DNA from: Prevotella sp.
Lineage (GTDB): Bacteria; Bacteroidota; Bacteroidia; Bacteroidales; Bacteroidaceae
Assembly (NCBI GenBank): GCA_017449495.1
Contig: JAFTFO010000031.1
Span: forward strand, 1 to 43,283
Reading direction: 5' to 3'
DNA: 43,283 bases
Shown here: positions 1 through 43,283 of the stretch, piece by piece
How positions within the stretch are numbered: the first letter of the stretch is position 1
Layout: the number at the start of each line of letters is the position of its first letter
Translations under genes and position numbers: made by a program
Notes under the pieces: generated by a model
What the model saw: the letters and a program-made list of their open reading frames with translations, nothing else
Database searches by the model: none
What the model was told of the DNA's origin: nothing

Positions 1-35
1 CTATATGCATATCTGCTCCGATTTTGAATCGGATG

Positions 36-43
36 CAAAGGTA
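36..43 (-). promoter_or_regulatory. Promoter -7 element for a gene left of the window
   Basis: Read on the minus strand this is TACCTTTG, the Bacteroidetes -7 consensus (TAnnTTTG). It points out of the window. Just downstream of it (19-33) is a small hairpin, CCGATT-TTG-AATCGG, which would lie in the leader of the outside gene. I see nothing gene-like between 44 and 181. Confidence 0.5.
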
Positions 44-181
44 GGCATTTCAAAACCCGGACAGGGTATCGGAGGGCTAAAACGTTGTGCATGAGAATTT
101 TAATTTTGAATTTAAATAATTTTAAGAGACACTAGTGATATTAATAAGGTGTAAAAATTAGGTGGTTTCAGAAATTAAGTG

Positions 182-189
182 TAACTTTG
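182..189 (+). promoter_or_regulatory. Promoter -7 element for the small membrane peptide gene
   Basis: TAACTTTG followed by C matches the Bacteroidetes -7 element. It lies 33 bp before the ATG at 223 and probably drives the 26-aa peptide and the following lipoprotein together. Confidence 0.65.
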
Positions 190-222
190 CAACAGAAATG
201 TAATCAATAAAAAGCTATCACT

Positions 223-303
223 ATGGATATATTGCATATTATTGCTGTCGTGGCGCTGGTGGTTATCGGCGTCCTGATCTATTGGAACAAGACCAAGGGG
301 TAA
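223..303 (+). CDS. Small single-pass membrane peptide, 26 aa
   Basis: This short open frame encodes a peptide starting MDILHIIAVV. A run of hydrophobic residues (about residues 3-20) is followed by the polar tail YWNKTKG, so it should insert as a single membrane helix with a short charged C-terminus. It sits 33 bp after a consensus -7 element, ends 13 bp before the next gene on the same strand, and is the first frame that the transcript would present. These facts support it being translated. I recognise no family. It could be a micropeptide partner of the lipoprotein that follows, but that is inference. Confidence 0.6.
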   Translation: MDILHIIAVVALVVIGVLIYWNKTKG

Positions 304-316
304 TCGGGAGAATGAG

Positions 317-640
317 ATGAAAAAGACTTGGGTGTTGTCGATATCCTTGCTGATGTTGCTGGCTGTCACATCGTGCGGCGGGCAGGCCGAAGGGCAGAAG
401 AACGATCAGGAAGGTGAGCACGAGATGGAGATCATCCCGAAGGTGAAGGAACCGTCGACGGAGGTGGTGGATACGGTTGGCTTCCCCAAGGAGGCTACAG
501 GCACACCCATCACAGGTTATCAGGGCTATCCTGATGACGATCTGGTGAAAGAGTCGAAGGATGATGATCTTGTGAACTTCGCAGGAGAGGCAGATATCGA
601 CTATTATAGCGGTGGCGGTGACGATTCCGGCGGTTATTAA
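317..640 (+). CDS. Small acidic lipoprotein
   Basis: The 107-aa product begins MKKTWVLS, followed by a hydrophobic stretch and the lipobox AVTSC, with Cys20 as the predicted lipidation site. The mature part has no recognisable domain and is strongly acidic. It carries two near-copies of DDDLV (DDDLVKESK and DDDLVNFAG) and ends in a flexible Gly/Asp tail (GGGDDSGGY). It should sit in the outer or inner membrane facing the periplasm, or be exported to the surface. It is co-oriented with the 26-aa peptide 13 bp upstream and probably shares its promoter. I cannot assign a function. Confidence 0.8.
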   Translation: MKKTWVLSISLLMLLAVTSCGGQAEGQKNDQEGEHEMEIIPKVKEPSTEVVDTVGFPKEATGTPITGYQGYPDDDLVKESKDDDLVNFAGEADIDYYSGGGDDSGGY

Positions 641-652
641 GATCGGGATGCG

Positions 653-1078
653 CTATTGACGACGGAATTCAAGGGTCTTGGGTAGTTTCTGCCATTTCCC
701 GTTGTTAGGCACCTTCAGCGTACTTCCCTCCACCTGCTTCAGGACGAATACGGAATCGCTCTCAGCCTTCAGGGTAGCTGTCAGGTCCTCGCTGCCGTAG
801 TCGTTGATCATCTGTAGCGTGGCTGTCCGACCGTTATCGTCGATCTCTGCAGAGGTAATCAGCCAGCAGAAAGAGTCGTGCTGCTTCGAGAGGTAGCCGG
901 GCAACTTGCCATAGAGATCCTGTCCGGGAACGGTGATGTCCTCATGATAGAAGTCGATCCTGAGATAGACGCTATATTCTTTATTAATAAGGTACGCGCG
1001 AAAAGGTCCCTTACTCTCTTGAGCAACGACAGGGGATAGCATGAGTGCCAAGATGAATGTGGCAAATATCTTTTTCAT
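653..1078 (-). CDS. Secreted hypothetical protein, 141 aa
   Basis: It begins MKKIFATFILALMLSPVVAQ, a clear Sec signal peptide with likely cleavage after VVA (about residue 19), and no lipobox cysteine. The mature part is about 120 residues, rich in beta-prone and charged segments, with no motif that I recognise. It converges on the acidic lipoprotein gene, with only 12 bp between the two stops. Its own promoter is at 1105-1112. It is probably a periplasmic or secreted protein of unknown function. Confidence 0.8.
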   Translation of the reverse strand: MKKIFATFILALMLSPVVAQESKGPFRAYLINKEYSVYLRIDFYHEDITVPGQDLYGKLPGYLSKQHDSFCWLITSAEIDDNGRTATLQMINDYGSEDLTATLKAESDSVFVLKQVEGSTLKVPNNGKWQKLPKTLEFRRQ

Positions 1079-1104
1079 TTTCTATATCCTTTCCTATTTG
1101 CTGA

Positions 1105-1112
1105 CAAAGTTA
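1105..1112 (-). promoter_or_regulatory. Promoter -7 element for the secreted protein gene
   Basis: TAACTTTG on the minus strand, 26 bp upstream of the start at 1078. It fits the Bacteroidetes consensus. Confidence 0.6.
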
Positions 1113-1162
1113 ATAATCTAAATCATTATTTAATAGAATTATCTGAAAAAATTAGCAAATAG

Positions 1163-1195
1163 TTTGCTGAATTTAGAATAATTTAAGTAACTTTG
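1163..1195 (+). promoter_or_regulatory. Promoter (-33 and -7) of the glycogen genes
   Basis: TTTG at 1163-1166 and TAACTTTG at 1188-1195 are 21 bp apart, the layout expected for Bacteroidetes vegetative promoters. Its position rules out a coding start at a TTG at 1193 and supports the ATG at 1217. Confidence 0.75.
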
Positions 1196-1216
1196 CACCC
1201 AATTATAATTGAAACG

Positions 1217-2896
1217 ATGGCAAAAAAGCAGTTAAAGCCAGACTTCATCTTTGAGTCAAGCTGGGAAGTCTGCAACAAAGTAGGGGGAATCTATACAGTC
1301 CTTTCGACGCGAGCCAAGACCCTACAAGAGGTACTTCAGGATAAAATCATCTTCATAGGTCCTGATTTCTGGAAAGACAGCCAGAGTCCTTATTTCAAGG
1401 AGGATGGGAAACTCTTTGCCGAGTGGCAAAGTGTGGCTAAGGAGCAGGAACTGAAGGTGAGGGTAGGCCGCTGGACGGTGCCTGGAGAACCCATTGCCAT
1501 CCTTGTAGACTTTAATCCCTTTTTCGAGAAGAAGAACGATATCTATGGCTGGCTGTGGGAGAACTACGGCGTAGATTCACTGCATGCCTACGGCGACTAC
1601 GACGAGGCTTCGATGTTCTCGTATGCTGCCGCCTTGGTGGTGGAGAGCTTCTTTAAATGGAAAGAGGAAGGAGGAGAGTGGAATGTGGATACCAAGGTCG
1701 TCTATCATGCCAACGAGTGGATGTGTGGACTTGGCGCTCTCTATATCAACAATAAACTGCCTCAGGTGGGTACCGTCTTTACGACCCACGCAACGAGCAT
1801 AGGGCGTTCGATTGCCGGAAATATGAAACCCCTCTACGACTATCTCTTCGCCTACAATGGTGACCAGATGGCCGGTGAACTCAATATGCAGTCGAAGCAC
1901 TCTATAGAGAAGCAGACGGCCCATTTTGTGGACTGCTTCACCACGGTGAGCGATATTACTGCGAAGGAGTGTGTCGAGCTGCTCGACAAGCCTGTAGACG
2001 TAGTGTTGCCTAATGGCTTCGACGACAGCTTCGTGCCCAGTGCTGCTAAGTTTAACCGTAAGCGTAACCAGGCCCGCCGGAAGATGCTCGACATTGCCAA
2101 TGCGCTGTTAGGTGAAGACCTCGGCGACGATACGCTGCTCATATCGACTTCGGGCCGCTATGAGTTCCGCAACAAGGGTATCGACGTGTTTGTGGAAGCC
2201 ATGAATCGTCTTCTGCGTGACCGCGACCTGAAGAAGAAGGTGGTGGCGTTTATTGAAGTGCCCGGATGGGTGGGAGAGCCACGTAAGGATCTTCAGGAGC
2301 GGCTGAAGAGCGGCAAGAAATATGATACGCCACTCGATGTGCCTCAGGTGACACACTGGCTGCACAATATGAGCCACGACAATGTGCTGGGCATGATGAA
2401 GTTCTATGATATGCACAACCGTAAGGATGAGAAGGTGAAGGTGATCTTTCTGCCTTGCTATCTGGACGGTAATGACGGTATCGTGAACATGACATACTAT
2501 GATGTAATTCTTGGCAACGACCTGTGCATCTATCCCTCGTACTACGAGCCTTGGGGTTATACGCCGTTGGAGGCCGTGGCTTTCAGGGTGCCCTGCATCA
2601 CGACCGATCTCGCAGGCTTTGGCCTCTGGGCCAACACGGTGTTTGGTCATGAAGGGCAGATTGCGGATGGTGTGAAGGTTATCCATCGTACAGACTATAA
2701 CTACTCTGAGGTGGCTGATATTATCAAGGATACAGTGGCTGAGTTCTCGAACATGAACAAGAAACAGGTAGATGCCTGCCGCAAGAATGCCAGTGCCCTG
2801 TCGAAGAAGGCTCTTTGGAGTGAGTTCATCAAATACTATTATGAGGCTTACGACATCGCCCTCACAAAGGCTGAGGAGCGTAAGAAGTCTCTGTAA
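1217..2896 (+). CDS. Glycogen synthase, GT3 (eukaryotic-like) family
   Basis: This 559-aa enzyme should transfer glucose from a sugar nucleotide to the end of an alpha-1,4-glucan in the cytoplasm. The N-terminal motif WEVCNKVGGIYTV (about residues 16-28) is typical of the GT3 synthases of animals, fungi and Bacteroidetes, not of the GT5 GlgA family. The C-terminal donor site has the E-x7-E motif EPWGYTPLE (Glu444, Glu452). The start chosen is the ATG at 1217 (MAKKQLK), because a possible upstream TTG start overlaps the -7 element. The phosphorylase gene follows after 61 bp, so the pair makes and degrades storage glycogen. The sugar nucleotide used (UDP- or ADP-glucose) cannot be told from sequence alone. 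Confidence 0.95.
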   Translation: MAKKQLKPDFIFESSWEVCNKVGGIYTVLSTRAKTLQEVLQDKIIFIGPDFWKDSQSPYFKEDGKLFAEWQSVAKEQELKVRVGRWTVPGEPIAILVDFNPFFEKKNDIYGWLWENYGVDSLHAYGDYDEASMFSYAAALVVESFFKWKEEGGEWNVDTKVVYHANEWMCGLGALYINNKLPQVGTVFTTHATSIGRSIAGNMKPLYDYLFAYNGDQMAGELNMQSKHSIEKQTAHFVDCFTTVSDITAKECVELLDKPVDVVLPNGFDDSFVPSAAKFNRKRNQARRKMLDIANALLGEDLGDDTLLISTSGRYEFRNKGIDVFVEAMNRLLRDRDLKKKVVAFIEVPGWVGEPRKDLQERLKSGKKYDTPLDVPQVTHWLHNMSHDNVLGMMKFYDMHNRKDEKVKVIFLPCYLDGNDGIVNMTYYDVILGNDLCIYPSYYEPWGYTPLEAVAFRVPCITTDLAGFGLWANTVFGHEGQIADGVKVIHRTDYNYSEVADIIKDTVAEFSNMNKKQVDACRKNASALSKKALWSEFIKYYYEAYDIALTKAEERKKSL

Positions 2897-2957
2897 AACG
2901 AGAAAGTGAGAAGGAAACAAACAGAATAGAATTCAAATATATAAATTTGAGAGCATT

Positions 2958-5537
2958 ATGAAAATTAAAGCAGATTACACAAACGCCCCGGCTTGGCGGA
3001 TGCTGACCGTGAAGGCCACCCTCCCTGAGGAACTGAAGTGTTTGGATGAGATTGCCCACAATATGTGGTGGGTATGGAATTATGAGGCCCGTGACCTGTT
3101 CCGCGACCTCGACCCTGAACTGTATCATGAGGTGAAGCATAACCCTGTGATGTTGCTGGAGCGTCTCAGCTTTGCACGCAAGGAAGAGATTTTGAAGGAT
3201 AAGGCGCTGTTGAAGCGCGTCAAGAACGTCTACGACTTGTTCCGTAAGTACATGGATGTGAAGCCCGACGCAAAGCGTCCGTCGGTAGCCTACTTCTGTA
3301 TGGAGTATGGTATCCATTCAGCCTTGAAGATTTATTCAGGCGGTCTTGGAATGTTGGCCGGTGACTATGTGAAAGAGGCTTCCGACTCTAACGTAGACAT
3401 GTGTGCCGTAGGTTTCCTGTATCGCTTCGGCTACTTCACACAGAGCCTCTCTATGGATGGTCAGCAGATCGCCAACTACGAGACTCAGAACTTCGGCAGT
3501 CTGCCCATCGAGCGCCAGCTCGATAAAGACGGCAATCCGCTGGTGATCGACGTGCCCTATACCAACTATCAGGTTCACGCTTATGTCTGGCGTGTGAATG
3601 TTGGTCGTGTGAAGCTATATCTGCTTGACACAGACAACGAGATGAACTCTGACTTCGACAAGCCCATCACCCATGCACTCTATGGTGGTGACTGGGAGAA
3701 CCGTCTGAAGCAGGAGATCCTGTTGGGTATCGGCGGTATGCTGCTGCTGAAGAAGCTCGGCATCAAGAAGGATGTGTATCACTGCAACGAGGGCCATGCT
3801 GCTCTCTGTAACTTGCAGCGTCTGTGCGACTATATCGAGGAAGACGGTCTGACCTTCAACCAGGCAATGGAGTTGGTTCGTGCCTCTTCTCTCTATACCG
3901 TTCATACCCCGGTGCCTGCCGGACATGACTATTTCGACGAAGGACTCTTCGGCAAGTACATGGGTGGTTATCCCCAGAAGCTCGGCATCTCATGGGATGA
4001 GTTCATCGGCATGGGACGTACGAACCCCGACGATCATAACGAGAAGTTCTGTATGTCGACCTTTGCCTGCAACACTTGCCAGGAGGTCAACGGTGTGTCA
4101 ATGCTTCACGGCTGGGTATCCCAGAAGATGTTCGCTCCCATCTGGAATGGCTACTATCCCGAGGAGAACCATGTGGGCTATGTGACCAATGGTGTACACT
4201 TCCCCACCTGGTGTGCTACAGAGTGGCGTAAGATATATGCCAAGTACTTCGACGAGAAGCACATGAGCGACCAGTCGAACGAGGACATCTGGCATGGTAT
4301 CTACGACTGTCCTGACGAGGAGATCTGGTCTACTCGTATGGCCTTGAAGCAGAAGCTCTTCGACTATATCAAGGAGCAGTTCCGCGAGACTTGGCTGAAG
4401 AATCAGGGCGATCCTTCCCGTGTGGTTTCTCTGTTAGAGAAGATGAACCCCAATGCATTGGTTATCGGCTTCTGCCGTCGCTTTGCTACTTATAAGCGTG
4501 CTCACCTACTGTTCACCGATCTGGATCGCCTCAGTAAGATCGTGAACGATCCTGAGCATCCCGTGATCTTCCTTTTTGCCGGTAAGGCCCATCCCGCCGA
4601 TGGTGCTGGCCAGGGACTGATTAAGAAGATCTATGAGATCTCGCAGCGTCCAGAGTTCCTTGGTAAGATCATCTTCCTTGAGGACTATGACTTCCTGCTG
4701 GCCCGTCGTCTGGTATCAGGTGTTGATATCTGGATGAATACGCCGACACGTCCGCTTGAGGCCTCTGGTACCTCTGGTGAGAAGGCCGAGATGAATGGCG
4801 TCGTGAACCTCTCCGTGAAGGATGGCTGGTGGTTAGAGGGCTATCGTGAGGGTGCCGGCTGGGCACTCACCGAGAAGCGCACCTACCAGAATCAGGGCTA
4901 TCAGGATCAGCTCGATGCTGCTACTATCTATGGCCTGCTGGAGAACGAGATCGTACCTCTTTATTATAATAAGGATAAGAAGGGCATCAGTAAGGGTTGG
5001 ATCAAGGTCATCAAGAACTCTATCGCACAGATTGCTCCTCACTACACGATGAAGCGTCAACTTGACGATTACTACAGCAAGTTCTACGAGAAGGAGGCAA
5101 AGCGCTTCAAGGAACTCTCGAAGAACGACAACCGTCTGGCTAAGGACATTGCCCAGTGGAAGGAGACCGTCTCTGAGAGATGGGATGCCATCAACGTGGT
5201 TTCTGCTGAGTGGAACTTCCCTGTAACTGGTGCAGAGGCTGGTCAGAAGTACACCTTGAGGTACGTCATCAATGAGCAAGGTCTCGACGATGCTGTCGCT
5301 CTGGAGAAGGTGAATGTATTGATTAGCAAGGAGGGCGAGGAGAAGGTCTTCTCTGTAGAGCCTCTGAAGATGACAGGTCATGAGGGTAACAACTATACCT
5401 TCGAGGCTGAGTTGTCTCCGAAGCAGTTTGGTCAGTACAAGAGCGCCATCCGTATGTATCCGAAGAACAAGAATCTGCCTCACCGTCAGGACTTCTGCTA
5501 TGTGAAGTGGCTGGAGCTGCCTGCATACAATAATTAA
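2958..5537 (+). CDS. glgP: Alpha-glucan (glycogen) phosphorylase, GT35
   Basis: The 859-aa protein releases glucose-1-phosphate from alpha-1,4-glucans using pyridoxal phosphate. It belongs to the 'short N-terminus' alpha-glucan phosphorylase type common in bacteria: an N-terminal helical extension with [14 protein letters not shown], then [19 protein letters not shown]. The PLP lysine is expected at Lys609, in [14 protein letters not shown]. About 130 residues after the catalytic part (from about residue 730) look like a beta-rich accessory domain. It follows the glycogen synthase by 61 bp, and TAAATTTG at 2942-2949 could add a weak internal promoter. Both genes end at the hairpin at 5569-5600. 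Confidence 0.95.
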
Positions 5538-5568
5538 TCGGTCCTGAAGAGACAGAAATCATTAACTT

Positions 5569-5600
5569 AAGCGCCCGGGTTCATTTGAACTCGGGCGCTT
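5569..5600. terminator. Bidirectional terminator between convergent operons
   Basis: A 15-bp stem, AAGCGCCCGGGTTCA / TGAACTCGGGCGCTT, with a 2-nt gap and one G-T pair. It lies between glgP (plus) and the minus-strand lipoprotein gene. The stop codon of the latter (5581-5583) is inside the stem. Confidence 0.85.
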
Positions 5601-6147
5601 TATAGTTCTGGTTGATATACTGGCCAATGGGATTGTCACTGTTTCGGCGGGCGGTATTGAGGATACAGTCCGACATCCGGCGGTGCAAGCTGTCTATCTT
5701 CTGAACCCTCAGCAGTTGTGTTGCACTGTCGGCTACAGGCAGTAGTGAAGTCTTGACCACTTCTTGCCCGAGTATCCGGATGGAGTCGTTCAGTTGCTGC
5801 CATGTATTGTTGATGGTCGTGCCAGAGACGCGATTCCTTTCAGGTGTCAGTGCTAACTCAACAGTTATATGAGTTGGCTCAAGGAAGAAAAAGACTGTAC
5901 TCTCGGGCCTTTTCTTGGAGTATATCTGGCATAATGCAGTGGTTTCCGTCTCTCCAGAGAATGTGAACTTCCCGTCGGCAATTAGAGTGGTAGCGATAGG
6001 AGTGCCTCCATCGGATTCGTACCGCATACAGATGGTATCTCCATCGTTGAAGTCGCGTGCGAATCCGTTGATCTGATAAACATTGGACTGACAGGAGAGG
6101 CAGAAGATGCCCCCAACTGTCAGTCCAAGAATTGGCTTGGTGCTCAT
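5581..6147 (-). CDS. DUF4369-like lipoprotein
   Basis: The 188-aa product starts MSTKPILGLTVGGIF and has Cys19 in CLSCQ as a possible lipidation site, though the lipobox is not ideal. Residues of about 22-110 (YQINGFARDF, then IADGKFTFSG) resemble the DUF4369 domain that often precedes thioredoxin-like domains in Bacteroidetes. No CxxC thioredoxin part follows, so only the leading domain plus a helical tail is present. I chose the ATG at 6147, 7 bp after the prs stop; a longer frame would overlap prs. It is the last gene of a three-gene run with prs and the ThiE-like gene. Function unknown; probably a periplasmic envelope protein. Confidence 0.75.
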   Translation of the reverse strand: MSTKPILGLTVGGIFCLSCQSNVYQINGFARDFNDGDTICMRYESDGGTPIATTLIADGKFTFSGETETTALCQIYSKKRPESTVFFFLEPTHITVELALTPERNRVSGTTINNTWQQLNDSIRILGQEVVKTSLLPVADSATQLLRVQKIDSLHRRMSDCILNTARRNSDNPIGQYINQNYKAPEFK

Positions 6148-6154
6148 GCTATCA

Positions 6155-7093
6155 TTAGATGAGATAGAGGTCGCTGATACTCTCGTTGCGGATGACACGG
6201 CGGATGGCCTCTGCGAAGGTGTCGGCCACAGAGAGTTGCTTTACCTTGGCGCAACGCTGGGTGTATGGGATGGAGTCTGTAAAGACAATCTCCTCGAGAG
6301 CAGATGCCTGAACACGTTCGCTGGCTGGACCACTCATGACACAGTGTGAGGCACAGGCCCTGACGGTCTTGGCGCCATGCTCCTTCATGAGGTCTGCTGC
6401 CTTGGTAATGGTGCCAGCCGTATCAACCATATCGTCGATAATTACTACGTTCTTCCCTTCCACTTCGCCAATAATCTGCATGGTGGCCACCACATTGGCA
6501 CGGGCACGGGTCTTATTGCAGAGGACAAGTGGACAGCCCAGATACTTGGCATAGGTGTTGGCACGTTTCGAACCGCCTACATCGGGTGAGGCGATGACCA
6601 GGTCTTCAAGATGCAGGCTCTGCAGATAAGGCAGTATGACACCAGAGGCATAGAGATGGTCTACCGGTACGTCGAAGAATCCCTGAATCTGGTCTGCATG
6701 CAGATCCATCGTGATGACTCGGTTCACACCAGCCACACTGAGCAGGTCGGCCACGAGTTTGGCACCAATGCTGACACGTGGTTTGTCCTTACGATCTTGT
6801 CGAGCCCATCCGAAATAGGGGATGACGGCATTGATGGTGCGGGCAGAAGCACGTTTGGCTGCGTCAATCATCAGCAACAGTTCCATCAGGTTGTCGGAGT
6901 TGGGGAAAGTGCTCTGAACAAGGAAGATATCGCGGCCACGTATACTCTCCTCGTATGAAACAGCAAATTCTCCATCGGAAAATTTAGTGATTTGCAGTTG
7001 CCCTAACGGACATCCCAAGCTTTGGCAGATTTTCTCTGCCAGGTATTTCGTGGCGGTGCCAGAGAATACCATGTAGGAGTTATTCTCACTCAT
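6155..7093 (-). CDS. prs: Ribose-phosphate pyrophosphokinase
   Basis: This cytoplasmic enzyme makes PRPP from ribose-5-phosphate and ATP, for nucleotide, histidine and tryptophan synthesis. The 312-aa length is normal for class I enzymes. The metal/ATP region MDLHADQIQGFFDVP is at residues 129-143, and the PRPP loop DDMVDTAGT at 220-228. FGWARQDRK (94-102) is the flexible loop. It is 28 bp downstream of the ThiE-like gene and 7 bp upstream of the DUF4369-like gene, with no promoter of its own visible, so it is probably co-transcribed from 7760-7767. Confidence 0.97.
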   Translation of the reverse strand: MSENNSYMVFSGTATKYLAEKICQSLGCPLGQLQITKFSDGEFAVSYEESIRGRDIFLVQSTFPNSDNLMELLLMIDAAKRASARTINAVIPYFGWARQDRKDKPRVSIGAKLVADLLSVAGVNRVITMDLHADQIQGFFDVPVDHLYASGVILPYLQSLHLEDLVIASPDVGGSKRANTYAKYLGCPLVLCNKTRARANVVATMQIIGEVEGKNVVIIDDMVDTAGTITKAADLMKEHGAKTVRACASHCVMSGPASERVQASALEEIVFTDSIPYTQRCAKVKQLSVADTFAEAIRRVIRNESISDLYLI

Positions 7094-7121
7094 CTTTTTA
7101 TAGTTTTATTCTATTCTATTT

Positions 7122-7730
7122 CTATTCTATGGCCTTACGAAGACGCTCAAAGCGATTGAGCAATTCTTTATAGTCTATCTCGTTGTGAATATTGAATCTA
7201 TTCCACAGATCACCACAGATGACGACGCCCCCGAATCCCAGATCCTTTGCTTCCTTGGCATTGTCAAGGTTCATTCCGCCTAAGGCGTAGACCTTCTTGT
7301 CTATCAGTCCCTGCCGTGAGGCTTCCTTCAGTTCCTCATAAGTGAACGACGATTTTTCCTCAGGATGAGTCTGGCTGTCGTGGATACAATGCAGGAAGAC
7401 ATAGTTGGAATGTTTTTTGGCCTCCTTCAACTCACTGATGGCATGGCAGGTGCGAGAGATATTACCTTTATAGCCAGCGGGTGGTTCCGTAAAGGCATCG
7501 TCAATGTGGATACCTCGCAGCCGATATTCCTCCTTTAAGTAGAAGTGGCTGTGAACAGTGATCTTGTTGTGATAGTCCTCTCCCAACAGTGTCAGCAGCC
7601 GTTCGGAATACATCGGCGAGGCTCCTGGTTTGTCCAGGTGTAGATTCTCAAGACCCTCCTCGAAAAGGTCGGCTAAGATCTTGTCTTCTTCCACGAAGAA
7701 CGTGGGTTTGGTGATGACTATTAGTTTCAT
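7122..7730 (-). CDS. Divergent thiamine-phosphate-synthase-like (ThiE/TenI fold) protein
   Basis: The 202-aa protein has the layout of a ThiE TIM barrel: MKLIVITKP at the N-terminus, HSHFYL (about 60-65), LRGIHIDD in the middle, and YALGGMNLDNAKEAKDLG near the C-terminus as the phosphate-binding strand and helix. Some family positions look altered. The segment that in ThiE carries the substrate-binding arginine/lysine reads LHLDKPGAS, and the loop usually close to SP-F-T reads IHDSQTHPEEKSSFT. It may therefore be a TenI-like or repurposed protein instead of a true TMP synthase. The start at 7730 is 29 bp after the -7 element; an upstream in-frame start would overlap the promoter. No other thiamine gene is nearby. 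Confidence 0.75.
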   Translation of the reverse strand: MKLIVITKPTFFVEEDKILADLFEEGLENLHLDKPGASPMYSERLLTLLGEDYHNKITVHSHFYLKEEYRLRGIHIDDAFTEPPAGYKGNISRTCHAISELKEAKKHSNYVFLHCIHDSQTHPEEKSSFTYEELKEASRQGLIDKKVYALGGMNLDNAKEAKDLGFGGVVICGDLWNRFNIHNEIDYKELLNRFERLRKAIE

Positions 7731-7759
7731 TTTATTGCAATCAGTCTCTTTCCGAAGTG

Positions 7760-7767
7760 CAAACTTA
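7760..7767 (-). promoter_or_regulatory. Promoter -7 element of the ThiE-like/prs operon
   Basis: TAAGTTTG on the minus strand, followed by C. It is divergent from the fabD promoter, which lies about 75 bp away. Confidence 0.65.
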
Positions 7768-7841
7768 CACAAAATTTTCGATATTCGCACGTCTTTTGCT
7801 AAAAAAATGGTTGCAGAGGCTCTTTTTTCAGATTTTTATCG

Positions 7842-7849
7842 TAATTTTG
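7842..7849 (+). promoter_or_regulatory. Promoter -7 element of the fabD operon
   Basis: TAATTTTG followed by C, 58 bp before the fabD ATG. The leader in between is A-rich and has AAAAGG-like repeats, with no clear Shine-Dalgarno. Confidence 0.6.
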
Positions 7850-7907
7850 CAGGCCGAAAGGAGCAAGAAAAGGTAAAAAGGTATAAAAATAAAAAGGTTA
7901 AAAAGAA

Positions 7908-8798
7908 ATGAAAGCATTTGTTTTTCCCGGACAGGGAGCACAGTTTGTAGGAATGGGTAAGGATCTGTATGACACCAACCCACTGGCAAAGGAATTATTC
8001 GAGAAAGCTAATGACATCCTTGGATATCGCATTACAGACATTATGTTTGAAGGCACCGATGAAGAACTGAAGCAGACGAAGGTGACCCAGCCGGCAGTCT
8101 TCCTCCATAGCGTGATCTCTGCCCTCTGCATGGGTGACGCTTTCCAGCCTGCCATGGCTGCAGGTCACTCACTTGGTGAGTTCTCTGCTTTGGTGGCTGC
8201 TGGCGCCCTTAGTTTCGAGGACGGTCTGAAACTGGTCTATGCTCGTGCTATGGCTATGCAGAAAGCCTGTGAGGCTCAGCCCTCTACGATGGCTGCCATC
8301 ATCGCATTACCTTTCGATAAGATTGAGGAGGTGTGCGCCGAGGTCAGCAAGATGGGTAAGGGCGTAGTGGTTCCTGCTAACTATAACTGCCCAGGACAGT
8401 TGGTGATCTCAGGTAATATCGAGGCTATCGACGAGGCATGCGAGCAGCTGAAAGCCGCTGGTGCCAAGCGTGCCCTGCCACTGAAGGTAGGTGGTGCCTT
8501 CCACTCTCCGCTGATGCAGCCTGCCAAGGATGAACTTCAGGCAGCTATCGAGAAGACGGACATTAAGGCTCCGAAGTGCCCTGTCTATCAGAATGTTGAT
8601 GGAAAACCCCATACTGATCCCGCAGAGATTAAGGCCAACCTGATTGCTCAGCTGACTGCTTCCGTACGTTGGGCCCAGAGTGTGGAGAACATGATTGCCG
8701 ATGGCGCAGACGACTTCACTGAGTGCGGTCCCGGTAAGGCTCTGCAGGGTATGATTGCAAAGATCAACAAAGAGGTTGCCGCTCACGGCATTGAATAA
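7908..8798 (+). CDS. fabD: Malonyl-CoA:ACP transacylase
   Basis: It moves malonyl groups from CoA to acyl carrier protein for fatty-acid synthesis in the cytoplasm. The 296-aa length is normal. FPGQGAQFVGMG lies at the N-terminus. The nucleophile is Ser88 in AAGHSLGEFSAL, and the catalytic His199 lies in GGAFHSPLM. It is the first gene of a three-gene run with a GH13 enzyme (5-bp gap) and an AlaX-like gene. No other fab genes are near, so the grouping is transcriptional convenience as far as I can tell. Confidence 0.97.
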   Translation: MKAFVFPGQGAQFVGMGKDLYDTNPLAKELFEKANDILGYRITDIMFEGTDEELKQTKVTQPAVFLHSVISALCMGDAFQPAMAAGHSLGEFSALVAAGALSFEDGLKLVYARAMAMQKACEAQPSTMAAIIALPFDKIEEVCAEVSKMGKGVVVPANYNCPGQLVISGNIEAIDEACEQLKAAGAKRALPLKVGGAFHSPLMQPAKDELQAAIEKTDIKAPKCPVYQNVDGKPHTDPAEIKANLIAQLTASVRWAQSVENMIADGADDFTECGPGKALQGMIAKINKEVAAHGIE

Positions 8799-8803
8799 GC
8801 CAC

Positions 8804-10459
8804 ATGAAAGAGAAACTTGTTATTTATCAGTTTTTCACCCGTTTATACGGTAATCAAAATACCACTCGGATAGAGAACGGAACGATTGACCAGAACGGTT
8901 GTGGAAAGATGAACGACTTCACGCCCAGCGCCCTGAAACGCATCAGGGAGATGGGCGTGAGCCATATTTGGTATACCGGCATCATCCGCCATGCCACACA
9001 GACTGACTATTCAGCCTATGGCATTCCTCGTCAGCATCCGGCTATCGTCAAGGGTAAAGCAGGGTCACCCTATGCCATCACGGACTATTACGACGTAGAT
9101 CCTGATCTGGCTACCGATGTGAATCAGCGCATGCAGGAGTTTGAGCAGCTCATCGAGCGTACCCATCAGGCTGGGATGAAGGTGATTATCGACTTTGTGC
9201 CCAACCATGTGGCTCGCCAGTATCACTCCATCTGCAAGCCCGAAGGGGTGAAGGATCTGGGAGAGGAAGATCGTCCCCAGAACGGCTTCGACCCACAGAA
9301 CAACTTCTACTATTGTCCAGGACAGCGGTTCACTCCTTACTTCGACCTCTATCATGGTGAGCAGGAACCTTACCTTGAAGAGCCAGCCAAGGCAACGGGT
9401 AATGACTGCTTCCATAATGCGCCGGGTACGAATGACTGGTACGAGACTGTTAAGCTGAACTATGGTCTCGACTATTATGCGGGTCGGGTGGGGCACTTTA
9501 ACCCTATTCCTGACACGTGGAGTAAGATGACGGACATCCTGCTTTTCTGGGCTAAGAAGGGTATCGACGGTTTCCGTTGCGATATGGCTGAGATGGTACC
9601 TGCCGAGTTCTGGCGCTGGGCCACCGACAAGGTGAAGTTCATCTATCCTGATATCGTATTTGTCGGTGAGGTGTATAACCCTGCCGAGTATCGTAACTAT
9701 CTGGGCGCAGGCTTTGACTACCTCTACGACAAGGTGGGCATGTACGATACCGTTCGTGAGGTGATGCGAGGTAACCAGTCCACCCACGCCATCACGACAG
9801 CCTGGCAGCAGACTGACGATATCCGTGACCACATGCTCTACTTCCTTGAAAACCACGATGAACAGCGTATTGCCAGTAGCTTTTTCGCTGGCGATGCCCG
9901 TAGGGGGGTGCCAGGACTGGTGGTCTCTGCACTACTGTATCAGAACCCGTTGATGATTTACTTCGCCCAGGAGTATGGTGAGCAGGGCATGGACAAGGAG
10001 GGTTTCAGTGGTCACGACGGCCGTACTACTATCTTCGACTACTGGAGCGTCGATACCTTAGTGCGTGCTGCCAGCCGTAAACTCACCAAAGAGGAGAAGG
10101 CTCTTAACGCTATATATAATAAGGTGGTGAATATCGCCCGCAAGGAGAAAGCCGTCTATGATGGCATCTCCTTCGACCTCATGTATGTCAATCAGGACTA
10201 CCACCGCCAGTATGCCTTCCTTCGTAAGGCCGGCAGCGAGGTTCTTCTGGTGGTTGTCAACTTCGACGATCTGCCTACCACGATGGACGTCACTATCCCT
10301 GCCCATGCCTTCGACTACCTGAAACTCAAGGAACGCAAGAGTATCACGGCCGTCGACCTACTCAGTGGTAAGGAAATCAAGCGTACACTTCATCGCGACA
10401 GCTATGTCTCTGTTGACTTAGATCCTCAGGGTGCTGTCATTTTGAAGTTCAAGGCATAA
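8804..10459 (+). CDS. Intracellular alpha-amylase family (GH13) enzyme
   Basis: The 551-aa protein has all four GH13 regions: DFVPNH (region I), GFRCDMAE with nucleophile Asp260 (region II), VGEVY with acid/base Glu289 (region III), and LENHDEQR with Asp352 (region IV). A beta-rich C-terminal domain follows from about residue 460. There is no signal peptide, so it should act in the cytoplasm on maltodextrins or glycogen, which fits the glycogen genes 3 kb upstream. Exact specificity (hydrolysis, transfer or branching) cannot be read from sequence. It starts 5 bp after fabD. Confidence 0.92.
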   Translation: MKEKLVIYQFFTRLYGNQNTTRIENGTIDQNGCGKMNDFTPSALKRIREMGVSHIWYTGIIRHATQTDYSAYGIPRQHPAIVKGKAGSPYAITDYYDVDPDLATDVNQRMQEFEQLIERTHQAGMKVIIDFVPNHVARQYHSICKPEGVKDLGEEDRPQNGFDPQNNFYYCPGQRFTPYFDLYHGEQEPYLEEPAKATGNDCFHNAPGTNDWYETVKLNYGLDYYAGRVGHFNPIPDTWSKMTDILLFWAKKGIDGFRCDMAEMVPAEFWRWATDKVKFIYPDIVFVGEVYNPAEYRNYLGAGFDYLYDKVGMYDTVREVMRGNQSTHAITTAWQQTDDIRDHMLYFLENHDEQRIASSFFAGDARRGVPGLVVSALLYQNPLMIYFAQEYGEQGMDKEGFSGHDGRTTIFDYWSVDTLVRAASRKLTKEEKALNAIYNKVVNIARKEKAVYDGISFDLMYVNQDYHRQYAFLRKAGSEVLLVVVNFDDLPTTMDVTIPAHAFDYLKLKERKSITAVDLLSGKEIKRTLHRDSYVSVDLDPQGAVILKFKA

Positions 10460-10484
10460 GGCATAACAACAATAAACATAAAAG

Positions 10485-10955
10485 ATGATGGCAGAAGACT
10501 ATATCCTGAACGACCATAATAAGAGCGAGTACCCTCCAGCTCATTCGGCCGAACATTTACTGAATCAGACGATGATCAGGATCTTCGGCTGTGAGCGTTC
10601 TTATAATGCTCATATCGAGCGTAAGAAGAGTAAGATGAGTTTCCATCTCGACCACAAGCCGAGCCGTCAGGAGGAGAAGGAGATTGAACGCAGGATGAAC
10701 GAGTTGATAGAAGAGGATCTGCCAGTCACCTTCGAGTTCGTGTCACGTGACGAGTTGCCGGAAGGCATTGATCCGAGTCGTTTGCCTGAAGATGTCTCAG
10801 AGACTATTCGGTTGGTGCGGATAGGTGATTATGATGTCTGCCCTTGTATCGGCAAACATGTGAGAAGTACATCGCAGATAGGGCGCTTTGAGATGCTCGG
10901 CACCAACTGGGATGAGCATGAACGCTCATTCCGGGTTCGATTCAAGATTGTCTAA
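10485..10955 (+). CDS. AlaX-like tRNA-editing (second additional domain) protein
   Basis: The 156-aa protein carries the two metal motifs of the alanyl/threonyl-tRNA synthetase editing domain: H-x3-H (His20, His24 in AHSAEHLLNQ) and C-x3-H (Cys121, His125 in CIGKH). These normally bind zinc and hydrolyse mischarged Ser-tRNA(Ala) or similar. It lacks the N-terminal glycine-rich domain of larger AlaX proteins, so the editing domain stands alone. Two ATGs occur in a row at 10485 and 10488; either could be used. It ends just before a strong terminator and is the last gene of the fabD run. The tRNA that it edits is unknown. Confidence 0.8.
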   Translation: MMAEDYILNDHNKSEYPPAHSAEHLLNQTMIRIFGCERSYNAHIERKKSKMSFHLDHKPSRQEEKEIERRMNELIEEDLPVTFEFVSRDELPEGIDPSRLPEDVSETIRLVRIGDYDVCPCIGKHVRSTSQIGRFEMLGTNWDEHERSFRVRFKIV

Positions 10956-10961
10956 AATAAT

Positions 10962-10985
10962 AAATCCCGCCTCGAGGCGGGATTT
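10962..10985. terminator. Bidirectional terminator
   Basis: Perfect 10-bp stem AAATCCCGCC / GGCGGGATTT around TCGA, followed by a T-rich run on the plus strand and preceded by an A-rich run. It separates two convergent operons. Confidence 0.9.
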
Positions 10986-10998
10986 GTTGTTTTTAATA

Positions 10999-12063
10999 TC
11001 ATTGCTTGGTGGCGATACGCATAAAGATGGGGTAGTGGTCGGAATAGCTAAGCTCCTTCTTATAATAGGTTAGCCCCTCCATAGCCTTATCATGGAATAT
11101 GTAGTCGATGCGTACTTTCTTATTGCCGCCTCGGAAAGTGTACATAAACCCACTGCCGCACTCCTTGAATCCATCAACCTTGTCGCCAAGCATCGTGTTA
11201 TAGACATACGAATAAGGCACGTCGTTGAAGTCACCGCATACGATGACCGGAGCCTCACTCTCCCTCATGTCCATTGCCAGCAAATTGGCCTGTCCGGAGC
11301 GGGCAATCATACCGATGGTATAATTACCGTAGATGGCGTTGATTAAAGCATTACCCTGAACTTCCACCCCTTTGTTTTGCAACTTGGCTGCTCTGTGAAG
11401 CATACTGTTGATACCTGTTGTCTCAAGGTGGACATTATAGATACGGTAGATGTTGTCATTGATATTCACCTCTACCCACATGGCGCTGTTACTCGTCTGC
11501 TCAAAGTCGATATTCTTCTTGTTGACGATGGGATAGCGACTGTAAATAACCATGTCGTTATTGCCGAAGGCGGAGTGGGGGAAGTAGTCCTTGTAATAGT
11601 CGGAGTTCTTCTTATCGCCGCTAAAGTCGTTGTACTCTTGGAAGCAGACGATATCTACTTTTTGCCGCTTCATTTCCGACAGGATGTCTTGTGCAATGAA
11701 ACCTGTTGTCTCGCCAGAAAAGCGTGCTACGTTATAGGTGGCCAGCTTGATGCCCGATTTGATGTCTGCCTTTTCGTCGGTAGAACCGAACTGCAGTATT
11801 GTTCCCACATAGGGTATACAGCAGAGGAGGGTGATCAGTGGCATCAGGGCCCAATGGAAGCGAAGCCTGATAATCCAGTAGATTAGGAATACGAAGTTAC
11901 CAATGATAAGCAGTGGCAGGGCATAGACAAGCATGGCGCGAGCCGTGTTGCCAGCAGGCTGGACGTCACCTCCAAACAATCCCACGAATGTGAATATCAT
12001 CAGTAGGAAGGAGATGATAAGCATCATGAAAGAAAAGTATTTCTGTACTGCAAGCTTTCCCAT
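10999..12063 (-). CDS. Membrane-anchored endonuclease/exonuclease/phosphatase family protein
   Basis: The 354-aa protein has three predicted N-terminal membrane helices (about 10-32, 42-64 and 70-92) and then an EEP catalytic domain. The metal/catalytic motifs are present: CFQEY (Glu143), NVHLET, CGDFND, IDYIFH and the terminal SDHYP. The substrate could be nucleic acid, a phosphoinositide-like lipid or another phosphodiester; sequence does not tell. With three helices the domain probably faces the periplasm or the membrane surface. It follows the histidine kinase by 29 bp and is probably co-transcribed with it. Confidence 0.9.
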   Translation of the reverse strand: MGKLAVQKYFSFMMLIISFLLMIFTFVGLFGGDVQPAGNTARAMLVYALPLLIIGNFVFLIYWIIRLRFHWALMPLITLLCCIPYVGTILQFGSTDEKADIKSGIKLATYNVARFSGETTGFIAQDILSEMKRQKVDIVCFQEYNDFSGDKKNSDYYKDYFPHSAFGNNDMVIYSRYPIVNKKNIDFEQTSNSAMWVEVNINDNIYRIYNVHLETTGINSMLHRAAKLQNKGVEVQGNALINAIYGNYTIGMIARSGQANLLAMDMRESEAPVIVCGDFNDVPYSYVYNTMLGDKVDGFKECGSGFMYTFRGGNKKVRIDYIFHDKAMEGLTYYKKELSYSDHYPIFMRIATKQ

Positions 12064-12092
12064 ATATGATGTATTTGATTTATATATACGGA

Positions 12093-13352
12093 TTAATCGT
12101 CTTCTCCGAGGTATTTCTTGACAATCTCAATGAGGTTCTCAACCTTGAAGGGCTTGGCCATGAAGTCATCGCAGCCTGCTTCTTTGGCATTGCGGATGGT
12201 CTCTTCAAAGGGAAAGGCACTGAGAGCGATGACTGGAGTTGTCGACACTTCCTTGATAATGCGGGTAGCGTCGAGGCCATTCATGCCTGGCATACGGATG
12301 TCCATCAGGATCAAGTCTGGCTTCTCGTCCTCATTGATGGTCACGGCTTCGATGCCGTTATGGGCCCGCAGCAGCTTGTAGCGCTTCTGGAGCACAATCT
12401 TCACCAGTTCGTAGTTGTGGTCCTCGTCCTCTGCTACGAGGATGGTCTTGGTATTTAGGTCGTCAGTACGACCACTGATACGGATGGTACGGACACTCGT
12501 CGTCGTGGTCTCCTTGTTCTGGTCCACACCGCCGATACTACCTTCGAAGGGCATGGTGAAGGTGAACTTGGAACCCTTGCCGACTTCAGACTCTACCGAC
12601 AGCGTGCCACCCATCTTCTCTACAATGATTTTACAGAGGGGCAGTCCCAGGCCATATCCATTATTACTCTTCTCGGCATCACGAGATACGTATGTCTCAA
12701 AGATATGCTCAAGGTCCTCTTTCGCAATGCCACTACCAGTATCACTGACGAACATCTCGATCGTTTGTGCTTCGTCCAATACTTTATAGCCGTAGGCGAT
12801 AGTACCTTGACTGGTGTGTTTCAGCGAGTTACTGATGAGATTAGAGAATACCTGAATAAGTCTGTTGGCATCGGTATTCATCGTTACATTCATGGTTGGC
12901 TCGCTCCACTCCAACTTTACCGAGTCTGGGCAACGGAACTTAAAGAGGTTCATGATGCTTGTGCAGAGTTGATTAAGGTCGGTGGGATTCTTCTTCATGA
13001 CAATCTCTCCCGATTCAACACGCGACAAGTCGAGGATTTCATTGACGAGACTCTGTAGGCGGTTGTTGTTGCTTTCGATGATCTCGAAGTATTTCATACG
13101 GTCTTCCTGGGAGTCGGTCTCAATAATGACTCTTGAAAAACCCTCAATAGCGTTTAGTGGCGTGCGTATTTCATGGCTCATGTTGGCCAGGAAAAGGGAC
13201 TTCATCTTACTCGCTTTCTCAGCTTTCTGGGCCTTTTCCTCGTATTCCTTCAGCTTCTTGTTTGCTATAGCAAGCTGCTCGTTGGCAAGCATCAACTTAC
13301 GGTTGACATCAGCAAACTTCTGCATTAATATCTCTCTTTCGTCTCTTTCCAT
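12093..13352 (-). CDS. Soluble hybrid histidine kinase with C-terminal receiver
   Basis: The 419-aa protein starts with a coiled coil (about 10-48, rich in Lys/Glu/Ala). A HisKA domain follows, with phospho-acceptor His60 in NMSHEIRTPLN, then a HATPase domain with GTGIGxx-like DTGSGIAKED and GYGLGLPLCK, and a receiver with Asp351 in LMDIRMPG. There is no membrane segment, PAS domain or DNA-binding output. It may therefore sense in the cytoplasm through its coiled coil or a partner and signal through another protein. The start at 13352 is supported because a start at 13382 would lie inside the -7 element. Confidence 0.92.
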   Translation of the reverse strand: MERDEREILMQKFADVNRKLMLANEQLAIANKKLKEYEEKAQKAEKASKMKSLFLANMSHEIRTPLNAIEGFSRVIIETDSQEDRMKYFEIIESNNNRLQSLVNEILDLSRVESGEIVMKKNPTDLNQLCTSIMNLFKFRCPDSVKLEWSEPTMNVTMNTDANRLIQVFSNLISNSLKHTSQGTIAYGYKVLDEAQTIEMFVSDTGSGIAKEDLEHIFETYVSRDAEKSNNGYGLGLPLCKIIVEKMGGTLSVESEVGKGSKFTFTMPFEGSIGGVDQNKETTTTSVRTIRISGRTDDLNTKTILVAEDEDHNYELVKIVLQKRYKLLRAHNGIEAVTINEDEKPDLILMDIRMPGMNGLDATRIIKEVSTTPVIALSAFPFEETIRNAKEAGCDDFMAKPFKVENLIEIVKKYLGEDD

Positions 13353-13379
13353 TACTGTACAAAAACTCAATAGACTCTG

Positions 13380-13387
13380 CAAAGGTA
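13380..13387 (-). promoter_or_regulatory. Promoter -7 element of the histidine kinase/EEP operon
   Basis: TACCTTTG on the minus strand, 27 bp upstream of the kinase ATG. It decides the start codon of the kinase. Confidence 0.65.
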
Positions 13388-13429
13388 CGAATTATTTTCC
13401 GAAATAAAAAGAAAATATAAAGATTTTTT

Positions 13430-14614
13430 TCAACTTCTTTTTGCTTTTTCCCATGCGCCATTCTTTCCGTGGCTTCTGAGATAGGCCATTCCACGGAAGA
13501 TGTTAAGATTCATAAACACGAAATAATAGGCCGTGTACAGCAGTTTGTTCTTATATCCATAGCGGTTTAACAGCCATCCGGCAAGGGCCATCACGTAGAA
13601 GAGCGCCTGAAGGATGAGCATCACTGTGTAGAAAGTGCCTGCTCCCATAGCGACGAGCAGGATGTTGACGAGCAGCAACAGTACCATGGCAACGGGTGTG
13701 ATACTCCATCGGAGCACGCGGTGGCTGACGTATTGGAAGGTGACCAGCGGCTGTCGCAGCGGGTTGAGCATGGAGCGCAGCCACCAGATGCTTTGCAGAC
13801 CACCTGCCGCGATGCGCCGCTTACGCTTCGACTCCTCATGGATGTTGGCCGAGCCATACTCCAGAGCATAGGCGTCGGGGGTATAGGCAATGCGTTTGCC
13901 GGCCTGAACGACGTACATCGACAGCATGAAGTCGTCGAGCAGAGCCTCGTCGGGCACCTCTCGGCAGAGGGTCGGATCGATGGCGTAGAGCTCTCCCGCG
14001 GCTCCCATGGCCGAATAGAGCTCACTGTCCCAGCGCTTCAAGGTACTCTCGTAACGCCAGTACAGCCCTTCGCCTTCGGCGGCCATCTCGCCAGCTTTCC
14101 TGGCGGCAACACGTTTCTCTCCAGAGACACAGCCTACAGTAGGATCGCCGAACAGTCGGGCAATCTCCCTGAGAGCCCCTGGGTTGATCATGGTGTTCGC
14201 ATCGGTGAAGGCCACGTAGCGGGTCTGCAGCTCCCTGAGACCATGCTTCAGGGCGGCCGTCTTACCTCTGCGTTCCGGGCTGAACACGATGTCGACCTCT
14301 GGATAGGCGGTCAATAACTCGTTCGTCCGGTCATTGCTTCCATCGGTTACCCACATGATCCGAAGTTTGTCTTTCGGGTAGTCGAGCGCTTGAGTGTTCT
14401 CCATCTTCTCGGCCACCACGTCTTCTTCGTTGTAGGCACAGATCATTAAGGTCATCGTAGGCAGTTCTTCATCCTGCGGCAGGACGGTCTTCTGGGGATT
14501 TCCCTTGAAGAGCCGCCTGAGCCGGATGATGATGTATAGTAGTATTCCGTAACCGATGTAGGTGTAGAATACGATGAGCAAGCATGCCCAGAACAGGATT
14601 TTCAGTGTCAGCAT
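13430..14614 (-). CDS. Membrane glycosyltransferase, family 2
   Basis: The 394-aa protein has an N-terminal membrane helix (about 5-30), a GT-A catalytic domain and about three more helices at the C-terminus (about 290-370). Sugar-nucleotide motifs are DGSND (91-95) and TDAN (137-140). DDFMLSM supplies the base, and QSIWWLR replaces the usual QxxRW. This arrangement fits processive or polyprenol-linked transferases working at the inner face of the cytoplasmic membrane. It lies 17 bp after RNase G and is likely co-transcribed. The glycan made is unknown. Confidence 0.88.
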   Translation of the reverse strand: MLTLKILFWACLLIVFYTYIGYGILLYIIIRLRRLFKGNPQKTVLPQDEELPTMTLMICAYNEEDVVAEKMENTQALDYPKDKLRIMWVTDGSNDRTNELLTAYPEVDIVFSPERRGKTAALKHGLRELQTRYVAFTDANTMINPGALREIARLFGDPTVGCVSGEKRVAARKAGEMAAEGEGLYWRYESTLKRWDSELYSAMGAAGELYAIDPTLCREVPDEALLDDFMLSMYVVQAGKRIAYTPDAYALEYGSANIHEESKRKRRIAAGGLQSIWWLRSMLNPLRQPLVTFQYVSHRVLRWSITPVAMVLLLLVNILLVAMGAGTFYTVMLILQALFYVMALAGWLLNRYGYKNKLLYTAYYFVFMNLNIFRGMAYLRSHGKNGAWEKAKRS

Positions 14615-14631
14615 AGTCTTTCTTCTTAGGG

Positions 14632-16206
14632 TTATTTCGACTCAATCTCCTCCTGCATGTCAATGAACTGCTTGTCGTCATCGTAGAACTCGTATTGCAG
14701 GAAGGCTAATTTCTGCGAGGGGATCACACGGACACCGAGTCCGTATTTCAGTTGCCATTGGCGCTTCAGGCTGAATACGCCCTTGTTGATGTAAGCTGCC
14801 ACGTAGGGATGTACGTGCAGATAGAACTTGCGGATTCCGATCTTGTTGACCAGATTGTCAATTTTATTCTCCAGCGTATCCGTAAAGAGGAAGCTCGACT
14901 TGATGGTTCCTTTACCGAAACAGGTAGGACAGGTTTCCTCTACATTCACGCTCATGGCTGGACGCACCCTCTGTCGGGTGATCTGCATCAGTCCGAACTT
15001 CGACAGCGGCAGGATGTTGTGCTTAGCGCGATCCTTCTGCATGTTCTTGCACATCCGCTCATAGAGCATCTGACGGTCCTCGGGCAGCTTCATGTCGATG
15101 AAGTCGACGATGATGATGCCACCCATGTCGCGGAGTCTCAACTGGCGTGCCAGCTCGTCGGCAGCACCGAGATTCGTCTCCAGGGCATTGGCTTCCTGGC
15201 CGTTCTCCTTCTTGATGCGTGTGCCGCTGTTCACGTCAACCACGTGCATCGCCTCTGTCGTCTCAATGATGAGATAGGCGCCGTGCTTGTAGTTAACGGT
15301 CTTTCCGAACCCGGATTTCAGCTGTTTGGTGACGTTGAAATTGTCGAAGATGGGCACTGTACCCTTGTAGAGCTTGACAATTTCCTTTTTCTCTGGAGCG
15401 ATGATCTCCAGATAGTTCTTGATCTCATCGAAGATCTGGGCGTCGTTGACGTTGATGGCGTCGTAGGTGGGATTGAACAGGTCACGAAGCAAAGCCACCG
15501 CTCTGCTCTCCTCCTCGAAGCAGAGTTTCGGACGGTCTGTCGTCTTCTGTACTTTCGTGATAGTGTCTTCCCAGCGCTTGAGCAGCACTTTGAGCTCTGC
15601 ATCGAGCTCTGCGGCCCGCTTTCCCTCGGCGACCGTACGGACGATCACGCCAAAGTTCTTCGGTTTGATACTCTGGATCAGCTGCTTCAGACGGCTGCGC
15701 TCTTCGCTGCGCTTGATCTTTGTCGATACCGACACACTGTCGTCGAAGGGTATCAAGACCAGATAACGGCCGGCGAAGCTGAGTTCGCAAGTCAGGCGCG
15801 GTCCCTTGGTGTTGATAGGTTCTTTGACGATCTGGACGAGTACTTCCTGTCCGACCTTCAGTGTGTTGGCGATGCTGCCGTCCTTTTTCAGTTCCGGCTG
15901 GATGTGTGCCTTCTGAATGGGGTAGAGCTTCTTCCGGTCGCTGACTACCTGTTTGAGGTATTTCTCATACGAATAAAACTGACTTCCCAGGTCAAGAAAA
16001 TGCAGGAAGGCCACGCGTTCCGCGCCGACATCGACGAAGCAGGCATTCAGTCCGGGCATCAGCTTCTTCACCTTTGCCACGTAGATGTTACCCACCGAGA
16101 ACGACTCCGTGCGCTGCTCCTTCTGGTATTCCACCAGCTGCTTGTCTTCGAGCAGGGCTATGGAGATGTCTTTCGGCTGGACATCAATGATTACTTCACT
16201 TGTCAT
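14632..16206 (-). CDS. rng: Ribonuclease E/G family endoribonuclease
   Basis: The 524-aa protein contains an N-terminal S1-like domain (about 35-120, VGNIYVAKVKKLMPGLNACF), the RNase H-like and DNase I-like catalytic core (GGIIIVDFIDM, with its metal-binding Asp), and the zinc-link CPTC near residue 425. It lacks the long degradosome scaffold of RNase E, so it is of RNase G type, acting in rRNA processing and mRNA decay. It is transcribed after the HU and 29-aa protein genes and 17 bp before the GT2 gene. Confidence 0.95.
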   Translation of the reverse strand: MTSEVIIDVQPKDISIALLEDKQLVEYQKEQRTESFSVGNIYVAKVKKLMPGLNACFVDVGAERVAFLHFLDLGSQFYSYEKYLKQVVSDRKKLYPIQKAHIQPELKKDGSIANTLKVGQEVLVQIVKEPINTKGPRLTCELSFAGRYLVLIPFDDSVSVSTKIKRSEERSRLKQLIQSIKPKNFGVIVRTVAEGKRAAELDAELKVLLKRWEDTITKVQKTTDRPKLCFEEESRAVALLRDLFNPTYDAINVNDAQIFDEIKNYLEIIAPEKKEIVKLYKGTVPIFDNFNVTKQLKSGFGKTVNYKHGAYLIIETTEAMHVVDVNSGTRIKKENGQEANALETNLGAADELARQLRLRDMGGIIIVDFIDMKLPEDRQMLYERMCKNMQKDRAKHNILPLSKFGLMQITRQRVRPAMSVNVEETCPTCFGKGTIKSSFLFTDTLENKIDNLVNKIGIRKFYLHVHPYVAAYINKGVFSLKRQWQLKYGLGVRVIPSQKLAFLQYEFYDDDKQFIDMQEEIESK

Positions 16207-16247
16207 TTCGCTTCTGCTTAATGTTGATGGGTTGTCTTTTAAACTCG

Positions 16248-16292
16248 AAAGGGTGTGTCGCTATCCCAGGGGATTAGCATACACACTCCTTT
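16248..16292. terminator. Long imperfect hairpin upstream of RNase G
   Basis: The arms AAAGGGTGTGT...GCTATCCC and GGGATTAGC...ACACACTCCTTT pair over about 18 bp with three small bulges around a 2-3-nt loop. It lies between the 29-aa gene and rng on the minus strand. It lacks a good T tract, so it may weaken read-through into rng or act as an RNase processing site. Confidence 0.5.
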
Positions 16293-16319
16293 CATTTCCT
16301 TTGTGGTCACGGCAAGCGC

Positions 16320-16409
16320 TTACTTGCTCTTGTGACGATTCTTGCGCAGTCTCTTCTTGCGCTTGTGGGTTGCCATCTTGTGGCCCTTCTTCTTTTTTCC
16401 GTTTGGCAT
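16320..16409 (-). CDS. 29-aa very basic protein, possibly ribosome-associated
   Basis: The product starts MPNGKKKKGHKM and ends RLRKNRHKSK; more than half of its residues are Lys, Arg or His. The KRKKRLRKNRHK core resembles the C-terminal tail of the COX24/AURKAIP1 (mS38) family of mitochondrial small-subunit proteins and similar short proteins in Bacteroidetes. It most likely binds RNA, perhaps in the ribosome. It lies between HU and RNase G on the same strand. An internal ATG (MATHKRKK) is an alternative start. The gene is short, but composition and family resemblance make it credible. Confidence 0.75.
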   Translation of the reverse strand: MPNGKKKKGHKMATHKRKKRLRKNRHKSK

Positions 16410-16454
16410 AATTTACAAATATTTTAATTGATTCTAACTGAGTTTCTTCTCTTC

Positions 16455-16730
16455 TTACTTCATCTTCTCCAGGAAGTTCTTTGCCGGCTTGAAAGAGGGG
16501 ATGTCACGGGCTTCGATCACGAGAGTCGTGTTCTTCGAAATGTTGCGGGCGGTCTTCTTGGCACGGTGCTTGATGCCGAAGGTGCCGAAGCCGCGAAGGT
16601 AAACATTCTCTTTGTTCTCAGCAAGACTGATGCGGATAGTCTCCATGAAAGCCTCGACGGTCGTGGCTACGTCCTTCTTAGCCACTCCTGTCTGCTCGGA
16701 GATCTGATTAATAATTTCTGCTTTTGTCAT
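16455..16730 (-). CDS. HU/IHF-family DNA-binding protein
   Basis: The 91-aa protein is a nucleoid protein that bends DNA as a dimer. It starts MTKAEIINQISEQTGVAKKD. The conserved VYLRGFGTFGIKHR lies in the middle, followed by the ARNISKNT arm, where most HU proteins have RNPRTGE. FKPAKNFLEKM ends the protein. Loss of the usual proline in the arm is unlike E. coli HU and could affect bending. The gene has its own promoter at 16790-16797 with a leader of about 55 nt, and probably leads a run with the 29-aa protein and rng. Confidence 0.92.
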   Translation of the reverse strand: MTKAEIINQISEQTGVAKKDVATTVEAFMETIRISLAENKENVYLRGFGTFGIKHRAKKTARNISKNTTLVIEARDIPSFKPAKNFLEKMK

Positions 16731-16789
16731 CTTGTCGTTTCTTTATATATATAATTATGTGTAATCGCCTAAATCTCAATTTCGGACTG

Positions 16790-16797
16790 CAAAGTTA
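16790..16797 (-). promoter_or_regulatory. Promoter -7 element of the HU gene
   Basis: TAACTTTG on the minus strand, followed by C. The stretch further upstream (16800-16880) is T-rich and has no gene. Confidence 0.65.
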
Positions 16798-16930
16798 CTG
16801 TTTTTCAGCGAGATACCGAAATATTATTGGGATTTTTTTTCATTTTTTGGCATTTTTCTTTCTTTTGATCTTCTTTTCCTTCTGACTAAGTCCCCGGTAG
16901 TCAGTTAGATGGAGATACCTACTAAAATAC

Positions 16931-16991
16931 CAAATTCAGTGAATTTGCAATGCAATTTCAGTGAATTTGGTCAGCAAATTCAGTGAATTTG
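16931..16991. repeat. Array of three 17-bp palindromes at 22-bp spacing
   Basis: Units at 16931-16947, 16953-16969 and 16975-16991 read CAAATTCAGTGAATTTG, with one substitution in the second. Each is a palindrome of two 7-bp arms around a 3-nt centre. The 5-bp spacers are CAATG and GTCAG. The array is bracketed by a longer inverted repeat (ATGGAGAT.CCTA at 16909-16921; its complement at 16998-17013), and another hairpin (CTGACTA/TAGTCAG, 16882-16904) lies to its left. It sits in the gene-free stretch between thrC and the HU promoter. The same repeat occurs at 34773-34855. Confidence 0.9.
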
Positions 16992-17053
16992 GTCTGATAG
17001 GAGGCATCTCCATGAAATAGAGTGCTGCCGATAAAGACACTAAGTACCTATCT

Positions 17054-18382
17054 CTATTGTGTAAGCAGATAGTGCTTGAAGTCAGCGAAGTCTTTCGTCA
17101 TGGGTGTGCTCTGCTTCTCGCCCTGCATGAAAGCGCGGAGCCGGGCGGGGATATCGACGCCGATGCCGAGGATCTCGTCTACCTTCTCCTTGAACTTTGC
17201 GGGATGGGCCGTCTCGCAGAAGACACCCGTCTCGTCTGGCTTGAGGCCTTCGACAAGGGCTTGGTAGCCGCAGGCTCCGTGGGGATCGAGGATATAACCC
17301 GTTGCCTCATGGCACTGGCGCATGGCCTGGCGTATCTGGTCGTCGCTGTAGGTAGCGCCGCTGATGAGGCTGGTGATACGCTGGTGGGTCTCTTCGGGAG
17401 AGAGCTGGCCGTTCTCGCTGTAGAGGTTGATGATGCGTGCAAAGTTCGAGGGATCGCCCACGTCCATAGCGTTGGCCAGTGTCTGGCGCGAGGCTTTCGG
17501 CTCGTAGCGACCTGTCTGCAGGTAGTTGTAGAAGATGTCGTTGGCGTTGTTGGCAGCGATAAAGCGCTTGACTGGCAGGCCCTGAGCATGTCCGAAGAGG
17601 GCTGCGCAGATGTTGCCGAAGTTGCCTGAGGGCACACACATCACGAGGTTGTCGGCCTTGCCCAGTGCCTTCATTCTGGCGTAGGCGTTGAAATAGTAGA
17701 ACGCCTGTGGCAAGAATCGGGCCACGTTGATGGAGTTGGCCGAGGTAAGTTTCATGTGCTGGTTCAGCTCTGCGTCCATGAAGGCGCTCTTCACCAAGGC
17801 CTGACAGTCGTCGAACACGCCGTCGACCTCGATGGCGGTGATGTTCCGTCCCAGTGTGGTGAACTGGCACTCCTGGATGGGGCTGACCTTTCCCTTCGGA
17901 TAGAGCACGTAGACATGGATGCCGTCTACGCCTAAGAAACCGTTGGCAACGGCCGATCCGGTGTCGCCAGAGGTGGCCACGAGCACGTTCACCTGCTCGC
18001 CCTTACCCTCCATACGGATGAAATACTGGAGCAGTCGGGCCATGAACCTGGCACCTACATCCTTGAAGGCGAGGGTGGGGCCGTGGAAGAGTTCAAGTGT
18101 AAAGATATTGTCATTCACCTGCACCACGGGGCAGTCGAACGACAGGGTGTCGTAGACAATCTTTTTCAGTGCCTCTGCCTCGACGTCTTCACCAAAGAAA
18201 GCGTCGGCTACAGTGTAGGCTATCTCTTGGAAAGTCTTGGTCTCGATGGTGTCGAAGAACTCTTTCGGCAGGGGCTTGATGCTCTCGGGCATATACAGTC
18301 CTCGGTCTTCTGCCAGACCCTTGACGACTGCCTTGTGCAGATCGGCTATGGGAGCCTTTCCGTTTGTGCTGTAATACTGCAT
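17054..18382 (-). CDS. thrC: Threonine synthase
   Basis: It converts O-phosphohomoserine to threonine with pyridoxal phosphate in the cytoplasm. The 442-aa length is usual for the class with an extended N-terminus (YYSTNGKAP). The PLP lysine is Lys107 in GPTLAFKDVGARFM. VATSGDTGSAVANGF and PSGNFGN bind the cofactor phosphate. It is the last gene of thrA/apgM-like/thrC and begins 3 bp after the apgM-like gene stops. The palindrome array lies 60 bp beyond its stop. Confidence 0.96.
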   Translation of the reverse strand: MQYYSTNGKAPIADLHKAVVKGLAEDRGLYMPESIKPLPKEFFDTIETKTFQEIAYTVADAFFGEDVEAEALKKIVYDTLSFDCPVVQVNDNIFTLELFHGPTLAFKDVGARFMARLLQYFIRMEGKGEQVNVLVATSGDTGSAVANGFLGVDGIHVYVLYPKGKVSPIQECQFTTLGRNITAIEVDGVFDDCQALVKSAFMDAELNQHMKLTSANSINVARFLPQAFYYFNAYARMKALGKADNLVMCVPSGNFGNICAALFGHAQGLPVKRFIAANNANDIFYNYLQTGRYEPKASRQTLANAMDVGDPSNFARIINLYSENGQLSPEETHQRITSLISGATYSDDQIRQAMRQCHEATGYILDPHGACGYQALVEGLKPDETGVFCETAHPAKFKEKVDEILGIGVDIPARLRAFMQGEKQSTPMTKDFADFKHYLLTQ

Positions 18383-18385
18383 ATT

Positions 18386-19648
18386 TTAAACTATTTTCAT
18401 GAGTGCTTGCATAAATTCGTTGAGTCTCAGCAGGCCGTAGGCACCGGAAACGCAACTCACTTCATCGTACTGACAGACCTCGTCGGGCTCGATGCCTCGA
18501 TACCAGATGAGGAAGGGCACGGGCTGTCCGACGTGGATGCGCATCTCTACTGGCGTGAGATGGTCGGGGAGTACGGCGATGCAGACGGGCTCGCTCCAGG
18601 TCTGTACCTCTTTATATATAGGAGCTATGAGGCGCTGGTCCAGGTATTCGATGGTCTTGAGCTTCAGTTCAAGGTCGCCATCGTGGCCGGCCTCGTCGCT
18701 GGCCTCTACGTGGACGAAGACGAAGTCGTCGTGGCTCAGGGCATCGATCGCTGCCTGAGCCTTGCCCTCGTAGTTGGTGTCGGCCAGACCGGTGGCACCC
18801 TCAACCTCGACAATCTTCAGTCCTGCATAGTGGCCGATGCCTCGGATCAAGTCTACAGCAGAGATCACGGTGCCCGACTTGACCTGCGGGTACTGCTGCA
18901 TCAGTGTCTCCATCGAGGGACGATAGCCACCGCTCCAGGGCCAGATGCTGTTGGCCTGTCGCTCTCCCTTCTCTGCTTTTGACAGATTGTAAGGATGTTT
19001 GGCCAGCAAGTCTTGCGACTTCAGGATCAGCTCGTTGATCAGGTCGGCAGTAGCCTGAGCCGTCATGCGGCCTTCCTCAATTGGGGCGTTCTCCTCTGCC
19101 TTGACCAGCAGGGTTCGCCATGCTTCATTGGGATGGTCGTGGGGTGGGGCACAGACGATGTGCTTCGAGCCACCCTTGATGACGAGCAGATGGCGGTATT
19201 GGATGCCTGTGATGAACTTTACTCGCTCGCAGCCTTCTCTTTCGTTGATAGGCTTAGCGATGTTTTCGTTAAGATATTTGATAAGAATGTCGGCGTCCTG
19301 AGTCTCCAGATTGCCGCCGTTATGGGTGATGATCTTACCGTCTTCGAGGGTGATGATATTGCAGCGGATGGCGAAGTCGTCGTCGGCCATCTCGTAGCCA
19401 ATGCTGGCGGCTTCCAATGGGCCACGGCCTTCATAGACCTTGTTCAGGTCGTAGCCGAGGATAGCGGTGTTTGCTACCTCTGAGCCCGGGGGGAAGCCTT
19501 CGGGCACGGTGACGAGTCGTCCACAGCGACCTTCGCGGGCCAACTGGTCCATCATCGGCTTGTGGGCATATTGCAAAAGTGTCTTTCCACCGAGTCTCTC
19601 GACAGGGAGGTCAGCCATTCCGTCTCCGAGAATGATGATATGTTTCAT
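18386..19648 (-). CDS. apgM-like alkaline-phosphatase-superfamily protein, probable homoserine kinase
   Basis: The 420-aa protein belongs to the archaeal-type cofactor-independent phosphoglycerate mutase family. It has metal-ligand Asp9 (LGDGMAD), the Ser56 region PGSEVANTAILGYD, and the late HVEASDEAGHDGD and PDHLTP metal sites. It lies between thrA and thrC, and no GHMP-type thrB is present in this operon. In Bacteroidetes this arrangement is thought to mean that the protein is the homoserine kinase, and I recall genetic support in Bacteroides. A phosphoglycerate mutase role cannot be excluded from sequence. Confidence 0.85.
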   Translation of the reverse strand: MKHIIILGDGMADLPVERLGGKTLLQYAHKPMMDQLAREGRCGRLVTVPEGFPPGSEVANTAILGYDLNKVYEGRGPLEAASIGYEMADDDFAIRCNIITLEDGKIITHNGGNLETQDADILIKYLNENIAKPINEREGCERVKFITGIQYRHLLVIKGGSKHIVCAPPHDHPNEAWRTLLVKAEENAPIEEGRMTAQATADLINELILKSQDLLAKHPYNLSKAEKGERQANSIWPWSGGYRPSMETLMQQYPQVKSGTVISAVDLIRGIGHYAGLKIVEVEGATGLADTNYEGKAQAAIDALSHDDFVFVHVEASDEAGHDGDLELKLKTIEYLDQRLIAPIYKEVQTWSEPVCIAVLPDHLTPVEMRIHVGQPVPFLIWYRGIEPDEVCQYDEVSCVSGAYGLLRLNEFMQALMKIV

Positions 19649-19664
19649 AATTATTATCTGAAAG

Positions 19665-19684
19665 CCCCTCCTGTTGGGGAGGGG
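19665..19684. repeat. Short GC-rich hairpin between thrA and apgM-like
   Basis: CCCCTCC and GGAGGGG form a 7-bp stem with a TGTTGG loop, followed by GTTGGGA. The sequence looks like the CCCCTCC/GGAGGGG palindromes that are scattered between genes in many Bacteroidetes. It lies in a 50-bp gap inside the thr operon, where it could stabilise or attenuate the transcript. Confidence 0.5.
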
Positions 19685-19698
19685 TTGGGATAGGTTTG

Positions 19699-22161
19699 TT
19701 AGATGTTAGCGATAGACATGATATTGGCAAACACGCCGGCAGCCGTTACGGCAGCACCTGCGCCATAGCCTTGGATCAGCATCGGGTACTCCTTATAGCG
19801 CTCGGTAGTGAGCAGCACGATATTGTTCGAGCCCTCCAGACCGTAGAACGGGTGTCCGTAAGGTACCTCCTTCAGGGCGACATTGGTCTTGCCGTTCTCC
19901 ATCGTCGCCACGAAGCGCCAGCGTTTGTTCTCTGCCTCCAGCACCTTGCGACGGGCCTCGAAGTCGGCATCAAGCTCTGGCAACTTGGCCCAGAAGTCCT
20001 CGATGCTACCCTCGAAGTAGCTGTCGGGTACGAAGAGGTGCTTCTCCACGTCGTCCTGCTCCACCTTGTAGCCGGCCTCACGGGTAAGGATCACCAACTT
20101 GCGGATGACGTCGGTACCACTGAGGTCGATGCGCGGATCGGGCTCTGAATAGCGCTGTTCCTTGGCGCGACGCACCGTTTCAGAGAAGGGTACATCGGCT
20201 GCTATCTCGTTGAAGATAAAGTTCAGCGTACCAGAGAGGATGGCTTCAATCTTCAGAATCTTGTCGCCCGAGTTGCAGAGGTCGTTGATCGTGCCGATAA
20301 TCGGCAGTCCGGCACCCACATTGGTCTCGTAGCGGAACCATACTCCACGGTCGCGAGCAGTCTGCTTCAACTTCAGATAACTATCGTAGTCGCTGGATGC
20401 AGCAATCTTGTTGGCTGCAACCACTGATATGTTGTGCTCCAAGAAGGTCTGGTAAAGGGATGCGATCTGACGGCTGGCCGTACAGTCGACGAAGACGCTG
20501 TTGAAGATATTCATCTTGACGATCTCGTCCCGCATGTGGTCGGTATTGGCTGCAAAGCTCGCACGGAGTATCTTCTCATAGTTGTCGAGGTCGATGCCGT
20601 CGCGGTCGAGCACGAAGTTATCGACATCCGAGATGCCCACCACGTTCAGTTTCAGGCGCTTCGTCTGCATGAGGTACTGCTGCTGGGTGCGGATCTGCTC
20701 GAGCAGCATGCCGCCCACGGTACCGATGCCACAGATAAAGATGTTAAGCACCTTGTATTCAGAGAGGAAGAACGAGTCGTGGAGTACGTTGAGCGACTTG
20801 CGCAGGAAGCGGCCGTCGACGACGAACGAGATGTTCGTCTCGGAGGCTCCCTGGGCACAGGCAATCACAGAGATACCTGAGCGGCCAAGTGTGCCGAACA
20901 GCTTACCGGCGATACCTGGCGTCTGCTTCATGTTCTCACCAACGATGGCAATCGTGGCCAGGCCACTCTCCACCTGCATGGGGAACATGGCGCCCGTCTC
21001 GATCTCCTTGGCGAACTCGGCGTTCAGCACCTCGGCTGCAGCCTCGGCATCCTCGTCGCGGACACCGATAGAGGTGGAGTTCTCAGAAGAGGCCTGCGAC
21101 ACCATGAACACGGAGATGCCCTTGTTGGCCAGTGTGGTGAAGATTCGACGGTTCACACCGATCACACCCACCATCGAGAGACCCGTCACCGTAATCAGTG
21201 AGGTGCCCTTGATGCTTGAGATACCCTTGATGGGCTTGTTGTCATCCTCAATCTTCTCTTTGATCAAGGTTCCTGGGTGTTCAGGGTTGAAGGTGTTCTT
21301 TACCTTGATTGGTATATTCTTGACACAGACGGGATAGATAGTCGGTGGGTAGATGACCTTGGCACCGAAGTTACAGAGTTCCATCGCCTCCACGTAAGAG
21401 AGCTCATTGATGGTGTAGGCGCTCTTGATCACCTTCGGGTCGGCAGTCATGAAGCCATCCACGTCGGTCCATATCTCTAAGATCTCAGCATCTAATGTTG
21501 CTGCCAGGATAGAGGCGGTGTAATCGGAACCGCCACGGCCCAGATTCGTGGTCTCGTGGGTGTCTTTGTCTCTGGCAATAAAGCCCGGCACCACATAGAT
21601 CTGGTTGTTGTTATTCGGATTCTGGTCGTTGACCAATTCCTTAAAGACCTCCGTCACCAGTTGCTTCGTCAGTTCTGTGTCTAACACATGCTTGCCTTGC
21701 TTCCTCTCGGTGCGGATGAAGTCACGGCTGTTCATACGGACACCGTTCTTGACCATCGCTGCCACGATGTGCGAACTGAGGCGCTCACCGTAAGAGACGA
21801 TGGTGTCCTCAGTCTTTTTCGACAGGTCGTGGATCAGGTACACGCCGTAGAAGATGCTCTTCAGCTGATCGAAGAGCTGGTCAACGTTGTTGAATAAGTC
21901 TACGCGTTTCTTGTCGTCAGTGATGATAGTGTCTATCATCTGATGGTGGCGCTTGACCATCGCGTCGAACTCGTCGCGATAGTGCTCGTCTCCCTGTTTA
22001 GCCATCTGCGACGTGGCAATCAGTTTGTCGGTGATGCCGTCGAGGGCGCTTACTACTACGATGACAGGTTGCGTCCGAGCCTCTGCCTCCACAATTTTCT
22101 TTAAGCTTAGAATGCTTTTTACGGAACCTACGGACGTTCCGCCGAATTTCATTACTTTCAT
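19699..22161 (-). CDS. thrA: Bifunctional aspartokinase/homoserine dehydrogenase
   Basis: The 820-aa fusion does the first and third steps from aspartate to threonine. The aspartokinase begins MKVMKFGGTSVGSV, with the substrate loop GRGGSDYTAS. Two ACT-type segments follow (about 315-465), giving feedback control. The homoserine dehydrogenase begins near IFICGIGTVGGML (about 475) and has NVGAGLPIIGTI and the PRIDLSGTDVIRK region. The start is the ATG at 22161; an upstream TTG would add four residues with no family support. Its promoter is at 22229-22236, with a leader of about 60 nt that shows no run of Thr codons. Confidence 0.96.
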   Translation of the reverse strand: MKVMKFGGTSVGSVKSILSLKKIVEAEARTQPVIVVVSALDGITDKLIATSQMAKQGDEHYRDEFDAMVKRHHQMIDTIITDDKKRVDLFNNVDQLFDQLKSIFYGVYLIHDLSKKTEDTIVSYGERLSSHIVAAMVKNGVRMNSRDFIRTERKQGKHVLDTELTKQLVTEVFKELVNDQNPNNNNQIYVVPGFIARDKDTHETTNLGRGGSDYTASILAATLDAEILEIWTDVDGFMTADPKVIKSAYTINELSYVEAMELCNFGAKVIYPPTIYPVCVKNIPIKVKNTFNPEHPGTLIKEKIEDDNKPIKGISSIKGTSLITVTGLSMVGVIGVNRRIFTTLANKGISVFMVSQASSENSTSIGVRDEDAEAAAEVLNAEFAKEIETGAMFPMQVESGLATIAIVGENMKQTPGIAGKLFGTLGRSGISVIACAQGASETNISFVVDGRFLRKSLNVLHDSFFLSEYKVLNIFICGIGTVGGMLLEQIRTQQQYLMQTKRLKLNVVGISDVDNFVLDRDGIDLDNYEKILRASFAANTDHMRDEIVKMNIFNSVFVDCTASRQIASLYQTFLEHNISVVAANKIAASSDYDSYLKLKQTARDRGVWFRYETNVGAGLPIIGTINDLCNSGDKILKIEAILSGTLNFIFNEIAADVPFSETVRRAKEQRYSEPDPRIDLSGTDVIRKLVILTREAGYKVEQDDVEKHLFVPDSYFEGSIEDFWAKLPELDADFEARRKVLEAENKRWRFVATMENGKTNVALKEVPYGHPFYGLEGSNNIVLLTTERYKEYPMLIQGYGAGAAVTAAGVFANIMSIANI

Positions 22162-22228
22162 ATTCCTATGCAATTTGTCTTACCATCGGTACCCCTTCTA
22201 CGAATGGGGGACTTCTCCAATGGCGGTG

Positions 22229-22236
22229 CAAAGGTA
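22229..22236 (-). promoter_or_regulatory. Promoter -7 element of the thr operon
   Basis: TACCTTTG on the minus strand, followed by C, 67 bp before the thrA ATG. I found no threonine-rich leader peptide in the transcript start. Confidence 0.65.
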
Positions 22237-22261
22237 ATGGAATTAGTCAAAATAACAAAAT

Positions 22262-22285
22262 AAATCGCGAACTTTTTCGCGATTT
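22262..22285 (-). terminator. Terminator of the secreted protein gene
   Basis: Perfect stem AAATCGCGAA / TTCGCGATTT with a 4-nt loop, 8 bp after the stop at 22294. It is followed on the minus strand by the T-rich run ATTTTGTTATTTTG. Confidence 0.85.
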
Positions 22286-22293
22286 ATCTTGAT

Positions 22294-22809
22294 TTACTTG
22301 CGTCCGGCGTTGCTGTGGGGATTGATTCGCTGCTGTTTTCTCAACTCTTTGCCAGCATAAGGACGGGCAGGCGGAGAGTAACTCTTCCTCGGATTGGCCG
22401 GTCCCCTGTAGTCCTTATAGTGGCTGGGCTGAGTGGAATACATGCGGCCCCTGTCGGTGTAATAGTTGTAGATGCTGAAGCTCCACACATTGCGAGAGCT
22501 GCTCATCGGGTGATAGAAGTACTTCGTCTTCTTGTAGAGGTGATACTGGTAGTCCGAGAGCACGAACCGCATGTCCATATCACGACGGGACTGGCAGGCG
22601 CTGAACGGCTGGCCCTGTATAGCCACGGCTATCACAAAGTCGTAGTTGATCTCGTACACATTATTGATTTGTGCAGTAGAAAGCCCCAGCTCGTAGGCCA
22701 TCTTGTCGGTGAGGAACAAGGCATGCTCACGTGCCTCATTGAAAGTCATTGCTGCGGCAGATGTGACTATTGTCACCATCATTGCCAGGGTCATCATGAT
22801 CTTTTTCAT
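22294..22809 (-). CDS. Secreted protein with a helical N-terminal region
   Basis: The 171-aa protein has a signal peptide (MKKIMMTLAMMVTIVTSAAA) with likely cleavage after SAAA. The mature N-terminus, ALFLTDKMAYELGLSTAQIN, has the look of Spy/CpxP-like (LTxxQ) helical segments, in which LSTAQ stands for the LTxxQ motif. The rest is Tyr/Arg-rich and the tail is basic and Pro-rich. It may be a periplasmic stress or surface protein, but this is a weak resemblance. It has its own promoter and terminator and is a monocistron. Confidence 0.75.
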   Translation of the reverse strand: MKKIMMTLAMMVTIVTSAAAMTFNEAREHALFLTDKMAYELGLSTAQINNVYEINYDFVIAVAIQGQPFSACQSRRDMDMRFVLSDYQYHLYKKTKYFYHPMSSSRNVWSFSIYNYYTDRGRMYSTQPSHYKDYRGPANPRKSYSPPARPYAGKELRKQQRINPHSNAGRK

Positions 22810-22859
22810 AATCGTCGCTGTTTTAATGATTCAACATATTGTTTCTGATTCTTCTGGTG

Positions 22860-22867
22860 CAAAGATA
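22860..22867 (-). promoter_or_regulatory. Promoter -7 element of the secreted helical protein
   Basis: TATCTTTG on the minus strand, followed by C, 50 bp before the ATG at 22809. Confidence 0.65.
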
Positions 22868-22971
22868 GGGATAAAAATCCATATTGACAAGTGTTTTTCC
22901 CTATTTTGAGGGTGGAAAATCCCTAAATAGCCATAATTTTGGCTTTTTTATAAAAAAAAGACTCCCTACAA

Positions 22972-23002
22972 TTTGATATTATTAAAAAAATGAGTAATTT
23001 TG
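22972..23002 (+). promoter_or_regulatory. Promoter of the FkbH/ACP/MBOAT operon
   Basis: TTTG at 22972-22975 and TAATTTTG at 22995-23002 are separated by 19 bp, which is ideal spacing. The first ATG at 23030 is 27 bp further on. No other clear promoter is visible until 30688, so one transcript may cover seven genes. Confidence 0.75.
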
Positions 23003-23029
23003 CACCGCAATAAATTTATAAGGTATAGA

Positions 23030-24769
23030 ATGCTTCAATATAAGGACTTAAAGAAGAATTTAAAACAAGACCTCTCCGGACTTCCCTCTGTCAAGGTGGC
23101 GCTTATCGGCGATACGGCTACCCAGTTCCTTGCTACTGCGATATGTGGCATGGGCGTTGAACGAGGGTACCGCATCGACTTGTTTGAGGCTGAGTACAAT
23201 CAAGTGGAGAGGCAGTTCCTCGATCCCACAAGTGATTTGTACACTTTCGATGCAGATATGATTGTGGTGTTCCAGTCTACGCATAAGTTGGGCGAGCATC
23301 ACAGCCTGCTTTCCACTGAGCAACAGGCATCAGTGGCCGAGGAGCGTCTGTCGTTCGTGGCGTCTATCTGTGAGAATCCGGCATTGGCTGATAAGAAGAT
23401 TATCTATTTCAATTACTCGGAGATCGAGGATACCGTCTTTGGTAGTTATGCCAACAAGGTGACGTCATCACTGTCGTATCAGGTCAGGAAACTTAACTTT
23501 GAGTTGATGAACCTCTCGCAGCAGTATCCTAACCTCTTTATTTGTGACTTGGCTGGCCTTCAGAACAAGTTCGGACGCGACTTCATGTTTGCTCCTAACG
23601 TCTACGTCAGTACAGAGATGATTTTAAGCGTCGATGCCCTGCCATACGTGGCATCAAGAGTTCTGGATGTCATTTGTGCCATTAAAGGACAGTTCAAGAA
23701 ATGCCTGATCCTCGACCTTGACAATACGGTGTGGGGAGGGGTCATCGGTGATGATGGCCTGGAAGGTATCCAACTGGGGCACGGACTTGGTATCGGCAAA
23801 GCCTTTACGGAGTTCCAGATGTGGGTGAAGAAGCTGAAGCAGCGCGGAATCATTATCTGTGTCGCCTCAAAGAATAACGAGGATACGGCTAAGGAACCGT
23901 TCGAGAAACACCCAGATATGGTGCTGAAACTGGACGATATTGCCGTGTTTCAGGCTAACTGGGAAACGAAGGTCGACAATATCCGAACCATCCAGAGCAT
24001 CCTGAATATTGGCTTCGACTCGATGGTTTTCCTGGATGACAACCCTTTCGAGCGGAATATGGTTCGTGAGAACATTCAGGGTATAACAGTTCCTGAACTG
24101 CCAGAAGACCCGGGAGAGTATCTGGAATATCTCTATTCGCTGAACCTGTTCGAGACGGCCAGCTATAGCAATGCCGATAAGGATAGGACCAAGCAGTACC
24201 AGGTGGAAGCCAAGCGTGTGTCGCTTTCTAAGACCTTTACCAACGAGGCCGACTTCCTGAAGTCGTTGAATATGGTATCTACGGTCAGTGGCTTTACGAA
24301 GTTCAACACACCTCGTGTGGCTCAGCTTTCCCAGCGCAGCAACCAGTTCAACCTGAGGACTATCCGCTATACAGAGGCTGATATCACGGCTTTAGCTGAG
24401 GATTCGAATGTGATCGACCTCAGTTTTACCCTTGAGGATAAGTTCGGCGACAACGGTTTAATAGCTGTCATTATCATGAAGCGGCAGGATGCGGAAACGC
24501 TTTTCGTAGACACATGGTTTATGAGCTGTCGTGTACTGAAGCGTGGCATGGAGAACTTTACTCTCAATACGATGGTGGAGCGTGCCAAGGCTGCAGGCTA
24601 TAAGAAGATTATTGGCGAATATCTGCCTACGCCCAAGAACAAGATGGTGGAGAATCACTATACTGGTTTGGGCTTCTCGAAGGTGGAGAATGCGGAAACA
24701 GCTCGTTATGAGTTGGACGTTGAGGCTTATCAGCCAAGAGAATGTTATATTGAGACAAAAACAGTATGA
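23030..24769 (+). CDS. FkbH-like HAD-IIIC/GNAT protein (ACP loading)
   Basis: The 579-aa protein has three parts. An N-terminal SGNH-like segment (about 1-220, VALIGDTATQFLATAI) is followed by a HAD-IIIC phosphatase-like domain (about 230-390, LDLDNTVWGGVIGDDG and FLDDNPFER) and a C-terminal GNAT-type domain (about 400-560). FkbH proteins take 1,3-bisphosphoglycerate, dephosphorylate it and load a D-glyceryl group on an acyl carrier protein as a thioester. An ACP gene lies two genes downstream, so the same job is likely here. The start is the ATG at 23030; an earlier in-frame start would overlap the promoter. The stop overlaps the next ATG by 4 bp. Confidence 0.9.
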   Translation: MLQYKDLKKNLKQDLSGLPSVKVALIGDTATQFLATAICGMGVERGYRIDLFEAEYNQVERQFLDPTSDLYTFDADMIVVFQSTHKLGEHHSLLSTEQQASVAEERLSFVASICENPALADKKIIYFNYSEIEDTVFGSYANKVTSSLSYQVRKLNFELMNLSQQYPNLFICDLAGLQNKFGRDFMFAPNVYVSTEMILSVDALPYVASRVLDVICAIKGQFKKCLILDLDNTVWGGVIGDDGLEGIQLGHGLGIGKAFTEFQMWVKKLKQRGIIICVASKNNEDTAKEPFEKHPDMVLKLDDIAVFQANWETKVDNIRTIQSILNIGFDSMVFLDDNPFERNMVRENIQGITVPELPEDPGEYLEYLYSLNLFETASYSNADKDRTKQYQVEAKRVSLSKTFTNEADFLKSLNMVSTVSGFTKFNTPRVAQLSQRSNQFNLRTIRYTEADITALAEDSNVIDLSFTLEDKFGDNGLIAVIIMKRQDAETLFVDTWFMSCRVLKRGMENFTLNTMVERAKAAGYKKIIGEYLPTPKNKMVENHYTGLGFSKVENAETARYELDVEAYQPRECYIETKTV

Positions 24770-25167
24770 CTTATACAACAGATCATGTAGGCTATCTGAC
24801 GGGAGATATCAGTTCTACGGCCAAAGAGTTTGAAAGACTTGGTTATGTTGCAGGTGAAGTCATTAACGACGATACGCAACGGACGAAAATATGCTTTCTG
24901 ACTAAGGCTGGAGAGGTGCGCATTGAACTTGTAGAACCTTATGAGGATAACAAGACCATGCAGAAGATGCTGACTAAACGGGGCGTCTCTCCCTATCATA
25001 TGTGCTATGAGGTTGACGATGTGGAAGTGGAGTATGACAAACTGATTCAGGAAGACTGGACGGCATTGTTCAAGCCTGTGGCTGCGCCTGCATTCGACAA
25101 TCGGAAGATATGCTATTTCTGGAACTCAGAGATAGGCTTTATTGAGTTAGTGAATCGTGAAAAGTAA
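24766..25167 (+). CDS. VOC (glyoxalase-fold) protein
   Basis: The 133-aa protein is a two-module vicinal-oxygen-chelate fold like methylmalonyl-CoA epimerase. Candidate metal ligands are His7 (DHVGYL), Glu54 (RIELVEP), His78 (YHMCYEV) and Glu127 (GFIELVN). It is translationally coupled to the FkbH gene through the overlap ATGA and lies 20 bp before the ACP gene. It might epimerise, isomerise or otherwise process the acyl group loaded on the ACP. This is inference from context, since VOC enzymes are diverse. Confidence 0.88.
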   Translation: MTYTTDHVGYLTGDISSTAKEFERLGYVAGEVINDDTQRTKICFLTKAGEVRIELVEPYEDNKTMQKMLTKRGVSPYHMCYEVDDVEVEYDKLIQEDWTALFKPVAAPAFDNRKICYFWNSEIGFIELVNREK

Positions 25168-25187
25168 CATATAATATAGAAAGAAAA

Positions 25188-25427
25188 ATGGAAAGACAAG
25201 AGATTTTTGAGAAACTGAATGAGATTTTTACCGATGTGCTTGATCTTGATGAGTGCAATCTGACTGATGAGACAAGTGCTAACGACATTGAAGAGTGGGA
25301 TTCTCTGAGTCACATTCAACTCATCGTGGCCATTGAGAAGGCCTTTAAGATCAAGTTCACCTCTCTTGAGATTATGAAGTGGAATAATGTCGGAGAGATG
25401 GTAGACTCGATGATGGAGAAGCTTTAG
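25188..25427 (+). CDS. Acyl carrier protein
   Basis: The 79-aa protein is acidic and helical. Its phosphopantetheine attachment site is Ser39 in EEWDSLSHIQL. The usual DSL motif is kept. Unlike fatty-acid ACPs it has EEWDSLSH in place of GADSLD, which is typical of ACPs in secondary or dedicated pathways. It lies between the FkbH/VOC pair and a membrane acyltransferase, so it probably carries the acyl group to the membrane, like DltC does. The next gene starts one base after its stop. Confidence 0.94.
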   Translation: MERQEIFEKLNEIFTDVLDLDECNLTDETSANDIEEWDSLSHIQLIVAIEKAFKIKFTSLEIMKWNNVGEMVDSMMEKL

Positions 25428-25428
25428 G

Positions 25429-26892
25429 ATGGTTGTCAACTCAGTAAGATTCCTTTTCTTCTTCATAGTAGTATTCACCATCTACTATCTGCCGTTTACG
25501 AAGAAGTACCCTCGCCGTCAGAACATCTGGCTGCTGTTGGCGAGCTATTTCTTCTATGGTGTTGTTGACTGGAAGATGGTTGTGATACTGTTAGGTGCAA
25601 CCGCTGTGTTCTATGTCCTTGGTCTGTGGCTGAAATCTGTGATGCAGAAAGGTTACACAAAGCAAGCATCCCATCTGACCACTCTCGGTGTTACCCTAGG
25701 AATCTGCCTATTGCTCTATTTTAAATATCTGAATTTCTTCGGAGAGTCGATTGCCGAATTACTCAATGCCATAGGATTGAAGGCTACGTGGACCACTCTG
25801 AATATCATCGTGCCTGTCGGTGTGAGCTTCTTCACCTTCAAACTGATCAGTTATCTGATAGAGATTCATCGCGAACATATCGAACCGAGTAGGGACATGG
25901 TGGAGTTTGCCACCTATATCGCTTTCTTCCCGACACTGCTCTCTGGTCCTATAGACCGTCCCAATACCTTTATTCCTCAGCTGCGGAAATCTCATGCGCT
26001 GGATTATGCACAGGCTGTAGATGGTTGTCGACAGATTCTTTGGGGTATGTTCACAAAGATATGTATTGCTGACCATCTGGCTCTGGTGACCGATTATGTA
26101 TGGGCCGACTATTCCCATCAATCAGGTTCAACGCTTCTGATCTGGACGCTGCTTTATACGATGCAGATATATACAGACTTCGACGGTTATTCTAACATGG
26201 CAATCGGTGTAGGTAAGATTCTTGGTTTCAACATCACTCGAAACTTCAACCATCCGTTGCTGGCTCGTAACATCGCCGAGTTCTGGCGTAACTGGCACAT
26301 CTCGCTTACCTCTTGGATCACCGACTATGTCTTCATGCCGCTGAACATTGCCTTCCGTAACATGGGTAATTGGGGCGTGCTTTTGGCTGTGACCATCAAT
26401 ATCGTACTCATCGGTCTTTGGCACGGATCCAACTGGACTTTCGGCCTCTTCGGTCTTTACCATGCCATGCTCTATATACCTTTGGTACTCTCGGGAGCAT
26501 TTGGTAAGAACAAGAAACTACGTCCCAATGATTATGGTCTACCAAAGATGAAAGACTTCTCGAAGATGGTATTGAACTACGTGCTGGTGTCGCTTGGCTT
26601 TATTGTCTTCTATGCCAGCAGTGTGACCGATGCTTTCCGCTTCTTCAGGGGCATCGTGTCTACATCTCTATTCTCTATGCCAAGCCTGCCTCTCAAGAAG
26701 GCGACCATGGTTTTCATGCTGATTGTGCTGATTCTTGAGTGGACGACGAGGAAGAAGGAACATCCGCTTCAACTCCCTTACGACGGTATCTTCCGTTATA
26801 CCGCTGTCCGCTATGCTCTTTACGCAGGCATTGGCCTGATGTTGTTCTTCTTTGCTGGTGAGGTAGAAACGTTTATCTATTTTAAGTTCTGA
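25429..26892 (+). CDS. MBOAT-family membrane O-acyltransferase
   Basis: The 487-aa protein has about 10 or more membrane helices and the MBOAT core: FFTFKLISYLIE, FPTLLSGPIDRP, YTDFDGYSNMAIG and FWRNWHISLTSWITDYVF. The catalytic His332 lies in LIGLWHGSNWTFG. It belongs to the AlgI/DltB/PatA branch, which moves acyl groups across or onto envelope glycans. It follows the ACP gene by one base and precedes an SGNH gene by 4 bp, the same order as DltC-DltB-DltD partners. The acceptor is not identifiable. Confidence 0.95.
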   Translation: MVVNSVRFLFFFIVVFTIYYLPFTKKYPRRQNIWLLLASYFFYGVVDWKMVVILLGATAVFYVLGLWLKSVMQKGYTKQASHLTTLGVTLGICLLLYFKYLNFFGESIAELLNAIGLKATWTTLNIIVPVGVSFFTFKLISYLIEIHREHIEPSRDMVEFATYIAFFPTLLSGPIDRPNTFIPQLRKSHALDYAQAVDGCRQILWGMFTKICIADHLALVTDYVWADYSHQSGSTLLIWTLLYTMQIYTDFDGYSNMAIGVGKILGFNITRNFNHPLLARNIAEFWRNWHISLTSWITDYVFMPLNIAFRNMGNWGVLLAVTINIVLIGLWHGSNWTFGLFGLYHAMLYIPLVLSGAFGKNKKLRPNDYGLPKMKDFSKMVLNYVLVSLGFIVFYASSVTDAFRFFRGIVSTSLFSMPSLPLKKATMVFMLIVLILEWTTRKKEHPLQLPYDGIFRYTAVRYALYAGIGLMLFFFAGEVETFIYFKF

Positions 26893-26896
26893 TGTC

Positions 26897-27934
26897 ATGA
26901 AGAAGTTCCTCATCAAACTATCATATACGGTACTGCCAGTGTTCCTATTGCTTTTCGGACTGACGGCATACCTCAATTTATATATCAGACCGCAGGCTAC
27001 TGGCGATTTGGGCCGTCTTGCCTTTATCATTATTGGTGAGGATTATGGTCAGCGCATTGAACAGAATGAGTTGAAAGATACATTATTTAATAAGGTTCGC
27101 GAGACAGAAGATTTGAAAAACATCCATGTGAACGTACTGACGATAGGCGACTCCTTCTCTCAACAAGAGCATGCGGGCTATCAGAACTATATGGCTCAAG
27201 AAAGTCTGACCGTGGTCAATACCAGACGCGACCTATACGATAATCCTATTCAGTATGCATGGAATTTGTTGGACGCAGGCATTGTCGACTCTACCAACAT
27301 TGATGTAATGGTTGTTGAGGTAGGTGAGCGCGATTTCCCTATTCGTATTGACAATTTCAGAACTGACAAGGTGGAGATAGGAGAGCCAGATTCTTCTGAT
27401 GAGAGTGGAGAGGAGAACGTGTGGGATATCAGTCAATGGTCGCTGCTCCGAACGCGTGATTTCCTAATGTATCGTTATGCAGGTCGAAATCCTGTCTACG
27501 ATGTTGAACTCGATCGTGATTTCTTTGATAGTAATGATCCCCGTAGACTATATTTCTATTGTGCAGATGTCTTAAATGGCATGGACATAGATGAGTCTAT
27601 ACGTCCGAAGGTCAAGGAAGTGTTTAATTTGCTGACAACGAAGGCTCATGAACGTGGCTTTGCTCTTATCCTAATGTTACCTGTCGACAAATATGACCTC
27701 TATCAGGACTATATTGTCAACAACCCATACGATCATCCCAAACGAATCAACGAAGAAGTGCGTGAGTTGTTAGGAGATATCCCCGAGGTGATGTTGTGTA
27801 AATTCACCTTGCTGCCCCTACTGGAGCGCGGAGAGAAAGATGTGTTCTTGTTCGACAATAGCCATTGGAGCTATAAAGGTTCTAAAGCGGTGGGTATTGA
27901 ACTTTCAAAGAGAGTTAAAATGTTAAATAAATGA
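26897..27934 (+). CDS. SGNH-fold AlgJ/DltD-like acyl-transfer partner
   Basis: The 345-aa protein has an N-terminal membrane anchor (about 8-30), so its main domain faces the periplasm. The SGNH catalytic set is visible: GDSFS with Ser86 (block I), and D-x-x-H with Asp320 and His323 in FDNSHWSYKG (block V). Such proteins work with MBOAT partners to pass acyl groups to polysaccharides or to remove them. It starts 4 bp after the MBOAT gene. The family is related to AlgJ/AlgX and DltD. A truncated SGNH gene of similar type is at the right edge of the window. Confidence 0.85.
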   Translation: MKKFLIKLSYTVLPVFLLLFGLTAYLNLYIRPQATGDLGRLAFIIIGEDYGQRIEQNELKDTLFNKVRETEDLKNIHVNVLTIGDSFSQQEHAGYQNYMAQESLTVVNTRRDLYDNPIQYAWNLLDAGIVDSTNIDVMVVEVGERDFPIRIDNFRTDKVEIGEPDSSDESGEENVWDISQWSLLRTRDFLMYRYAGRNPVYDVELDRDFFDSNDPRRLYFYCADVLNGMDIDESIRPKVKEVFNLLTTKAHERGFALILMLPVDKYDLYQDYIVNNPYDHPKRINEEVRELLGDIPEVMLCKFTLLPLLERGEKDVFLFDNSHWSYKGSKAVGIELSKRVKMLNK

Positions 27935-27962
27935 TTGTTTTCTAAGATAATAGCATTAAATT

Positions 27963-29042
27963 ATGAATACAAATTCACAATCTGCAAATATTACAACAAC
28001 GAAGAAGGAGAGAATAATAGCATTTGATGTTTTGAGATTTCTGGCTGCTTATGGAGTTATTCTATACCATGCTCCCGGCGGTAATATGTGGTTCGAAGGA
28101 TTTCCGTTATTAGGATGGAATATTACTTGTACTTATTTTTCTCTTGTGAGATGGTGTGTACCTACATTTGTTATGATATCCGGTGCATTGTTTCTTGACA
28201 TAAATAAACAGTTGAGTGTTAAACGCCTATATTCTAAAAATGTTGTCCGTATAGTTTACGCTTATCTTTTTTGGTCACTTGTTTTTGTCATGATAACTCC
28301 AGAATTGAGGACAAATATAAAAGATGTCATAATTGGTGTTTTTAGGGGGCCATTATATTTGTGGTTTCTGAAGATGTTGTTTGGATTATATGTCATTATC
28401 CCATTGTTGAGAGAAATTGTTAGAAATAAAAAAGTGGAAGAGTATTTCTTGTTATTTACGTTTGTGACAGTAAATGTAATTCCATTTTGTATTGAAATTA
28501 TTGGCCGTATAAGTGGACCTGTTATGGAATTGTTAGTCGATTCTATTCGGGAATCTAATTTGGATAAGGTTATGGGATTTAGTGGATATTTTGTACTTGG
28601 TCATTATTTGCATAATAGGATATTTAGCGATAAACAGGCTCATATAATATATTTATTAGCCATTATCGGTTTCCTATGTGTCGTAACTGGAACATATACC
28701 TATTCTCATGTTATTAATTACCCAGATAACTTTATTTTAGATATGATGACACCATTCAATGTCTTTGAGACAGTGGCTGTATTCGTCTTTGCCAAAAGGC
28801 ATTTCATAAAGTATTCTCCATCTGTTACCCGTTGGATTTTAGATCTTTCTGCTTGTAGCTTTGGTATTTATTTAGTGCATCCCATAATACTGGGGAAATT
28901 GCGGCCGTTTTTTGATTTTGATCCCAATTCATATTGGCCATTATTGGGTATTCCCCTTTTAACTTTGATTGTATTTATTGTAGCTTATGCGATAATAAAA
29001 GTAATGAAACTTATACCTATTCTTGGGAAATATGTGATGTAA
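27963..29042 (+). CDS. Acyltransferase-3 family membrane protein
   Basis: The 359-aa protein is polytopic with about 10 helices. It starts with the acyltransferase-3 signature RIIAFDVLRFLAAYGVILYHA, in which the histidine is the likely catalytic residue; WWFLKxLFGLY-like LWFLKMLFGLY follows, then FGIYLVHPIILG near the end. This family (OafA/WecH/YiaH) O-acetylates envelope glycans using acetyl-CoA. Base composition is much more AT-rich than in its neighbours, which suggests recent acquisition. It lies 28 bp after the SGNH gene and 6 bp before the next gene, so it is in the same transcript. It may add a second modification to the same glycan. Confidence 0.9.
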   Translation: MNTNSQSANITTTKKERIIAFDVLRFLAAYGVILYHAPGGNMWFEGFPLLGWNITCTYFSLVRWCVPTFVMISGALFLDINKQLSVKRLYSKNVVRIVYAYLFWSLVFVMITPELRTNIKDVIIGVFRGPLYLWFLKMLFGLYVIIPLLREIVRNKKVEEYFLLFTFVTVNVIPFCIEIIGRISGPVMELLVDSIRESNLDKVMGFSGYFVLGHYLHNRIFSDKQAHIIYLLAIIGFLCVVTGTYTYSHVINYPDNFILDMMTPFNVFETVAVFVFAKRHFIKYSPSVTRWILDLSACSFGIYLVHPIILGKLRPFFDFDPNSYWPLLGIPLLTLIVFIVAYAIIKVMKLIPILGKYVM

Positions 29043-29048
29043 GAAGTT

Positions 29049-30620
29049 GTGATAAACGAATATCAGATACGGGTAGTGCCGGAGGTGGCGGCACAGGAGG
29101 ACAGGCTGAGGCGATGGGTGGCTGACGAGCAGGGCATCGACGAAAGGACCATCTATGGCATCAGAATCCTGAAGCGCAGTATTGATGCCCGTCAGAGGCA
29201 GATATTTGTGAACCTGAAGGTACGGGTCTATATCAATGAACAGCCCCATGATGATGAGTTTGTCCGTACAGACTATCCGAATGTGGAGGGCCGTCCTCAG
29301 GTGATTGTCGTGGGGGCTGGGCCTGGTGGCCTCTTTGCAGCCCTGCGCCTGATAGAGTTGGGACTGCGGCCCATCGTGTTAGAGAGGGGCAAGAATGTGC
29401 ATGACCGTAAGAAAGACCTTGCCAATATCACCAAGACCCAGAAGGTGGATGCAGAGAGCAACTATTGCTTCGGCGAGGGTGGGGCAGGTGCCTACTCTGA
29501 CGGCAAACTCTATACCCGCAGCAAGAAACGTGGTAATACGGACAAGATCCTGAATGTGTTTTGTCAGCATGGTGCTTCGACGGCGATATTGGCCGACGCC
29601 CATCCCCATATTGGAACGGACAGACTGCCGAAAGTGATTGAGGCCATGCGCCAAACCATTATCAACAGCGGAGGCGAAGTGCACTTCCAGACGAAGATGA
29701 CCCAGCTTGTCTTAAAGGGAAATCAGGTTGTAGGCTGTATTGCGGATACGGAGGAATACCGAGGACCTGTCATCTTGGCGACGGGACATTCAGCCAGAGA
29801 CGTCTATCGTTATTTGGCCGATGCTAAGATAGAGATTGAAGCCAAAGGGATTGCCGTTGGTGTGAGACTGGAGCATCCCTCACAGTTGATAGACCAGATA
29901 CAATACCATTCGAAGCAGGGCAGGGGCCGATGGTTGCCTGCTGCAGAATATTCGATGGTGACCCAGGTGGATGGTCGGGGGGTCTATTCTTTCTGCATGT
30001 GTCCTGGTGGCTTTGTGATTCCTGCTGCTACGGATAAGGAACAGATCGTGGTGAACGGCATGAGTCCTGCCAGCAGAGGTACCCAATGGAGCAATAGCGG
30101 GATGGTTGTGGAAGTTCGTCCAGAGGATGTTGACAATAACCAAGAAAGAATAACCGATAATCAAGATCCGCTCCGAGTGATGCATTTCCAGGAAGAACTT
30201 GAAAAGACGTGTTGGCTTCAGGGCAATATGAGACAGACGGCTCCAGCACAGCGCATGGCAGACTTTGTGAACGGACGCCTGAGTTATGACTTGCCAAAAT
30301 CGTCGTATGCACCTGGTTTGATCTCAAGTCCGCTGCATTTCTGGTTGCCGAAGATGATTTCGAAGCGACTGCAAGAGGGCTTCAAGACATTCGGACGGAA
30401 TGCGCACGGCTTCCTGACGAACGAGGCTGTGATGATAGCTGTAGAGACTCGAACCTCTTCTCCAGTACGTATTGTGAGAGACAGGGAGACGTTGCAACAT
30501 GTACGAATCCAGGGACTCTTCCCTTGTGGCGAGGGTGCCGGTTATGCTGGGGGGATCGTCTCGGCAGGTGTTGATGGGGAGCGATGTGCAGAGAGCGTGG
30601 CCCGGTATCTGGCCCAGTAA
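29049..30620 (+). CDS. FAD-dependent dehydrogenase (COG2509-like)
   Basis: The 523-aa protein has an N-terminal small domain (1-80), then the FAD dinucleotide-binding motif GAGPGGL (89-95). It also has CFGEGGAGAYSDGKL, which marks this group of uncharacterised dehydrogenases, and the C-terminal FPCGEGAGYAGGIVSAGVDG. The start is GTG at 29049, 6 bp after the preceding stop. The product should be cytoplasmic. No substrate is known for the family, and its link with the acylation genes may only be transcriptional. The strong terminator at 30657 ends the transcript. Confidence 0.88.
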   Translation: MINEYQIRVVPEVAAQEDRLRRWVADEQGIDERTIYGIRILKRSIDARQRQIFVNLKVRVYINEQPHDDEFVRTDYPNVEGRPQVIVVGAGPGGLFAALRLIELGLRPIVLERGKNVHDRKKDLANITKTQKVDAESNYCFGEGGAGAYSDGKLYTRSKKRGNTDKILNVFCQHGASTAILADAHPHIGTDRLPKVIEAMRQTIINSGGEVHFQTKMTQLVLKGNQVVGCIADTEEYRGPVILATGHSARDVYRYLADAKIEIEAKGIAVGVRLEHPSQLIDQIQYHSKQGRGRWLPAAEYSMVTQVDGRGVYSFCMCPGGFVIPAATDKEQIVVNGMSPASRGTQWSNSGMVVEVRPEDVDNNQERITDNQDPLRVMHFQEELEKTCWLQGNMRQTAPAQRMADFVNGRLSYDLPKSSYAPGLISSPLHFWLPKMISKRLQEGFKTFGRNAHGFLTNEAVMIAVETRTSSPVRIVRDRETLQHVRIQGLFPCGEGAGYAGGIVSAGVDGERCAESVARYLAQ

Positions 30621-30656
30621 AACCACAAAAAAGCAATAGAATCAGAAAATAAGCCG

Positions 30657-30686
30657 AAAAAGATTTGGTAGTTCCAAATCTTTTTT
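30657..30686 (+). terminator. Terminator of the acylation operon
   Basis: A 12-bp stem, AAAAAGATTTGG / CCAAATCTTTTT, with a 5-nt loop and a T tract. The T tract runs directly into the next promoter (30688-30695). Confidence 0.9.
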
Positions 30687-30687
30687 G

Positions 30688-30695
30688 TATCTTTG
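30688..30695 (+). promoter_or_regulatory. Promoter -7 element of the cytidylate-kinase-like gene
   Basis: TATCTTTG followed by C. It touches the terminator stem, so the -33 region lies inside the hairpin. Confidence 0.65.
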
Positions 30696-30764
30696 CAATG
30701 TGAACAACGTGATGAGGAGACTCATTGCCGACAAGAAAATAGTTTAACTAAAATATATCGCTCT

Positions 30765-31385
30765 ATGAACAGGGAGGAAAAATTCGTTATTACGATCAGC
30801 CGCCAGTTCGGAACAGGCGGACATGAGATTGGTGCAGAGTTGGCTCGCAGACTCGATGTGAAGCTGTTGGACAAGCAGATCCTGAACGAGGTAGCCAAGC
30901 GCAACCGTGTCGTTGAGGAGGCTATGGAGAAGATCGAGACCCGTAATCCTCTATGGCGTGACGACTTTACCAACTTCTATCAGAACTACATGAGTAAGGC
31001 CGAGTATGATGGGGCGGAGCACGACCAGACGTCGCATGAGCTTTTCGACGCACAGGCTGAGGCCATCCGTAAGATTGCCACTAAGGAGTCATGTGTGATT
31101 GTAGGCCGTTGCGGCTTCCATATCTTTGCCGACCATCCGAATGCGCTGAAGATCTTTATCCATTCGACAGAGGATTGCCGCAAGCGCAGGATTGCTGAGA
31201 AGTATGGTCTGGACATGCGTGATGCAGCTGCAATGGTGGTCGACAACGACTACAGCCGTGAACTCTACACGAAGACTTTCACGGGAAAAGACTGGACGGA
31301 TGCCCGTAATTACGACATCTCTATCGATGTCCGTAAGTTCGGCATAAACGGTGCAGTGGATTTCCTAATGAACTGCATTGAGTAG
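30765..31385 (+). CDS. Cytidylate-kinase-like protein
   Basis: The 206-aa protein starts MNREEKFVITISRQFGTGGHEIG. The P-loop (about 12-23) reads GTGGHEIG where normal CMP kinases have GxxGxGKS/T, so the Walker lysine is missing or shifted. This is typical of the 'cytidylate kinase-like' family in Bacteroidetes and Firmicutes, whose substrate is not known. A lid-like stretch with RRIAEKYGL follows in the second half. The ATG at 30765 fits the promoter at 30688 with a leader of about 60 nt. Confidence 0.85.
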   Translation: MNREEKFVITISRQFGTGGHEIGAELARRLDVKLLDKQILNEVAKRNRVVEEAMEKIETRNPLWRDDFTNFYQNYMSKAEYDGAEHDQTSHELFDAQAEAIRKIATKESCVIVGRCGFHIFADHPNALKIFIHSTEDCRKRRIAEKYGLDMRDAAAMVVDNDYSRELYTKTFTGKDWTDARNYDISIDVRKFGINGAVDFLMNCIE

Positions 31386-31393
31386 TATTTAGC

Positions 31394-31420
31394 CACGGAT
31401 TGCACAGATTTCACAGGAAA
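31394..31420 (+). repeat. Three 9-bp imperfect repeats
   Basis: CACGGATTG, CACAGATTT and CACAGGAAA follow each other without gaps. It lies 8 bp past the cytidylate-kinase-like gene. The sequence resembles the GCCACGGATT..CACGGATT-type elements that occur between genes in other bacterial genomes. No gene is visible here. Confidence 0.5.
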
Positions 31421-31422
31421 AA

Positions 31423-31454
31423 TTTGTGTATATACCGATTTTTTAGTACCTTTG
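31423..31454 (+). promoter_or_regulatory. Promoter of pheT
   Basis: TTTG at 31423-31426 and TACCTTTG at 31447-31454, 20 bp apart. The ATG of pheT follows after 45 bp. Confidence 0.75.
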
Positions 31455-31499
31455 CACGCTGAAATTTCACAAGTGAGTAATTACTAAAGAATCGGTATA

Positions 31500-33950
31500 A
31501 TGAATATTTCCTACAAATGGTTGAAGGAATACGTGGATTTCGACCTGACTGCACAGCAGGTGTGTGACGCCTTGACGTCAACAGGTCTCGAAGTCGACGC
31601 ATTGGAAGAGGTACAGAGCATCAAAGGTGGCCTGAAGGGTCTTTATGTGGGCAAGGTGCTGACATGCGAAGCCCATCCTAACAGCGACCACCTGCATGTG
31701 ACGACAGTAGACTTAGGTAAGGGTGAGCCCTCGCAGATCGTCTGTGGTGCGCCCAATGTGGCAGCCGGCCAGAAGGTGATTGTGGCCGACCTCGGCTGTG
31801 TGCTCTACGATGGCGATCAGGAGTTCGTCATTAAGAAGTCGAAGTTGCGTGGCGTCGAGTCGAACGGTATGATCTGCGCTGAGGACGAGATTGGCGTGGG
31901 AACCTCTCACGACGGCATTATCGTGCTGCCGGAGAATGCCGTCGTCGGTACACCCGCTGCAGAATACTACCACTTAGAGAGCGACTGGCTCATCGAGGTG
32001 GACATCACGGCCAACCGTGCCGACGGCCTGAGCCACTGGGGTGTGGCCAGAGACCTCTATGCCTGGCTGAAGAGCAATGGCTATGAGACGCGGATGCACC
32101 GTCCTGACTGCTCGAAGTTCAAGGTGGACAATCACGACCTGCCCGTAGAGGTGGTCATCGAGAACCAAGAGGCTTGCAAGCGCTATGCTTGTGTATCGGT
32201 AACAGACTGTGAAGTGAAGGAAAGTCCCGACTGGCTGAAGAATAAACTGACCACCATTGGCCTGCGCCCAATCAATAACATCGTCGATATCACCAACTAT
32301 ATCATGATGGCATACGGCCAGCCTCTCCACTGCTTCGATGCCGACATGGTGAAAGGACATAAGATCGTGGTGAAGACCATGCCTGACGGAACGCCGTTCC
32401 AGACCCTCGACGGTGTGGAGCATAAGCTCTCCGACCATGACCTGGCTATCTGCAACGAGGAAGACCCGATGTGTATCGCCGGTGTGTTTGGCGGCAAGGG
32501 CAGTGGTACCTACGAGACAACCAAGAATGTGGTGCTTGAGAGTGCCTACTTCCATCCCACTTGGATCCGCAAGTCGGCCCGTCGCCACGGGCTGAGCACA
32601 GACGCCTCGTTCCGTTTTGAGCGTGGCGTTGATCCCAGTGGCACTATCTATGCCTTGCAGCAGGCAGCCATCCTCTGTCAGGAACTGGCTGGCGGTAAGG
32701 TGTCGATGGATATCTGTGACGTCTATCCGGAGCCGATGAAGAATGCCGTGGTAGAGCTCAGTTATGAGTATGTGCACAATCTGGTGGGCAAGAACATCGA
32801 TCCCGAAATCATCAAAGCGATTTGTCTTTCACTTGAGATGGAGATCAAATACGAGAATGAACAAGGGCTTACCCTCGAGATTCCGGCCTATCGTGTCGAC
32901 GTGCAGCGTCCTTGTGATGTGGTCGAGGACATCCTCCGTATCTATGGATATAATAATGTAGAGATACCTACCCAACTGAAGAGCTCGCTTGTCATCAAGG
33001 GCGACGAGGACCAGAAGCATAAGCTGGCCAACCTTGTCAGTGAGCAATTAGTGGGTGAGGGCTTCAACGAGATACTGAACAACTCGCTGACTAATGCGGC
33101 TTACTATGGGGACAAGCAGGAGACGCTGGTGAAGATCATGAACCCGCTGTCTACTGACCTCAACGTGATGCGCCAGACCTTACTCTTCGGCGGCCTTGAG
33201 AGCATCCAGCACAACGTGAACCGCAAGCGCCAGAACCTGCGCTTCTTCGAGTTCGGCAACGTCTACACCTTCTCGCCAGAGAAGCAGAACGACGACGATC
33301 CGATGCTGGCATACAAGGAGCAGTACCATGCTGCACTCTGGGTGACAGGTAAGCGCGTGGAGGGCTCATGGGCTCATCAGAACGAGGATTCTACCTTCTA
33401 TGAACTGAGTGCCTGCGTGGAGAATATCCTCCGTCGTATTGGCGTCAAGCCGGGCATGACGGTCCGCAAGAAGTCTGAGAACGCCATCTTCTCCGCTGGT
33501 CTGACGATCGAGAACCGTGGCGGCAAGGTGCTTGTCGAGATGGGTATCATCACCAAGAAGTTGCAGAAGCAGTTCGGACTCGATAACCCCGTATATTATG
33601 CAGAGTTGAACTGGACGGCCCTGATGAAGGTTATTAAGAAGAACGAGGTGCTTTACACGGAGATATCCAAGTTCCCGGCCGTCAGCCGCGACCTTGCCCT
33701 GCTGGTCGACACGAGTGTGGAGTTTGCCCAGATCGAGCAGATTGCCCGTCAGACGGAGAAGAAACTGCTGAAGAAGGTGGAGCTCTTCGACGTCTACGAG
33801 GGTGAGAAACTGCCTGCCGGCAAGAAGTCGTACGCCGTGAACTTCATCCTTCAGGATGAGGAGAAGACGATGGGCGACAAGCAGATCGACGCGATCATGC
33901 AGAAGTTGATTGCCAATCTGAAGAAGCAACTCAATGCTGAGCTTAGGTAA
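31500..33950 (+). CDS. pheT: Phenylalanyl-tRNA synthetase beta subunit
   Basis: The 816-aa cytoplasmic protein forms the alpha2beta2 enzyme with PheS. The N-terminal tRNA-binding domain includes HPNSDHLHVTTVDLG (about 60-74). B3/B4 (editing) follows with VFGGKGSGTYETTKNV, then B5 (about 400-480). The C-terminal FDX-ACB anticodon domain begins near FPAVSRDLALLVD. Length is normal. pheS is not in the window, which is common in Bacteroidetes. It has its own promoter; yebC lies 58 bp downstream. Confidence 0.97.
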   Translation: MNISYKWLKEYVDFDLTAQQVCDALTSTGLEVDALEEVQSIKGGLKGLYVGKVLTCEAHPNSDHLHVTTVDLGKGEPSQIVCGAPNVAAGQKVIVADLGCVLYDGDQEFVIKKSKLRGVESNGMICAEDEIGVGTSHDGIIVLPENAVVGTPAAEYYHLESDWLIEVDITANRADGLSHWGVARDLYAWLKSNGYETRMHRPDCSKFKVDNHDLPVEVVIENQEACKRYACVSVTDCEVKESPDWLKNKLTTIGLRPINNIVDITNYIMMAYGQPLHCFDADMVKGHKIVVKTMPDGTPFQTLDGVEHKLSDHDLAICNEEDPMCIAGVFGGKGSGTYETTKNVVLESAYFHPTWIRKSARRHGLSTDASFRFERGVDPSGTIYALQQAAILCQELAGGKVSMDICDVYPEPMKNAVVELSYEYVHNLVGKNIDPEIIKAICLSLEMEIKYENEQGLTLEIPAYRVDVQRPCDVVEDILRIYGYNNVEIPTQLKSSLVIKGDEDQKHKLANLVSEQLVGEGFNEILNNSLTNAAYYGDKQETLVKIMNPLSTDLNVMRQTLLFGGLESIQHNVNRKRQNLRFFEFGNVYTFSPEKQNDDDPMLAYKEQYHAALWVTGKRVEGSWAHQNEDSTFYELSACVENILRRIGVKPGMTVRKKSENAIFSAGLTIENRGGKVLVEMGIITKKLQKQFGLDNPVYYAELNWTALMKVIKKNEVLYTEISKFPAVSRDLALLVDTSVEFAQIEQIARQTEKKLLKKVELFDVYEGEKLPAGKKSYAVNFILQDEEKTMGDKQIDAIMQKLIANLKKQLNAELR

Positions 33951-34008
33951 AAGATGAGGGCATCATAATCCTCCGTTCACAATTGTCAATTCTAAATACA
34001 AATACAAT

Positions 34009-34746
34009 ATGGGAAGAGCATTTGAATATCGTAAGGCTACGAAGCTGAAGCGATGGGGCCACATGGCCAAGACATTTACAAAGATCGGTAAGCAGATTGC
34101 CATCGCCGTGAAGGCGGGCGGTCCCGAACCGGAGAATAACCCCGCACTGCGTGCCATCATCGCCAACGCCAAGCGCGAGAACATGCCGAAGGACAACATC
34201 GAGCGTGCCATCAAGAACGCGATGGGAAAGGACCAGAGCGACTACAAGGAGGTGACCTACGAGGGATACGGCCCCCACGGCATCGCCATCTTCGTGGAGA
34301 CCCTGACCGACAACACCACCCGTACAGTGGGTGACGTACGTTCTGTATTCAACAAATTCAATGGCAACCTGGGCACGCAGGGCTCACTCTCGTTCCTGTT
34401 CGACCACAAGGCGGTGTTCACCTTCAAGAAGAAGGACGACCTCGACATGGACGAGATGATCCTCGACCTGATAGACTACGGCGTGGAGGATGAGTTCGAC
34501 GAGGATGAAGAGGAGAACAGTATCACCATCTATGGCGACCCTTCCAGCTTCGGTGCCATCCAGAAGCATCTGGAGGAGAACGGCTTCGAGGTGACGGGGG
34601 CAGAGTTCACTCGCATCCCCAACGACCTGAAGGACGTGACGGCCGAGCAGCGCGAGACCATCGACAAGATGGTCGAGAAGCTGGAGGACTTTGACGATGT
34701 ACAGACTGTCTATACGAACATGAAACCCGAAGAGGTGGCAGATTAG
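34009..34746 (+). CDS. YebC/PmpR (TACO1) family protein
   Basis: The 245-aa protein starts MGRAFEYRKATKLKRWGHMA, with the family hallmark AIANAKxxNMPKDNI as IIANAKRENMPKDNIERAI. The three-domain layout is complete, and the acidic third domain includes DEFDEDEEEN. Members act as DNA-binding regulators or help ribosomes pass polyproline-like stalls, as shown for related proteins. I see no promoter close to it, so it may be read from pheT. A palindrome array follows 26 bp after its stop. Confidence 0.95.
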   Translation: MGRAFEYRKATKLKRWGHMAKTFTKIGKQIAIAVKAGGPEPENNPALRAIIANAKRENMPKDNIERAIKNAMGKDQSDYKEVTYEGYGPHGIAIFVETLTDNTTRTVGDVRSVFNKFNGNLGTQGSLSFLFDHKAVFTFKKKDDLDMDEMILDLIDYGVEDEFDEDEEENSITIYGDPSSFGAIQKHLEENGFEVTGAEFTRIPNDLKDVTAEQRETIDKMVEKLEDFDDVQTVYTNMKPEEVAD

Positions 34747-34772
34747 AAAGTAACCTCGCCGAGGTCTCAAAC

Positions 34773-34855
34773 CAAATTCAGTGTATTTGCTGACCAAATT
34801 CACTGAATTTGGTGACCAATTTCACTGAATTTGCTGACCAAATTCAGTGAATTTG
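34773..34855. repeat. Array of four 17-bp palindromes at 22-bp spacing
   Basis: Units start at 34773, 34795, 34817 and 34839, exactly 22 bp apart. They read CAAATTCASTGAATTTG with one substitution in the first and third. The 5-bp spacers are CTGAC, GTGAC and CTGAC. A small hairpin CCTCG-C-CGAGG (34753-34763) lies to the left. The element lies between the convergent yebC and lipoprotein genes. It is the same family as 16931-16991, read in the opposite orientation. The remaining stretch 34856-34919 has no gene. Confidence 0.9.
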
Positions 34856-34919
34856 TTTTTAGACTCCCTAAGACTGTGAAATGCAGTACCTATTACTAAC
34901 CGACAAAACAGGCCTTTCC

Positions 34920-35306
34920 CTAATAGTCCTTGTCCGTCAGCAACACATCAAGAAGCACTTTCTCGGGGTCTTTCTCCGAGCGATAGGTGTAGGCAAAGCG
35001 GTAGTGATTGTCCTTATAGAGCTTCAGTGTCGTTGTGTTGCGCAGCTCGCGCTTCAGGACGTTCACGGCGTCGAGGTTCTTCACAACGCTGTCCTGATCG
35101 GCAAAGCCCGTCAGCCTATAGTAATAATGCACGGTATGAGTCTCACGTTCAAACGTCAGACTGTCGAGGATGATGTTATTGTCCATCTTCGCCGGACAGT
35201 TCTTTCTCGTGTACTCTTGAGCCTCTCTCGCACAACGGTCTTCGAGCGACTCCTGGCAAGCCGTCATTAGCAGCATAATTGCCGATAATACCCATAACTT
35301 TTTCAT
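34920..35306 (-). CDS. Small lipoprotein
   Basis: The 128-aa product begins MKKLWVLSAIMLLMTAC with lipobox LMTAC and lipidation at Cys17. The mature part has no recognised domain, with alternating charged and beta-prone stretches (THTVHYYYRLTG, NHYRFAYTYRSE). It should be anchored in the envelope facing the periplasm. The start at 35306 fits the -7 element at 35328; an upstream in-frame start would overlap it. It converges on yebC and is divergent from lepA. Confidence 0.8.
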   Translation of the reverse strand: MKKLWVLSAIMLLMTACQESLEDRCAREAQEYTRKNCPAKMDNNIILDSLTFERETHTVHYYYRLTGFADQDSVVKNLDAVNVLKRELRNTTTLKLYKDNHYRFAYTYRSEKDPEKVLLDVLLTDKDY

Positions 35307-35327
35307 AACGAATGCTATTTTTGCGTG

Positions 35328-35335
35328 CAAAGTTA
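35328..35335 (-). promoter_or_regulatory. Promoter -7 element of the lipoprotein gene
   Basis: TAACTTTG on the minus strand, followed by C. Its -33 region overlaps that of the divergent lepA promoter, so the two may compete. Confidence 0.65.
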
Positions 35336-35376
35336 CAAAAAAAAGCAAAAATATCCGTTATCCGATGATTTTTTTG

Positions 35377-35384
35377 TATCTTTG
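35377..35384 (+). promoter_or_regulatory. Promoter -7 element of lepA
   Basis: TATCTTTG followed by C, preceded by a T run. The lepA ATG follows after 23 bp. Confidence 0.7.
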
Positions 35385-35407
35385 CACTTTAAAGACGCAT
35401 AGAATTA

Positions 35408-37189
35408 ATGAATCATATCAGGAATTTCTGCATTATCGCACATATCGACCACGGCAAATCTACCTTGGCTGACCGTCTGTTGGAGTTTACCAAGACCATT
35501 CAGGTTACCGAGGGACAGATGCTCGACGACATGGACCTGGAGCGGGAGCGCGGCATCACCATCAAGAGCCACGCCATCCAGATGGAGTATGTGTATCAGG
35601 GCGAGAAGTATATCCTGAACCTTATCGACACGCCGGGCCATGTCGACTTCTCTTATGAAGTGAGCCGTTCGATAGCGGCCTGCGAGGGAGCGCTGCTGGT
35701 GGTGGATGCCACCCAGGGCGTGCAGGCGCAGACCATCTCGAACCTCTATATGGCCATCGACCATAATCTCGAGATCATACCCGTGATCAATAAGATCGAT
35801 ATGCCGTCGGCCATGCCCGACGAGGTAGAGGATGAGATCATCGACCTCATCGGCTGCGACCGTTCTGACATCATCCGTGCCTCCGGTAAGACGGGCGAGG
35901 GTGTCGAGGATATCCTGAATGCCGTCGTGGAGCGCATCCCGCATCCCGAGGGCGACGAGAATGCCCCGCTGCAGGCGCTCATCTTCGACTCGGTGTTCAA
36001 CTCGTTCCGGGGCATCATCGCCTACTTCAAGATTGTCAACGGTGTGATCCGCCCCGGCGACCATGTGAAGTTCTTCAACACGGGCATGGAGTATGATGCC
36101 GACGAGATCGGGGTGCTGAAGATGGACATGATACCCCGAAAGGAACTCAGAACGGGTGATGTGGGCTATATCATCAGTGGCATCAAGAACTCGAAGGAGG
36201 TGAAGGTGGGCGACACCATCACCCACGTGGCCAAGCCTTGCGACAAAGCCATCGAGGGGTTCCAGGAGGTGAAGCCGATGGTCTTTGCCGGTGTCTATCC
36301 CATCGATCCGACAGACTACGAGAACCTGCGTGCCTCGCTGGAGAAGCTACAGTTGAACGATGCCTCGCTGACCTTCACGCCGGAGTCGTCGGTAGCACTG
36401 GGATTTGGCTTCCGCTGCGGATTCCTGGGGCTGCTCCACATGGAGATCGTCCAGGAGCGACTCGACCGGGAGTTCGACATGGATGTCATCACGACCGTGC
36501 CAAACGTCAGCTATCTGTGCTATACCAAGCAGGGCGAGGTGAAGGAGGTGCACAATCCCTCGGGGCTGCCCGACCTTACGATGGTCGAGCATATCGAGGA
36601 GCCCTATATCCGCGCCTCGATCATCACGGCCTCCGACTACATCGGTCCTATCATGACACTCTGCCTGGACAAGCGTGGTGAGCTCATCGACCAGCAGTAT
36701 GTCAGCGGAAACCGCATCGAGCTGCACTTCATGCTGCCCCTCGGCGAGATCGTGATCGACTTCTACGATAAGTTGAAGTCCATATCCAAGGGCTATGCGT
36801 CGTTCGACTATCACGTCGACGGCTTCCGGCCCTCGAAGTTGGCGAAGCTGGATATACTGCTCAACGGCGAGCCCGTCGATGCCCTCAGCACCCTGACGCA
36901 TCAGGATAACGCAGTCACCTTCGGGCGTCGGATGTGCGAGAAGCTGAAGGAGCTCATTCCCCGTCAGCAGTTCGACATCGCCATCCAGGCCGCCATCGGA
37001 GCGAAGATCATCGCCCGTGAGACGGTGAAGCAGGTGCGAAAGGACGTGACCGCCAAGTGCTATGGTGGCGACGTCAGCCGTAAGCGCAAACTGTTGGAGA
37101 AACAGAAGCGCGGTAAGAAGCGCATGAAACAGATTGGTAATGTGGAGGTGCCGCAGAAGGCCTTCCTCGCTGTGTTGAAACTTGATTAA
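35408..37189 (+). CDS. lepA: Elongation factor 4 (LepA)
   Basis: This GTPase binds stalled or initiating ribosomes and back-translocates tRNAs or helps subunit assembly. The 593-aa length is normal. G1 is [17 protein letters not shown]3 [13 protein letters not shown], and G4 NKIDMP. The LepA-specific C-terminal domain includes [20 protein letters not shown], the basic tip that contacts the ribosome. The Crp/Fnr gene follows by 24 bp. Confidence 0.98.
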
Positions 37190-37213
37190 AAATAAACTAA
37201 AGGTCCCATAATT

Positions 37214-37813
37214 ATGCCGAACATTCCTATTACAACCAGAGACGTAGCTCGCGAATTAGCAAGACGCTACAGCACAATGACTCACGACGAGCTCGATCTG
37301 CTCGAGAGCATCCTTGTGCCGATGAAATTTGCCAAGAACGAAATGATCCTCAGAGAGGGTGAGACATGTACGAACATCTATTGGGTCGTCAGAGGTCTCG
37401 TCCGCCAGTTCTATTATAAGAATGAGAAGGAACTGACGGAATACATGGCGACGGAGAACAGTATCGTGATGTGCATTGAGAGCCTATTCCGTGAACAGCC
37501 TACCCGCCTGCAGATCAAGGCGATAGAACCCACTGTCATGATCGCTATGCCGAAGGCGGATCTGGAGGCGGTGGCCATGAAGAGCGTGAACATCCAGATC
37601 CTCTATCGTAAGATTCTGGAGGAGTCGCTCATCCTCAGCCAGCACCATGCCGACATGCTCCGCTTTGAGAGTGCGCAGGACCGTTATCAGAAACTTGTAA
37701 AGGATCAACCTCAGCTGGTGCTCCGGGCCCCGTTGGTCTACATTGCCAGCTATCTGCAGATGACTCCCGAGACTCTGTCACGTGTCCGCACAGCCACTCT
37801 TCTGGAGAAATAA
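37214..37813 (+). CDS. Crp/Fnr-family regulator
   Basis: The 199-aa protein has a cyclic-nucleotide-binding-like domain (about 20-120, MILREGETCTNIYWVVRGLV) and a short C-terminal helix-turn-helix (about 165-195, VYIASYLQMTPETLSRVR). It lacks the cysteines that bind an iron-sulphur cluster in Fnr. The Bacteroidetes group usually senses unknown signals. It is probably co-transcribed with lepA, since no promoter is evident in the 24-bp gap. The terminator at 37818 follows. Confidence 0.9.
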   Translation: MPNIPITTRDVARELARRYSTMTHDELDLLESILVPMKFAKNEMILREGETCTNIYWVVRGLVRQFYYKNEKELTEYMATENSIVMCIESLFREQPTRLQIKAIEPTVMIAMPKADLEAVAMKSVNIQILYRKILEESLILSQHHADMLRFESAQDRYQKLVKDQPQLVLRAPLVYIASYLQMTPETLSRVRTATLLEK

Positions 37814-37817
37814 CCTT

Positions 37818-37841
37818 AAAGGCTCCCTCGAGGGAGCCTTT
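37818..37841. terminator. Bidirectional terminator
   Basis: Perfect stem AAAGGCTCCC / GGGAGCCTTT around TCGA, between the convergent Crp/Fnr and ABC genes. Confidence 0.9.
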
Positions 37842-37846
37842 ATTCT

Positions 37847-39322
37847 TTAATGACGTTCCAGGAAGAGGCCATGGTCGATGCAGTGGGGCAGCTCTTCCTG
37901 ATAGTGGGTCACATAGATGAGGGTCTTCTCGGGATCCTGACAGTAGTGGTCCACTAAGTCCTTCACCATTTGACGGTTCTCGTTGTCAAGGCCATGCAGA
38001 GGCTCGTCGAGAATTAGCAGACTGGGCTCTTTCACAAAGGCACGGGCTAACAGTACCAGCCGTTGTTCACCGCTCGACATCTCCATGAACGGCCTTTCGG
38101 CCAGATGGCCGACCCCTAAGATGCCAAGCCATTTGCGGCATTGCTCCTTTTCCACATCGTTTGCCCGTACATACAGACCGACAGTGTCCTTCAGTCCACT
38201 GGCCACAATCTGCATGGCTGGGATGTTCTGCTTATAGCTGCGGTGCATCTCTGGCGATACATAGCCGATCTGGCGCTTGATGTCCCAGATGCTCTCTCCA
38301 CTGCCTCGTTTGTGACCAAAGAGGGATATGTCGCAGGCATAGGCCTGGGGATTGTCGGCACAGACCAGCGAGAGTAGGGTAGACTTGCCTGAGCCGTTCT
38401 GTCCTGAGAGCGACCAGTGCTCTCCCTGTCTGACCGTCCAGTCGAGATCCTTCAGGATGGTGCGTGCGCCGTATCGGATGGTTACATGGTTGAAGGATAT
38501 AACTGCATCATGTTGGGGAGTGTGGAAAGAGGAAGGAGGAAGGAGATTTGTTTTGCTATAGTTAATAATCTCCTTTGGCTTTCCTGCCTTTGTGGTATTC
38601 TCATTCCTCATTCCACATTCCACATTCCACAAGACCTTCGGCAGTACCTTCATGTCTCTCACCTCTACGATATGCGTGATAAACTCTGGTATCTCATCCG
38701 TCTTAGCCAGCACAAGTATAATCTGCAGGCCCTGTTCCTGTACCAGCATCGCCATCAGCTCCTTCAGTTGGTCACGGGTCTGGGCATCGAGGCCGATGAA
38801 AGGATTCTCCATGATCAGCACCTTCGGGTTTGTAAAGAGCGACGAGGCCAGCTTGAACTTCCTCAGTTCTCCGCTCGACAGCAGGATGACATACTTGTCG
38901 AGCAACGGTTCGAGGTGGAATAGTTCGTAGATATGCTGCTGCAAGGCCCGGCGTGCGGGGGTGTCCTCACCGGCCAACTGATAAGCCTCCTCGAGTTTCT
39001 GGCCTACAGTCGGTGTCTCTTCGTCTATCTCCATCTGGTTCCAGCGCTGCTGGAGGAAGTAGGTCCTGTCGTTATCTCCTCCGTAAGTGTCACGGAAGGA
39101 GATGTGCTTCAGGTTGTCGTAAGGCTCGTCGAAGCCATATCTCACCATGTCTGGGAAAGCGGGATGACGCCCCGTCAGCATATCAACGAACATGCTCTTG
39201 CCTGCTCCGTTCCTGCCTACGATGGCGATGTGCTCACCTTCCTCCAAGCTGAAGTTCACGGGTTCTGCCATGCTCCACTCTGGCTTCCTGGCTCTCGCAT
39301 TGATGATCTCAATCGTCTTCAT
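37847..39322 (-). CDS. Double-NBD ABC ATPase (ModF-like)
   Basis: The 491-aa protein contains two nucleotide-binding domains and no membrane part. NBD1 has Walker A GRNGAGKS (36-43), signature LSSGELRKF and Walker B VLIMENPF, in which the usual Asp-Glu is replaced by Glu-Asn, so its hydrolysis is doubtful. NBD2 has Walker A GQNGSGKS, signature MSSGEQRL and a normal Walker [13 protein letters not shown]. The linker (about 232-262) is unusual: it encodes a 7-bp tandem repeat and looks like inserted sequence. Its ATG overlaps the ruvC stop by 14 bp, so the two are coupled. The transported or regulated target is unknown. Confidence 0.9.
38602..38629 (-). repeat. Four 7-bp tandem repeats inside the ABC gene
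   Basis: On the plus strand: CATTCCT once and CATTCCA three times. The 28 bp cover codons 232-241 of the ABC protein, in the linker between the two NBDs. Next to it are a purine-rich GGAAGGA tract and a small inverted repeat (GGAGATT/AATCTCC, 38543-38573). A change of one unit would shift the reading frame. Confidence 0.85.
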
Positions 39323-39914
39323 CCTTATCCTTCTCTCCTTTAGTCCTTGCTCCTTCTTTCCTTTTTGACACTTTGTCCTGGTTCTTGATCACAAAGTCCT
39401 TCCACCCCCGGTACTTTACATCACTCTCAGGCCGTCCAGCCTGCATGAAGTGACAGTAGGCAGCTGCCAAGGCATCGGTAGCGTCCATGAACTTACCCAT
39501 CTCTTCCTGAGGGATCTTCAGCAGTCGTTGCAGCATGCTCGCCACCTGTTCCTTAGAGGCGTTGCCATTGCCCGTCAGGGCCATCTTGATCTTCATCGGG
39601 GCATACTCGTGGATGGGCACGCCGTGATGGATGGCGGCGGCGATGGCCACGCCTTGAGCCCGTCCGAGCTTCAGCATCGACTGCACGTTCTTACCGAAGA
39701 AAGGGGCTTCGATGGCCAGCTCGTCGGGCAGGTAGCCATCGATGATACCCGTCACCCGCTCGAAGATATGTCCGAGCTTCAGGTAGCCGTCGGCAAACTT
39801 CCGCAGGTCGATGACGCCCATGGTGATCATCTGCGCCTTGCCGTCCTTCACCTTCAGTAGCCCATAGCCCATCAGGTTCGTTCCTGGGTCAATACCCAAT
39901 ATGATTTTCTCCAT
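39309..39914 (-). CDS. ruvC: Holliday-junction resolvase RuvC
   Basis: It cuts Holliday junctions made by RecA-dependent recombination. The catalytic tetrad Asp9 (LGIDPGT), Glu69 (LAIEAPF), Asp144 and Asp147 ([12 protein letters not shown]) is complete. The 201-aa length includes a Lys/Asp-rich tail ([18 protein letters not shown]) that is longer than in E. coli. The start at 39914 is supported because a longer frame would run through the -7 element at 39923. The leader would be under 15 nt. Confidence 0.96.
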
Positions 39915-39922
39915 ATCGGGTG

Positions 39923-39930
39923 CAAAATTA
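39923..39930 (-). promoter_or_regulatory. Promoter -7 element of the ruvC/ABC operon
   Basis: TAATTTTG on the minus strand, 8 bp before the ruvC ATG. The transcript would be almost leaderless. It lies next to the T tract of the feoAB terminator. Confidence 0.6.
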
Positions 39931-39932
39931 AG

Positions 39933-39966
39933 AAAAAAAACTGAGACTATCACCTGATAGCCTCAG
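39933..39966 (-). terminator. Terminator of feoAB
   Basis: CTGAG and CTATCA pair with TGATAG and CTCAG around a 2-nt loop, with one internal mismatch. On the minus strand it is followed by eight T. It begins 5 bp after the feoAB stop. Confidence 0.92.
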
Positions 39967-39971
39967 AAATC

Positions 39972-42380
39972 TTATGTGAACAGACTGCCGATCTGGTAGA
40001 CTGCCATGCTGACTACCCATGCCACCGCTGTTGTATAGACCGCCGCGAAGCATGCCCAGCGCCAAGAGCCCGTCTCATTCTTGATGGCGGCAATGGTGGC
40101 GATGCAGGGGAAGTAGAGTAATATAAATATAAGGTACGCGTAAGCAGCCAGTGGGGTGATACCCTCGGAGAGCATCTGCTGGCGCAGACGCGTATATTTC
40201 TCATTATCGTCGCTGAAGCTGTCGTCATCGCTAAAGGAGTCGTCACCTGAATAGAGTACGCCGATAGTCGAGGCAACAATCTCCTTAGCGCCCACACCTG
40301 CTATCAGGCTCACGTCGAGCTTCCAGTTGAAGCCCTGGAGGGTGTAAATAGGCTCTATGGCTTTGCCCATCCGTCCGATATAGCTCTGCTCCTGTTGCTC
40401 CTGCTGCGACAGGGCTTCGTTGTGGGGGAAGTACTCGAGTGCCCACACGATGATGGAGGCCACGAGGATGATACCACCCATCTTCTTCAGATACTCCTTG
40501 CCTTTCTCCCATGTATGGCGCCAGATGGCCTTAGCGGTCGGCCAGCGGTAAGGGGGCAGCTCCATCACGAAAGGTGTGTCCTCACCCTTAATGACCAGCG
40601 AGGAGAACAGCTTGCTGATGATGACCGACATTAGGATGCCGATGGCATAGAGCGACAGCAACACCCACGAACGATACTGGAGAGAGAAGAACGTGCCGGC
40701 AATCATAATATAAATAGGTAAGCGGGCAGAACAGCTCATAAACGGCAGGATCATCATCGTGATAATCCTTGATCGCCGACTCTCGATAGTACGTGTTGCC
40801 ATTACAGCAGGCACATTACAGCCAAATCCCATGATGAGTGGGATGAAAGACTTACCGTGGAGTCCCATCTTGTGCATCAGCTTGTCCATGATGAAGGCAG
40901 CGCGAGCCATGTAGCCCGAGTCCTCCATCAGGGAGATGAAGAAATAGAGGATGAGGATCTGCGGCAGGAACACGATCACGCTGCCCACACCGCCGATGAC
41001 ACCATCTACGAGCATCGCCTTCAGGGGACCGTCAGGCATCGTCACACTGACCTTGTCACCCAGCCACCCGACAAACCATTCAATCCAGTCCATCGGATAC
41101 TGACCTAAGGAGAAGGTGGTCTCAAACATCACGTAGAGCACCAGGAAGAAGATGGGGAAGCCGAAATACTTGTGTGAGAGTATCCAGTCGATGCTGTGGG
41201 TGACACGATAGGTGTCCTCCTTCGTGCCTGTCTTGAACTCTGCCTCCTTCAGTGCACCGTTGATGAAACCGTATTTGGCATCCATGATGGCCGTCTCGGA
41301 GTCATCGCCCGTCTCTTCTTTAACACGGGCGGAAGCCCTGTCGCGGGCATTCGTCAGCCGGTGGAAGTCATCCATGCGCTTTTCTCCTGCCAGATGCTTG
41401 CCTAAGTAGTCGAGCACCTGACTGTCGTGTTCCAGCAGTTTCAGTGAAAGGTATCGGGTGGAGTAGTGCTGGGTGATATGCTCATCTGCCTTCAGGTATT
41501 TCTGTATCTGACTGATGCCGTCCTCTATCTCATGGCCGTAGTTGATGTGCAGATGGCGGAAAGACTTGCTGGTACCTTCGTACACTTGGATGACGGCACG
41601 GAAGAGTTCTTTTACGCCTGTACCGTTTTTAAAGGATGTGGGAACCATCGGCACACCGAAGAGAGTGCTTAAGGTGTCGAGGTTCACAGAGTCGCCGCGT
41701 CGCTCAAACTCATCAAACATGTTCAAAGAACAGACCATTCGGATATCCATGTCGACGAGTTGGGTGGTCAGATAGAGGTTGCGCTCCAAGTTCGAGGCGT
41801 CAATCACATTGATCACCACGTCAGGCATCTGCTCCGTCAGATGTTCCCTCACATAGAGTTCCTCTGGGGAATAGCAGGAGAGTGAGTAGGTGCCGGGCAG
41901 GTCGGTGAGGTTGAACTCATAGCCAAACATCGAGGCGTGGGCTTCTGTGGCATCAACGGTGACACCTGAGTAGTTGCCCACATGGCCGTGGGCCCCGGAG
42001 GCAAAGTTGAAGAGCGATGTCTTGCCGCAGTTGGGGTTACCCACGATAGCCACGTTGATCGTACGACGCTCCTTCATGGCCTCATGACGGATATAGTCAT
42101 CCTCGTGGTTGTGGGGATCGTCAGAGACTGCAAAGTGCGTGGCTTCGATAGGGGTGTCGGCAGAAACCACCTCGATGTTGTCTGCCTCTTGGTGGCGTAG
42201 ACTCACTTCATAGCCCATCAGCTTATATTTTACAGGGTCTTGCAGAGGCGCATTCAGCAGCACCTCTACTTCCTTCCCCTTGATGAATCCCATCTCGATG
42301 ATACGCTTGCGGAATCCACCATGACCTAACACCTTGACGATGATGCCTTTCTCGCCTGTCTTCAGTTCAGATAGTTTCAT
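39972..42380 (-). CDS. feoB: Ferrous iron transporter, FeoA-FeoB fusion
   Basis: The 802-aa membrane protein imports Fe2+. Residues 1-75 are a FeoA (SH3-like) domain that is usually a separate gene. The FeoB G domain follows, with G1 GNPNCGKTSL (114-123), G3 LTDLPGTYSL and G4 NVIDASNLERN. The membrane part (about 390-800) has about 8-10 helices and the gate motif PFMSCSARLPIY. The segment DDSFSDDDSFSDDNEK near the end repeats DDSFS twice. It is a monocistron with its own promoter and terminator. FeoC is absent. Confidence 0.96.
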   Translation of the reverse strand: MKLSELKTGEKGIIVKVLGHGGFRKRIIEMGFIKGKEVEVLLNAPLQDPVKYKLMGYEVSLRHQEADNIEVVSADTPIEATHFAVSDDPHNHEDDYIRHEAMKERRTINVAIVGNPNCGKTSLFNFASGAHGHVGNYSGVTVDATEAHASMFGYEFNLTDLPGTYSLSCYSPEELYVREHLTEQMPDVVINVIDASNLERNLYLTTQLVDMDIRMVCSLNMFDEFERRGDSVNLDTLSTLFGVPMVPTSFKNGTGVKELFRAVIQVYEGTSKSFRHLHINYGHEIEDGISQIQKYLKADEHITQHYSTRYLSLKLLEHDSQVLDYLGKHLAGEKRMDDFHRLTNARDRASARVKEETGDDSETAIMDAKYGFINGALKEAEFKTGTKEDTYRVTHSIDWILSHKYFGFPIFFLVLYVMFETTFSLGQYPMDWIEWFVGWLGDKVSVTMPDGPLKAMLVDGVIGGVGSVIVFLPQILILYFFISLMEDSGYMARAAFIMDKLMHKMGLHGKSFIPLIMGFGCNVPAVMATRTIESRRSRIITMMILPFMSCSARLPIYIMIAGTFFSLQYRSWVLLSLYAIGILMSVIISKLFSSLVIKGEDTPFVMELPPYRWPTAKAIWRHTWEKGKEYLKKMGGIILVASIIVWALEYFPHNEALSQQEQQEQSYIGRMGKAIEPIYTLQGFNWKLDVSLIAGVGAKEIVASTIGVLYSGDDSFSDDDSFSDDNEKYTRLRQQMLSEGITPLAAYAYLIFILLYFPCIATIAAIKNETGSWRWACFAAVYTTAVAWVVSMAVYQIGSLFT

Positions 42381-42426
42381 AATGCCTTTTAAATCTTAAT
42401 CTGTGGCTCTTTTCTATATTCTGCTG

Positions 42427-42434
42427 CAAAGATA
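42427..42434 (-). promoter_or_regulatory. Promoter -7 element of feoAB
   Basis: TATCTTTG on the minus strand, followed by C, 46 bp before the feoAB ATG. The inverted repeat at 42443-42477 covers the region where the -33 element should be. Confidence 0.7.
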
Positions 42435-42442
42435 CAAAAAAT

Positions 42443-42477
42443 AAACTTGCAATCGGGTTGCATTCCATTGCAAGTTT
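42443..42477 (-). terminator. Inverted repeat: terminator of the SGNH gene or feoAB operator
   Basis: Perfect 11-bp arms AAACTTGCAAT and ATTGCAAGTTT, 13 bp apart, followed on the minus strand by ATTTTTTG. It can serve as terminator of the gene that ends at 42522. It also covers the upstream part of the feoAB promoter, with three TTGCA copies about 10-11 bp apart (42447, 42458, 42468), so it could be bound by an iron regulator. Confidence 0.6.
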
Positions 42478-42521
42478 GTCATTTTACCTAATTATGGGGA
42501 TGGGGGATTGGAGTCATAAAT

Positions 42522-43145
42522 TCATTTCTGCTGCATAGAACCTTTTAGCCTCTGGCTTAAATCACTGCCCACTCTTTTCGAGAATAATTCTGTTCCCTTT
42601 GTGTTCAGGTGAATGTAATCCTTAAACAACGTCGTATCATTACCGAACAGATCCATATAATTAAGAACTGTCAATTGGCTATCTTGATTGATGCTATCAA
42701 TCAGATTCCAAAATCTATCCATGTCAAAATAAGATGCAGACACTTCCTTCAGAATCGGTGCGCATACCAATATCAACTTGATATTGTTGGTAGAACATTC
42801 TTCGATGAATTGCTTGAATAACGAAATATTCTCTGGTGTATGTTCGAACTTCTGCTTGCCAGCAATCAAGCCACATCTGTGGAATGTTTGTTCTGGAGGA
42901 ATTGTATCGCCAGATTCATCAATATTATCAAACTCATTTATTACTTTATTTAGTTTTCCTGCATATCTGACGAGTCTGAAGTTGTCTGCATATGACAATT
43001 CAGGAGTGATTTCTTTTAGGAAGTTGAAATTTTCCCGATTAATGTATGGACACATGTCTATACTGTATTTTGGCATCACATAATCTAAGAAGGCCCATGG
43101 CCCCACCTCTTGTATGATATAGTCAGGTCGTATGTTCTGTGACCA
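42522..43145 (-). pseudogene. 5'-truncated SGNH-like (AlgX/DltD-type) gene
   Basis: The open frame runs from the stop at 42522 back to a TGG at 43143, where it meets an in-frame TAG. The sequence before the first possible GTG start at 43106 (RPDYIIQEVGPWAFLDY) looks like true coding continuation, so the N-terminal half is missing. The C-terminal D-x-x-H site, with a following KG (DYIHLNTKG), is present. The GDS block is absent. It resembles the SGNH gene at 26897, but is AT-rich and not an obvious copy. The missing half seems to have been lost by an insertion or rearrangement at about 43146. Confidence 0.65.
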
Positions 43146-43200
43146 CTAGTGTCCACGAAAATCTGTTAACATTTCCAGAAGTGACACTTTGATAGTTGAC

Positions 43201-43283
43201 CTAATTCTCAAACTCAAGCCACAGCTGTTTGTCCTGCTCTTCAGGATTTTCGATTGGCTCGTCTTTCAGAATCTCCTCCAAAG
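43201..43283 (-). CDS. 3' end of an unidentified gene, possibly of a mobile element
   Basis: The frame open to the window edge ends in QLWLEFEN and a TAG at 43201-43203. About 26 residues are visible (starting LEEILKDEP, acidic). About 50 bp lie between its stop and the broken SGNH frame. They contain AGTGTC at 43149 and GACACT at 43183, which could be part of an element end. This suggests a transposase gene next to an insertion boundary, but I do not recognise the family. Confidence 0.5.
   Translation of the reverse strand, partial: LEEILKDEPIENPEEQDKQLWLEFEN

Follow-up and report, generated by a model that had tools for sequence, protein, structure and literature searches.

The window, i.e., the whole stretch of 43,283 nucleotides that we analysed, comes from a rumen Prevotella-like bacterium and encodes on its forward strand a cassette of six genes (23030-29042) in the order FkbH, VOC, ACP, MBOAT, SGNH and acyltransferase-3 (AT3; Table 1). 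The successive intergenic spacings are -4, 20, 1, 4 and 28 bp, in agreement with the tight operon, with overlaps or gaps of at most 28 bp, described in the initial annotation. Its coordinates, gene order and family names were all correct when we applied family profiles and re-derived the spacings. A FAD-dependent gene lies at 29049, 6 bp past AT3. Upstream of the cassette, a promoter-like site of the Bacteroidota type, TTTG-N19-TAATTTTG, ends 27 bp 5' of the FkbH ATG. The alternative, longer start of FkbH (TTG at 23000) falls within this site, and the ATG at 23030 is therefore the likelier start. The catalytic residues of the cassette proteins were intact wherever we inspected them. There were no glycan genes adjoining the cassette in the window, and family profiles revealed no sugar-nucleotide or polyketide genes among the six genes of the operon.

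Table 1. Features of the cassette, with positions in the window.
Feature	Coordinates	Strand	Evidence
Promoter-like site, Bacteroidota-type	22972..23002	+	TTTG 22972-22975, N19, TAATTTTG 22995-23002; by eye, predicted
FkbH-type glyceryl loader (HAD-IIIC), predicted	23030-24769	+	TIGR01686 299.8 bits, cut-off 146.65; PF21211 291.8 bits
VOC metalloenzyme, predicted to act at C2 of ACP-bound acyl	24766-25167	+	PF13669 65.2 bits
Stand-alone ACP	25188-25427	+	PF00550 35.0 bits; phosphopantetheine Ser39 (25302-25304) in DSL motif
MBOAT transmembrane acyltransferase	25429-26892	+	PF03062 40.7 bits; His332 (WHG); Tyr484 (26878-26880)
Membrane-anchored SGNH acyltransferase	26897-27934	+	PF16822 ALGX 28.8 bits, cut-off 26.5; Ser86, Asp320, His323
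Acyltransferase-3 (AT3)	27963-29042	+	PF01757 111.3 bits

The product of the first gene has an FkbH_N domain (PF21211) and scores above the curated cut-off of TIGR01686. The PDB entry 3SLR (uncharacterized protein BF1531) matches it at 601 bits over residues 3-382. The HAD motif DxDxT is present as DLDNTVW, with Asp229 at 23714-23716, and Cys277 (23858-23860), presumably catalytic, lies three residues ahead of the serine in SKN. The DSx serine of the ACP is kept in 114 of 115 distinct loci. Passages of PMC7489565 and PMC10143770 word the loading of glyceryl by FkbH as likely, and by analogy the best reading is that FkbH would make D-glyceryl-ACP in this cassette.

The initial annotation had proposed a Dlt-like relay, and the MBOAT and SGNH proteins do carry the residues required by a Dlt/Pat-type relay: His332 and a terminal Tyr484 in the former, a Ser-Asp-His set on an anchored SGNH fold in the latter. 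Tyr484 belongs to the acyl-shuttle motif FIYFKF (FXYXXF) that forms the C-terminus of the MBOAT. The motif ends all of the 94 distinct FkbH-linked MBOATs (WHG is present in 92) and all of the 13 additional MBOAT copies within FkbH loci. We rejected it as proof of an ACP donor, because it also ends all of the 31 MBOATs from stretches without FkbH (most of about 3.6 kb).

Ser86 and His323 of the SGNH protein are invariant in an alignment of 42 rows, and Asp320 is kept in at least 90% of them. Its structure model (pLDDT 81.7) has an N-terminal helix at residues 2-28, and its first Foldseek match is PatB (7TLV, E 6e-4); the other fold matches are also SGNH-type, and none stands far above the rest. 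Defining SGNH partners by PF04914/PF16822 was too weak, the ALGX profile matching 10 of 42 partners, so we identified them from their position, profiles of our own and their catalytic residues. A simple GDS pattern missed most partners. By profile, a partner was found near the MBOAT in most loci, and 13 MBOAT loci had none.

A carrier, an MBOAT and an SGNH protein are also the logic of a true Dlt system, which would place an amino acid on a teichoic-like polymer, and the MBOAT does match the DltB equivalog (TIGR04091) at 180.3 bits. This is, however, well below the cut-off of 375, and the SGNH protein has no match to the DltD family (PF04914) at E 0.01. In the products of the six operon genes, profiles found no adenylating enzyme of the DltA type. 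There is no DltX microprotein within the operon, whose intergenic gaps (28 bp or less) are too short for one, and none is needed since the MBOAT bears its own C-terminal FXYXXF. We therefore rejected membership in Dlt, and find this explanation very improbable.

The co-occurrence check suggested in the initial annotation showed FkbH, ACP, MBOAT and SGNH kept together both among the nearest loci and across the family sample. Both ACP and MBOAT were within 6 kb of FkbH in 71 of the 80 nearest FkbH loci, i.e., the best 80 of 283 in a search by exact 8-residue matches, from which the window's own locus (L001) was left out; the profiles for the tallies were built from those same 80 loci. The family sample (399 genomes) gave 15 of 24 FkbH loci, the window's own included, with the same distance threshold, or 11 of 16 when limited to loci with full 6 kb flanks. 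The fraction was 8/29 in the class-wide sample, where 34 genomes had a match and 29 were tallied, the own locus and four sub-threshold genomes being left out. In this sample no MBOAT was found within 6 kb at 21 of the 29 loci and no ACP at nine, several of them on short contigs, as were several of the sampled loci in general. One locus (L158) was counted in both the class and family samples, and L209, L210 and L213 (family) and L151 (class) duplicate loci of the 80. By chance an MBOAT is expected within 6 kb at about 0.7% of places (56 MBOAT matches in 41 family genomes, assuming 2.8 Mb per genome); compared with this, 15 of 24 gives a binomial p of about 1e-26, which is nominal, as are our Fisher values, since loci were treated as unrelated. 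The FkbH-ACP-MBOAT grouping is more than chance. Counts of motifs and tailoring genes used 129 distinct loci (134 in all, five pairs with the same FkbH core being counted once each).

The initial annotation had looked to Bacteroidetes genomes for this gene set, which turned out not to be limited to Bacteroidota. An alphaproteobacterial plasmid has the order ACP-FkbH-MBOAT-358 aa-VOC, and two S. meliloti records have MBOAT-409 aa-ACP-FkbH, one of them within about 7 kb of RkpR. The core of the cassette is FkbH-ACP-MBOAT-SGNH.

FkbH-ACP loci that lack an MBOAT hold hexapeptide, AAC(3)-like, AT3 or KAS III transferases; hence, FkbH-ACP alone does not imply surface esters. Such loci would fit a different arrangement, in which FkbH, VOC and ACP work in the cytoplasm, either acylating a sugar nucleotide at N or O or contributing to a small natural product. 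Acetyl-CoA would then be the donor for the MBOAT-SGNH pair, and the adjacency would stem from shared polysaccharide loci. Passages of the literature are in line with it: FkbH serves polyketides and peptides (PMC7489565, PMC10143770), FkbH and MBOAT have separate roles in aeruginosin clusters (PMC10143770), and acetyl-CoA is the donor of PatA (PMC12148441). Yet only 1 bp separates the ACP and MBOAT genes here, in an operon devoid of sugar-nucleotide or polyketide genes, and FkbH, ACP and MBOAT are constant where other genes swap, and remain together at 71 of the best 80 loci. The MBOAT of the window also falls in a group of 74 rows of which 73 are ACP-linked, in a quick tree of a sample chosen by FkbH. 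A separate cytoplasmic role is, in our view, unlikely.

The second gene encodes a VOC protein in which alignment to solved relatives places His7, Glu54, His78 and Glu127 at the presumed metal ligand positions. Its model resembles Ni glyoxalase I, the best fold match and itself Ni-bound, and methylmalonyl-CoA epimerases. Both are enzymes that act at the alpha carbon of acyl thioesters. The protein scores 44.0 bits with the methylmalonyl-CoA epimerase model TIGR03081 (cut-off 114.95) and lacks the second catalytic Glu of this enzyme, the aligned residue, ahead of Gln38, being variable. The missing Glu weakens the reading of the VOC as an epimerase.

Among 92 distinct cassettes, 27 encode a VOC and 24 a MaoC dehydratase; the two never occur together (0/92). 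An SDR reductase accompanies MaoC in 21 of the 24 cassettes and VOC in one of the 27. Weak matches were left out of these counts (VOC of L029 and L141, 28 and 31 bits; MaoC of L166, 32 bits; SDR of L157, 76 bits). In one close relative, MaoC and SDR replace the VOC next to the same thrA gene. The VOC, which the initial annotation included as a part of the cassette, is indeed present here, and judging from these distributions it is an optional gene, one of several interchangeable ones. Homologues of the VOC also occur in two stretches without annotated FkbH (two of 11 such records examined): on a Paludibaculum plasmid the gene adjoins an ACP gene, and on a Rahnella plasmid a carrier-protein gene lies 3.2 kb off in one cluster.

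The His-Glu-His-Glu ligands, the Ni-bound glyoxalase I as best fold match, and the position of the VOC in the place taken elsewhere by a dehydratase, MaoC, would also suit the same relay moving a lactyl or pyruvyl group. The VOC might then be an eliminase, the C3 hydroxyl being lost from the enediolate to give pyruvyl-ACP, or an ACP-dependent glyoxalase I making lactyl-ACP from methylglyoxal and holo-ACP. However, the near absence of SDR from VOC cassettes means that a pyruvyl intermediate would stay unreduced, and the glyoxalase route would make FkbH superfluous. We consider a lactyl or pyruvyl group improbable here. The conversion of D- to L-glyceryl is the most likely option for the VOC, and a tentative one, at clearly less than even odds.

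We compared tailoring types with phylogeny on 88 loci (95 usable loci reduced by similarity). Quick trees gave 27 changes of type for the MBOAT, 29 for the ACP and 26 for FkbH. The MBOAT or ACP phylogeny is not a better predictor than that of FkbH, and there is therefore no sign of the MBOAT telling acids apart.

Across six relatives sharing the thrA neighbour, FkbH, ACP and MBOAT are 84-100% identical and the tailoring genes swap. In this same set AT3 is only 34-40% identical in four relatives and was not found in the other two. We thus rejected AT3 as a part of the core: the initial annotation listed it as a cassette member, which is accurate for the gene's presence here and does not extend to these relatives. 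AT3 is accessory and probably serves a second decoration, for which it would be a separate acetyl donor. When 110 of the 317 neighbour genes were drawn at random and tallied, without a control set, the leading families were glycosyltransferases, polysaccharide deacetylase and AT3.

We propose, with a probability of roughly 0.65, that the cassette encodes an ACP-dependent relay for surface O-acylation, glyceryl-based and supplied by glycolysis. By analogy with FkbH proteins of polyketide pathways, FkbH would transfer D-glyceryl from 1,3-bisphosphoglycerate onto the phosphopantetheine of the ACP. The VOC may then modify the 2-hydroxyacyl thioester at C2 via a metal-bound enediolate. In related cassettes, MaoC and SDR would instead convert glyceryl-ACP to the enol of pyruvyl-ACP and then to lactyl-ACP; in others, a methyltransferase would take this step or the step would be absent. 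As in PatA and DltX, the MBOAT would carry the acyl group across the inner membrane to its own Tyr484, from where the SGNH protein would take it on Ser86 and esterify an envelope glycan. Family and neighbours suggest that the acceptor is probably O-antigen, capsule or exopolysaccharide.

With a likelihood that we put just short of even, these cassettes form a modular, horizontally moving surface-coding system, in which a fixed core of FkbH, ACP and MBOAT is combined with exchangeable tailoring enzymes that set the acid transferred by the SGNH protein. If so, the core would use 1,3-bisphosphoglycerate to charge the carrier with a C3 acid, and VOC, MaoC plus SDR, methyltransferase or split transketolase would choose the acid hung on the surface glycan, e.g., D-glyceryl, L-glyceryl, lactyl, O-methylglyceryl or longer. 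Swaps of one or two genes would then produce chemical differences between close relatives. The cassette is compact, common to many genomes, and probably leads from a glycolysis intermediate via a carrier to a surface sugar chain; surface decoration would then draw directly on a high-energy phosphate of glycolysis. This reading suggests a role for many genes of Bacteroidota and rhizobia that encode FkbH, VOC, MaoC and SDR proteins and are known by domain alone, and yields clear chemical predictions for glycan analysis.

Glyceryl-type groups are known from bacterial glycans: gellan bears an L-glyceryl ester and the flagellar glycan of Campylobacter jejuni carries di-O-methylglyceric acid. The proposed product may, like gellan, be a glyceryl ester on a bacterial exopolysaccharide; our search of open-licence papers found no donor pathway for the L-glyceryl of gellan. 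The C. jejuni locus, which is flagellar, resembles the cassette in placing FkbH in a surface-glycan setting, with an FkbH-domain gene (cj1302) and an annotated epimerase (cj1301), according to a passage of PMC7099621.

FkbH with a stand-alone ACP recalls the glycerate-utilisation genes of tetronate and methoxymalonyl polyketide pathways, where a passage of PMC7489565 describes the pair as likely to make glyceryl-ACP. Unlike in these pathways, the operon has no polyketide synthase, and the acyl group would pass to the MBOAT-SGNH pair. In the aeruginosin clusters (suomilide, varlaxin), an FkbH domain for glycerate, with methylation, shares the cluster with an MBOAT; passages of PMC10143770 describe FkbH as loading a module of the peptide synthetase and assign the MBOAT to a different moiety, and the surface relay that we propose here does not feature. 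This was the one paper with FkbH, MBOAT and ACP that we found, and our searches of open-licence papers showed none that connects FkbH to an MBOAT or SGNH protein in the acylation of glycans.

PatA/PatB and AlgI/AlgX share with the cassette an MBOAT with its own C-terminal FXYXXF and a separate anchored SGNH protein. PatA uses acetyl-CoA, and non-Dlt MBOAT/SGNH pathways are said, in a passage of PMC12148441, to lack a carrier protein, evidently since acyl-CoA is used. The cassette differs from these in having a dedicated carrier protein, whose gene is adjacent and conserved, and a loader; being widespread, it is a counter-example, at the genomic level, from Gram-negative bacteria. The Dlt pathway (DltA, DltC, DltX, DltB, DltD) is the closest in logic: as summarised in the same source (PMC12148441), a carrier-bound acyl group is moved by an MBOAT across the membrane to an acyl-tyrosine FXYXXF shuttle and on to an SGNH transferase, all of which have counterparts here. 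In the cassette, however, FkbH stands in place of DltA, FXYXXF is fused to the C-terminus of the MBOAT instead of residing in DltX, and the host is Gram-negative. The route would resemble that of Dlt with another enzyme doing the loading, and we found no earlier description of it in the open-licence literature; the best reading is that the cassette works like Dlt, yet is not Dlt.

We assigned the six cassette genes to families through their encoded proteins (see table); their intergenic spacings are -4, 20, 1, 4 and 28 bp. A single FkbH was detected in the draft genome of the window (2.24 Mb in 47 contigs, 68% complete, the window being contig C42), and the nearest FkbH loci are labelled uncultured Prevotellaceae or Prevotella. 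This genome carries another MBOAT-SGNH pair (locus L178, C3:68000-82000), which groups inside the ACP-linked MBOAT clade. Neither FkbH nor ACP was found beside this pair in the 14 kb stretch, and it may share the carrier in trans.

Features of the cassette and its surroundings in the window
Feature	Position	Strand	Remark
thrA-like gene	19702-22173	-	flanks cassette
Promoter-like TTTG-N19-TAATTTTG	ends 27 bp before ATG 23030	+	read from sequence
FkbH, VOC, ACP, MBOAT, SGNH, acyltransferase-3 (AT3)	23030-29042	+	six genes
FAD-dependent gene	from 29049	+	flanks cassette
feoB	39975-42380	-	
SGNH-like protein	42525-43145	-	C-terminal part only, Ser half missing; upstream of feoB

We tallied the neighbours within 6 kb, on either strand, of the best 80 of 283 FkbH loci in the species genome collection, using profiles built in this analysis. 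ACP was present in 77 of these 80 loci, MBOAT in 73, both in 71, and SGNH in 69. Other families were less frequent: VOC (27, or 26 if one weak match is dropped), MaoC (22), SDR (20), methyltransferase (6) and transketolase-N (5). Two further samples were picked without regard to closeness to the window. In the family sample, 24 of 399 genomes had an FkbH above the cut-off; ACP occurred in 22 of these 24 loci (window included) and ACP with MBOAT in 15. In the class sample, 30 of 295 genomes had one, and the figures were 20 and 8 of 29 loci (window's locus excluded). The cassette is therefore patchily distributed, and FkbH-ACP also has non-MBOAT partners. Ten neighbour genes scanned in MBOAT-less loci encoded a hexapeptide transferase, an AAC(3)-like N-acyltransferase, two AT3, a KAS III, a glycosyltransferase, an aldo/keto reductase and three proteins without family.

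In FkbH, the Cys preceding the HAD SKN motif (23858-23860 in the window) has two alternate positions. Among 122 non-redundant FkbH it stands at -3 in 48, at -1 in 36, at both in 18 and at neither in 9 (motif not found in 11). Eight of the nine lacking either Cys belong to the class sample, at loci without a detected MBOAT. This could reflect a catalytic Cys that moves, or two variants of the loader.

The tailoring genes replace one another. Among 129 distinct FkbH loci, 35 have VOC, 29 MaoC and none both; the same holds for the 92 with ACP and MBOAT (27, 24 and 0; nominal Fisher p 6e-5), where SDR accompanies MaoC in 21 of 24 cases and VOC in 1 of 27. On a quick tree built from the FkbH of 88 loci, the three-state label (VOC, MaoC, neither) changes 26 times, counting two loci whose VOC label is weak. 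The MaoC D-N-P-H type motif was present in 28 of 29 proteins and the SDR YxxxK in 31 of 31. Six relatives share the upstream thrA gene, and two of them the downstream FAD gene (the other stretches stop sooner or contain no match). With families assigned by cluster, via one scanned member each, their identity to the window is 91-94% for FkbH, 90-100% for ACP and 84-94% for MBOAT; SGNH is more variable (59-87%) and AT3 the most variable. Five carry VOC at 79-91% identity; in L002, the sixth, MaoC and SDR occupy the VOC position. A second MBOAT-SGNH pair directly follows the first, beside thrA, in two close relatives (L002, 6450-8926; L015, 13874-16464). Some MaoC cassettes (L034, 11097-12939; L035; L026; L055) encode a transketolase-like two-subunit pair (PF00456, PF02779/PF02780), which suggests that the acid on the carrier is extended by two carbons. 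Among proteins of solved structure, the one most closely related to the VOC tailoring enzyme is from Clostridium acetobutylicum and was deposited as glyoxalase I (PDB 3HDP/2QH0); this label might be worth re-examining, with a carrier-protein enzyme as the alternative.

Both flanking proteins were used as queries in 30 genomes, the window's own included. The thrA-like and FAD-dependent genes are divergent neighbours in five genomes (G588, G690, G692, G699 and G701), with ~140-253 bp between matched parts. The gap is 1.4 kb in G697 and 2.8 kb in G695; in G495 both matches are on one strand, 53 bp apart. In the remaining 21 genomes the matches are split over different contigs, or one is absent. 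G+C is 0.33-0.48 in the cassette, whereas it is 0.49-0.58 in the flanks, except for 0.45 at 22000-22999. The empty sites and the G+C contrast fit an acquired block. In the window the FAD-dependent gene starts 6 bp past AT3 (29043-29048), compared with ~140-253 bp to its divergent neighbour in the five empty-site relatives; insertion may have brought it under the cassette promoter. The SGNH-like fragment near feoB could be what remains of a second cassette, since in related loci (L011, L012, L014, L019, L022, L025) an MBOAT-SGNH pair lies immediately upstream of feoB.

For the acceptor, we scanned a random 110 of the 317 neighbour genes of cassette loci (thrA group excluded; no control set of random genes); the counts cover the first 25 of 109 Pfam families. 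The commonest were glycosyltransferases (PF00534 in 10, PF00535 in 4), polysaccharide deacetylase (8) and AT3 (5); O-antigen ligase, Glf, DegT aminotransferase and PGA_cap had two each. The neighbours point to an acceptor among surface polysaccharides. No surface-polysaccharide gene of such families adjoins the cassette within the window itself.

Outside Bacteroidota, 117 plasmid records had an FkbH relative, 40 of them from Sinorhizobium; five were examined for gene order. The Rhodobacteraceae SC52 record reads ACP-FkbH-MBOAT-358 aa-VOC-hexapeptide, and two S. meliloti records read MBOAT-409 aa-ACP-FkbH, one with RkpR within ~7 kb. The 409 aa protein is annotated as a TonB-dependent receptor; neither it nor the 358 aa protein matched any Pfam family, and from their position we infer that both are SGNH partners. 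Niveispirillum has FkbH-ACP-WcbI-SDR. The Subdoligranulum record, which carries no annotation, has FkbH-ACP plus frames resembling MaoC and SDR; its 15.7 kb yielded no MBOAT. On a Paludibaculum plasmid (L231, 3819-4485), an ACP-VOC pair lies beside exosortase and polysaccharide deacetylase genes, in a stretch without FkbH annotation.

Our search of open-licence PubMed Central papers returned no description of an FkbH feeding an MBOAT/SGNH pair; passages of one paper name FkbH and MBOAT, with separate roles (PMC10143770), which marginally lowers our confidence in the proposed relay. The cassette resembles Dlt in its carrier, MBOAT, predicted tyrosine shuttle and SGNH, but tests for DltA, DltB, DltX and DltD were all negative. 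From the MBOAT step onward it would work like PatAB.
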